Origin: Lutjanus erythropterus
Lineage: Eukaryota; Chordata; Actinopteri; Lutjaniformes; Lutjanidae
Length of the DNA stretch: 64,000 bases
NCBI GenBank assembly: GCA_020091685.1
Contig: CM034595.1
Location: 22,491,564-22,555,563, forward strand
Direction: 5' to 3'
A program made the position numbers and the translations under genes. Of this stretch, positions 1 through 64,000 are shown piece after piece. How positions within the stretch are numbered: position 1 is the stretch's first letter; every line of letters starts with the position of its first letter. The notes under the pieces are model-generated. The model was not told the DNA's origin. It searched no databases and saw only the letters and a list, made by a program, of their open reading frames with translations.

Positions 1-3000
1 TTTATATGCAAATGATAAAAAATGTCTTTAAAATGGAAAATCTGAATTTTTTGTGCATTATGGTGTGTGATTGCCTCCATTACCGACACTGGCTTCACTG
101 CCTGTGATGAGGCTGAGAAACAAGTCAAAGAAAATGGCAGAGGAAATTAGTTTGAAGAAATATATCGATGGAAATATGATCTGAATATAAAAAAAAATGA
201 TTGTAATCCATAATCTTTGTACATCTCTGAACAGATGGGAGCTATAAGTACCTGTTGGGGCCACTGACCTTTACTGCTGTTGAAAATGAGCAGCTACCTG
301 CAGCTGTGCACACTTTTTCACATGACAGCACCGTGAGATCAGGCTTCAAATTATGAGGAGCTCTGTGTCAAAGAAGAAAGGATGGAATTTCATATTTCCA
401 CCCACTTCTCAACTGTTCACTGCAGGAGGAAGATAATAATAATAGTTTGGACAGCCATCTTAACCTGTTTTAGTTTAAATATTTAAAACAGAAAAACAGC
501 AATTTTAAGAGCATCTTGGACCATTATCAATAAAGCTGCTCAGAGACCTCATCATCTGCATCTGTTCAAACAACAAAATTATATTTGTATCAGATAGAAG
601 ACCAGATTTGGGTGTGGTTATGTTAAATAAATGATGTATTTTATAACCGAATATTCATTTGGCAATGGAATTATGGCACCTACGACGTATCAAAATGATT
701 TATGCATAGAATTAAATACATATGTTTTTACTTTTCATTTATCTCTCTCTCTTTTTATTTTTAGCTAAAAAAAGCTTTATGAACTGTCTGAATCCCACCA
801 CCACCTCCACTGTAACAGGAGGATATTGAAAAATTAGAAATGGAAAAAGTGTCTTATAAATCTTAAGATTCCAATTTGTGTTGGAAATAGAAACTCCTCA
901 GATATACAAGTAAATAAATTCTAAAAATCTTTGGAGCATTAAATCAGTGATTGATTGAGGTAGATTTGATCTTTTTTTTACCTATGCTGAGACAATCGTG
1001 GAGCTGACTTTTTCCATATAATAATAAGCAACATACAGATGTTTCCATCGCATTATTTGTGCTTTCCTGAATAACATATTCAGGTTTGGATTCCTCCCCA
1101 ACTGTCAGATTGTTTGAGGTTTCCTTGTCACCAGATGTTTGGCACTGAAGCTTAAAGTGTGTTGCACGCATCAAGATGAATCTGTTTTACTGTGAATTAA
1201 AGCTTAAAATGTAGCTGTAGATGTAAAAGTGTACTTCAAGCTTAGGATGAGAATCCTCTCTTGAATCGAAAACATGCAACCACTGACATTTTTATGAATT
1301 TTTAAGCACAGGTGTGTTTCTACAAACTCACATTGAGTTGGAGGCCCACTATGTAGGAAATCCAGCAGGACCAAATGATCTAACTCCCCTTGTTCAGAAC
1401 TGTTTTTTGGCTACAAACATTTGAACAAATTTTGTAAGTAACTAAAGTTTAACTCAGCACATTTGAAATCCTAGGCAACAAAGTTTATGCAAAAGGTTAT
1501 GTATAACAAAAGATGAGCACAATACAAACCTTGCAACAAGAGAGAGTATCATAATAAAAACAAAAGCAATTGGAGGCACCATAAATTAAAGTAGTGCACT
1601 TGACTCAACCATAGAAACACTTCAGGAGGTTTCGCAGTTCTTTTTCATCATCATTTCAGATAATCCAAAATTTATCCCTTGGAAACATCAAAATACACTC
1701 CTGACAGTCAGCTGTTAGTTCTAGCAAGTTGCTGCTGACAGCAAGCTGATCAAAATCACCGTGGACATACAGATTCTCACTTTCATGAGTATTTTCCTCT
1801 TAATCTAGAACATCTTTATATAAATCAGTTTGATCCAAGACAGGCCTGAATACTGTATCTCTAACCTGGCACAGAGAAGTGAGGATATTTCATGCCAAAG
1901 AACTTTTCTGTGCAGGTTCAGCAGCATTTGATGTTTAAATAGTGCAGACACCTGTGGTGCACGGACTTGATTTATGAGAGAACAAAAGGGTGGGATGGTT
2001 GTGTGTTTGATTTGGCAAAATTGCTTAAAATGTCTTTTTTGAGGATTTACTGATTACTGGTCATGCTTTCAGATGAACGGAAACTGCATTATTTATCTCT
2101 TATCTTCCAAAAATCAGTCAATAAAAGCTGTTTTGTGCATTTAAGAATGTCAGAAAGAAGATCTGAAATTTTAGTAGTCAATGAATTGTCTTTCTGTCTC
2201 TTAGGGAAACATTCATTTACAGGGATTTAAAGATTTTATCTTGAAATCATATAACAATACAAAGCTTTTGTCTGAGAAGTTAAATGATCTATGTCAAAAT
2301 TACAATGTGGAAACACTGTAATTTTGACATAGATCTTTTAACATTTGATGTACATTATATTTGGATAGCAGTGGACACAACAGAAGGAGTTGTACGCCTT
2401 AGGCTGTTTGGGAAAATGTTAAATGGATGCTTGTTTAAATCTGGTTGAAGGCTTGTGGACACGCACCATGTTTAAATTGGCAAATTACAGATTTCAACCG
2501 AAAATGTGAAGCCATAACAGGTCAGGGTTTCATCACAGTGAAAGGCACACTGGTCATGAAGATGACGCCATGATTTAGGCAGGCAATGTGACTGTATCCA
2601 GGACCAGCAGCGTCCTCTTCCAAAAGTGCACAGTCAAAAGAAAACATGTGCACCTTGTGTTTAACCTTTGTTGCGTGTGATGTGTGCCACCCAGGCTGCA
2701 GACAAGACACGGATCAGTGTGTTTTAGGGGAATACACAATGATGTCACAGACAGGAAAAGGCTGGGAAAGGCTTGGCACCTTTTAGGAATTGGCCGGATC
2801 CCCATTGGCTCAGCAGAAACGCTGTAATAATAAACAGGCAATCAGAAGGCAGCGTGAGCGTACACAAAGGCATTGCAAAACTTTGCAGATAATAAAAGCA
2901 GATTTTTCACTCGAGGGGGATGATTATTTGTGTTCTTCAGTTGTCCATAAATAGAGGGCCTCTCACAGGAAGTATAAACATACAGATGAAGTGGAGGGCA

Positions 3001-3240
3001 GCCGTAGTCCAACGCAGTGATTTCAAACATTCCTGTTTATGTTCAATCAAGACGGAGTATATATATAACTGTAGCCTCAGTCTGAGCATGAATTACAAAG
3101 GATTATTTTTTGAGGGAAGAGGGAAAAAGAATACCTCACTATAGAATGTAAACTGTTTGATGAGTGCTTCACTCATTCTGCAAAGTGAGCCACACATCTA
3201 GAAAAGTCCCGACAGACTGTGAAAAGTTAATTCAATTTAT
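1..3240. other. AT-rich non-coding DNA
   Basis: No gene seen. Apart from the hairpin at 2279-2342 the stretch is unremarkable. The short ORFs (under 90 codons) look random. Confidence 0.6.
2279..2342. repeat. Near-perfect hairpin, 26-nt arms
   Basis: Arms 2279-2304 and 2317-2342 are complementary except for one mismatch, with a 12-nt loop. The inner 19 bp (GATCTATGTCAAAATTACA) pair perfectly. No other structure explains it. Confidence 0.85.
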
Positions 3241-3870
3241 GGTCACACTTTATTTTACAAGACGTAACAAGCCATACTTTGTATCAAATTAGACAAAAAT
3301 TAGAAATGATATGTTTTTTTTTTTTATTAGGCAGTGTTAGACCCTTTATCAGACCCATTAGACTTTATTAGAGGGTCATTTAGGACTCATTACAACAGGA
3401 ATGTACTATAAACTCATCTATCATATCATATATCTGCTACTTCACCATTTAAAAACAGAACGTGAAACAATTCTACTAAGTAAAGGCCAACATTACTGTG
3501 GTAGAGGATTTCGCCTATGTGTGACTGCACAGGCTTATTATAATGCTGTAGGTAAATAATGTGATTTGATCAAAGAGGTAGGCACTGGTCTTGACTAATC
3601 TGCCAGTTTTACAGGACCAGCCAAAGAAGGCGTGTCTGACATAGTAGATATATGATTTCACTTTAGTTTACATTACAGTTCTGTTCTAATGTGTCCCTAA
3701 TTACACTCTAATAAAGTCTAATAAGGGTCTAACAGTAGGGAACAATACATTTTAGTTTGCAGTTCAGTTCTGTTGTTACTCTAATAAAAGAATAAATGGT
3801 GTAATAAAGGTTCTAATACTGTCTTAATACAACTTGTTAAGTCTTAGTAGTTTACTGTAAAGTGCAAACC
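3241..3870. mobile_element. Foldback element with GGTCACACTTTATTTTAC ends
   Basis: The left end is GGTCACACTTTATTTTACAA; the right end, reverse-complemented, starts GGTTTGCACTTTACAGTAAA. The interior is full of CTAATA/TTAGAC words in both orientations. It is a familiar short teleost DNA repeat with no coding capacity. Confidence 0.6.
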
Positions 3871-5153
3871 AAATTATTGTAGGTTGAAGTTGGGTAATTT
3901 GGGACACTTTGTGTTTGATTATGAAACCACTCCTAATTCTGAAGACAACCTTAAGTGTTACTTTCGGAACTTGTCAGAGGTCTCTGTTGTATTTCTATGA
4001 AGAACATATGTTGCCAAGTAAAATACTTTACCAACTTTGGGCCCACAAACAGCTCAACTACCCCTATCTCACTCCAATGACATGTTCAAGTAAAATGGGA
4101 CAGTCGCCAATGGTTAAAAAGGGCACCATGAAATTCAGCTTTATCGAAGAAGAATTGTATTTCATTTTAGTTTGTTTTTGAATGGTAAAACAGTTAATAA
4201 CATGTAACATCCTGTAACCATTTTTGGTGTTATACCCTCAACATTTTAGCTGCACAAGTCTTATTACCAAAAGGAGAAAGTCAACATGCCACATGTCTTA
4301 CTTTGCAATTTCCATCATAGTTATTTGGTGATTGGCTGCTAATATTTAAAGAGCCCAAGATATAAAACTTTATTTTTACTGTTTCACCTGAATTACCTGA
4401 CATCCTAAATTCAAAATCATGCTCTTTTAATAAACATGTTACCATATGAGTGTTGTTAAAAATCTCACCTGATTTAAAGCAACTTCCTTCTGGATGTGAG
4501 CAGAGGCAGAGAACAATTTGTCCCTCATTGGGGTGAAACATGCACTCATTGTGTATTGCCCCGGGGGTTAATAGGGCTCTAATGATGCAGCATCCCTGCT
4601 TCTGTCCCTGAGGGTGCTCCACTCCTGGGGTATTAATCCCATTGTCTTCATTAACCTGCTGGCCCACCAGTCCCACCAATGCTGAATACCAGGACTCTTA
4701 TGTCCCGCTGATAATTAATGTGAGTTACAATGATCTCTTTATTCTTTCTGAATCACCTTAAAGACTTTATTCTTATCCAGTTTAGTGAATTCTTAGCAGG
4801 CAGCAGCGGTATGTGGGTGCACGGAAAATCTAATTGATCATCACTTCACAGAGCTGCTCTAACACAGTCTGTGGTGTTTCATCATTTTAGTAGGATGGAA
4901 AGGGACATACACAACTGAACACAACACTTCTTCACAATTTGTGAAGAGTTGGTTGCTATAATTTAGTTAATATATTACTTTAACTTTCAGATATACAAAC
5001 AAGTACAAAACGGACCATCAGACTACATCAGATCAAAGTAAAAGGCTACCACACACACACTAAAGAAACATAGGGGAATCACACCCCAAACAAAGACAGC
5101 ATAATAATTTTTATACTTTCATATATGTACTGCAGTATCAGAAACATTTAGAC
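3871..5153. other. Non-coding DNA
   Basis: Two ORFs (3909-4181 plus, 4281-4679 minus) have no recognisable protein likeness and no clear splice or start context. Nothing else seen. Confidence 0.5.
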
Positions 5154-5912
5154 CAGTGGTGTAAAACATATGGCCCGTAGGCCAGACCTTGTCTCCAAAA
5201 GGTTCTAATGATTTTGGTAAGTGTAAATCTGCAGAGCATTAATTCCAGACAAGAATTTGAAATGTATCAACCACTGTGCAAAATATTGTCAATCAGCAGC
5301 TTCAGTCCAAAGTTATTTGTATCAGACGTCTATCCTAAAACAATACTGGTGGAACCTTGTTCCTAAGGCGTTACCAAAACATTTGACTTATACATAATTT
5401 ATAAGGCAGAGGAAAAAGAAAGTTTCTCCCTCATGAGCTTCCACTTTAGTTGGTGTTGTTTGGTGAGGCAGCATTACTACACAGGAGTGGAAAATCAAAA
5501 GAATTTCTAGATCTCGATGAGTTGGGCGAATCTTAAAGAGGTAAAATACTATATTGTTGCTTGCTTCCAGAATACATAAATGTTTTGTGCGTTTGTAGAA
5601 ACACTGTGATCTATCTATCGCAATGCAAATGTAATGATGGTAGATTGACTGAATGTGGAAAAACTGAGACATTGTTGAAATTGAACTTATTTTTCTTATT
5701 ACATCTCAAGCTGTTCAGCATCTGTTTTGTAAATAGACAGTTCATCACTTGTGGATGTTTTCAGAAGGTACTTTTATTTCTTTACACTGAAAAAGGAAAA
5801 AAATTGGAGGTTTTGTTATTTGTAGGTTATTATGCAATTGTTTTACTGGTCCAGCCCACTTGAGATCAGATTGGAATGTATGTGGCCCATAAGTTAAAAT
5901 GAGCTCGACACA
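5154..5912. mobile_element. hAT-like non-autonomous element
   Basis: The left end reads CAGTGGTGTAAAACATATGG with GGCCCGTAGGCCAGA just inside. The right end contains TGTGGCCCATAAGTTAAAAT and GAGCTCGACACA, the inverse of the common CAGTGGTGTCAAACTCA teleost terminus. No transposase was seen. Confidence 0.6.
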
Positions 5913-8544
5913 AAGAAATATGGATGCTATATTTGATAACACATACACATCACAGCATGTACAAAAATGCAGCAAAATTAAAACTGGCAGTTGAGGGTCA
6001 TGTCGTTTATCAAGTCAAAGCTAACTTTCAACATCAATCAATAACAATTTGCTGTGAAGAATCCACTTGAAAATCCTCCTCCTGCTTGTAGAGTAAATTA
6101 AAGAGGGAACTTTGCAACAAAAGTCTAGATGATTGTGTTTACTCTTAAGTAGCATTTAATAATAATAAAAAAAATAATAAAAAAATAAGCCGTGACTTAT
6201 GGTATGCAGAATGAATGTGACATTTTATTTTCTTTAATCATCTTTTAAATTGTTGCCATAACGCCAGTAACTGGGCAGTAAACAGGATTATTTTTTATAT
6301 GTGTTGCTTTAGGCAGGTTCTCACCTGGCTTTAATGTTCTATATAAGTTATGACTCATCATGTATTTCCTCACATCCCAGCAGGAGCGTCGGTGCTGGAC
6401 GCTGACTCTTCAGACGTGGCGTCAGGATGCTTCAGTCTGCTCCCTGATCGAGGAGCCACCTGGTCAGATGACCCAGAGGACGAGGACATCAAGAACAACA
6501 GTAACAATATAAAGTTTGTTTGGTATTTTGATGCAAAAGCAGCCATGATGGTTGTTAAGCTAATAAAAAAAAGTCAATTATTAAAAACATTTTGTCAGAA
6601 TAGGATGTATTTCTCTGATAAGAGAAAATGTATTATAACTATTATTGGTGTAAATATGTATATTTAAAAATTACACATATTTAAAAAGCGCATATTTCTA
6701 CATTTCCCTGTATATCAAAGTGAAAAACTACAGTTTTTTTTAGCCCAGGTTAATAGCCTGAGCAGTTATCAGGAATATAACAGTGAAGTGTGTCTGAGAG
6801 CCCATTAAGAACCCACTGATAATCTCAGTGTAAGACAACGTAAACCTCATCTTATCTCCATGTCATCAGGGTGCTGGCTTTGTCCTCCACAACAGAGGAC
6901 CGGCTGTTTGTGACCTTAGTGCTAAATCAAGTTCAAAGAGGACCACTGGTGTTTGGCAGATAGTTTTACACCAGGGCAGTGGGAGAACAGTGTGTTTGGT
7001 CAACCTCTGGCTCCCCCTTTGATTCGCAGCTCTCTGTGACCTCTGGCAGAGCAACACCACTTGAGGCGCTTCATTCAGACACAATGGCCAGTCTGATAAG
7101 ATCTGGGCGATAACTGACTTGACTTTTAATCTCTATTCAGTTAACCAAATTATTTTTAGTACAAAGGTTCCATCTATTGCACATTAAGAAATTCTTTTGG
7201 CAACCTCACATAGAGCAATCCCAGTCGATTCAAAGACAGAAATTAGATTAGGGAAATAATGTAAATTGAGGAATTAATCCACATTGAGTCAACTCTGTCA
7301 CAAAAACATTTATTAATTCCTGTATGTGAATGCTAATTAATTCAGATGATCATACAAATTGAATAAATTTGTTTTATTTTGCTCCAAATGTTGAGAGTTT
7401 GTTTAAAAGTTTTCATTTAAACCTGTAACATCACAATTGCACAATTGTATAAAATCCTTTTGGAAGTGGATGTTGTTCATTGATGGCATATGTTTCTTTT
7501 TGTTTTTATCCAAGGGATATAAAAGAGGAAATAAAACTTGAATCACTGACGCAATGAATCAAATCCTTGTTTATCATTTGAACGACCTACTTTGGTGCAG
7601 CTGATTGGCAGCGATTCACTTTTCCCTTTTTAAAATATATGAACAAGATGTCAGAAGAACCGCAGCATCTAGCGTGTGAAAGCAGCAGCAGTTTAGTCTG
7701 GGCCATGTTCTGCTGTTTTTGAACCAAATAGTCTGGTACCGGTGTACATTATCCAAGAGCAAAGAAATACATGTGGCACATTAACTTTCCGCGGACGACG
7801 TCTGAACACAACTGGAAACCAATCAGGAAAAACAGCGCTGTGTTTATTTTGTATTACATTGTATTATCACATTATAAGAATGAATAATGTATTGTGTTTA
7901 GACTGTTTTTTTAGGAGACAATTCAAAGTATTAATAAAATCATACTTTTCTGAAGCGGAGAGAATGGCTGATTATTTCACAATGCATGCACTTTCCTGTG
8001 CTTTTTATGGAGAGCTTTATTGTTTGGAAGAAAAAAGTACAGTTGCATGTGATTTCATTGTAAAAGTCACATTTAGTGGAATCAACTAATCCTCTCTCAT
8101 TAAAGTAACACAAATATGCTAGTTTTATTTGTTCAAGTTCATTAAACTTGAAATATCTACTATTTATTTTCAGAAGACTGCAAAACCTATAAACATTAGT
8201 TCTTCTCACTTGAAGCCTTTTGACTTGAAATATAATGAGTAGAATGAATGTACTGCACAGAGTTCAATCAACCTGATTAAATTGAGTTTTTGAATTGAAC
8301 TGATATTCCCAGAATGCATTGTTTGACAATTAAAACTCTCCTAAGACCTTTCTTTTTATTGTTGGAAGAAACATATGCAATGAAACTCCCTGTGTGTTTC
8401 GTCAGATTTGTTTTCACAATAAAGAAAACACCGCAAACTTTATTTAATACCTACAATTTAATAAATTCACTGGATGCAGTTTCACATACTGTCTTTGTGC
8501 CAATGCTGGAACAAAGTAGTTTCGACAGGAGCAGCATTGTTCAG
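5913..8544. other. Non-coding DNA around the exon-like segment
   Basis: Apart from 6382-6505 and a degenerate repeat near 8130-8330, I see nothing definite. Confidence 0.5.
6382..6505 (+). other. Exon-like open segment of unknown origin
   Basis: It is preceded by a pyrimidine-containing tract and CACATCCCAGCAG, a plausible acceptor. It encodes on the plus strand an acidic segment with SVLDADSSDVASGC and ATWSDDPEDEDIKNN, then ACA|GTAACA, a possible donor. It is markedly GC-richer than its flanks. I do not recognise the protein. It could be an exon of an unidentified gene, a gene fragment, or chance; HDAC9 does not match on either strand. Confidence 0.25.
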
Positions 8545-8830
8545 AAACGTTTGATACCGTTACCAATACCTTGGCTTTGATACCAGTTCCTGATTTTTTT
8601 TTTTTATACCAATTTTAGAAATTCCATTTTAACAAAAAGAACTCTTCTCACTCACTTCACTCAGTAAAATGAAGAAACTGATGGAATATCGGTACAGAAC
8701 TGAAGTATATAAAGATATATATAACTGTCAAAACTCTTTAGGTATCGAATGACAAGACATTTTTCAATACTCGAAAAATACTCAAAAGCACTTTGGTCAG
8801 TACCACAAAAGTATCGAGGTTCGGTAAGAG
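8545..8830. repeat. GATACC/GGTATCGA interspersed repeat
   Basis: TTTGATACCGTTACCAATAC near the left and AAAGTATCGAGGTTCGG at the right form degenerate inverted ends around GGTATCGAATGACAAGAC. A familiar teleost repeat type, no genes. Confidence 0.5.
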
Positions 8831-10574
8831 CAGCTGCAGATGGAAGTTCTTTATGTGAAATTAAGAATTGACTTTTCAAACCTGTAAAAGGAAATAAAAA
8901 TTTTTGTAGTGTTATCTGAAGTACAAATGCATTAGTTTGTTTGAAAAGTTTATTTGTGGTGAATCATTGCAAAATAACCCCAACTTGTCTTTCCAAAATC
9001 AGTCAACCTAAAATTTTACTTTAGGCTGTACACTAACTTTGTTAAGATGAAACAAGTTTATTCCTAGTGTCTGGTGCAAAGTTAGTGAGACCATCAAAAA
9101 AACAACATCTAACAGGACGAAGAGGTTCTTCATTGTAACCTTGACAAAATAGCGTAGAAAGCTGGGCTTTCAACTGTCCTTGGGAACATATGTTTAAGTG
9201 AGTAATTCTGAAAAATTTCACAATAGAAATGTCTGTCAGAGTATCAGATGTGCTGCAGTGAGTCACCTTCTCTCATGCACGCATGGGTTTGCTCTGTTGT
9301 ATTCATATTATGTGTTATTTTGGTTCATTCCCTGACCTTTAACACTTGCCCCAGAGAGATGCAAATGCCCAAAGAACATAATGGCTCCCTTCCTGTGTAA
9401 AAACTAGGCCGTAAAGGAAGATAATTAGGGTTGTCATGACAACGGGGTCCAGCAGGCTGACGGTGCCGTGTTCGCTTGCAGAACTTCAAACGGTATCAAA
9501 GCTCCACGAGGGCTGGTACACACGAGCTCTGGTTTGAATTAGGGAGCGACTTCCACAGTCTCTCCCTTCAAATTCAAGATCAATATGGAACACCCCCTTC
9601 AAAAAAAAGGAGAAAAGGGAGAAAAGGGCCCAGCTAGTCCTCATCCAGACAGACCTAGAGATCTGGATTTCATTACAGACAATTATCTTATCTGTTTCAT
9701 CTCAATGCTGCCCCAAGGGTTGGCAGGCAGACCAGTGGGCTCTTTGCAGTTTGAGAAAGCCTGCAGCCAGCCAGAGGCCTGTGGATCAGGTCATTAAAAC
9801 ACTCCTGCCCCTGCTGCTAGTGATAAAATATTTTCATGCTTTTGTAAATAGATTTTCTTCTTTCAACCCCACAGGACACAAAAAACACAACTTTTCTTCT
9901 CTGGATATCCCAGCATAAGGATGTCCTAAATTCTGAGAGGAGACAGCCAAAACATTGTTAGCTTTGCTCTCAGGTGAAGCTGCATGAGCGTGTCTGTACT
10001 GTTGATTTTCACCTTCTAACCTGTGGCTGTGCTTCATCATCAACGTGGAGCTTGGTTGCTCCACTGCCCGATTGTCTGGTTATGGCCAGTGTCACGGCAT
10101 GTGGCAAGGACACCTGTCAAAGCAGCATGTTCGGTACAATTATAGCCTGAACAGCACTACTCTTCACTGAAGGATGAGTAAAAACTGTGCTTCAGAAATA
10201 AGATTAGCTCATCATGCTGTCTAGAAGCCACTATTAATTGTCTTGTGTGTAAGTTTTGCAGGAATTTATTGGCAAAATATGGTTAAAATTAATTAAATAT
10301 AATATTGTTTTAATTAGCGTATAATCACCTGAAAATAAGAATCAAAGTGTTTTCATCACCTTAGAATGAGCGTTTACATCTGATGGCGTGGGTCCTCCTC
10401 CACAGGCATATTGCACTGGCTCTAGATTTGGCCTTTTTTTCTAAGGACACCATAGTTTCTCTTACACATTTCCTGTTTCCTGCACTTAGATATGCTTTGT
10501 GCTAGATTAATATATGTTGAAAAGAAAAACTTTTGAAGATGCATCAAAGGTGTCGCTGCTGTAAAAGAGATATA

Positions 10575-10690
10575 GTGACATCTTAAGTTAGCTCATGTTA
10601 GCAAAATGCAAAACTAGCTACCTCGTGATTGATGTAGATTAACTAGCTAGTTACAAAGCATTTTGCTAACATTAGCTATCAGATGTAAAT
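10575..10690. repeat. Imperfect inverted repeat around GCATTTTGCTAAC
   Basis: AGCTCATGTTAGCAAAATGC near 10590 pairs with GCATTTTGCTAACATTAGCT near 10658, separated by about 40 bp. Probably a piece of a foldback element. Confidence 0.5.
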
Positions 10691-11028
10691 AGCCAGCCAC
10701 ATGGGACATACAAATTATTTTTAGACTATGTATAATTAATTTGCAACATTTCTTTAAGGAATTTCATGCCCCATGATCATTTTGCAGATTGTTTTTTTTA
10801 TCAGCATCATAAGGAAATAATATGTCAGGCAAATCAAATTTTAGTTGATGCCCGTGTATCTGCTGAGCATTGTTTAACTGTAAAGATTATGCACCCACAG
10901 GACCATGGTCCCGAATTAATACCATAATCTTTCCGAAGACTAAAAACAACATGGTGTGGTTTTATGGAGGTGATTTGCCGGCCTGTTTCTTGGCCAACTG
11001 CAGTAACTTTCTGGAGTTTCCGCTGGGT

Positions 11029-11056
11029 TTTTTTTTTTTTTTTTTTTTTGTTTAGT

Positions 11057-11098
<42 letters not shown>
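11029..11098 (+). repeat. Poly(T) followed by (TC)n microsatellite
   Basis: A T-run of roughly 20 bases at about 11029-11049 is followed by T-rich DNA and an uninterrupted CT run at about 11061-11097. Confidence 0.9.
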
Positions 11099-11101
<3 letters not shown>

Positions 11102-11199
11102 GGCAAAGACAAACAACATATCCTTTTTAAACTTAGTTTTTTGTGCGTATTGAACAAATGAGATGTGGTGGTACTGAGCTGGTGATTATTTTTTGCTAT

Positions 11200-11345
11200 C
11201 TTAGAAACATAGATATTCTTGTATATTCTGGTTCTTTCACTCTGTTTCCAGTCTTTGTGCTAAGCTAAGCTAACAGGCTGGCCAAAGTGTCATATTTATC
11301 ATATAGGCATGAGAGTGGTATCAATCTTCTCAAGTACGTCTGGCG
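11200..11345 (+). repeat. GCTAAGCTAAGCTAAC repeat (copy 1)
   Basis: Contains CAGTCTTTGTGCTAAGCTAA followed by GCTAACAGGCTGGC, a word string shared with the copy at 18790-18945. Confidence 0.55.
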
Positions 11346-12920
11346 AAATCTTTCCAAAATATCAAGTTATTTCTTTAAACATGTCAAGCATGCTCAGGCT
11401 CTGACAACCACAAGCACTTGCTCTCTTTGTGAGGGCTGAAGGGACAGTTTAGGTAATCTGGTATAGTTTGTCTCAGAAAATAGTTGCTTATTCAAGGAAG
11501 GGATGCCCTTTGTGGTTGAATTGGGGGGTTGGCAAAGGAGCAGAGAGGGATATGAGGCCCATGCAGGACCTGGAGCTGAAATTGAGAACCCTCCTCATCA
11601 GGGGTTAGGGATCATGGGCAGAGACTTCCCTTCATCACAGCCAAGCTGGGAAATGCAGAGGACAGCACGGGTCAGCCCTGACAGCCCGCTGTGTGCTGTT
11701 ACCATGGCAAACATCCCAAGGGCCAAAGAAAATAGATGACAAGTACAATAATACGAGGTGTAATCACGAAGGTCAGTTGCCTGCAATGTGCTGCCTTCCA
11801 CTCTCAAGGCCCCATATTCTTCAAAAGTGAAAAAAGTTGGTGTACTTTAAGGGAAAATTACTCAGTAATGTGGTCATTTTTCCTCCATGCCTCTAGAAAT
11901 CAGGAAACCTTGAGGGACATGCTCTAGAGACTCTCCATGAGCAGCCACTGAGAGATTCCAGTCCACTTCCATCGCAAGATATTTACTTTCCGGTTCTTTG
12001 TACTGGGTGCCCTGCAGATGGAATCTAGCATCCTCTTTAAGGGGAAATTTTATGACTTATTAACTGTCAACAGTTCATAACCTCCAAGGAGCTATTAAAC
12101 TTTCTCCTGTGGTCACAGCAGAAATGCCCGTGTTTGAATTGGACTGGGAAGATATTTGAATGTTTTTGCTCTTCTCCGCCCTCCGTGCAAGTGCAACAAA
12201 ATGCTCAAATCAGCTTAAACATCATTGTGTCAAGATAAGGATAATAATGTGTTTGCTTTGTTTTGAAATTACAGAGGTCATAGTGTGGATGTTTTGTGTA
12301 AGAACACATCAAAGAAAACACAGTGAGGAGACAAGAATGCTTAGTGATGATACAACCCTGCAAATATTTAATAACCAATAACCAGCCATGCAGTTCTTAA
12401 AAATAATAGGATAATAATAATGATAAGATTTCTTCCTATAATTTAATTCCTTCCACTGCAGGTGAATAACTCCAACATTCTCCTCATCCTCCATCTCCTT
12501 CTCTCCTCTCCTTTTTTTTCCACATTGAGCTATATCATAGATATTTTTATACTCGAGAAATGGTGTCAGCGGTGTGACTAAATCATTTATCACCAGCCAA
12601 AAACAACCAGGATGAATAATTGAGTCCAGATGTAGCTGATTCAAGCTTGATACCAGGGTTCATTTCCTGTCTGTGCTCTGTAAGACAACCTATTACACCT
12701 CCCAGGCAGCTGCCGGGTATGCTGGCCCAGTCTGAATATCAACACTCCTCAGGTGTCAGTGCAAGAATCACACAACACACAAATCCTATAGCCCCCTATT
12801 TTTATGACATATACCCCAACACTGATATATATAGTAACTGTATGTCCTGTTTTATTCATGCTTTAATTACATATTAACCACGGTTAAGCAGTGGTGGAAT
12901 GTAAAAAAGTAAATGTGTTC

Positions 12921-13060
12921 AAGTATTTATTTATTTATTTATTTAGGATCCCCATTATTTATTACTGCAGTAACAACTATTCTTCCTGGGGTCCACACAA
13001 AAGAAGACACTCAAACATCACATTATGCAAAATAATCCTAAAATGCCTCCATAGTGCTCA
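12921..13060 (+). mobile_element. LINE-like remnant
   Basis: TTTATTTATTTAGGATCCCC followed by CTTCCTGGGGTCCACAC matches the tail of a common teleost retroelement. It appears to have inserted into a repeat end (GCAGTGGTGGAATGT, 12889-12903). Confidence 0.5.
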
Positions 13061-13395
13061 TCAGGAGTAATCCAAGTCTCCTAAAAGCCAGAAATGCCGT
13101 TCATTTGCATGCACACATGGTCACACCACACACGCATGGTTCAGATGTGTACACACACATGTGAATGCAGCTCCAAGCAAAGAATCTACAGTGAAGATTC
13201 AGGCTAAAAACATGGTGGAAATGACCTCTTTCAGCTCAATTTAGCACGTCGAGGCTTTGGGAGACTTGGATTATGCCAGTATGGATGCATGTTGTGTTTT
13301 TTTGTTTGTTTGTTCTTTTTGATTGAAAACTGATCACCATTCACTTAAACTGTTCAGGAGACTTTCCAGCACTGTTTTCCTGTGAAACTCCAGCA

Positions 13396-13493
13396 GTGTT
13401 ACGTGGACTAAGAAACTGAACCTGACTTTAAATTGACATGAGGGTGAGTAGATAATGACTAAATTTTCATTTTTGGGTGAACTATCCCTTTAA
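13396..13493 (-). mobile_element. Truncated TTAA element end
   Basis: On the minus strand the sequence starts TTAAAGGGATAGTTCACCC and continues AAAAATGAAAATTTAGTC, a very common teleost repeat terminus. The matching other end was not found nearby. Confidence 0.6.
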
Positions 13494-13908
13494 ACTGCAT
13501 TCTACCAAAGAGTGCAGTGTGTTTTTTTTCACACAAGCAGGTAGAGTCAGGTATTTTCCAGTTATTATAAAATGAAAAACACAAAGGATACAAACAGACA
13601 CACACTTGCACGCAGTAGCAGTTCCTTTGTTTATTTTATATGCTTAAAGATCTGGGAGGCCATAACTCTCTGGCTGCCTTAAAAGCATTCTCTTCCGGCC
13701 CTTTGGCTCCATGTGGTAGCAATTAACTTCCTCTGGCTCGGCCATGCAGGTGACTGACACTGGGTGACCACTCCTCGGCCCCCATGCATGTGCTAATGAA
13801 GCCGAGTTTCCTGGTTGTCTTTTTTTATAAAAAGTGAGATATTCAGTTTTGTGTTCCATTGCCTCCCTTGAGTGTTGGACCACTTTGACAGTCACCAGTT
13901 ATATATTG

Positions 13909-14290
13909 TACACTGTAAAAACAAACTTTGTTTTAACTTATAAAAGCTAGTGTCTGGGCTGCCGCAAAAATTTTAAGTTGACTGGAAAACTGGGAAAGAC
14001 AAGTTGATGCAATTTTCTAATGATTCAAAACAAATAAACTTTTCTCGTCAAATAAACTTGATATTAATACAGTTGTACTTGAGAAAACATGTTGCCAGTG
14101 TTTTGAAAACAAGCACCTATGACTTAACTATAAAGGAGAGTGTCAGGAGAGTTTTAACTCACAAACAATGCATGCTGGGAAGTCTCCTAATATGTCATTT
14201 TTTCAGAGGGATAATTTAACGTACTCAACTCTGTACAGTACATTCGTTCAACTCACCATTTCAACTGATATTTATTAGTCCTGAAAGTAA
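13909..14290. repeat. Repeat with CACTGTAAAAA start and AATGCATGCTGGG core
   Basis: It starts ACACTGTAAAAACAAAC and contains AAGTTGACTGGAAAAC and CAATGCATGCTGGGAAG. A degenerate relative lies at about 8130-8330 (ATTCCCAGAATGCATTG). Probably a non-autonomous DNA element. Confidence 0.5.
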
Positions 14291-14333
14291 GTACTTGAAA
14301 GTTTAATTTCATTTTTGTATATGTATGTTAATT

Positions 14334-14650
14334 AGAGCTGTGGCAATTCATCAATTAATTTATTATTAATCAATTATTAAATTAATCATGAACTATTTTG
14401 ATAATTGATTAATAGGCAAAATTCTCTGATTCCAGCTTCTTAAATGTGAAAAATTTCTGGTTTATTTACTCCTTTATGACAATAAACTGAACGTCTTTGG
14501 GTTATAGGCAAAGCAAGACATTTGGGGATGTCGCCTTGGGGTTTGGGAAACACTGATCGACATTTTATAGACCAAACAACTAATTGATTAATTGCGAAAA
14601 TAATCAACAGATTAAGTGATGATGAAAATAATTGCTAGTTGCAGCCCTAA
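14334..14650. mobile_element. hAT-like element, AGCTG...GCAGCCCTA family (copy 1)
   Basis: It begins AGAGCTGTGGCAATTCATCA, has CAATTATTAAATTAATC inside, and ends GTTGCAGCCCTAA after AAAATAATCAACAGATTAA. These are the common teleost GGGCTGCAACTA-type inverted ends. Confidence 0.7.
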
Positions 14651-17600
14651 AGTTAATGAGAAAAGATTAGCTGAGTCCACTGCATTCCTGTATGATTTTT
14701 TTACAGTGTGTATCTGTTGAATGTTTTGGCAACTTGAACACTGGTATTTTCTCCTCTTTTTTGCTAGAAAACCTGGTTATTCTCAGCTGTAGGGTGATAT
14801 GTAGCTGCATTTTGCAGGTGGGACCAACTCTGCTGTCTCTCAAAACTGAGCCATGTTATTCATGTTCTCACTGAAATCTGTATCCATCCATTTCAGCATG
14901 AATTGCACGCAAGTTTCAAAACAAATAAACACCAGCCAAGGCGGTTTCTATGGAGAAAATCAATCTGTGTGGAGGGATGTCAGGATTGTTAGGAAGAAAA
15001 GGTAAATAGTGAAGCGGAGTGGGCTGCAGACTTTAATGTAGTGTTTACACTGTAATTAGTCTTTGCAGAATGAGATTCCTGACAGAGGGTCTGAGACGGC
15101 GTGGCATGATAAAATAAACTCTAAACAGCACTGTTTCAAGACATCCTCCATGGACCATAAACCAAGACGGCCTCCACAGACTACAACCACCCCTCTCTAA
15201 TTTTCAAAATGGGTGGTCGGATTTTTTTTCTCCATCTCACTCTTGCTCATTCTTTGTCTTTCTTTTCCTCCTCCATCCTTCCTTTTTGTTTGTTCTCTCT
15301 GTTGTTTATACCACTCATCCTCTTCACTTCTTTGCATTTTTGCATGTTCTCCTTATTTTTTGTTTTGTTCCTCTCAGTGTTTGTTCCTCGACTTCCTGCT
15401 TCCCTCCCATCCAGCGTGAACCCAGGTTGCAGCTTTGACTTCCAGCTCTCTGCAGGCCCCTCCGGACTCTGACTCAATGACACAGTCTACAGCCATGCGT
15501 GCAGAAAGGGGGGACGACTGGGGCTCATTCAGAACTGTGTCACTGTCCACCTGAGCAAACAGAGTCTCGGAGAGGCAGGGAGAGAAAGAGGCGGGAGAGA
15601 AACTGGTAGGGAGAACCAATTGGTGAGGGAGGGCTGGCAGAGTGACAGCCAATGTACAATAACATTAGTCTTCCGCTTTGGCCCAAGTGAGCGCTCCTTC
15701 TGGACACAACTCTGCTTCAACGTTTCTTCTTATTCTTTTTTTTATTTTTTTCTCGTCTCTTTTTCTTGCGTGGAGCTCCCTCCAATGGAAACACATTCCT
15801 GTCATGCCTCACTGCTGTTCCCTGTTTAGATTTCTCATTACAAACAGCATTACACGCATGGGCTGGAGCTGGCCGGAGCACAAGCCAGGCAGAGGCCGGG
15901 GACCTCGGTCCTCCACAGCCTCCAGGAGAGAGATGAAGATGAAGGAGCTGCAGGGTCTATTACATGGAGACACAAAACAGGAATTAAAACCATTTTAAAG
16001 GATGAACATGTAATGTATTTACTGTACTGAACCATAAAATGGCCAAGATATGTCATCAGACATTAGGGAAATTTGCTAAGATAGAAATACTGGCTTCTAT
16101 GATAAAAACGCTACAGCCAGCATGTTCTCCTTTGAAACTTCCATTCTGGCGCAGAACTTTTGTTTTTGTTTGCCTGTTTTATTCACTTTACATGCCAAAT
16201 TAGTAAATGTCTATTTATGAGGCATAAAAAATCATTAATAATCTTTAAGAATGAATAGATGTTTATAACGGTGAAATATGTTAATGGAGTCTGGCAGGCA
16301 GTAAGGCAGGCAGTCACTGAACTCCAACTCCAGAGTGGTTTTTTTTGGAGCAGTGGGCTTTTGTTTTCAGGATAACAGGCTTAGTTTTACATTGACAGAT
16401 ACTTGAGTTATGAAAAGCTGATCAATTTACAGTGTCGGACTTGTCTTTTCTCGTCATTGTCAAAGTATAATCTTGCGCTTGTCCAACATGTTTTCATCCC
16501 AACTTGTCACATATCGACACTTTGTTACCCTTCACGTCTCATACTGGTGCACAAGGTACCCTTTAAGATGTGGTTAACACTGTGAAATGTTCATAGTTTG
16601 AGTAGGTTTAGGCACAAAAACTTAAAGCTGGCAAAAGTACACACATTCTTTTCCTAGGTAGAAGTACTGGTACTTCTTAAGTCAAATAAAAGTGACAAAG
16701 TACATGATCTGAAATGTACTCAGAGTATCCAAGTAAAACAAAGCCCTCAAAAGAAAAATGTAAGTGCAGTGAATGAATATTTGTACTGTCTTACTTCCCA
16801 CCTTTGCAAAAATTACTTGGGTAGTTTTGTGATGAGACCATGTTTGGCATTAGAATAAGTATATTACATTACACACATCATGTGATGTCACTGAAGCAGC
16901 TCGCAAGATGAAAGTCACATGACACACGTCACATGAAGCACATAACCTTATGTTTCATACCACCTTCACTAGCGTTTTATTTTCTATTTGGGACACGAAT
17001 CCCAGTCTCCTGGCTGAAAGTTTGTTTGAGCCAACTATCCACTCCCTCAGTGCGTCTCATACAGGAATGGGTGGGTTTACATTCAAATCATTTGAAAGCC
17101 TGGTGCATCTCTTTCAGCCGCTAAATGGGACTCTGCGCATCTGTATAAGTCACTGTTGGGCGGTGACAAAACATTGGTATTTGATGAGCTGTGAATAAGA
17201 ACTGACTGGCCGTGTATGTTCAGTGTTCCTGCAGCCTGCAGGCCGGGGGGAAACAACTCACTTCAACCAAAGATCATATATTAATGAGGGATTTATCCTA
17301 CTTAATATACCGTCTATGGCTCGAACTTGCTATTTGGACTGCAGTGTTCATTTTTGAATGCTAGGGTGTTACATATCGCCCCTTTAACTTTCTACATCTA
17401 TTAGTTGTGAGGAGAGGAGAAAACAAGCTGTAATATATGTCCATCATAAGAGGAAAAATGCATTTTGCAAACTGAACTCACGCTGAACCCCAGACATTCT
17501 GTAGCTGCCTTTAGTCGTTGCAAAACTTCAAATAAAACCGAACAGAAACCTTGGGAAATTTCAAAACTTTTCCTTTGATATTAAACTGTCATGAGTACCG

Positions 17601-18789
17601 CCAGTCCATCTTTTGATTTTGAAACTTCCCTGTTATGTGTGGATATGACGAACCCCCAATTTCCATCTCGACGATTTATGATTATGAAGTGGAGCTGCCT
17701 CACAGGATACCAGAACTTTATGGAAAGCAGACCTCCTTCTTTCTCCCCACACTCTCTCATCTCTGTCCAAGTGCAGCACCAGAGGACTGGAGCTGCCATG
17801 ACTCCCCAGGCTGTCTGGGTATTGTTGACTGACACCTGACTTTGTCTATTAGTGTGAAAAACTGGGGTTACAACATACTACCTGTGCAAAAATGATACTG
17901 AGGGGAAAGAGCGTACAGCAAGAATCGTGCAAGAACTGCTTGGTTTCAGTATCAACAATGACTTTTTGCAGTTCTGAGGGGTAAAAGTGATTTTCCTCAT
18001 AGCAGTCAGTGAAATAAGGCATAACTTCCACACAATATAGAACCAATTCCTGTTTTCATCAAGTTTCCACCTGAAACTTTTCCAAAACTCAACACAGAGA
18101 CGGTTCTTCATCCTCATCTTGACAGAAAGTAAATGAGCTTTCTGATTTTTTTACCACTGTGTAGAGAAAAACAGACAATTGTGACGCGTTACTACCCATT
18201 CTCTCGTGCCAGAAGGAGTCTCGCAGACAATCTGCTCTCAATTTCTTCAAATCCAAGGAATCACGCTCTGTGCTGCGGCCAAGATATAAGTGATAACAGT
18301 GGGCAAGGTCTTTTGAAGATATGGTGTGGAGATCTCAAAAGAGACTGTCTGTTGTCTTTCATGTATAGATGGGTACTTTATATACAGTAATATTCATGTT
18401 TCCTTTTTATCTCAAGTACAACGATAGAAGTTTTATTTATGGAGCTGTCAGAGATGTGTTCAGATGACGATGAGCTGTGCAGTTCAGCGTCTTTGTCTCA
18501 TAAAGAAGAGTTGTGTTATGCAGCATCATAAACAGGCAGCACATTGTGACTTCATATGTGATTATTTGTGCTTCAGAACATAAATCTCATCATGACAATC
18601 TCTCATGAGAATGTTATGTTTTTATTTATAGAGTATTGTATGTCTGTATGAACGCTATTGGAGACGTGACAGGTGGGAAACATAGATGCAAAATGTAAAA
18701 GATGACAGCGTAAAAAAAAAAAAGGAACTATTGGAAATCTGGGAAGCAGGGACAAACAGCCTGCCTGAATCCGCCTACCAGCACCTCTA
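14651..18789. other. Non-coding DNA
   Basis: Pyrimidine-rich plus strand at 15220-15380 creates spurious hydrophobic ORFs. Another TTAA-type repeat end, CGCCCCTTTAA, lies near 17378-17388. No gene recognised. Confidence 0.5.
16640..16806 (+). repeat. Fragment of a GTACTTAAGTA-type teleost repeat
   Basis: Multiple GTAC words (AAGTACTGGTACTTC, GACAAAGTACATG, AATGTACTC) and the ending TACTTCCCACCTTTG fit the partner end of the CAGTGGTGGAATGTA repeat. Confidence 0.45.
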
Positions 18790-18945
18790 AATAGATTAAA
18801 CAAATGAGCTATGATGTATCAATTAGTCAGTTTTAGAAGCGCTTGTAGGAGGATTTTGTTATCTTTGGACAAAGCCAGGCTAGCTGTTTCCCCCTGGTTT
18901 TCAGTCTTTGTGCTATGCTAAGCTAACCAGCTGTTGGCAGCAAGA
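18790..18945 (+). repeat. GCTAAGCTAACCAGCTG repeat (copy 2)
   Basis: Contains CAGTCTTTGTGCTATGCTAA and GCTAACCAGCTGTTGGC, the same family as 11200-11345, preceded by AAGCCAGGCTAGCTGTTTCC. Confidence 0.55.
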
Positions 18946-19952
18946 CCAAGTTATAACCAAGACCAAAGCAGGGTGAGAATGAGTCAAGACCAAGTGCTGT
19001 GTAACTGTGGGTGTCCAGTGTTATCTGCATTGTGTTTTGATGAAGAAGCCCAGACCATGCATATCTTTAATCTGTGTTTATTTCAACAGACAGAGGTAAA
19101 TAACAAAATCCTCTGGTCCTGTGGTCAAATCAAAATCACAGTCAAAATACTCTGGTCAATCGTGATCATATAACTTGAGTTCCTAGACAAACTAAATGAC
19201 ACAGGAATATGCTTGCATACTGCACAATATATTTAAGATATTAAATACACTTGTAAATGTAGTAACAGAGAGGCTAAGATGCCAAAACTTCTACGACCAC
19301 AACATCACAAACCTCTCCCATGGAGTTCAACAGCAAAAGGGCAAGGTAAAGGTGGGAGACACCACTTTTTTAGGACACAACCCCAAAAGTGAACTTGAAT
19401 AGTACAGATTCTGAGTCTCAAAAATTCCACATATTTAATAGGGAGGCCTACACGTGTTAGGTTATAACTGTATATAATACAGATTTTGTGTAATTATAAT
19501 ATTAGATATTACAAATATATTAAACACTATTACACATGTTACTGCTGTATTTGACTTTGTTACACTGTCACATCTCTGGCTCTATCACCTATATACATTT
19601 TCACCATAGCTTTATGTGACCTATCTCAACAATATTTATTACAAGTCAAAAACATAATTTAGCTAGCTAGTTTTGTTAGCATCAGTTACACTTATATTAC
19701 CTGTCAATATGTTTCCTTTCTAAGTGCTGAGAAAAGTGTGAGGTGGTCCTAGCTGTCTCTATAAATGTTGCATTGTATACTTTACACTGCTGCATGTTTC
19801 ATTTGGATGTTGTTTTGTAGATGAACTCTATATTGTTTAGGTAAACAAATTTTATTTGCAATGATCTGGCTGTCATCTCCTCCTACCACAGCTTCGTCTC
19901 TTGTCTCCCGAATTCGCTTTCTTTAAGTGCATGTGAAGGGGCTGTTGTAGTG

Positions 19953-20315
19953 GTGTAAGAAAATATCAATACATTTGAGTACTGCAATATTATGTTTTGT
20001 GATATGCAATTTCGTCACATATATCAATTCTCAAAAACACTGTATTGTGAGATTGTAATACATGCAAGAATTTATTTTTTCATTTTGTGTTGTGTTTAAA
20101 CCACAATTGCTAGATAGCAGTGTTGTTACCTATCGTCACTGTTCTGATTGCATAAAATAGTCAACTTATTTTTATTCAGATTTAATGCAGATGATGGTGT
20201 GTTCTTTATGCTTTGACAGTTTTCCTGAAAATGAATTAAAAAATAGGAATACATCAATTTGTTTTCAGGCAATATATTGAAATTTATTGAATCATAACCC
20301 CTGTATCAGGATAGG
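19953..20315. repeat. GTAAGAAAATATCAATACA repeat
   Basis: It begins GTGGTGTAAGAAAATATCAA and ends near AATCATAACCCCTGTATCAG, with alternating ATATCA words. It resembles a widespread teleost repeat; diverged. Confidence 0.5.
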
Positions 20316-23300
20316 TATTACCAGTTTCTTGCCTGCAACTGTTCTTGCCAGTAACAGTAACAGTAATATTCAATCACAGTAATGATGTTAACAAATAAAT
20401 CAGACAATGCACATGCAAAGTGATATCCCTGCACAGTTGTAGTCTTAACCAGTCTTGAAAAAAAAAATTCAGAGTCCTCTTTCTTGGAGACAAACCGAAT
20501 TAAAATGTGGCTTATTCTGAGACCTTCAAAAAGTGGTCTTAAGGTCATTTAGAGACGAGTCTAAAACTGACAGTAGTTGGCAGTAGATTCATATCCACTG
20601 TACAAACATGTGGCATAACATATAACTCTCAGCAAGAAAGCAAATGGGAGTATTTACCAAAATGACAAACGTGCCCTTTAAGCCCAGTCACTAGAATTGA
20701 AAGCTCAGAACTGCTGAAATCCACATGTGTAAACACTTGAGTAATATTTGAGGTTTATTTTCACTCACTAATAAAGTGGCTTGGGAGGAAATTCCCCTGA
20801 AGAATGCAGGCTGTCCAACTTTGTGTCCAGAAGCCAGCACTCAGACCAGGAGTGAGAGAAAGTTGAGGCCACCTGTTTCCCACTCACTTCTACTACTCTC
20901 TTGGCATAATGCAGGCTTGTTCATGGCAGATTAACACCAGGCCATATGAGGTGGCAGTGCCAGCTGAACTTCAAAACATGAGGGGAACTGCCATGAACTG
21001 CAGTGCACCACAATTTGCGGCATCCAATGAATTTAAATCACATGATCCCCTCATATAGATGGTGATTTCCCACTTTGTCAAAAGAAATGCTCTGTCACGA
21101 CTCTTAGCGCCGGCGTGGGCACACATTCCCGTCTGGTCGGGTAACACATTCTTACATTACATTAGTAGTGCGTTATGTTCAGTCAACAACATGCCTACAC
21201 TGTGGTGTTCAATTCAAACTGTGATGTAGCACCGGGGATCTGTCACAGTGCTGTTTCACAGTCTGGCCCTCACCCAAACCAGTTACACAACATGAAATTG
21301 TGTACTTTATTCCTCATTATGAATTATGGGAATTATAGTGACTGTCCAGGGCACACCAAGACTGTACTGACTTCTAAAACTTTTCAGAGCTCATATATTG
21401 ACCAGAAACTTTAACTTCAAACTCTTCGCTCTCCCTCAGGACTCCACAGTGGTTTCATGCAGCAGAGATAAACAACTTTTGCCAAACTGAAGCATAATTT
21501 AAACACACGGCTGCCTTAATTTGATTTGTCTCCGGGTAGAACAAATCCATAATTAATGCCTCAATTTCATTTGACATTAAATTAGCTTATAAACAATTAA
21601 GACTGAGCTGATCATTTAATTTCATTCATTCATTCATTTTCTGTAACCACTTATTCCAGAAGGGTCGCTGGGGGCTGGAACTGACATTGGGCGAGAGTAA
21701 TCTTTGCAGGTTCTTAGAACATGGAGGAAACAGACAACAACGGGTTGAAGGAACCTTTTTGTTCCCTGAAAAGTAGTTCCTGGGACTAAAAGTTCCAGTT
21801 ACTATGGGTGGAGACACAGCTGTTTGTATCCTAAGTATTTAACCACATTTTGTGGTCCTCGTGGTTCAACTATTATCACGGAAGAAGGTCATAAAATGTA
21901 GTAGAGAGCTGTAGAAAATAACAAGTCCTCGTGTTGAGGATTTTTTTTCCCCCAACCTGCTGTTTCCAAGGACAAGAATGAACATTCAAGCAGCACTGTT
22001 AACTCCCTGAATACTGAATGCACTTGCCCTTTGCACATGGGACAAGTTAGCCTTCAGGGCTTTCTGCCAGAAATCTTTCTGGCAGAAAATCCAGACAGGG
22101 CTATAAGAAGTCAGGTGACATAATATAAAGAGCAACACAGTCTTCTCAAAGAGCAGTTTGTGGTGGTAGGATAGATTAAGGGCAGAAATTACACCAGGAG
22201 ACTGGGGTTTTAGTCCCATGTGAAGCTTATTGTTGACTTATTGTCAGTATTTGGTTTGGTTGAGGCAAAATTAGGCAATAAAAAGGGTTAGGGTGGCTTG
22301 GTTAGGTTTAGGAAATGGTCATGGTTTAGGTTAAAATAGACCATTAACCATGAATTAGTTTTCTGCGATTTTCTGACAGAAAGATGTCTGCAATAAAGTC
22401 CTAAAGGGTCATTTATCCCATGTGCTTCAGTCTGACCCTTTGTGTCAGTATGTTGTCATCCTTAAATTGTCATTCTTAAATTTGTTGTTAATATTTGATT
22501 TTGTTATCTGATTGAGATATTTGCAAATTATGAGTTTTCACAGAACTGATTGAAAAATGGCAGACCAGTACAAGTACTAATTTTAGTTGACATACTGATT
22601 CATTTTGACATTTTTGTTTGCAGAATTCATATTTATTTACTAGATTTAAATAAACTATTTTAATATTACTCTATACAGTGTCTGAGAATACTTGAAACTA
22701 AGCAAGTTAACACAGTAGCAATAAATCTAACATGAGACAGCCCACAGGCTTCAGGCATCTCCTCTCTGCAGTGTATTTGAATGATGACGTTATTTGGAAA
22801 TTGCACAGATGAGCAAACATGGCAGCAGCAACATTAATGGAGCTTGGAGCCCTGCTTTTCCCACTGTCTCCGACCTGCTGCTCTGTTGCACCAACACGTG
22901 CCTCATGTATCCACACACAGATGATTCCCTCAGAGATTAGCCTGTGATATAGTGTGTAGCGTGAACTCCCTAGCACGCAGATGCCTCAGGGACCTTTTCA
23001 GGGGCCCTCATTTTATTCTCTCAATATATAGCGATAATGAGAGAGCCCTTAAACTTGGCTTGAAAAATATTTCCCTCGGAGCAATGCTCCCCCCGGCTGC
23101 ATTCCTCATCCCACACTATCTTGTGTCTTAAATCTCCTGGAATATCTTAAAATAAAGCTATGAACCACAATGTAAAAGATTTCTCATGCTTTCCACAATA
23201 CGGACTATGTGTTGAACATATATTTGTTGAATGAGGATTTATTTGAATGATTTTAATTATTGTTTTACTCGTTATTTAGAGGCTAGACTTTGATGTATCT

Positions 23301-25210
23301 GAATATTTTTGCAAGAACAATTTTTCTTTGAAGAGTGAGGTTATTATGTGGTGTTTCAGTCAGGCCATTATTATTGGCGTTCTGTGTTTCCCTCATGATT
23401 ATGTCCCAAGTTAATACATAGTATTTGCCATGCCATATAGATCATGAGACAAACCCCAGTGGTCCCAGTGGTCACAAGCCACAAATGGCAAAATTTTAGA
23501 AGAACTGAGCTGGAACTCAAAATGATCCCTTGGCATAGGCTTGTAGAAGAAATCACAAGTCTTACGAGCCCTCGGGGTGTCATTTCGCCTGGCGGTGCAT
23601 TCAGGCAACACTTACAAACACGTCCTGTCCAACTAGCTGGAGAGCAGCAGACTTGCTTTATGGGGTCTGGATTGGACGGTGTGAGGGAGGTAGGCACGTA
23701 AAAGTGCCTGGTCGCAGGAATCAAAGAGAGGAGACGGCATCCCACGGACGCCGGAGCCCCACTGATGGGATTCTCACAGACAGGAGAGGCCAGGTTTGCC
23801 GGTCCCCATCTCCTCTGTGGAGAGGCCACTTCCCCGGGCCACTGTGGTTCCTCAGTATCACCTATCAGCCGGGTCAATCAGTGGCTGAGATAAAGCAGTT
23901 CCTTAGGCCGGATGGTCTTTGAACACAGCAGGGGAAGAACTCCCCCACGTCTCTTATCTCATTAAACTTGAAAAGGTATATTAATCTTTGAAAGGCTAAG
24001 ATAACGGTATGGATGACACCAGTCAGAGAGACTGACAGTAATATAAACGCTATCTATGTTGGGTCATCAATGTTTCATCTCAGGAGGCGAGTGAAAATGT
24101 GGAATTCTTCCTCTACTCTTGAAAGGATGTTTTTGAAAATGTTCACACCACATTTACGCGGCATCCTTTGACGTCTCAAATGTTGTATGGCCCAATATCC
24201 CTCCAGATTTTCACTATCTATTGTCTGTGTGACATCAGAGGAAAATGGCTGCAGTGTGAATACAGTGAATGAGTCACGTTTCACATTCAGAAGTTTTTGA
24301 CGAAAAAACACATATTCCATTCATGAATATACAATATTTAAAATGCTTACTTAACAGACCAAGCTTCATTTTTGAAATACAGTTTTAGATGCACTAGTCT
24401 CATAAACTACATGATTTAATGTTGAATGACAGGCACACAGGCCATCAAAGAAAAGAAATCTTGGACTCACAGACATCACAGGCCACAAAGAATCCAAGAG
24501 AAATGAGTCAACTGCACACCCGTCTGACATCAGTCCCTTTTTCCCCCTCCTTTCTTTTTTGAGGTGCACTTTTTCACACCAGCACACAAAACAGTCTCCT
24601 CTGTTTGCTGCCAGCAGCACTGCACTGTCCTACACCTCGAGCATGGTTAAGAGCGCATGGAAAGAAAAACACCACGTTGTACCACCAGATGCCAGATTCA
24701 TACAAATCTGGACTGCACACGAGAAAGCTGGAAAATGTTCTTTACGCGTTGTTTTAGCCCTCTGTCATCTTCGACTTTGGTGGGCAGGGTTTGAAACAGC
24801 AGAGGTTCATCTAACGAATGACTTCCTCATTTATCTCGACTGAGGAGGCAAATTTATTCACACTCTATGTATCAAACTCTACAACAAGAAAAATGAGGAA
24901 AACCCAAACTAATTTAACATTTAACATCAAACACATTTGTCAGTGTAGTTTTATTGAGATGATATATGGCTGAGGTGACTCTTAGCTTGTAATTCTAAGC
25001 AGCATAAACCATCTATTGATAGGTTTGTTTGTGAAATTTCATTTGAACTTGAACATTTGTAAGCAAGGTTATATTCAGAATACTGGCAATATGCCACTTC
25101 TTTGCTGTAAGTCAGTCTTATCTGTCAACCATCTGCCCACTTTAAAAATAATACCTAAAGCCAGCACATACACAGATGTTCAGGACAAAGTTGAGTAATC
25201 TAAATTTCAT

Positions 25211-25211
<1 letters not shown>
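20316..25211. other. Non-coding DNA with possible regulatory blocks
   Basis: The block 21480-21625 is dense in TAAT/ATTA words and looks unique. The block 23430-23930 is GC-richer and contains a 168-codon minus ORF without any recognisable domain. The 28-bp palindrome lies at 22061. No gene recognised. Confidence 0.5.
22061..22088. repeat. 28-bp palindrome
   Basis: TTTCTGCCAGAAA and TTTCTGGCAGAAA are exact reverse complements separated by TC. Confidence 0.9.
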
Positions 25212-25241
<30 letters not shown>

Positions 25242-25285
25242 AAGAAGAAGAAGAAGAAGAAGAAGAAGAAGAAGAAGAAGAAGAA
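25212..25285 (+). repeat. (AAG)n microsatellite
   Basis: An uninterrupted run of about 24 AAG units. Confidence 0.95.
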
Positions 25286-26483
25286 TTGCACAAACTGCAC
25301 CCTCCAGTTGTCTGTATCTGCTTATTCTCAGGCCCATGTTTTCTGAATGGAAACGCTGATGCAATGAATGTTCTGTTGCAGTGTAACTAGTTTCTATGTC
25401 CTCTCAGGGATTAAAAGAGACAGCGTTTAATCATATTCATCATATAAAATTATGCTCCATTATGTTATAACAAAACATTCATCTCTGATTCTTTGGTTTT
25501 CACCAAAGATTTTAACCCTTATTTTTGTCCCTAATACCAACAAATGAGTACAAATTTTTAATGCTGTATTGAATATGTTTCTGAATCCACTGACTCTTAT
25601 GGGGCTTTCAGACAAAACACAATGACTCCAATTAGACAAAGGCTTGTGCTGAACCCAGCAGTGAGCACAGCTGAAACTGTATTGTTGATCTGCAAAGTAT
25701 TCTACTGATACAAAGTCTTCAGTTGAGATACTAGCATCACTAGGATCGATACCAAGAAGTGGATGCATCACATGTTCAATGATGTCCTGGGAACATGAAT
25801 ATTCTTCTTAGTGCTGCAATATTTGCATCTCTGCAGCTGTTGTATGCATGCAAGTTAAATGGATTTTTCAGGTTTGTGAGCCGTTGGGTCTAGAGCAGTG
25901 AGCTGAAGAAAACACAGGTGCAGGTCCTCCTAGTTGTTTTCTTTACTCCAGCTGAGCAATGTCATCAACAAAGGTGTGTGTGTGTGTGTTAGACCCACCA
26001 ACTGAAAGGTGGCCTAATCCAGAGGGTACTGACATGTTTTTAGTGGCATGTATTAACCTGGGAGCTGACATCTATTGATTAGAGACCACAGAAAGCAACA
26101 TTTCTTCAGCTGTTCTGTAGTAATTGGGAGGTTTGGCTTTGCTTGGTCAGGAGAATATAAGGGCTTGCAGTTAAACTCCATAATCATGTGAGGTTTCATC
26201 TGCAGGTTTACTCTGGGAATTCTCCTTGAAATGCTTTTGTTATTACTGTAAAATAATCTAAAACTTAAATTGTGTGCATATTACTATAAATCAAAGATTA
26301 ACCTATTATTAGGATGCCTAAGTAAGTTAACCTCACACCATAGCACCATTACTCTGCATGTGTGGTAGGCTTTAGCCTAAGTCGCTAATAAGGGAAAGTT
26401 TGAGTGTGTCTCCAAGAGAAGATATCACTTACTTCAGGGCACTGGTTAGGTCGCCCAGCCTTCTCCTCAGTCTTTGGTCAGTG

Positions 26484-26652
26484 CAAGACAAATTTTATTT
26501 GTATAGCCCAAAAATCACAAATCACAATTATAGTCTGCATAGCATCATCTGTCCTCAGACCCTCTACTATAAGGATAAACCCCTCCCAAAAACCCTTTCA
26601 CCAGCGACAAAAATGGGAGAAACCTCAAGAAGAGCATCAGAGCAGGGATCGC
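26484..26652 (+). repeat. Teleost interspersed repeat (TTTTATTTGTATAGCCCAAA)
   Basis: The sequence contains ATTTTATTTGTATAGCCCAA, CTGTCCTCAGACCCTC and GGGAGAAACCTCAAGAAGAG in the order known from a widespread fish repeat, diverged by point changes. The ORFs across it are not genes. Confidence 0.6.
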
Positions 26653-27074
26653 TCAGTTAGTTATATATTTTTTTCAGTTTTTGTGTCAGTTGAAATGATG
26701 ACAAACATAATGCAGAGTGGTGTAGGCAGCAGATTACATAATTCTGTTTTTTTTTTCAATGCCTTTAGGTCTGTGTTTTACAACAAGAGGCACTGAGGCC
26801 CACAGCTGAAAATCATTTGCACCTGTGTAGCAGGTCCATCAGTGTCTCTGTGCACCAAAACAACCCATCACCAAAAACCTACACAACTTATTTATGTCCT
26901 ATACATCCTGCATTAACATAATGTATACCTTGAACATAGCTGTAAAGAATCCAAAAGAGTTAGACAGAGATTTTTGTAAGAGTTAGATCTTTTGAAGGGA
27001 AGTGCTTTCCCAGTATTTCGTTTGTGGTGCTGAAACAAAAGTCATATGTTTCCAAAGTTGAACACCCAAAGGTA

Positions 27075-27222
27075 GGGGCACCCCTGTAGCTCAGAGGGCG
27101 GAACATGAGCCTCATGTACTGAGGCTCTTGGTCCGTGGCAGCAGTCATGGGGTCTACTCCTGCCAGAGTTGTGTGTCATCGCCCTCTATTCTATCCTAAT
27201 AAAAGCACAAAAGCCAAATAAA
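27075..27222 (+). mobile_element. tRNA-derived SINE remnant
   Basis: It has a tRNA-like head with an A box (TAGCTCAGAGGG, 27087-27098) and a B-box-like stretch (GGGGTCTACTCC, 27149-27160), then a non-tRNA body with CATCGCCCTCT and an A-rich tail TAATAAAAGCACAAAAGCC. This is the layout of a common fish SINE. It does not fold as a normal tRNA gene. Confidence 0.6.
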
Positions 27223-27854
27223 ATACTTTAAAAAGAATACCTAAAGGCAGCGCATACACAGATCTTCAGGACAAAGTTGAGTAACAAATATGCTAACATT
27301 TAGGCGTAGTGGTCTGATGAAGGCCAGTAGGCGTTAGCTTGTCTGCAGAAGTGTACTGTTCTCTAACTTGGACTCTGAAGCCTGGTGACTGATCAGCTCT
27401 TGACCAGGTTTGCATTACTGTCGCTGGTGGTCAAGTGAGTAGCAACTGTGTTTTGGCAACTCAGCTGCAAGGTGATTATCAGGTGTGGAGCTTACCTGCT
27501 CTGGGGGGGATCATGTGGATAATAATGAGCTAAGATCTTTTATCTCTATAAGCCTATCACTGATCACCTAAATCTAATAACACTGAATAGCTGAGTGTAC
27601 TTGATCCTCTCTCACTGTCACTGTCTGATGGTGATGGGGGTTGTGACATATTTCATGATGCTGCCGCTTTATTGTATTTTTTAATAGGCTTTTAATATTT
27701 TTATTACATGATGTATGATGAGTGTGTGGATCAGAAGATTAAACCAAAAGATCTGTTATTTTAAAATTAAAAGCCTGTCATTTTGTAGTATTTTATTTCT
27801 TTTTATAGGGTGCATTGTGCAGAACAATATGGAGCAAAACTGACATGTATATAT

Positions 27855-27900
27855 AGTATGTATGTACCATGATGCTGAAACATCATGGTACATACATACT
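27855..27900. repeat. Perfect hairpin, 20-nt arms
   Basis: AGTATGTATGTACCATGATG (27855-27874) and its exact reverse complement (27881-27900) flank the loop CTGAAA. Confidence 0.9.
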
Positions 27901-29439
27901 TAGATCTGCAGTCTTGCTACAACCACTGATTATCGATTGTCAGTGACAGTTCTGGCTCTCTGGTGTAAATCAGATAGCTATAGTAGGATGAACACCAGAG
28001 GGGCACCATGTTTGGCGATCGTACAACAGTTTGCAGGAAAACTAAAATCTTGATTGAATATTGAAAATGTGCCTTGTGTGTTGTTAAAACCCTTAAAATT
28101 ACATTTATCTCATTTGCATGGACCTACTTTTTTACATTCTCAGTGATGACAATGTTGAAAAGGCCAAGATGAATCATTAATAGAAATCTAACACAAGAAA
28201 CTTAGTTTAATTCATGAGGTTTGTACTAGTAGGTCTAATTCATGTGGTATGAATATATATAAGCCCTGGGTTTTAAGCGAGGCAGTGCTTTGAGTGAATG
28301 TGACTCGACATACATCCGACTGTGCTTCAGAACTTTGAGGCAGGTTTGGCAAGATGTTGAAGTGTAAGAACATGTTTTCATGTTGATCCTCATGTGTTAG
28401 AAATAAAGCCACTGGAGCTGACGTCTTTTAGACTCTTAGTCTTTTAGAATCATCATTACCATCACCAATCACACACTTTTGAATGTATGTGCACACAGTA
28501 TCCAAATGCCTCATTTTTACAGCACTGTAGGTGATAAAAATTCAGGCCTCACTTAGAGTCTAATCCATTTAGAGGAAATAGGTAGGCTTAATGTCGTCCT
28601 TACTTCCTTGCACCCTTAAAAATGCTTGTTTGCTTTTACAACTGGCTCTGTGGGCAGCTGGGGAGGGGCAGCGCAGATGGATTGGGGCTTCGTTATTTTT
28701 TCTGCCTTTGTAACAGCTCATTTAAAATCACAAGGGCCTGAAGCCCAAGACAGATGGAATCTACTTAAGAAAGAGTCAGTGTCTAATTTAACTCAAATAC
28801 TTCCTAATGTGAAGTAACTCTACACCTTCCTGAAAATACTTTAGGAGCTGTCATGAAAGTTTCATGAAAGAAATGTATTGTTTTATATAATATACAATCT
28901 TATACAGGTCTTACTTGAACCGTTGTGTATCATCTATCATTTTTATAATCATAATTTCCATTGTGTTTCTAGAGATGTTCTCAGAGTGGTGTGTTTCAGA
29001 GAGCAACATTAGACTATGAGTGAACTTTTCCAGTCTCATCATCATTGCGTGTATAGCGTATCAGGCCAGTCCCATGAACTAAGCTTGCTGTGAAATTGCT
29101 TAAGCTTGGTTCGAAAGGACCTGCACAAGTAATATATCACCCTCTTGCAGTTCACCTTATCTTCACTGCTTTAATACTGCCACAAGAAGCCTTGCTTGCT
29201 CACATCAAAGAAATGTTTTGAAAGCCTCTTAAGCTCCCTTTAAAAGGTTACAAAGATCCCCTGAAAATAAAGAGCTGGATTTGAGAGCCCAGTGTGGGAA
29301 AAGCAAATGACTGAGGCCAACCATTTGAGAAAATGATGTCAAAATGATTAAAGACTGCAATTTCTGAATTGAGAAAGTTTTTGAAACTTGAATGTAACAG
29401 AGTTGGTGCTTTCTGTCCTGTGCATTCAACCTCTTATAT

Positions 29440-30065
29440 TGAGATTATTATTAAGATTAATGATGCATCCTTCAGATTAATTTAATCTAAGATTAGTTTT
29501 AATCAGAGTTCAAACCTGGTTTGAAATGAGTAAATCTAGATTTAAAATTAAGCAGGGCTCTGTTGCACAATTAAAAATTAATTTCCATTTAGTAAATCAA
29601 AGTTAAGTGACATAAACTGAAATTAATCCAGGCTCAATAGTATTCCCTAACCTTGCATTGTTTTCTAGCCAGCAAACAAGTTTTTTTCTTAAGTTTACTA
29701 GCTAGATAAAAACTTTACTAAAGATTATATTCTTTGCAAGCTAGCTAAGAAGTTAGTTAGCCTGTTCATAATGGCTTGACAGAGAAGCTCTAATTTCTCC
29801 TTTGAGAAAAACTTGTTGGTTGAATTATAATTAATTTAATCCTCCTCAAGTGTGAGTTAATACTGGATCACATTTTAAATAAAAATGTAAGGTTTTGGAG
29901 CAACAGAATTAAATTTAATCGGGTTTAGAATAAAAATTATACTGACATTTAGAGCAAGGTTTAAATTTAAATTTAAATTTAGTTTGGTGCAGCATAATTC
30001 AAAGTTAAACAAGGATTTAATCCAGTTTAAAAATGAATACTTGTTGGTGCAACCTAGCCTTAATG
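29440..30065. repeat. AT-rich foldback-like repeat with TTGCAC ends
   Basis: The left part has GGGCTCTGTTGCACAATT and the right part TTGGTGCAACCTAGCCTT. Between them are TTTAAATTTAAATTTAAATT (about 29960-29981) and several ATTTAATC/GATTAAAT words in opposite orientation. Confidence 0.4.
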
Positions 30066-30120
30066 AGATGGACATGTGTAAATAATCTGCAAGATGCAAG
30101 AATATCAGAGGTAAATGAAC

Positions 30121-30126
30121 TTTATT
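30121..30126 (-). terminator. Poly(A) signal AATAAA, probable distal 3' end of hdac9
   Basis: TTTATT on the plus strand reads AATAAA on the minus strand, in the context AAAATAAAGTTCATTT. It is followed about 20-40 nt downstream by a T/G-containing stretch. The position and context look like a true vertebrate mRNA end. The cleavage site would lie near 30095-30108. Confidence 0.5.
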
Positions 30127-30576
30127 TTAAAAAAGAAAGGTTTATCACACAAGGCAAAAAAGAGAAGAAATGCAAACTGCTATGAACAGACCACAGGACC
30201 CCCCCCACCCCCACCACCACCACCCCTGCTGGCAGCAAAGGAGTTCTCGTTACAACCAAATCAAAGGAGCAAGACAACAAGACTCACATTGTTCTGATTG
30301 TGTTTACTTGCACTAAAAACATTAGACAATCTGAATGTACAGTATAAGACAGACAGTTTTGATTTTCACATGAATCCAAAACACAGAACCTCATACTAGC
30401 TTTTTTTTTTTCTTACATTTAGTCGACGGTACAAATGAAACAGGAAGGTTTACGGCTATGCAATACATTTGATTGATCACTTTAAGACAGACTATACATG
30501 TCGCAATGGGCACTTTCAGGGGAAAACAGGCTCAAGAAAATAAAAAAGAAGAAGAAGCGAGGTCCTATCCAGGGTT

Positions 30577-30582
30577 TTTATT
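30577..30582 (-). terminator. Alternative poly(A) signal AATAAA
   Basis: A second minus-strand AATAAA inside the probable 3' UTR, about 450 nt before the distal one. The sequence after it is GA/CT-rich rather than GT-rich, so it is a weaker candidate. Confidence 0.3.
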
Positions 30583-31191
30583 GAAGTAACATCAAACCTG
30601 CGTGTTGAGGTAAGCATGCCACTAGGGAATACGAAGGAAGCGATTCCCTTTAAAAGGGACTCCCTTAACCATATCCCCACTCACTTTGTAATTCGCCTTG
30701 ACAGTAAATCAATTCTCAAGCCTGGCCCCTTGGACTCCTCCAACCTTAGGTCCTCCTCTCTCAACATTCCTGCACACATGAATCACTCCAAGTCCTGGCT
30801 TCTAGAAGGCATTTCCTGCCCGGCCCTCTCTCTCCTTCTCTCTGTCTGACTCCTCTGCTGAAAGCTGGGCAGGAACCCGCCGAGCTTTGATTTGGACCCA
30901 GAGGGAGAGAGGGAGGAGAGCTCGGCTTAACACAGGGCCCTGGCTCTGGGACTGCTCCGAGAGTAAGAGAGAGACACGGAGACTCGGGGTGTGTTGGGAG
31001 ATGCCTGCACACCCAAGCAGGGATTTAGTGCTTTATCCTTCAAATTGCAATATGAGCAGCGAACCATATTCCAATGGCAATATCATTCCTAGTGCAGAAG
31101 TTCGCCCTGAGGGAGCGTCCTCTGTTAGGATTTAAGTATACATTCTCTCTAAGACAGATGTTCATTATTATTATTTCCATTCAGAGACCAC

Positions 31192-31900
31192 TTAAAGAGA
31201 TAGTTTGGATTATTTGATGCCTGGTAGTATGAGGTACTTGTCGATAGTTAGTGTATTATTTACAATAGATGGCGGTCGACACACCCCTGGTTTTGAAATG
31301 CCGGGGCACCAGCACAGAAACTAAGCAATGAACTGCGGTGGACAGAGTCAGGAACAAAAAGTATTTTAGCCACTTAAAAATGGTCCATCAAATGTCTTTC
31401 TCTCCAAGCCAACCAAACTCCATATGTGAAATCACTAATTTTACCCTGCAGAACACAGGACTTGCTGGTCTACCACTGCCTCAATCTGTTTGTGTTATTG
31501 TGTGACTTTGGTGTTTTAAAAGGATAGTTTGGAATTGCCAAAGTCACACAATAACACAAACAAACTAACTGATCGACGCAGCAGTAGACCAGTACTACAG
31601 TGTTCTGGGACATAAAATTACTGATTTCTCTGATGGAGTCTAGTTGGTGTTCAAAGAATGACATTTGGCTTATATTACAATGCTTTCTCGTCAGAAAAGG
31701 CTGTCTGAGGGAAAGGTAAAGCACTGAAAATATTCTAAATATAGCGTACATTTAAACTGATATTGATTTTTTTCAGGTGTAGGTTAACTTCTGTGCTGGT
31801 ACTCCTCTATGCTTCTCTACCATTTATTCTGGGTAACACACTGACTATCATTAAGTGCCTCATACAACCCCACTTCAAGTAATCCAAACTATTCCTTTAA
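31192..31900. mobile_element. TTAA-flanked foldback element (non-autonomous DNA transposon)
   Basis: TTAA occurs at both ends (31192-31195, 31897-31900). The termini are inverted repeats: TTAAAGAGATAGTTTGGATT on the left, TTAAAGGAATAGTTTGGATT as the reverse complement of the right. The two halves align imperfectly over more than 300 bp and converge on perfect 24-bp arms, 31488-31511 and 31538-31561, around a 26-nt loop. TTAA target duplication is typical of piggyBac-type elements; no transposase frame is present. Confidence 0.75.
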
Positions 31901-32489
31901 CATGGAACATATCATCACATATTTTCGAGAACAGCGGCGTGTGTAGTGTAGTGAAAATTCTTGAACTCACTGTGAGGACTTTTATGACAATTCTCAAAGT
32001 GGATAGAAGAGCATTCAGATATTTTTAATGGCAAAAATGTACACAACGGAAACATAAGTTGGCTCTTCAAAGCTGTACACCTGTTCGACCTTCCCTCTAG
32101 AAATCATCTTTGATGCTAAATCCACAGTATATGTACATACAACTGTTTGTCAGTTGAGCGGACTCGAGACGACCAAAGCAGCTCTTAAAAAGAACAGTCT
32201 AAATTGTCTTCTTCATATTATATACACATAAGTGAAACGTACATATTTTACAGAGATCACTACACAAAGATCACAAACAGAGAGTCTTAGAGAGTGTGGT
32301 GGGATGAGTGCAGGCTGCAGCTGAGGGAAAAGGGGGTCATATGTCGTGACAGGGAGAGCTGGCCTACTGTGCAATGGCTGCTGTGTGTGTATATATGTGT
32401 GTGTGTGTAAACTGCAGGGATGTGGGTGTTGTATAGACTTGTTTATCTGCGAATGTTTCAAGTGTGTGATCTCATCGTCTTCCCCCCTC

Positions 32490-32825
32490 TCATATCATGG
32501 CTCTTATCACCAGTCTTCCTTTGACATGGTGAAGATAGGTGCTCTGCTCAGACTCTAAGCTCTGATTGGTCAGGGCCTCGTCCTCGCTGTCGGCCGGCTC
32601 CTCTTTGACCTTTATGACCCCGTAGTGAGCGTCGGGGAGCTCGCCGCTCGAACCACTGCTGCTGCTACTGCTCAGCGTGTGCTTCCGAATGACTCCTCCA
32701 GGGGGCAGCCTGTCCTCCTGCATGCTCTCTGTCTGCTCTCTGTGCTGCTGCTCCTCCTGCTCCTCCTCTGACTCCTGCAGGTGTGCGCTGGGCTGACGTA
32801 ACTGCTCAATGGACTTGGACAACAG
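32490..32825 (-). CDS. hdac9: hdac9 terminal coding exon 11 with MITR-type read-through tail
   Basis: The acceptor is TGTTTTCCAG|CTGTTG. The reading frame of 111 residues (482-592) ends at TGA 32492-32490. It encodes [18 protein letters not shown], an acidic Glu/Gln stretch, a serine run (532-541), then [13 protein letters not shown] with SUMO consensus VKEE (K555). In full-length HDAC9 this exon splices on into the deacetylase half. Here the frame runs through the expected boundary after TYLHH (codons ending near 32523) into [11 protein letters not shown]. Human MITR ends QQVIGKDLAPGFVIKVII, and V-G-K/R-L...VI-K/R-x-x-I is shared. The GTs available for splicing on (CAT|GTCAAA, CTG|GTGATA) are poor donors. 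Confidence 0.93.
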   Translation of the reverse strand: MLSKSIEQLRQPSAHLQESEEEQEEQQHREQTESMQEDRLPPGGVIRKHTLSSSSSSGSSGELPDAHYGVIKVKEEPADSEDEALTNQSLESEQSTYLHHVKGRLVIRAMI

Positions 32826-35800
32826 CTGGAAAACACATCGGCTCCACATTAATGATGATATCCTGCAGCAAGTGATCTTTAACAATTACTCTTTTATCAG
32901 GGAAGAGATTAACCGTACCGTCCCACTTTGCCTATTCATAGCTTCACAATACTTACAGAATTCTCTGAATATTTCTTTATCTATCTGTTAAAAACAAACT
33001 ACTGTATCCTCTTTAGCAAATCAAATCAAATCAAACTCTAAACAGTTCATGATAGGAGAATGAAGCACTGCATGGTGCTGATGGCTGGTCCAACAGGTGC
33101 TCTTTAGTGAGGCAGGGAAAATACAAAAAGACAACAAGACCCAGGAAGTCTTGCTTTATATTAAGCTATGCAGACCACCAAGGACAGGAACTAAGGCACG
33201 TCTTCTTATGAAATAATACTTTTAATTTGAGCACAGGCTGTGTATCAACTCTAGGTCTTGAGCAAATTAGTGTTACTGTCTCTGTAAATGCATATAATCA
33301 CAAAAGTGTTGTTGTTGTGTTGTGACAGTTTTCAGGCTGCCCAGTTAGTATAACACCAAAATCTGCAGTAATCACATAAATTGGAGAAAAACAGTTATAC
33401 TATACTATGTAATAGACGATTACACACGGTAAATAATGTATTTTCTCCTGCAAATTCTAGTTATTCTACAACAGTGTCAATAAGGGACAAGCTATAGGGA
33501 ACATGTTATTGAATAGGATTGCTAAAGAGGATAACAAGACATCATATGACACTCTGCTGAATCAAAGTAAGCCATGTTCACTCTAAAGGCACCTATTTTT
33601 GAGCAGTAACCTGGACAATACACCCAGGTTGTCAAAAGTAGTAATACTTTTTCCATGTCACATGCTTAAAACGACACAATATCCCTTAATTACAAATATT
33701 GAAAGTAACAAAGCCTTTAAAAAAAAGATCTAAGTGCTCATTTAGGACCTTAGTTTAGTTTGGTCTTCATTGTCTTGCAGCAAAACTGCCAGTGTTCAGT
33801 TACTTTTTCTGCACCACCACTATGTGCAGGCTAAGTGTTAATTTAAAAAAAAATAAATAAATATGTAATTTTGTTTGTCAAAGACTTTTTCTTTTTGCTT
33901 TTTAACAGATGCATCTGGACCAAAGTGTCAGAGGCATCAAGATGTAAAAAGGACATTCACCCTAACAGAAGAACTCTGCTTAGAGAGATGTCTCTGTGTC
34001 TCTCAGCTTTGCTAAATCAGAACTACTGTAATGGTGCCATGATTTGATCATTCTGCCACAAGAGGGCTCCAGGAGCAGGACTGAGAAGCGCCTGCCTGCC
34101 CCAGCTGGTAACCAACAACATTAGTGTCTCCAGAATGTAGGCCTTACATAAATAACCCCTCAGCTATAAGAATTAGCCTCCTTTAGCTTGGCATTAGTAA
34201 ACACTGTTCATACCTCTTCCTAAAATCCCTAAGCTCTTGTAAATTTCCATCAGCTCCCCCTACTGTTGCAGGCACTGAAGGACGTTTAAAAACAACCGCA
34301 GACAAGCCTCTGCTAGGAAATTAATTAGGGCAATGTTTCGGAGATCTCTCTCAATAAACACTGAGGGCTCATCCCTGATTAGTGGCCATTTATAACCTCC
34401 ACTTAAAGAGGCTTTACTTGCGATCTCATTGGCCTGAGTGATCAGAGCAGGGCCTGTTCACGTGTTTCTAGACAAGATGTTGCAATTATTCCAAAGCTCT
34501 TTTCAAATTAAATCAACTTCACAGAGTACTTTTAATAATAATAATGATTACAGCTGATATTAAAACTAATTTCAGCTGCCTGGCAGTGACAAGTGTTGGT
34601 TATTTTTAGTCTTACAGAGGAAATAAAAGTGAAACAGTTTGCGAGGGTTAAAGCTGGACATCCATACTGTACAACTCAATAAGTTCCTGTGTTGCTTTGT
34701 GCTTTTTATTACTTCTAGGTAAGAGTTGTTCTATGTTTCCCATGGCTGTTTCAGGGTCCAGCGTTGGGACACATCAGTATGTGAGCTCACACAATGCTGC
34801 CTTTCACAGTGTCAGCCACCTCACACACGTCCCTCACCAGAATAATTACACTCTGTGTATAGCGAGGTCACCTCGGCCAGCTAACAGAAACACAAATATT
34901 GCCACAGAGGAACAAAATGTATTCTGGGCACTTTTTCCTTCATTTGAACTTAGCTGAATTGAATTTCACAGAGTTAGCATGTGAACAGCACTGATGCCTT
35001 AAGCTATGATAACAGAATTAGTGCAGGGGAAGCATTTCTTCCCCATTTGAAGTTCAGTGCTTCGCAGAAATAACACCAGGATTCCAGGGAAGAACAGACA
35101 ACAGCCCCGGTCTGCAAACCTGAGCTACCACAGATGCTTTTACAAAAGGCTAAAAATAGATCAACATTTGTGTGCTTAAAACGATTAAATCAGACTCCCC
35201 ACAGTAAAATCAGACCTCACGAGACCTGAGAAGGAATAGAGAAGGCTGCGAAAAGCAATCTCAAAGTCAAAATCCTCCCCTGCGATTTGAATATTGATGA
35301 GTAGCACAATACCTTATTTATATGGACCTGCTGCTGGTACTGTTTCTGTTTCTCCAGGAAGTGCTGGTGTTGCTGCTGGATGACGAGTTGAGCCAGTGTG
35401 TTCTGAGGCAGCGGTGCGGACTGGGTCCTGTTCAAGGGCCTGTGTTTTGGTAGTTTAGGCCGACTGCTGGAGGGTCGATCCTTCATGGCCAGAGGGGACT
35501 GAGGGTGGGATGACATGGAGCCTTGGCCTTGGCAAAACAAATAAAAACAAGTATTAAGTGCTTCTAAATCCATAGTGTAAAATACTTTAATTTAAAGTAC
35601 ACCAATATATAGTTGATTGCTTGACTGATTACTTTTAGAGCTGCAACTAATGATTATTTTTATTTATTTTCATTTCACAAAATACAACAAAATTAGGAGC
35701 ACTACTCCTGATCAGTGCAATAAAAAGACATACAAAAATATACAAAAATACATAGGAACAAAAACAACCACAGTCAAATAATAGGTAAAAACTCCAATAA

Positions 35801-38800
35801 TTAAATAGAATAACAAGTAAGTAGAATACTAGAAAAAAAAACTAGAATCAAGAATAAGAATAAATAAATAAAGATAATGCAAGTTGACAGTGTAATGCTT
35901 AACATTAAGTAATGCAGCCTTACCAGAGGAGAGCATCTTCTGCTGCCTCATCTGCTCCTTTTGCAGGAGGTGTTGGAGGAGGGCCTGGTGACTGGGGCTC
36001 ACTTTAGACTCAAGGCTTGTCTGAAGGGGCACAGGGCCCAGCAGGTGCCCGGGCAGCCCGTGCTTGATTTCTGTCGATCTGTCTTTCAACCCAATGGCGG
36101 CCTGAGAGCAGAGACAAGGTGGTAAAGTAACATTTTTTCTTTAATTCACAATACACATGCTGTGCACTAGGACTGGTAGCCACTTATTATCATTTCTAGG
36201 AAATAAACGGGTCATTTTAACGAGCCAAATTCAATAATCAGCTGTATTCTGTGAATGAAAAAGGATTATTGTTGTGTAGTTACAAATCGATTAGGCAATG
36301 TTGAAATCAGAGACCATCAATGGTTAGAAGTCACTGCAGCAGATGAACAGGCGTCTGTGGAATGTGCCAGAGAGCTAAAAGATGATATATCATGTGCTGT
36401 GTTATCAGGAGTTGCACTTGAGTGGACTTGGCCTTTTTAAAAGCTGTGATAAATGAGGTAATAGAGGCAGATAAGAGCAGGCCTGACACAAGACACTGCA
36501 GAACAATATTTATCTAAAGGCGATAAAATCATTCAGGTCCACAGGTCAGTGACCTGTGGTCATACAGAGAAACCAGACAGCCACTGAGAGCAGGTTTTCC
36601 AACTCACAGGCTGAACAGAAAGACTTACCTTCACTGAGCCACTAAACTGGTGTATTAAAGGGATAGTTCAGATTTTTTGAAGTGGGGTTGTATGAGGAAC
36701 TTTCATAGTTGGTGTATTATCTGCAGAAGATGGCAGTGGCAGATCAGCAACTCCCATCTTCTGTGAGGTAAAAATGTCTCACAGCAAGGTAAAGCAGAAA
36801 AAAACTGTTGTGCATGAACGTGATAAAAGAGCACACATTCATGAACACACTCATGTTCACTGGTGAAGGGTGAACTGAATGGATTAGTTTAGAGCTAATG
36901 AACCTAAGAATCAGTCAGTCTTCATCAGCTGATTAAAAAAAAGTGTAATGCAGACTCATAAAGAGAGAAAGTAAATATGAACAGAGGTTTTGACCTGCTG
37001 TAAAAACTTTCTTTGATCATGCAGCATGACATGTATGAACATACAGGTAGATATGTAGATCCTCTCATCTCATTATCATCTCCTTGCAGTTCTCATGCTT
37101 TATGGTGTGTTCAATTTGAGCTGGAAAGTCGGAATTTCATAGTTCCCATATATATATATAAATATAATGAATTATTCTTATTATTCTTATTATTATTAAG
37201 TTATTCTGGCCATTCAAATTAAGACAAAAAACATGAATACTGCAGACCATTTAGTATGACACCATTATACAGACTCCAGAGGAGGTGGAGGAGAGGAGGT
37301 TCAATTTAAAATTACATTTTTAAAAAATCAAATGACAAATTAAGAAATTAACATGAAATAGTTAATTTTTGGGACTGTGAACTTAGTTAAAAATTTTAAA
37401 TTGTTAACTATGAATGTGGATTTTAACTGAACTTTGAACTAGTTCTTTTGATATACAAACTTGCACAGCACCGATGAAAATATTTTGAATATAGCACACA
37501 CTTAAAGTGATATAGATTTTTTTAAGGTGGTTAAAATATGTTTTGCTGCTGACCCTCTTAGCTACATCAGTATTCCTGCTGCTTCTAAGACCTGGGGCGT
37601 GTCTAACACGATCTACTGTAATACACTGACTATGAACCTCATACAGCCCGGCTTCAAATCTGACCTACCGCTTTAAGCAAGATTTTATTTCATGTAAACC
37701 ACACAGGTTATCTAAGAATATAAAAAAACATTTGTACTCACACTAATGGGTGAGGATGCATTTGAAAGCCCAAAGGAGATGTTGGGTAAGGAGGGAGATG
37801 TGTATAAGCTCAGCATCGACACAGAGCCCTCTGGTCGGAATAGTCTCGGCTGTGAAGGCCATCTCTACATCAAAACACAGGACAGAGCAGAGACAGAGAG
37901 ATTTAGGAGGAGGCAACAGATTTAGAAATCCCACTACGGACAATTCCAAAAGGCAACATGAGCAGTGGCATAAACGTTAATGCACTATGACGAGCAACAG
38001 CCCTCCTCGCTGCAAACGGAAAGGTTTAAGTTTTTATGATAGATGATATACAGGAGTGGCGGGCGGCAAAAGTTTCCTGGTGCTTCAGAGAATGGCACCA
38101 GTGAGGATGATTCGCAATTATAAAACATTGCAAACCTCTAAATCTACAGCTCCACCCTCAGTTCTTCAGTCCTCAGTCGGCCTGCTGCCTGTTCTTACTC
38201 CCCTGTCCCCACCCTCGGGCTACTCTCTCAGAGAACATCAGTACTGGGGCATACTTCCTGTACCCAGCAGAGCAGCCGACCAGCATGTGGTTTTGGAACA
38301 GCCATGTTTATCCTTCCAACCCCTACCAGTACTCAGTGACCTGTATGTGGATATCCGGCCCATATTTGACCCGAGGGACCCGTTCCCTCTGAAAAAGGAT
38401 ACCTAATGTAACGGTGCACAAACACGCCTTGCTTTTGCAACAGGCATGAGGTCTACAGGCACCCCCCAGAGTCCACCAGCGAATTTCATGAGAGCCCCAG
38501 CTTGGGCCGATACAATAGCAATTCTGTGTGTTTATGTTGTTAGCATGTGGATATCTTTGGCTACCAGCGCCTGGGATATCAATTAAACTCCACAGTTCGT
38601 CCTTCTCCCTGAGCCCCCAACCTTCAGCCCGCTGTCAGGGCGTCTCTCCCTTCTCCGTGTCGCTGGAGGTCCCTGGGAGAGTAAACAGCGACGGTTAAGG
38701 AAAACACAGCTGTTCTGTTAAGATTGTTCAGAGATGTGTCATATCTGCCACCCTCTATAATGGTCTGCTTTGTGAGCTCGGTCCAAGGAGAGCTCTGGTC

Positions 38801-41800
38801 AGTAACTCAGCCATGAATCTATTGGGAAACGCCTCAGAACAACTCAGAACAGGCGGGCACACCGCCAGGCCAATGACAGAAATACAATGACAAGCCAACA
38901 GCAACCTTACAGCCAAACTAAAGATGTTTTTTTTTCTTTTTGCAAAACATAAAACTGATTGTACAGCACATCTGGAAGAAAAATGTTGGACAGAAATATT
39001 TTCACTGTTGTTTTTGCAACGTTTGTGTTCAGAATTTTAACACTGATAGAGTCCATTTATTTCTCTGCATAATGTGTCATCTTTACGCAAGCAAACTTGG
39101 GGTAATCAGACATGTGGGTCAAGCTGTGCCTCTTTAATGTCAGTGTGGGGAGCCATTTTCATTGGACTGTAACAGACAGAGGACAACTGGCTGTTTTTAT
39201 AGCTGCAGGCAGAAGGGCAGACAGGCATTTAGTGCCCTGACATAAAGTTGGACTTTTAATATTTGCAAGCAGGAATAACAACAGCAGTAAGACTTTTTAG
39301 TCCACTGGAAACCCCAGTATGACCTATATGAAAACCAGCACTGTGGTCTTTTATGATTAAAATGTCAACTATAGGTTTAGGAGATGAGATCAAGCTTGTT
39401 TGCTAAAGGTTATTAATTGGGAAATTAAAATAATTAGCAAGATGAGGTAATAGATTGCCAAAAACTGCAAAAGGCTAAAATTTAGTTTACTTGCTGATTG
39501 CTGATCAATATCTTAAAAAAGCACGAGGACAGAAATGTTTTCTTATATATTTATATTCTATATGCACTATGAAATGGATAAACATTCAAATAAACTTACT
39601 CTGGGAAATTTTTGACAATTTTTGATTTTCTTTATCTTAAAACTGCTAATTATGCTAATTTTGTAAATTGCTCATCATGCAACTCTTAGCAACCAAGTTG
39701 ACTTTCATCCACTGGGCCTGTTGATGACATTTCAATCATAAAAGTACACAGAGAACACCATTACTGGGTCCAAGAAATTTTCACGATACTATTTGCTTCA
39801 TTTTTTGGCAAATCAATAGACGTGCCGATGATTTATAAACTTACCTCAGTTTTTGTGGTAGTAGGCAGAGAGGAGGGTCCATTTTCAGCCCCCAAGGCAC
39901 TAGAGGCCCCTATGGGAGAGCTGGGGCCGGAACCAGGGGCACTGTTAGTGGGCGTAGAGTCTATGAAACATCAAGGAGTTAGAAACAGTATGCGTGCTCA
40001 CACTCACACACAACACACACATACACAGAGGCTTGGCATAACAGCTGCAGCCTCACAACAGTTTAATGTGTATGGTCATGGCTGCCTGATTACAATGGTC
40101 TTTCCTGCTGATTGTTATGCAGCTCTGGAGTAATAACACTAAAATATAGGCTCGTATTGTTTTCAGAGAACATTTTAAACAATTTTCCATACATGTCGTA
40201 AAAAACAATTCAACATATAGCCAGCAATAATACATACCCATTAGCTCCAGAGCCCTTTTCTTGTAAGGAGTCATGATGTTTCCATCTCTTCTCTTCAGCA
40301 TCGGGCTGCTCCTCCTCTCTGCTACCTTCTGCTTCAGTCTGGATCGTACCTTCAGGTTGGGCTCAGATGCTAAAAAAAATTCAAGAACAGATGTTTCTTT
40401 CTTGTAAGTCTCAATTCACACTATTTCCACGATAAAGAAGCCTCATCACATGGAGAAGAATTTTATGATCGTGTGAGTGTACTGTGATTATTTTTATAGT
40501 CAGACAGTGTGTTTTCATGCAGCCTGACTAAAATCAAAGAAAACAGTAACATAAAATAAAAGGAAACTAAAAAAGAAATAAAGAGACTATAAATCAGTTA
40601 AAAAATAAGCAATGTTGTCACGCTTCAACATACAATTTCAGTTTCAGTGAAATTCGGAGCAGGTTTCAGATAAATTAAATGAGTCAGGATTGGGCCCATT
40701 TCCACCTCATCTGGACTAAATTAGGTTGAGCAACACACAGGCTCTAAGTGAAATAGTCCGCTACCTGCCGCCCTGGTGACCACAGTCTGATACAGTAGCA
40801 ACAGTTAAACTAACACAAAAACATGGCAGATGTTTCAGGCTCTCCCCACACCCCCCCCTCCTCCTAATGCAAAACAGAGATACCCAAATACACGGTCTGA
40901 ACACACACTCAAACACACACAGCTTGGCCTGGACTGATCCAGACTTACAAATCCAGTCCATCAGTGCTGACAGAAATGCTGACGTAACAGTCTTCACAAT
41001 AGTCATATTCATGTCAAACTTTTCGGCTGGTATTAATGATGGATTTAAGGACAAAAACTCTATTTAGCCGAGGTATGCCACACTGACAGCGTTACACACA
41101 ACTGATGAAGTACCGAAGCAAAGCCAAATTTGATGATAGTTTAAAATTTGAAGCAGGGAGTATGGTCATTGCAGCATGAAGTCTTACTTGTCCCATGTTA
41201 ATTTGCATTTGCCACTGTTTCTAAAGAACCAGTACAAGATTGTAACTGTTAAGCAGGGGCATAACCAGGGACTTATGAAACACTGAGATCAACACAGAGA
41301 TTATTATGTTCGTTATTTCCCCTTTAAAGGACCCGTGTGTAGGATTAAGTGGCGTCGGTGAGCTTGCAGATTGCAAACACTTCATCTCCGACAGACCTAT
41401 ACAATTACATTTTTAAAATGGGCCGATTTGAAAAAATAGTCAAGTTCCAAGGGGCTGGACGTTTACATTTCCTACGTCTGACCTGTAAAGTTAGGGATTT
41501 AAATGTGTAAAACGAAGGAAAATCTTTTTTATTTTTTCTCCACTTTATTAGTTTTCACAATTGAAAAAGAAACACGTATAAAAGTGCAGGAAAAAATGCA
41601 AGTTCGCGATCCTAGATTAGCAGCAGCATGTTGTTTTAATGATGCAACTGCATCAAACATCGTTTTTCATTCAGTTTGACTCTCTGAAATTTCATCAGCG
41701 TACAAAGCCTGAATTAAAACTTTAAATTTATTTATCTATACGTTTTAGTATTTTTAAATTATTAAAGGGCGGCATTGTGGTTGTTAAAGGGCTGGATCTG

Positions 41801-44800
41801 GCCAATTAAATAGGGTCACCGTAGGAGAACCGACAGTGGCCTCAAGAGCTTCTGGAGACAGAAACATAGCTGTGTCTATGGAAGGATTCTAAGGACACAC
41901 AACAATTCTTATTAATAAAACATACTTATGAATACTGATGAATATTATCTTCCATTTCTGCCATAAACTTCCAATAGGTCCTCATAAATCTTACTGACCG
42001 GACCTTTAATCTACAATAATTTAGAATAACTGAAAATGTATTTGGGGGTGAATCATGTACAATACATACAGATTAGGCTTGAGTTTAAGAAAATAATACT
42101 ACAGATCGACCAAGTCTCTTGCTGAATGAATCATCGCTTCACAATGACAAAAGAGAAATGACATTTTAAAAATCAATGAGGACATCTGAGTCATAAATGG
42201 CAGTTACATGCAACAGCCCTGCCAACCTCTGATAAAATAGGACAATGTCACAAATTAGTAAACTCATCTGAAAACATGTGACTCTGCAAAGTTTATATAA
42301 TGTAACACATGGAAACTAAAGTGGAGGCTGAATCAAGGCAACAACATAATTTTAAATAATGTAAGCAGCAACAACCAATAAATGTTTTTGTCTCTGAATG
42401 TTGAGTCGTGGCCCTGTCTTGTCACAGTTACAGTGACTCACTAGGTCAACATGTCTCATGTGTACTTCCCATCAACCCTTTGGACATGGAATCCCACAGC
42501 TAGCCTTACACACTCAAATAAGCAAGCAGAATAGATAAGCTGGTCTTTTGACTGAACGCCAGAGCACAAAGCTGTATTGAAGTTATGTAAACCTTCTGTT
42601 ACACAATAGCCAACCAGTTTCAATTATTTAGCCCAGATCAATAATTAAATAGGTCTTTTGCAATGTGTACAACATACAGCTTTACATATTGAAGTGGGGC
42701 TGTGACGTGGGTGCACTGCAGGGAGGAGGAGAGGGAGCGGGTGATGGGGGCACAGCTAGGAGAGTGGGCCAGATGCTGCTATTTCTGGCTTTTGTCAAAA
42801 GCAGCAAAACCCTCTTCCCTAATACGTGGCACAGACCTCTAATCCTGTGGGTGTGAGGTAGAATGAAAGAGAGCGAGGGAGGAAGAAAGGAGGCAGGAGA
42901 GATAAATGGAGAGAAAACGCTGTTGGGAGTCGTATGAATCTGCTTCACGCCCTGCTGCCTTGATTGCTTTCTATTTTTACACACTGCTGCCACCAAGCTA
43001 CGCATCCCAATTGGTCGCCACGGGAACGCCAGACAGCAGCACGGGAACAAACACTTTCTCACTGGTCTCCATGGAAAAAATGCCCTGGTGTACGGTGCAA
43101 CAGGAGGCAATGATGGCAGCGGCAAAGCATATACAGAGAACACCTGGGCCACTTCTGCTCCGGCTTCTCAGTTAATGAAAACATACAGTAATGGCTGCAA
43201 TATACTAGAGTCATAAATCAATCACCTTATTACATTTTAGAGTGATGCTGCAGGGCTAGTGGCTTTGCAAGTGAATGTGTTATGCTATCTCCACTTAATC
43301 AGAATTTTAACGGTGCTGTCGCTGTGGGTGCCTGTGTCCATTAGAGCCAGGACTTCGACAGATGGCTGTGTGGAAAGCTGAGGTGTGTGTTCTACACATA
43401 AGGAGGTCTGCTATGCATTTTACCTGACGTTATGGTTTAAACTGCTGCTGACAAAGACGAATTACTGAAATACTCATTGGTCGCTGTTCCTTTCTAAACT
43501 TTTAAACCAAAGTTAAGTTACAGTTTCTAAGAGTTTAGATACTCCACACCATAAGATCAGCAAGTTCAAATCTTTCATCAAATAACAGTGTTGAATAAGG
43601 AAATATAAAAAGGTTCTCAGTAAGTCCCCTGAATGTGTTCTAGATAAAACCTTTGGAATGTTAGAAGGTCCTCTGAAGAACCCACTAAGTGTGTTCTAAA
43701 TAAAACCCTTAGAGTATAAAACGGTATTCGGAAGAACACCCAGGGCAGGTTCTAGATAAAACCCTTGGAATACAAAAAGGTTCTCGGTAGAACCCCCTGG
43801 GTGGGTTCTTGTTGGAAGCCCTAGGTGGAAAGGTTCTGGATAGAACTCCTAGAGATGGTTCTGAGTGGAGCCCTTACACCACAGAAGGATTTTCTGTAGA
43901 ACCTCTCAAAGAGAGTTCTGGATGAAAGCTTTCACAGATCGTCCGAGGTATAACCTTTTATGTTGAGTTCTCCTATGGGGACAAGCCACAGAACCCTTTA
44001 TGGTTCTACCTAGCACCTTTATTTCTCAGAGTGTACAAGCAGAGCTGCAATGATTAGTCGATTAATCAATTTGTCAGTCAAAAGAAAACAAGTTTCCAAC
44101 TATTTTGATAATTGATTAATTGCTTCAGGCATTTTCCAAGCAAAAATATCAAATATTTGCTGGTTCTAGAATCTTAAATGTGAGGACTTACTGCTTTTCT
44201 TTGTTATTTATGATAATAAATGAAGAGTATTTGGGTTTTGGACTGTTGGTTAATGAAAAGAAGCGACCTGAAGACATCACTTTGGGCTCTGGGAAATTGT
44301 ATTGTGCATTTTTTACATTTTGTAGATTAAATGATTAACCAGTTACAGCCCTACATTCAAGATCAGATTCTGAATAGAGGAAGCTTGCACACTAACTTTA
44401 CTTCTTTGGGTTTTACGGTTTTACCTTTGCAGGATTATTTTTGAAAATCTTTCCTGCACCTGCTGAATGCACACATTTGGTAACTGGGTCAAGACCAGAG
44501 AGGGTGTTGCACTTCTTACTGCTAAGCTGCAACTATTCTTGCCACAGACTATCGCGTGCCCTCGGTCCAGTCTATTCTAGTCCCTGGAAGTGAAACAAAG
44601 AGGATATATACCAAGTAAACAAGTTAATCACGTGAAATTCTCCTAACTACTGAGTGAAATAAAAGCCAAGGGCATCACAGCTATTCTGTGCTTTTAATAG
44701 GACAGATATTTAGAGAACTACAGGACTGTCTGTCCAGATTATGTACGCATTTTTTGTATACTGTCCAACTATGTCTCTAAGGTTTTTCAAATCTCATGAT

Positions 44801-47800
44801 GAAGAGTATACTTTGAGTGTGCACTGGTTGGTTCCTCTTTTCAACATAATGTAAATATATAAAGATTACTTTAAATCAAACCTAATTTTCTATATTCCAA
44901 TTTTAAAAGAGAGTTATTGACCACCAAGCTAACTAGTGTTACACACTATATATCACATGCACATCATAAAACTTGTTACCACCTATTATATAGATATAGT
45001 GAATAGAGGATGCTTTCAAATAATATTTGCCTATCATCTATAGTGCATGCTATTTATTCTTCTCATTTTATCCTTATTCTTGCTTTCATCTTTTTATGTT
45101 GTATTTTATACTTCCATTCTTGTTTATCCTTTTTTAAATCCTTTATCTTGTTTTAAATTGCTGCTGGTTTCTTAGAGTTACTGAACATAATTTCTTTGTA
45201 TTACAATGTCAAAATATCTCATCACCTCAACCTCAACCAGAAAAAGATGTCGCTCAGCTCTTTGGCCAAACGAAGCAGTGGGGAGTCTGACGTGGAGCAT
45301 TAGAGTCATCTCCGCTTTGTTTTGAGAGAGCTATCTTTGCTTAAACAAACAGTCCTGTCGAGGTTCGTCTAGCCCGTGCCCGCCTTAACTCGCCAACACC
45401 TGCCAATCAGCTATCAGTGACAGGCAGTGGCTCTGGGAACAACACTACCTTTGTGTGTCCCCCTCGGGTGCCACGCTCTCAGAGGACTTTAATGAAGACA
45501 GACAGGAAGTGGGGGAGGATGGCCTGAGCAGGAAATGACCACATATAGATTCAGGAATCCAAAGAGCACGAAAAAGTTTCATCAGTGCAAAGACAGTCAG
45601 GCACAGGAATGATTTAACCATGAATTAAAGGATAAAAATGCCACAGATGGAAATTTTATCCATCCTGTTATTTGTTTAAACCTGCCTTTTTGTCTTTTCA
45701 GTGAAAAACAAACAATGCAACCATAAACTGCCTCTCTTTTATTTTAGAAAACTGTCTTAAACTGGTCATTACAACTCTTTACCCTGCGGCTCTAAAGGCA
45801 TGACCCACAGATGTAAATATATATGTACAAGAGGTATTTCTCGATGATTCAAAGAGAATACAATAAATAAAAGCTCCTCAAGCTTTCATTTACCTTTCTA
45901 ATATTTATTCTTGCCACGCAGTGACTTTATTTACCAGATATAGTTCCTTTGCCTGATCTCCAAATTGTGTATACATGCAACATGACAGGCCTGCAGTTAA
46001 ATAACTCAACAAGTATAATTGTTTTCCAATGTAATTAAAAGAGACACAGACGGGAAAAGAACATAATGTAATTTGGTGACCTCATTGCCGAATTATGAAG
46101 TTTCTAGCTTGGCGAGCACTTGTGCTCGTGCAAACCAAGAGGCAGGAATTATTCGTATTTACACAGCCATCCCCAAAGGGTTCCTGAAACTTTAAACCAA
46201 CAAACCTGAGCTGCTTTTTTGGTGGAAACCTGTGTCTTTTCAAAATAGTTTTTAAAGCCAGTAACTCCAGAGAAATTAATGCGCCTTAATTCTCCCATTT
46301 ACCACTAAACAGCTCAAACAGGCTTTGGAACTCCGTTTATTATTGTAACATAGGGACAAATGTGGTTCCTTTTAAATAATGGCGAGGTAATTTCAGTACA
46401 AATAACAGTAATTAAAAATTCTAACTTGTGAAGTCAAAACCTACAGTTTAACTGTGCTGTTGCCTGTGTTCAGCTGTGTTTTAGTATAATCCAAACAGGA
46501 ATAAGGAAGGTTTCAGTTACTTTTCTGGCATGCGTCACCTCGTATGGAAGTTTTGAGTTGAGCCCTGGAGGGACAAGGGGGGGGGGGGGTGCTGGGGTCA
46601 TAATGAGCCTAACTGATGTTATTAGCAGGTCATCAGGAAATACTCAGTGGGTATACAGACCTCCTGATTGACAAGGCTCAAAAAGACACTCACTGTATTA
46701 ATAACCCAATGTAGTAAAAGGTACATTTCTAACAATACAAGGACACAAGGATACAACATTATTACAAGGCAACATCATAACCTCAGACTGAAATCTTTTA
46801 ACCAGTTGTGTCTGTGCAGATTTATGCATGCATCTATATATGTATATTTGCATTTTTATGTCTGTGCTGTGTGTGTGTGTGTGTATGCAAATGAACAAAC
46901 CTGTCTTCCTCAAGGGGAAGTCGTCCTTGCTCTCTATGGGTGATGGCAGAATATACTGGCAGGTGGGGGATGTGCCACCCAGAGGTGGGGAGCTTTGGTC
47001 CAGTGATGTGTGGTGAGAAGACCTGGTTGCACAAAAATACATTAGAAATACAACTGCAGTGTTAGATTATATGTAGCTTGGTGTTTTAAGAAATACAGTG
47101 TTATATTTAACATCTTTCTTCATTCAGCTTGACTCTCCTAAATCCCATCTGCCTGACTTCAAACTTTTTCACTGTGCTTAGCAACAGACATGTCCACTTA
47201 TGTTGACAATGAAAACACCCGTTATTTAAATAAAATCACAATCATATACTTGATTAAGGGCGTTAGTTGCCAGCACTTGAAATGGCCTGGTGTAGATTAT
47301 GTTTCTATGTGATTTAAATACAGTATCTGTGTTTGTCTCGCAGGCTAAAACAACAGAGGCTACTTACGTGTACCAGAGTTTTGGTTGGTGAATGAAAGAA
47401 TGATTGACTCCATTGCTGGCAGGGTCCTTTGCTGATTTGCTCAACAGAAACTCTTGGAGTTTCTGCTTCACTTCTGTACTGGCAACTGCACCTGTGAGAC
47501 CAACAGACCGAACCAAAGGGATTGGGGTTACCCTAAGGCTATGACTCATTATATAATTTTGCCTAGAAAATATTCAAAATCAAACTTTAACCCTGATGGG
47601 ACTTGCAGATTTCCTAACCTGTTTTCCTTTATCACATTTAACTTGCTGCTAAAAACTAATGCAGTATCTCCCAGAGCAGCCACATCTTATGTATGAAGAT
47701 CTCCCCCTAGTGGTCTCAGAGCACTATATTAGTTTCAAACTGTTCAAGTGATACTGCAGAGAGATGTTCTTTCCCACTGGAGGGTTACAGTTGCAGGGCA

Positions 47801-50800
47801 CAGTTTCAAATTACCTGACCTGACAAAGTCATAAATCTAGTCTATTATTAGCTATAAGGTAAAAACAGAAATGAAACACTATATCTGAAGCTATTTTAAT
47901 CATGCTATTGAAAGACATTTTCTCCTAAATTCTAAACTTAAATGTCACTGGCTGACCTTATGTCATTAGTGGCATTTACTAATTAAGTATCATGTCATCA
48001 TCATCATCATCATCATCATCAGCATCATTATCATCATCAGCAGCAGCATCATCATACAATTGGATATCTCTCATTATCTGATGATGGAATTAAATTTCAG
48101 TTTAGTAATTTGCCTCATTCCTAGGCATCTCTCAGGACTGTTAGGTCTAATATTGAGAAACTGTGCCTCCAGTAGGCAGAGACATGAAATAAGAACAGTT
48201 TATCCTTCTCATGAAAAGCAATTCGGTCTCATGAAGTGAGAACGATATACTACACATGAATTTTTAACTTTACTGCTGTGCTGCCAAATATGATCCGACT
48301 CTGAGAGCCATTAGTCCTGGTAAGTAAGAAGAGGTGGTCTTAAAGTGTTGCTTCACCAAATAACAAAAACATTTTTCTCACTTACTTACAGTACTTGCAG
48401 AGTTTTTGACATATTCACCTTTGCTGTCACTCCAGAACGATGGATCAATACCTCAATCGCCTGACCACTAGGTATCTCATAATCATAGCAAATGAATTTC
48501 AAAATATCTGCATGACTGCATAAAACTAGGGTTCAGAGGAAAACATGTTTTTTGGCAGTTTAGGGGGTCTGACCCTTTAACACCTGAATTGTGTTTTCAT
48601 CTCAGCACTTTTGTAGTTAGTTTGGAAGATATTATTGTGTGGGTGTTATATGTTGTGTATACCACTTTCATTATAGTTTATAACACAGCTTTGTTAATAC
48701 TCAACTCTGATTGGTCAAATTATGCCATTCTTAGGTCTGTTAATTCGCAACAGCAGAATGTTGCTATGGACGCAGTCATGATCATCGACTCTGGAGGAGT
48801 AATAACATAATTTTCAAATCAATAATATCATTTTTAAATTCATATTTTGTGTCAAATTATTGCTTTTTTAGTAGCCCTGTAATAAGCAGGATGATGGTCA
48901 GTGTTCATTATTGCAAAATAAACCCCTTCAGGGTGATTGAAGACCCCTGCATCACTTTGAATGGGTTTATTTTACAATAATGACCTGTTCACTTGTATAT
49001 TATTCCTTAGATAGTAAATGCATTAATGTGGACCCCAGGATAAATATTTAATGGTGTTAAAGCAGCTGATGGAGATCTAAATAATCAATTTACATCATGC
49101 CAATGTAGCCCTTATAGCTGGATGCCAAATAAATAGAACAATTAAAACATCTGGTTTTTTTAATAACTAAGTTATGGTTAACATGCCTACAAAGGCTAAA
49201 TGAACCTCTACTGCAATCCTGTCACATGACTTGAAGGCTATCATCCTAGTAATAATGATAATAACAGAACATGTACATGAACCAGTGCGAATATACAAGT
49301 ATTTCCTCAGTTGGAGGAGCTTTCAGCTTCAGTAAAGCATTCCTATCCATCTAATATAGGCATATTTTGTATATAACTGTAAGGTAACACACTAAAAAAA
49401 AAAGACTGAAAAGGCTGAGGGTTATGATCATGAGACCTCCTGCTTGCTTTTGCCTAAGGGCCTTGAAAATGAGTAATTCCATTCCTGATGGTAGGGAGAC
49501 GGTGATGGTGATGACGGTGTCGAGCTCTTACTCTCTCGGGAGCGCTCCTTGCCCCTGAGGATCAGGCTGGAAACATGCTGCTCTCGCCGATGCCTCTCCT
49601 GCTCCTTCTCCTGCTGGTTCTGCTGCTGCTGCTGCTCCAGACGACGCTCCTTCTCTGCGAGTTCCTGCTGCTGTTTCATGGCCTGGAGCTCCTGCTGGAG
49701 CTAAGAAACACCCAGGCTTCCAGTCAGCACACGGAGAGCAACACTGATAAATATATTTTAAAAAGACAGTGGCTTATGTGAATTTGTGCTATTTTGCTAG
49801 GATAGACTATTTTGTACTTGTCTGTAAAAACAAGACTCACGCAGCTCTGTAATGTATTGCTCAACACTCCTAGTCTCGCTGTGCTGAGTTGTCTCTTCTG
49901 TTCTGCACTCTGTGATGTTGTCCTAAGCTATAATGTTTTCTACTGATCTGCACTATGCCATGCTGTTCTGTTTTGTACATTGTGCTGCTGTGCTGTGCCA
50001 CTGTGTACACCGCTGTGGTGCTGTCCTCCATACAACTGTGCAACGCTGACCTTGAGGTGCTCCTGGAGCTGAGCCTGGTGCTGACGGGTCAACTTCTCAT
50101 GCTGCTTCTGGAACTCGCTGATTAGTAGCTGCTTCTGGATCTGCTGCTGTTTCTGAATGAGGAGCAGCTCCTGCTGCAGCTGCCGCTCCCACAACCCTGG
50201 GTCTGAGCCTGGGCCCAGCATCCTCAGATCGGTGCGCAGGTCCAACGGGGATAAGGGCTCCGCAGCCAATGGCACGTCTGGCTTAATGTCCACTGTGGAC
50301 CACAGAGGGGAAAGTAGAGAGAGAATAAAAGTGAAAAAAGAGTGATTAGTTCCATAACTAACACCTTTACTCATAAAAATTCAAATCATGCAGCCAGAAT
50401 AAGTGGACGGAGCTTCCAGGTCTAAAAAGTGAAGCCAATGTTGAAGTGCCTTAGACCTGCATTCTATCTAATGGCCAGTCAGGGACAACGCTCATTATGA
50501 TCTCAATCACCAGTTTCAAGTCTTCTTTACAGCATGATGTCCATTTTATAAATGATGGTCTTATTTTGAGAGAAATAGATGATAAAGCAGGGAATGTGTT
50601 AGGGTGGGGCTCAGTGAGTCCAGCAAGCGCAACACAGAGTGCTCACAAAACTCACATCAGACTGTCAAAGTATTGATCAAATGTAGATCAAGGTTCTGTT
50701 GCTACATTGACATTATTATTACAGTAAGATATCCAAAGGCACATGATAAATACAGGCTTAGAACCAAAATAATCAATTAGCAACCACAGCTGTACAACCA

Positions 50801-53800
50801 GATCATTACAGTATCTCAGCAATATTATGAGCAAAGAAAGTGATCCCATGACCTCCTACAGTTCTCTCCTTCATCACTGACTCTAGCTAACATGTGCTTG
50901 TATGATACTATTTCTAACATAGAATCCATCTGTTTTTTTAAAGTCCAGAGGGGATGTAATAATCCATAATCTGAAGATCACTTGGGCAGCCATGACAACC
51001 CCTACATTTATCACTGCAAATCATATTTCAATACATCCTACATTGCATATTTCCCACTTTCTGAGACATATTTCAATGAACGCTCTAGTTGTAATACATG
51101 AAAGACTGCAACCCTGCAGGCCGCCATTGTTTCCTGCTGAATGGACGACCTAAAAACCAAGCGCTGGCCAAATTATGGTACACCATCCACCAGCTGCATT
51201 CTCTGTGCGGTGCTGCACATGCTCTATGTATATGCACATGCAAAAAAACCAAGATGACACCCCTCATAATGCCAAACTAGAGGCTTCCAAACGGTAGTCC
51301 GCAAACCACTTTGTGACATCGCAGTGACTCCATCCACTTATTCTACTGTCTATGCATGCAACAAAAGGTGGCTGTGGATAGTCTATCTGTATATTGATGT
51401 TACTGATGTAGAGCAATACGTGGTGTTCTGAGTTAAAAAAAAAAAAAAAAAAACAGGACAAAAAGAATTCTAAAAATGAGGTGTGGAGATTTAAAAATGA
51501 AAACATTAAGAATGAAGGGGAGAGAACAAGAAGGGTCAGAAATGAGGAGCACTGCTTTCTCTCCTGTGATCATCAGAAACCTCCAATTATAATAGCATCT
51601 GTAAACAAACATGGGATCACATCCGTAAGCATGGAGTCTACAGGGAGCAGCTGCATAACAGTCTCAATGGACATTTGGCACGGAATGCTGGTGGTCATTT
51701 AAAGTATTTACATAAATCCTATCTTCCCACTGTATGATAAATAAATAAAGGGAGTCCTTCTCCCTGTCTGTACCAGAACATCATCGAGATATCCTGTCTT
51801 AACATAAATGATTGAAGGCAAAGTAGTTTGTGTGCCTGGATCCCGCCATGTGTTTGTGAATTCATGTTCCCGCAATCTTTCCATCTCTGTTCTTGAGTGC
51901 AGACGCTGCAGTGAATGTGCATCGGTAAGAACTGCCTTTGTCTTTGACAACTACCTCCATTATAAGTAATTGCCAGATACAAAGTGAGAGGGCATCCCTT
52001 TGGTCTCCAAGCTCTATATATAGGTTGTTCCACAGAGGAAATCGATAGCCAGTTAAGAACATAGGAGACAGGGCTACTTCATCTCTCTACTCCATAGAGG
52101 ATGATTAGCGATTGTACAATATTTTTATCTTTTTTATGCTTCTGTTTTCATCCATGCTATGTATCTAGTTGAATCCATGCTACAGCAAGAACTTATTACC
52201 TCTTTGAACCAATTTTAGATATTAAATAAGGTATTTAGGCTTTTATTTGATTAATGATTAAATAAAAATGTCAAAGTCTTGGAAAAAATCACATGTTAGT
52301 TATGCTGATCATGATGTGACATTCAAGGAAGGGTACATATTGTCCAGACTGTGTAATGTCTCTTCCATTTTGAGACTAGAGGAATATTCAAACCTACTTA
52401 AAATTCCAGTGGCTGGAGGGAGATTTATTGAGTGCATTCATTGCTGTAATCTTCTCAAGGGTCACATTTGAGGGAACAAACACAGCCAATGTTACTACAC
52501 CACCTGTTCTTTGGAAGCATGAGAGGAAACCAACACGCTACAATTTATATCTTCACATAAATAATCTTGTGTTGGTCCTGTCATGCATTTATCCTCATTA
52601 ACTAAAATAAAACGCCAATAAAAAGGAGTTTAAACCTGCCAAGAGAAGCAGACTACAGTAGCCATCAATTAAGAAGCAGTGCCCTCCTGTTCACCGATGC
52701 TGTGTGGAGCTCACTGGCGCCCATTTGTTTTGTCATGTAGCCTGTTTTTCATTGCCACCATTCCATGTGTATGCGGCGGTGATGATTATAAATAGAAACA
52801 TAAAAGCAAGTGGCGCAATCCTGGTCTGTGACAACCCCCACACCCTAGTATCCACCACCCTAACTTGCCGCTGCCATGGCAACGCTGGCGACGTAATTAT
52901 GTCTCCCCATCCTGCAGATATCGAGTCTCACTGCATGTCATCTCCTGCCTACAGTGGCAATGTGACATGTTGACTATTATATCAGCCTTTCTGCTCTTAT
53001 ATAAGAAAGGAGTCCCCAGCAGAGAGAGACAGAGAGGAAAGCATTACAAAACCCTCCGACACACACACAAATACACAGACACACACACACACAGTAGATA
53101 TTCAGTGGCTAAGTGATAACTTGTCTTAAAACATGTTCAAAGAGTGAAGACAGATAAAGGGGACTCCCGTGTTGTAATTTTTCTTTCTGTGTTCTAAAAA
53201 CAGCTCCAATCAAATGACAGAAGAGAGCAGGCGCGGAGAGAACAGGCACCTGTAGAACAGACCCTTCTCTCCTGACAGGGAATATTAATCTTAGCTTGTA
53301 AGTACTTGACAAAGGACTCTTTTGTAGCGGGCGCCGTTCCAGTCAGGGGCAGCCGTGAACCTGTGAACCATTGAAGGGCTCAGAGAGTCAGACAGCCTTA
53401 GTGCTACTTTTTCCTAATGGACCTAAATATAGCAACAAAAAAACACCTGCTGCCTGGGAGAATTCACCACTGAGATATCTAATTAATCTCATATTTCATT
53501 CTGTACCCTGACTGTGACTGGCATTAAGGATCTTCACTTTGATCTGCACATCAAGCTGAGGCTCCATCAGTAAATTTCAGACAGTGGTTTAACAGGATGG
53601 GGAGGGGGGGGGGAGGAGGAGGAGGAGGAGTGTGAAAGCTTAAGCCACCTTTGATAACCAAGGCTGTATGAAATGGCCCTTGAGGAAACCGCAACAGCCT
53701 CATGTGCCTGTTCCGCTCTTGTCCACCATGTCGGCAAGACTAATGCCGGATGGAATGACAATGTTGAGGGAACATAATAAGGTCCTAAAGGTAGGTAGGC

Positions 53801-56800
53801 ATTGTTCGGGCTCTGCTGAAACGTCTGCCTAATGTATAATTTACAAGTTACATTCCTCATGACTTCTCTGTGCTGATTGAAACAGAGAAAAGGTCAAAAT
53901 GTGTCTCTGTCAATGTACTTTACTCAACCACAGAATACATTAGAGTTACGTACCAACTGCCCCAAATTTACATCTGATATATTTCTGTCAAATGCACCCT
54001 GAAACTACCCGAAACTGAAATCTACTGTTTCTGTATTACCAAAATACTCCTTAGGCAGAGGAGAATACGGAACCACCAGTAACTAGGGCTAAATATAAAT
54101 GCTTTTCTGAGCAGGGTCTTAATATAGACAATGTGCGAAAGACTGTCACAGTTGTGAGGCCGCCTGCTCAATTTAACACGGGCAAAAATAAAAGCGCAGT
54201 GTTGCATTTATGTAACTTTCGGGTCACTTTTGAAATGATCACTCGCAAAGAGGAGCCTGCCACTTCTGGTTCAGCGGTCCTTTTAGTGCCATCGGCGAAA
54301 ATGACCCTTGATACGTATACATTTTTTGCGGGTGAACGCGAGCTGCCTCCTGATTGGTGGAAAGTGCACAGAAGTGTCTCTAGGCACTGGTAAACAAGAG
54401 ATTTATGAATGACAGGTCCCAAATTTGTTTTTAGCACAAGGGAGCGACAAGCACCCTGCCCCATGCCCAAATTCCTCCCTGTGGAAGGCCCACTGAGGGG
54501 GGATAGGGTGACTCATGGCCTGTGACCACACTCCCACTGCAGCGTCGCACCACCAGTGTCCCCAAAGTGTTTATTTCTATAACCGATCTGCCTCTCATTA
54601 GCCTTGGTGGCGGTTAGAGTGACAATCACAGCCTTAATTTGAGATGTTGGATGGCTGTCTTTTTTTGCCTCAGGCCACATTAGCAGGCTTCCCACCCCGG
54701 AGAGAGAATAGACACACATCACCAGTGAAGTGACATTACTATTACATATGAGGAGTATGAAAGACAGAGATACATCTAATAAAAAATCATCAGCAGGAGT
54801 CATTATGCAGGCTCGTGTTGGACTTGACATTTCAATGTAATCTTTTTTTTTATCCTGCTAGCACATAAACTGACAACTAATGTGATAAAGGAGTTATTAA
54901 CACTGTAAACATTACCCACTGAATATAAATGCTGCAGCTATTTTTACTACTTAACAAGTCAGTCTGCACCTTGAGGCACCTTTTGGTGGCAGTGAACAAG
55001 GCTTATCATATTCAAGTTTTATCAAAAAAGAAAAAAAAATGTTGCTGTAACACAAAACATATTGTGTTCAGTGTTGATGTGTAAGTGTTGATAAAGTAAT
55101 TAACAGCCCCACTTGTTGTTAAAGGTGCCCCGTTGAGTTTTCTTGTAAACAAAGTTATGCTGGAGTGCATTTTCTAATGATATTTTAAATCCTGAATTGT
55201 TTACATCCATGTTTACTAGCTAAGAGTCTTCTTCTTCCCTGTCTTTGCTGGCACTTTGTAAAATATCTTGGCATGTTATCAGCACCTGTTGATCAGTGAA
55301 ATAGTGTGACACCACTGGTAGGACTGAAGAACAGTCGCATAGCACTGCTAGTAGTTAAAAACTCCACAGATAGCCTTTATTAACTTAAATATTTATTCCG
55401 GCACTAAGGCTTAGCAGAGTTGGTTTTCAATAATAATAATAATGCATATATTACACACACTGTGACACATTGAAACAATAACAAAAGTAGTTTAATCATG
55501 AAGTAGTGTGGAATCATGGGAGTTGTTATCTATCTGATGACATGACTCAGGCAGAAATCATGTTCACGGACGAGATAATATTTATGTTTTATTCAGGTTA
55601 TGTTTAGTCACATTCATCAACTTCCTCACTCTCTGACATATCCAATGTATCCTGTGTTGTTCTGGAAGCTATTACAACTAGCTAGCGATGGCTACCAGGA
55701 AATGCACTGTTACCTTGAATAAATTACAGATTTCCCTCTCCTTTGACTATTGTAAGAAACATTTGGGATAATGTAAGTACAGAACACAACAAAATATATA
55801 ACTTATGCCCAGCATTTTTAGATATTTTAATACAGAAATATTACATAATAGAGCTTTAATTGATGCTAATGTTACTGTTACAGTTTTGCAAAAGTTACAT
55901 TTGCAAGAAATTAAAAAAAAAAAAAAACACTTAGGCTATAAATATAAATATGAGCTGATTTACCTTGTCATAGGTCTCAGTCACAAATGCAGCAAATAAA
56001 ACAACATAAAAATGTACTTAAATACTATGCTTAAAGTTACAGGTTGTAACAGTTAACTGACCTGATTTTTACTTTCTATTTCCCTCAAAACTGCCTTTTG
56101 GCTTAAAATTGGTACAAATTCCAAAACCTCACCAAAAGCAAAGTTGTTGTGAGAGTATTAACTCAGTGTGATACTGACCATGTATCATCGTATTTATACA
56201 GAGTATATTTTATTAATGAAATGCCAGTTTTGTCAATACACATTGTGGCACACTTTGTGTTTACACTTTAAACATGTTGTATGTTGCTTGTATTTAGTGT
56301 CTGTGCACTAGAGATGGTTGCTGATCTAAATTCCCTGTCTGGCAGTATAAATAGAACCAGAGATACAGAAGATGTTTGAGGGCAAAAATAAGCTGATGCT
56401 TGGGACTGCAATGTGGCGCTGGATCTCTCATTAAGTGCCTTGTTATTTTGAGCAGCTGGCATGTCTAAAGCAAGAAACAGGTCTTTATTTTTAAGACTCA
56501 GGCTCGTCCTTGCAGCTGAGCCAGAGCTGTGGCTTGCAGGCTATCTGCTAACAAAGAGGGCTGAGCTGAACCACCACGGGCCTTTCAACTGAGGGGTGCC
56601 AAGAGTCCAGTCTTCTCCTGTCCTGCCACTATGTCAAACTGTCTCACAAAACAACAACACATAACATGACATATGCTGAATCTCTATCTGAACAACAAGA
56701 AGGAGAAAACCCAGGAAACTGTGGGTGATAAATAGCAAATTCATCTGACAAGACTTTTTTAATGATTATTCTATCCTCTGTGGAAAACACTGGCACCAGA

Positions 56801-59550
56801 TCCTACAGTCAATAAAATTCCTAATAAAACTATCACAGAGCCACAGCAACTAGAGTAAAGCATCCTTGGCATCACTGATTAAAAAAACACAAGCCATAAA
56901 CTGTGCTTTTTTACAACCCCCCCCCCCCCCAAAAAAAAAACAGAACAAATATGCAAAACATCTAATAAATTCTTAGTTGGGCTGTTCGACATGCTCTTCC
57001 CCTTTCTATTACCAATGGTTTAAAATAATAACTTACTTCATCATTCTCATAATAAGCAAATGTTAAGCGATACTGAAACAATATCTCATGGGCTATTCAT
57101 TTGTGTTATTTTGTACAGTCTTTCTAGCTGAACATTTCCAGGACACACAGAGAGGCAACCTGAATGGATGCAGGATACAGAGGAGAGGACTTGAAAGGTG
57201 CAGCATTGTTATTGTCTGAAAGGTCCCTATTGATGGGAGTGTGTGCAATATTTTACATAATATTTTGCATTCATGGGGGAACTAATTAATTTTCCCTTGT
57301 TCGAGAGGCTGCATGAGGACCGTTTTTGTGAGAACTTTGATGTTACTGACACTGATCAAAATAAAAATGGGAGTATAACCTTTATTATCATGTTCCACTT
57401 GAAAACAGTGTAACACTATCATCAAAAATGTCAAGAAGTTCGCTTTAGAAAACAATTCACAAACAAGTATCAATTAACCAACAACATTTCTGACAATAGA
57501 TGAATATCCTAAATAGAACTGCAGGTACTAGATTATTAATCAACTATTACATTAATCAACAATTATTTTGATAAACTTTTTATTGTTTTGAGTATTTTTT
57601 TTTATAAAAAGTTTGGCAGTAGTTCTTTTTTTTTTTTGGGTAAAAATGCCCAAATTCTTTTCTTTGAGCTTCTCAAATATGACAAAACAAGAAATTTGAT
57701 CAGCATTTTTTACTATTTTCTGACATTTTATGGACCAAACAACTAATGAATTATTTGAGAAAATAATCAACAGATTAATCGATAATGAAAATAATCGTTA
57801 TTTGCAGCCCTGATTCTAAAACATTCATACACAGCTCATAATAAACTCGCCCACGGGTCTGTCCTAAAGCAAATGTGTCTGCTCTAACAAACAACACTTA
57901 CACGACAGCCAGTAAACTCATACAAAGTCATCCTGGAGTAGCATTTTCAGACAGATAATGTTAGTCACTGTCAAATGATTTACTATAAAAGTGGAAAGAA
58001 CAAATTAAACAGGCAAATGACAGAATTCTCTATAAATATCTGTTCCAAACCGCTGTTATATCAGGAGCATGCCGAGATGGAATGATAACGCACAGACGCC
58101 TAATCTTAGCAGGCTAATGCCATAAGCTGAAAATAACTCACCTAAGAATAGCTGACCCACAGAATAAGCAAGGAGCCCGGATTCAGGCACTCGGTGTATC
58201 TGTTGTTTGGCTCACAGGCCGCTAAGACAGAAGAAGAAAGCCCTGCTCCTGTAGCCTGATAGTCAAATAACCTGCTCTATTGACAGACGTGGAATGTGTC
58301 ATCCCCCCGTCATCCTCCTGCCTTATTTTTAAATCTCCTCACGTTTAGCCCACTGCCTCTGGATGTTTTCAGTCACCCGTTTTACTTGCCTCAAGTCACA
58401 CTAACGGTGGTGTTTTTTTGCTTTTCTTGATGAGAGTTCTGAAGTTGTCTTTATCACAAAAAATAGTGAGTTAACAGTGAAAGTTTAAAAAAAATCTAAA
58501 TGCATGTTTAGCAGTTAGTTTAAACGGCTCAACATCATGTTCTCCATCCTATAGTCGGCTAATTGTAGCTAACGTTGTGACAACTAAAAGGTCACAATAT
58601 TTTTCGGTAAATAAAGCACTCACATGACTCACTCTGTACTTTCTTATTACACATGCTTCTCAGCATTGTCATGTGAGTTGACAATGTTTTCACAGGACAC
58701 AATGCTTCAGCTAGTCTCAACTAATATCCGGAGACTATTTTCACATTTTATCAATAGCCACATGCTGACAAAAAAAACAAAAGCAATAAGGTGTGACTCA
58801 TCTTGAGTCAATACAATGAATAGACGTTACTCATACTGATGTCAGCCGTGTACTCTTCAATTCAATTCTTGGGTCAAAAATAGAAACAGTCAATGTCTGT
58901 GGTAAATACCCTGAGAGAAACCTTTCAGTTGTCCCCTCAGTATTTCTGTCACAGTTTTTCCTGTTCCCTGAAAACTGCACACTGACATGGAAGCTCGCAA
59001 AACACAACATCCCTTTCATGTTCACAGTGACTCATTTCAGGCAACTACAGCATGGGAATAGTGTTAACACATTTCCTCATTTTAGTAGGAAAACACTCTA
59101 TGCATGTTAGATGTATTAGGACAAACAGCACTTTTTTTCAACTCATTACATGACATCTTTTAGCACAGATTAAGATTAAAGAATCCCACTGGGAAATCAG
59201 GAGGCAACATTTACCATCACAAAAGCAAATACCTTGATTCAAGAAGAAGAAGAAGTGCCTGATCCTACCACGTTGCTGAGCTGAGAAGCTTTGAGTTCTC
59301 TGTTTTCACACAGAATGAAAGACCGGCTGAGCGCAAAGAGTTGAGAGTATGTGAGAGGAGAGGGAGAGAGGGACGGAGTGAAATGTGTGCGAGAGAGGCA
59401 CAGGAGAAGATAGCAGAGAAGTAGGAACAGATTTAGAGATAGAGGAGATTGGAATGCAAAGAGAGGAAGAGGGGGGAAAAAAAAGGAGATTCCTCAAGAG
59501 GAGTAGAAACGCCAGGCTGTGTGATCACCTGAGTTGTTCACGTTGTGCAT
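32490..59550 (-). CDS. hdac9: HDAC9, MITR/HDRP-type transcriptional repressor (whole gene, 11 coding exons)
   Basis: This is the span from start codon to stop codon. Joining exons 59529-59550, 50051-50292, 49532-49700, 47368-47491, 46901-47022, 40238-40369, 39845-39960, 37742-37864, 35924-36101, 35313-35527 and 32490-32825 gives 1779 nt, or 592 residues plus stop, with all phases compatible. Human MITR is about 590 residues. Class IIa HDAC hallmarks appear in the expected order: PLDLR CtBP motif (23-27), Gln-rich coiled coil (about 45-140), MEF2-binding helix [15 protein letters not shown] (150-164), 14-3-3 site RKTASEP (S228), basic NLS (about 233-257), [11 protein letters not shown] (about 328-338), [15 protein letters not shown] (about 390-404), 14-3-3 site RTQSAP (S446) and SUMO consensus VKEE (K555). 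The last two blocks fit HDAC9 better than HDAC4, 5 or 7. No deacetylase domain is included. As known for the family, MITR is a nuclear protein that binds MEF2 and recruits CtBP and other HDACs, and CaMK/PKD phosphorylation releases it through 14-3-3. The call is based on remembered homologues; the teleost paralogue (hdac9b) is inferred. Confidence 0.95.
32826..35312 (-). other. hdac9: hdac9 intron 10 (2.5 kb)
   Basis: Donor GTATTG, acceptor TTTCCAG. No coding exon was recognised. MEF2-like matches lie at 34600-34609 (TTATTTTTAG) and 35150-35159 (CTAAAAATAG). The block 34290-34640 looks unique, with TAAT and CAGCTG motifs, and could be an intronic enhancer. Confidence 0.8.
35313..35527 (-). 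CDS. hdac9: hdac9 coding exon 10: second 14-3-3 serine
   Basis: The donor is AAG|GTATTG. The exon is 215 nt and covers residues 410-481. It encodes [29 protein letters not shown] and [20 protein letters not shown]446 in RTQSAP is the second conserved CaMK/PKD 14-3-3 serine. The acceptor region reads CCAAG|GCCAAG|GC, giving two AG sites 6 nt apart (exon starts at 35527 or 35521). Both keep the frame and differ by two residues. I annotated the upstream one because a scanning spliceosome usually meets it first. Confidence 0.95.
35528..35923 (-). other. hdac9: hdac9 intron 9 (396 bp)
   Basis: An AT-rich intron containing a GAGCTGCAACTAATGATT hAT-like terminus at about 35638-35655, followed by a LINE-like AT-rich remnant (35660-35790). 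Confidence 0.75.
35924..36101 (-). CDS. hdac9: hdac9 coding exon 9: [18 protein letters not shown]
   Basis: The acceptor is CTGCTCTCAG|GCCGCC and the donor TCTG|GTAAGG. The exon is 178 nt and covers residues 351-409. [20 protein letters not shown] closely follows human HDAC9 [23 protein letters not shown]4 and HDAC5 read LLQHMVLLEQ and LLQHVLLLEQ here, so this exon is the best evidence for HDAC9 specifically. The first half ([20 protein letters not shown]) is lineage-specific. Confidence 0.95.
36102..37741 (-). other. hdac9: hdac9 intron 8 (1.6 kb)
   Basis: Most of this intron is a TTAA-flanked foldback element at 36655-37676, related to the one in the 3' UTR. The remaining 550 bp beside exon 9 is unremarkable. 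Confidence 0.8.
36655..37676. mobile_element. Second TTAA-flanked foldback element, same family
   Basis: It starts TTAAAGGGATAGTTCAGATT and its right end, reverse-complemented, reads TTAAAGCGGTAGGTCAGATT. Both ends then share GTATGAGG...TCATAGT...GTGTATTA, also found in the 31192-31900 copy. The centre has diverged or gained sequence. Confidence 0.7.
37742..37864 (-). CDS. hdac9: hdac9 coding exon 8: [13 protein letters not shown] block
   Basis: The acceptor is TTGATGTAG|AGATGG and the chosen donor AGT|GTGAGT. The exon is 123 nt, phase 0 to phase 0, residues 310-350. The correct frame reads [18 protein letters not shown], the conserved [10 protein letters not shown] motif. A longer open frame at 37743-37949 starting MELSVV is a different, non-coding frame. 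An upstream GT (ATTA|GTGTGA) is possible as a donor but would break the phase into exon 9. The exon is frame-neutral if skipped. Confidence 0.9.
37865..39844 (-). other. hdac9: hdac9 intron 7 (2.0 kb)
   Basis: Bounded by donor GTAAGT and acceptor GATGTAG. The part at 38050-38880 is GC-richer than its surroundings and holds a 116-codon plus-strand ORF with no recognisable domain; it may be conserved non-coding DNA. The rest is AT-rich and featureless. Confidence 0.8.
39845..39960 (-). CDS. hdac9: hdac9 coding exon 7: APGSGPSSP linker
   Basis: The acceptor is TTTCATAG|ACTCTA and the donor GAG|GTAAGT. The exon is 116 nt and covers residues 271-309. It encodes the family signature [10 protein letters not shown] followed by a variable Ser/Thr/Ala-rich linker with GAENG, comparable to human [10 protein letters not shown]...TENET. 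The downstream half is poorly conserved in class IIa HDACs and probably disordered. The exon lies only 277 bp from exon 6. Confidence 0.93.
39961..40237 (-). other. hdac9: hdac9 intron 6 (277 bp)
   Basis: A short intron, donor GTATGT, acceptor TTTCATAG, with a CA-rich stretch at 40000-40026. Confidence 0.85.
40238..40369 (-). CDS. hdac9: hdac9 coding exon 6: first 14-3-3 serine and nuclear localisation signal
   Basis: The acceptor is TTTTTTTAG|CATCTG and the donor ATGG|GTATGT. The exon is exactly 132 nt and enters and leaves in phase 1, so skipping it keeps the frame and removes 44 residues. It encodes [20 protein letters not shown] and [10 protein letters not shown], giving S228 (the serine phosphorylated by CaMK/PKD to recruit 14-3-3) and the bipartite basic NLS. 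In mammals an HDAC9 form lacking the equivalent exon is described as mislocalised, because the NLS and the first phosphosite are lost together. Confidence 0.96.
41324..42009. mobile_element. TTAA-flanked element, TTAAAGGACCCG termini
   Basis: The left end is TTAAAGGACCCGTGTGTAGG and the reverse-complemented right end TTAAAGGTCCGGTCAGTAAG. The ends are similar inverted termini with TTAA on both sides. There is no coding capacity. This kind of terminus is common in percomorph fish genomes. Confidence 0.65.
43611..43990 (+). repeat. Degenerate tandem array, about 55-bp unit, 6-7 copies
   Basis: Successive units start with AAGGTTCT and contain GAACCC, GGGTTCTAGATAAAACCC and variants. Unit starts fall near 43611, 43665, 43721, 43777, 43830 and 43885. 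The units diverge by tens of percent, and the array ends before TTTCTCAGAGTGTAC. Confidence 0.65.
44041..44353. mobile_element. hAT-like element, AGCTG...GCAGCCCTA family (copy 2)
   Basis: It starts AGAGCTGCAATGATTAGTCG and ends GATTAACCAGTTACAGCCCT, with the same internal order as the copy at 14334. Sits in hdac9 intron 5. Confidence 0.7.
46571..46592 (+). repeat. Poly(G) run
   Basis: A stretch of about 12 G preceded by GGGACAAG, in hdac9 intron 5. Confidence 0.85.
46901..47022 (-). CDS. hdac9: hdac9 coding exon 5: [13 protein letters not shown] to FPLRKT
   Basis: The acceptor is GCAACCAG and the donor ACAG|GTTTGT. The exon is 122 nt and covers residues 186-226 plus the first base of codon 227. 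It carries [11 protein letters not shown] and [10 protein letters not shown], blocks shared by all class IIa HDACs. RKT forms the left half of the first 14-3-3/CaMK site, which is completed by exon 6. Just past the donor the intron has a (GT/CA)n run at about 46868-46884. Confidence 0.96.
47023..47367 (-). other. hdac9: hdac9 intron 4 (345 bp)
   Basis: A short intron, donor GTAAGT and acceptor CAACCAG. Nothing else recognised inside. Confidence 0.85.
47368..47491 (-). CDS. hdac9: hdac9 coding exon 4: MEF2-binding helix
   Basis: The acceptor is CTCACAG|GTGCAG and the donor AC|GTAAGT. The exon is 124 nt and covers residues 145-186. It encodes [19 protein letters not shown], the amphipathic helix that docks into the MEF2 MADS/MEF2-domain groove in the published HDAC9-MEF2 structure. 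[13 protein letters not shown] looks unchanged from human by memory, so MEF2 binding is expected to be kept. The exon ends HQPKLWYT, the conserved (H)PKLWYT of HDAC9; HDAC4 has PRYWYG here, which supports the HDAC9 assignment. Confidence 0.96.
47492..49531 (-). other. hdac9: hdac9 intron 3 (2.0 kb)
   Basis: AT-rich unique-looking DNA with a CAT/TCA trinucleotide repeat at 47995-48055. The plus-strand ORF at 48589-48810 has no recognisable family. Confidence 0.8.
47995..48055 (+). repeat. (TCA)n microsatellite
   Basis: About 20 TCA/CAT units with interruptions (AGCATCATTA, CAGCAGCAGC), in hdac9 intron 3. Confidence 0.9.
49532..49700 (-). CDS. hdac9: hdac9 coding exon 3: Gln/Glu-rich coiled coil
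   Basis: The acceptor is TTTCTTAG|CTCCAG and the donor GAGA|GTAAGA. The exon is 169 nt, phase 0 to phase 1, residues 89-144. It encodes a highly charged helix ([17 protein letters not shown], then runs of Q and E, then HRREQ), matching the KQQQELLEKEQKLEQ segment of HDAC9. Its CAG-rich coding strand appears as CTG repeats on the plus strand, where they create a spurious leucine-rich ORF at 49575-49781. The exon ends [12 protein letters not shown]4 and HDAC5 have a similar GKES/SKES here. Confidence 0.94.
49701..50050 (-). other. hdac9: hdac9 intron 2 (350 bp)
   Basis: A short intron between donor GTCAGC and acceptor TTCTTAG. It carries loosely repeated TGCTG/TGTTCTG words at about 49860-50030 and no recognisable element. 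Confidence 0.85.
50051..50292 (-). CDS. hdac9: hdac9 coding exon 2: CtBP motif and start of the Gln-rich helix
   Basis: The acceptor is GTCCACAG and the donor AAG|GTCAGC. The exon is 242 nt, enters in phase 1 and leaves in phase 0, and encodes residues 8-88 from VDIKPDV to LQEHLK. PLDLR falls at residues 23-27, the position given for the CtBP-binding P-x-D-L-R motif in mammalian MITR. It is followed by the conserved [10 protein letters not shown] and [14 protein letters not shown] stretch, the glutamine-rich tetramerisation helix of class IIa HDACs. The open frame continues about 110 nt into the intron, but that part has no family similarity. Confidence 0.96.
56918..56942 (+). repeat. Poly(C)-poly(A) run
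   Basis: Roughly a dozen C directly followed by about ten A, in hdac9 intron 1. Confidence 0.85.
57525..57812. mobile_element. hAT-like element, AGCTG...GCAGCCCTA family (copy 3)
   Basis: It carries ATGGACCAAACAACTAATGA and AAAATAATCAACAGATTAAT and ends TTTGCAGCCCTG. The left terminus is degraded. Lies in hdac9 intron 1. Confidence 0.65.
59529..59550 (-). CDS. hdac9: hdac9 coding exon 1 (start codon, MHNVNNS)
   Basis: Only 22 coding nucleotides: ATG at 59550-59548, encoding MHNVNNS plus the first base of the next codon, then donor TCAG|GTGATC. Human HDAC9/MITR starts MHSMISS and also splices to a V-D codon in phase 1, so both the start and the phase match. The start context has A at -3. The exon is too short for ORF finding; it was found by looking for the expected MH...S(G|TG) pattern upstream of exon 2. 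The rest of this exon, at higher coordinates, is 5' UTR. Confidence 0.85.
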
Positions 59551-60077
59551 CTTGCTCTGGTTGGGGAACTGCTGGTGTCCAACGCGCCCTTCTGTTGTGG
59601 AGAAACTTGACTCGCCCTCGTAAATCGTCTGCAGCATACTCCACTCAGCGCTCAGGTCTCATTGCAAGCCTTGCGTTTCCTGTCACCAAGAGCCACCCCT
59701 CAGCCACTCAGGGGAGAGACCACGACAACAGGCTTCCTCTGCTCTGCCTCCTCCTCTGATAAAACCACTCTCACTGTAAGAGCAATAACACAAACTGCAC
59801 ACTCTCTCTGCAGGGCTGCTACTCTCCCCGGTACCTTGTCTCAGTCTGGTCCAAACACTAGTAGTTTTAGGAGATGACAAGTCCAGCTGTATTCTTTTCC
59901 TTATCTGCCTCTCTGCCTATTTCTATCCAGTCTGTGGCTGTTTTTTTTTTCTCTCCTCAGCAAAGTGTCTGAGCAGAGACGGAGAAAAATGTAAAGCTGA
60001 GTTGCTAGGAAAGCCGTGTACTGTGCACTGAGCACCTCGCCGAGGCAGTAATGCAAGCCAGGGAGGGAGCAAGCTTC

Positions 60078-60085
60078 ATTTGCAT
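60078..60085 (+). promoter_or_regulatory. Octamer motif ATTTGCAT in the hdac9 upstream region
   Basis: An exact match to the POU-factor octamer, about 530 bp upstream of the ATG. Eight bases can occur by chance, so only its promoter position gives it weight. Confidence 0.3.
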
Positions 60086-60143
60086 GTGAATCAACAACTG
60101 CGTGGCCCACAGGTGACAGAAATAGAACAATGGCCAGCCCTGG

Positions 60144-60153
60144 CTAAAAATAG
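60144..60153 (+). promoter_or_regulatory. Consensus MEF2 site CTAAAAATAG
   Basis: A perfect match to YTAWWWWTAR, about 600 bp upstream of the hdac9 start codon, in the context GGCTAAAAATAGGTC. MEF2 control of HDAC9 is published for mammals; function here is inferred. Confidence 0.6.
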
Positions 60154-60914
60154 GTCAGGCGAGGCGCGGGGATTGGAGCAGCATTGATGCGTTTAAAAAT
60201 ACCACACCAAACACAGCTGTCTTCTTCAGCTCCTGCCAGAAGGCATGTCTCCTGACTCCCTCTCTGCAGATGGAGGCTTGATTCTCCCCTCTCTTTCTCT
60301 CTCTTTCTCTCTTTTTCCGATTTGTTGAACCAGTCTCTCTCATTCAGTCTATTTATGTCTTTATTTTGTTCTCTCAGGTACATGGCTGGAATGATACATC
60401 TCTGCCTTGATGTACTAAAAGAGGCACATGTAAAGTTTACCTCTGCATAGTATATGTTATGTCAAAGGTTTTGTAAAATGGCTGCTTTGAATCACAAAAC
60501 ATAAAAATAGTGGTTTTAGATATTTTTTGACAAATAGTACAATTTTTTTTCAATGATATATTTCATTCAAAAACAAGTGTGACAGCAATTATTGTTGATT
60601 TTGGAGGCTCCTTTGGACAAAAGTGGTAGTGTTTCCACCATAATAATGGCAAAATAATGTAAAAAAAATAAGATTATCTGAAGAAAAATCTCTTCCTGTT
60701 TCTTTTTAACTTGCTAACATGCTACTCACTTTTCCTGTGAAAATGTAAACACAGACATTATTTCATCTGATGTTGAGGAGATTGATATTTTTATGCTATT
60801 TAGCACAACATATATTTCAATACACATATTTTCTCCATAAATTCTCAAATAGTGCGTACATATGATGATCTTATAGATTATAATGCATTGCTGTCATTTA
60901 AACAACCCAACAAA

Positions 60915-61247
60915 TAGGGCTGGGTAATATTAACAAAATTAAATATCACTATATTTTTTGACAGAATACCTCATTATAGATAATGCAGCAATATTGCAGG
61001 TATGACTAATGGTGCGTTCATAAAAAGATTTTTGTTAAATAATCATAAGCAATGTGGATATAATGACTAAGTGGGTAAAGGCAAATAATATAACAACTAG
61101 AACAGAAATTACTTTAATGTAATGCAGCCTTTAAAACCAGAAGAGAACACTTATGCTATTGTGCAAGATAATGATATCAAAAATCTACGACAGCATCTAG
61201 TATCATATCATCACATCAATATAATATTGATATACTGCCCAGCCTTA
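60915..61247. mobile_element. Short element with TAGGGCTGGGTAATAT inverted ends
   Basis: The left end is TAGGGCTGGGTAATATTAAC; the reverse-complemented right end is TAAGGCTGGGCAGTATATCA. About 330 bp, no coding capacity. Weak flanking similarity (CCAACAAA/CAACGCAAA) may be a decayed 8-bp target duplication. Confidence 0.65.
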
Positions 61248-61896
61248 CAACGCAAAAACAAATGCAACTGCATTTAAAGCTTTGTACTAGCTTTAAATAA
61301 AAAATATTCATGTGCAACAAAAACCCAACATCAAGTGAGAAACCAAATGAACACTGTGTTCATTTAAGACTCCGAGTGTAACCTCGCTGCATTAGCTTAG
61401 TGTGTGTGTGGGGTTCAGTCAGTGTGTATCCAGGGCAGTACTGCTACTCAGGAAGCATGCTTTCAGCTAGCCAAGGAAGCCAACTGTAAGATGCCATAAC
61501 AGCATGATCACAATTACATAAACCTCTCAAACTGTGTCAACAACACCTCTTCAGGATTACACATCCCATTTCCTTGAAACACCCTTGATGCTGTATAATA
61601 TGGGATATTTTAAAAATGACAAACAAAGCACTACAGTATACATACACGTCAAGAATACTGAATTTTGAGCACAAAGTTGTTATATAGTAGGACTTTTTCA
61701 CTTAATATTACATCCCAAACTGGCAGAGATCCATAGTTAATATAATCTGACTCCAACCCATAAAAGTCAAGTCAAATGTTCTATCTGACCACTGATGCAG
61801 CGCTGGGTTTGTGGCCAAGCAGCCTGTGCCTTTAAATTTTTCATCTTCCTTCATAATTTGACCTGTCCCCCAGCCAGGGGCGTGGAGCCAGCATGG

Positions 61897-61906
61897 CTAT
61901 TTTTAG
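61897..61906 (+). promoter_or_regulatory. Consensus MEF2 site CTATTTTTAG
   Basis: A second perfect YTAWWWWTAR match about 2.35 kb upstream of the hdac9 start codon, in a GC-richer block (61790-61990). Its flanks, GGCTATTTTTAGGTC, mirror those of the site at 60144. Confidence 0.45.
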
Positions 61907-64000
61907 GTCCTGAGCTCTGACGACTCGGCTACAGAGACACAGAGAAGGAGTTTTACTGTGTTGTTTCAGCTGGACAAACATTTAACCCCTCAATCCTTTT
62001 ATCACAGCACAACCAAGAAGCCAAGAAGGAAATACACAGCCTGCAGGCTCGCCCCAGACACAAAACAACTACCCGTGTATCATACTGCGCTACTTGATTA
62101 TTCATAAACAGAGACAACAAGAGCACCGTGCATACATTTGTTTTGACCCTTTACTACTTCTCTGTAGTAACAAAACTATGATTAATTAGATTTTTTTTTA
62201 ATAATTTAAAATGATTTTCACCATGATACTCATAAAACATTGTGGCAAATCTTTCAAGAAATAGTTCTCCAATTTTTATAGTGAAACAGATTTAGCAAAC
62301 TCGTGATCTTCTTGAATTAGTTTTGGCATTCAAGTTGGATAAGATGGTATGAGAGATAACAAGCCTTCAAGTCCAAGGTAATGATGGCTAAAGACCCAGA
62401 GCTCCATCTGTCACAGTATCTGTCAGAGCAGGCACGCTCTGACCCTGTGGGCCGACCTTAACACAGACTAAGGCATAATTGATCAAAAGAGGAAGTAAGG
62501 CTGTCACATGAATGACAATTATCATGACAGTGGGATTCCTATTTATATATGACACATATGACAATGTGATTTAGTCTAAGCCTTGACAAAATCCTGGAAT
62601 CAGAAGGTCAAAACATATTTAGAAATGTTCCGGTTACAGTGTTTTTTTTTTTCCACTATTACACAATAAAAATACTATTATGCTGCAAACTCAGAGGCTA
62701 TTTTGCCATTTAGTTCTGATCATTCCTATCTGGATTATTTTATTTGTATAATCTATTTGTTAATTGTTTTTTTACAGAATGTCCTGCACCATAGATTTGT
62801 GCTTCAGGTAACACCTCATTAATAAATGGTAAATTCATCATTAAACTTTAGTTAATAGTTATTCCACTGTTAACAAATAAGGAAATGATAATTAACGATA
62901 TTATTGATTTATGCTATCATTAGTTTGTGTGATATAAAATAATTATTTTATAAATCATATATTGTATTATAACTGATAAGAGACAATCACGATTACTCTC
63001 TGATTATAAGTGTTTGTTAATGATAACTAAATTGTTTTAAAACCTTTAAAGAATCATTACAAAGAAAAATGGGTCAGAAATTTGCAACACTTTGTTAATG
63101 GTTAATATAATAATACTAAAGTTCCTAAACATTATTTGGCTGGATATTATAATGTTTGCAACTGATGATTATAATACCTTACATATGTCAAATACATATG
63201 TTCTGTAACATTTATGAACATGCATCAATAACGTACTTATTTTAATCCAAAACACAATCTTTTCTGAAACCCACCCCAAGTGCCACCCCCTTATCCTCAA
63301 ATATGACTGGCTATCTGTCTAGTCAGAGGAGGGACTTCAGGCTGAACTAACTGTTTGATTATCATTTATCAGTGTGCATCGTTTTCTTCAGTATGCGTTT
63401 ATTTAAGGTTTATTTACCTTATGGATCATTTTAAAATACAGGGTTGTATAATGAGATTTTAGTTGTAGTTCTCTTTATGCTACTCACAAAAACAAAAAAT
63501 ACGTACAGCAAATGGGTGAATAAATAATACATAATAAAAATAAAACCATTTTTCATGTTGGAAGGCTGAAAATGAATTTAGGAGTCAAACAGCCTAAAGA
63601 CAGAGGTAGAATTGAGGATTTAAAGAATAAAGTCTAGAAGCTTTATAATGTATTTGTATGAAGCCACTCTGTTGTGTTGTGATTGAAAAACACAGTGATA
63701 TAAAAAAAATGATACTATACTATGAGTAAAGTAGATATGAGAAATGTAGATCAATGTTAATCCAACATGTATGCATTCAGACTTGTATGTGTATGCACAT
63801 GTGTATACGTTTCTGTAGGTTTTGTGCCTGGGACATCTACAGCATCATAGCAGGGCCACTGACCAAGCTGCTTTGACAAACTTGGAGTGAGAACATGTTG
63901 TCTATAAACATTATTTATGTGGTTACTGCAACGGATGCTTTCAATTCTTTGTAAATGCTTCATAAATGCTGTGTAGTGCACCTATAAATAGTAGTTGGAT

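Follow-up and report, generated by a model that had tools for sequence, protein, structure and literature searches.

The stretch of DNA analyzed, referred to as the window, comprises 64,000 nucleotides of the Lutjanus erythropterus contig CM034595.1 (positions 22,491,564 to 22,555,563). A tblastn search carried out with the N-terminal half of human HDAC9 has revealed nine ordered matches on the minus strand that run from 50305 down to 32532 and fall within residues 4 to 572, residues 262-304 being unmatched. The exons of this half that lie upstream of the last one are the following:

50051..50292, minus strand: exon encoding the Gln-rich N-terminal domain of HDAC4/9 together with a CtBP-type motif, PLDLR (Pfam HDAC4_Gln, E 2.3e-22)
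49532..49691, minus strand: remainder of the Gln-rich domain (Pfam HDAC4_Gln, E 1.5e-4, 22.3 bits, below the cut-off of 25)
47368..47492, 5' end approximate, minus strand: exon with the MEF2-binding helix, 16 residues (tblastn match)
46901..47022, minus strand: exon ending in FPLRKT, the first half of a 14-3-3 site (tblastn match)
40238..40369, minus strand: exon with the second half of that 14-3-3 site and a basic region (tblastn match)
37766..37855, minus strand: exon, matched part only (tblastn match)
35924..36101, minus strand: further exon of the N-terminal half (tblastn match)
35313..35522, 5' end approximate, minus strand: exon with the second 14-3-3 site (tblastn match)

The exons of the N-terminal half are open and, as read from the sequence, the Gln-rich domain, the CtBP motif, the MEF2-binding helix and both 14-3-3 sites are kept. 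The two 14-3-3 sites read LRKTASEPN, which was recognized by eye and spans two exons, and NRTQSAPLP. In the available text of PMC7912504, the roles of CtBP, MEF2 and 14-3-3 in MITR are described. An intron of the same gene carries a tandem array at 43602-43809, with a unit of 56 bases, 3.7 copies and 71% matches.

The gene is continued by an exon in which the frame runs beyond the expected exon end:

32490..32825, minus strand: terminal exon, stop included, of the MITR-type HDAC9, with an open frame, the acceptor ttttccag/CTG and likeness to human HDAC9 residues 486-572
32490..32525, minus strand: read-through tail of 11 residues and stop; its first GT, CAT/GTCAAA, corresponds to the ancestral donor and is poor

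On the minus strand the open frame extends from the acceptor (about 32825) through the tail codons (32525-32493) to a TGA at 32492-32490, and the continuation past TYLHH into a short tail followed by a stop was found in the sequence and frame originally predicted. The ancestral exon end has been placed after STYLHH, everything past 32526 being read-through, by comparison with human HDAC9, where the exon ends in AAFMQQ, and with the same exon of the C24 hdac4 gene of this fish, which ends in ELLFRQ. The position of the tail fits read-through from the intron that follows the end of exon 12. Downstream of the stop, poly(A) signals occur at 31828, 30582 and 30126. When the tail was compared with that of human MITR, as given in the original prediction, an equal or better score was obtained in 33, 45 and 80 of 5000 shuffles with three gap settings, and the same score was reached by 4, 5 and 4 of the 1615 GT-started read-through peptides of this window, with p values for the similarity of about 0.003-0.016. 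The resemblance is suggestive, not strong; it fits common descent and does not in itself demonstrate coding constraint, so the proposal that the 11 residues are under such constraint appears weakly supported. A single indel error inside the last exon would give an altered tail, and nothing points to an error of this kind there.

The strength of the possible donors at the exon end was estimated in bits with an approximate PWM. The GT at 32525 (CAT/GTCAAA) scored -4.4 bits, at the 57th percentile of the 3698 GTs of the gene strand. This value is below those of all seven donors of the gene's own upstream exons (range 0.36 to 5.39; eight were tried, and the eighth had no GT at the place tried), and also below 46 of the 47 donors picked automatically from the catalytic exons of the paralogues (49 exons tried, two without GT), the single lower value (-11.0) being probably a wrongly picked GT. 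The absence of a good donor at the expected exon end, which had been proposed from the sequence, is thus borne out. The second GT in the tail, at 32510 (CTG/GTGATA), reached 0.78 bits, at the 93rd percentile, and the donor of the preceding exon is lower (0.36). The statement that both GTs of the tail are weak therefore holds for GTCAAA but not for GTGATA, which is of moderate strength.

The assembly (937.6 Mb, 444 contigs) has been searched with the PF00850 profile, giving 35 matches, with no intact deacetylase domain matched by PF00850 in the window. Five intact class IIa genes were found, corresponding to two hdac4, one hdac5 and two hdac7. In a small class IIa tree, C10 and C2 grouped with HDAC7 (support 83/86), C19 with HDAC5 (97/95), and C24 and C6 with HDAC4 (98/97), while human HDAC9 was left with no fish partner. 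The gene C19 had been considered as a candidate hdac9a and was discarded on its grouping with HDAC5. When the whole genome was searched with the last two exons of MITR, the matches at E<1e-5 were only the window itself and the hdac5 and hdac4 genes; four more had E 0.77 to 6.2, the first of them near hdac7 on C10. A second hdac9 was not found in the assembly among the best candidates scored, an absence that is not absolute; a second copy encoding the long form was likewise not found, the matches at E<1e-5 beyond the window being only hdac5 and hdac4.

On the downstream side, a twist1-like sequence was located at -4374 to -4113, that is, 4.1-4.4 kb past the left edge of the window, convergent with the HDAC9 gene; the match covers 68 residues with 98.5% identity to the query protein. 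Because twist1 lies next door in convergent orientation, the interval downstream of HDAC9 is bounded. No Ns are present in the window or in the adjoining stretch. The whole interval of 36.6 kb from the stop to twist1 has been searched, and no intact deacetylase exon was found in it; full-length HDAC9 made through the tail GT as the main route was rejected on this basis. Other features of the window are a perfect AAG repeat of 24.7 copies at 25212-25285 and its longest open frames, which overlap at 23374-23919 (168 codons on the minus strand and 127 on the plus strand) and gave nothing above the cut-off in Pfam; tRNA and Rfam scans of the window gave nothing.

A first signal of catalytic sequence in the window came from a tblastn search with a class IIa catalytic domain, which gave two poor matches (E 1e-4 and 0.009), ordered and on the gene strand. 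With queries drawn from the five intact class IIa genes of this fish (49 exons that represent 11 kinds, not all of which were obtained from each gene), the ten best matches at the protein level and the six best at the DNA level all corresponded to the same two places, E4 and E7:

15440..15550, minus strand: fossil of catalytic exon E4 (class IIa exon VDSDT...GELK): the acceptor is kept, the donor is reduced to GAA/GTCAAA, and there are a 3-base insertion and an open frame
11594..11715, minus strand: fossil of catalytic exon E7 (class IIa exon DVHHGNGTQ): gg stands in place of ag at the acceptor, the donor place has no GT, and two 1-base insertions and stops are present

For E4, a tblastn E value of 2.9e-6 and a blastn E value of 1.1e-6 (66%) were obtained, the best among the own paralogue exons being that of hdac5. 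E7 was aligned over its full length by blastn (122 columns, 68%, E 9.3e-12) with the hdac4 exon of the same fish. Both are in the right order and on the gene strand, and both start at the ancestral exon start. Their scores, 42.5 bits for E4 and 59.7 bits for E7, compare with a maximum of 32.6 bits in 60 dinucleotide shuffles of the interval on the gene strand, none of which reached either, and with a best of 28.3 bits in a reversed-sequence control. None of the exons E1-E3, E5, E6 and E8-E11 stood out, their scores being reached by 5 to 57 of the 60 shuffles. An E9-like match at 14091-13999 was discarded as a further fossil, being weak and out of order.

A reading of the two stretches as chance matches or as pieces of another class IIa gene would agree with the Pfam scan of both fossil pieces, which gave no match, and with the low significance of the E4 match in PDB, where all eight among the matches listed were HDAC4 at E 0.38-0.40. 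We consider it extremely unlikely: the two exons are separate, with sequence between them, they lie in order on the gene strand, their starts match exon starts, one acceptor is intact, and their scores exceed the maxima of both controls. Moreover, in the comparison with human references, E4 was closest to HDAC9 (80, the next being 69), while E7 was tied between HDAC9 and a fish hdac4.

E4 and E7 are former coding exons, now non-coding, which are still recognizable, and from their sequence they look dead. The E4 donor (GAA/GTCAAA) scored -5.2 bits, and in this exon seven of 19 residues that do not vary among the five intact paralogues are changed. In E7, the first His of DVHHG, a zinc ligand, is replaced by Cys. 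Among first and second codon positions invariant in the paralogues, 10 of 48 in E4 and 19 of 67 in E7 have changed; the pooled figure, 29 of 115, corresponds to a Jukes-Cantor distance of 0.31 (bootstrap 0.20-0.44) and, if neutral rates between 3e-9 and 1.2e-8 per site per year are assumed, to roughly 100 to 26 million years.

The frame that contains E4 is open over 96 codons (15377-15664), with the acceptor intact, and with these two properties E4 could in principle act as a new terminal exon. A longer protein might then still be made if the GT at 32510, which is in phase 0, were spliced to E4; the product would end in a novel C-terminus that has no functional deacetylase. This splice would use a donor above that of the gene's own preceding exon and an acceptor that has been kept. 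We regard it as very unlikely: it would lead into an exon with the substitutions at invariant residues and the poor donor of its own given above, and the C-terminal tail derived from E4 shows no sign of constraint.

The quality of the assembly bears on how the small insertions are read. The twist1 frame shifts three times in about 300 bases with its residues conserved (L010:5400-5890, about -4600 to -4110 in window coordinates). These frame changes are most likely small indel errors of the assembly, and possibly real damage. Given this pattern, the two single-base insertions in E7 may also be errors in part. Indel errors do not bear on the substitutions at 25% of the invariant positions, on the altered splice sites or on the nine exons that cannot be recognized, so the confidence given to each reading is unchanged.

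The reading that we consider highly probable is that the window contains the fish HDAC9 orthologue, beside twist1, which would now be an obligate MITR gene with a pseudogenized deacetylase half. The deacetylase half would have turned into a pseudogene within the 3' flank, where two mutated catalytic fossils are found and the other nine exons are unrecognizable. In mammals, the counterpart of the last MITR exon is either spliced onward or read through into the intron; here this exon would be used in read-through only, forming the 3' end of the gene. Since there is no intact deacetylase exon in the interval and no other hdac9 was found, the read-through end is probably the real end of the gene and MITR its sole product. 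As far as the assembly shows, the gene appears able to encode only the MITR form, and presumably no long form is made in vivo. The original prediction had named the short repressor as the main or only product on the grounds of weak donors; this claim is well supported, by the decayed or unrecognizable deacetylase exons up to twist1 and by the lack of another HDAC9 rather than by donor strength. By analogy with mammalian MITR, the protein would repress MEF2 by recruiting other deacetylases, with CaMK-type phosphorylation and the binding of 14-3-3 acting as its off switch. The open frame and kept acceptor of E4, the empty Pfam scan of the fossils and the high E value of the E4 match in PDB speak against the obligate MITR reading.

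The survival of E4 and E7 in particular has also been considered, under an explanation that would add to the obligate MITR reading rather than replace it, namely that both exons have been kept as putative cis-regulatory DNA of twist1 after their protein part was lost. In the HDAC9 numbering, E4 would be exon 17 and E7 exon 20. In the mouse, according to the available text of PMC6233932, a 23 kb segment with Hdac9 exons 17-20 holds the Twist1 enhancers eTw5-7. In a survival simulation in which the paralogue exons decayed uniformly and none was deleted (six distances tried), the probability of E4 and E7 being seen and the other nine missed was at most about 0.016, so the other exons have been deleted or E4 and E7 have been slower to decay. 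Deletion of the other exons accounts equally well for the survival pattern. If four exons of the eleven are specified, the two survivors would both lie among them with a chance of 6 in 55, and the search of the interval did not recover exons 18 and 19, the ones that are named as eExons. With the mouse enhancer segment at exons 17-20 and the numbering of E4 and E7, regulatory retention can be put forward as a reasonable hypothesis rather than a result, and we give it a small, though not negligible, chance of being correct. If it were true, the fossils would sit at both ends of the segment with TWIST1 enhancers inside mammalian HDAC9 (exons 17-20), and one half of a coding gene would have become the control region of its neighbor twist1, with the remaining half turned into an obligate isoform gene.

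The in vivo importance of the weakly active class IIa deacetylase domain is a long-standing question for which MITR has been named as an argument (available text of PMC7288346). A vertebrate whose only recognizable HDAC9 has dropped the domain and kept the repressor half would be a natural experiment, suggesting that the scaffold function can be enough. The obligate MITR reading would also mean that an alternative isoform has been fixed as the sole product through decay of the remainder of the gene that encodes it. The fossil exons could be dated in other fishes, and the locus is one in which exons are known to serve also as TWIST1 enhancers.

Among teleosts, zebrafish Hdac9b is reported in a database entry to lack deacetylase activity, and if this is right the same state would be present in another teleost; catalytic exons surviving as fossils are not known to have been described in that gene. 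According to the available text of PMC7288346, the zebrafish has 11 HDAC genes, without HDAC2 and with HDAC12 in addition, a count that implies the presence of HDAC9, with no statement about its domain, and that counts against a teleost-wide loss. In the literature covered, with most subscription journals outside its scope, no description of a deacetylase-less teleost hdac9 or of its fossil exons was found. MITR is a known isoform, and within the same literature an HDAC9 gene with fossil catalytic exons has no earlier description. The eTw5-7 TWIST1 enhancers (PMC6233932, available text) resemble the present case in the twist1 neighbor and in the fossils, which would be the segment-end exons 17 and 20, and differ from it in that eExons 18 and 19 were not found in this fish, where a regulatory role of the fossils is putative. 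Mammalian MITR/HDRP (PMC7912504, available text) has the same N-terminal repressor half, with the Gln domain, the CtBP, MEF2 and 14-3-3 sites and a short read-through tail; however, in mammals it is produced alongside other splice forms and the deacetylase exons of the gene are intact, whereas in this fish these exons are decayed or gone and the form would be obligate. The exonic remnants of teleost duplicates (Dong et al. 2010, as cited in the available text of PMC3342275 and PMC3206014) are likewise teleost exons without coding function that are still recognizable, but they derive from the lost copy of a duplicate, whereas in this fish the decay appears to have affected one half of a gene that remains in use.
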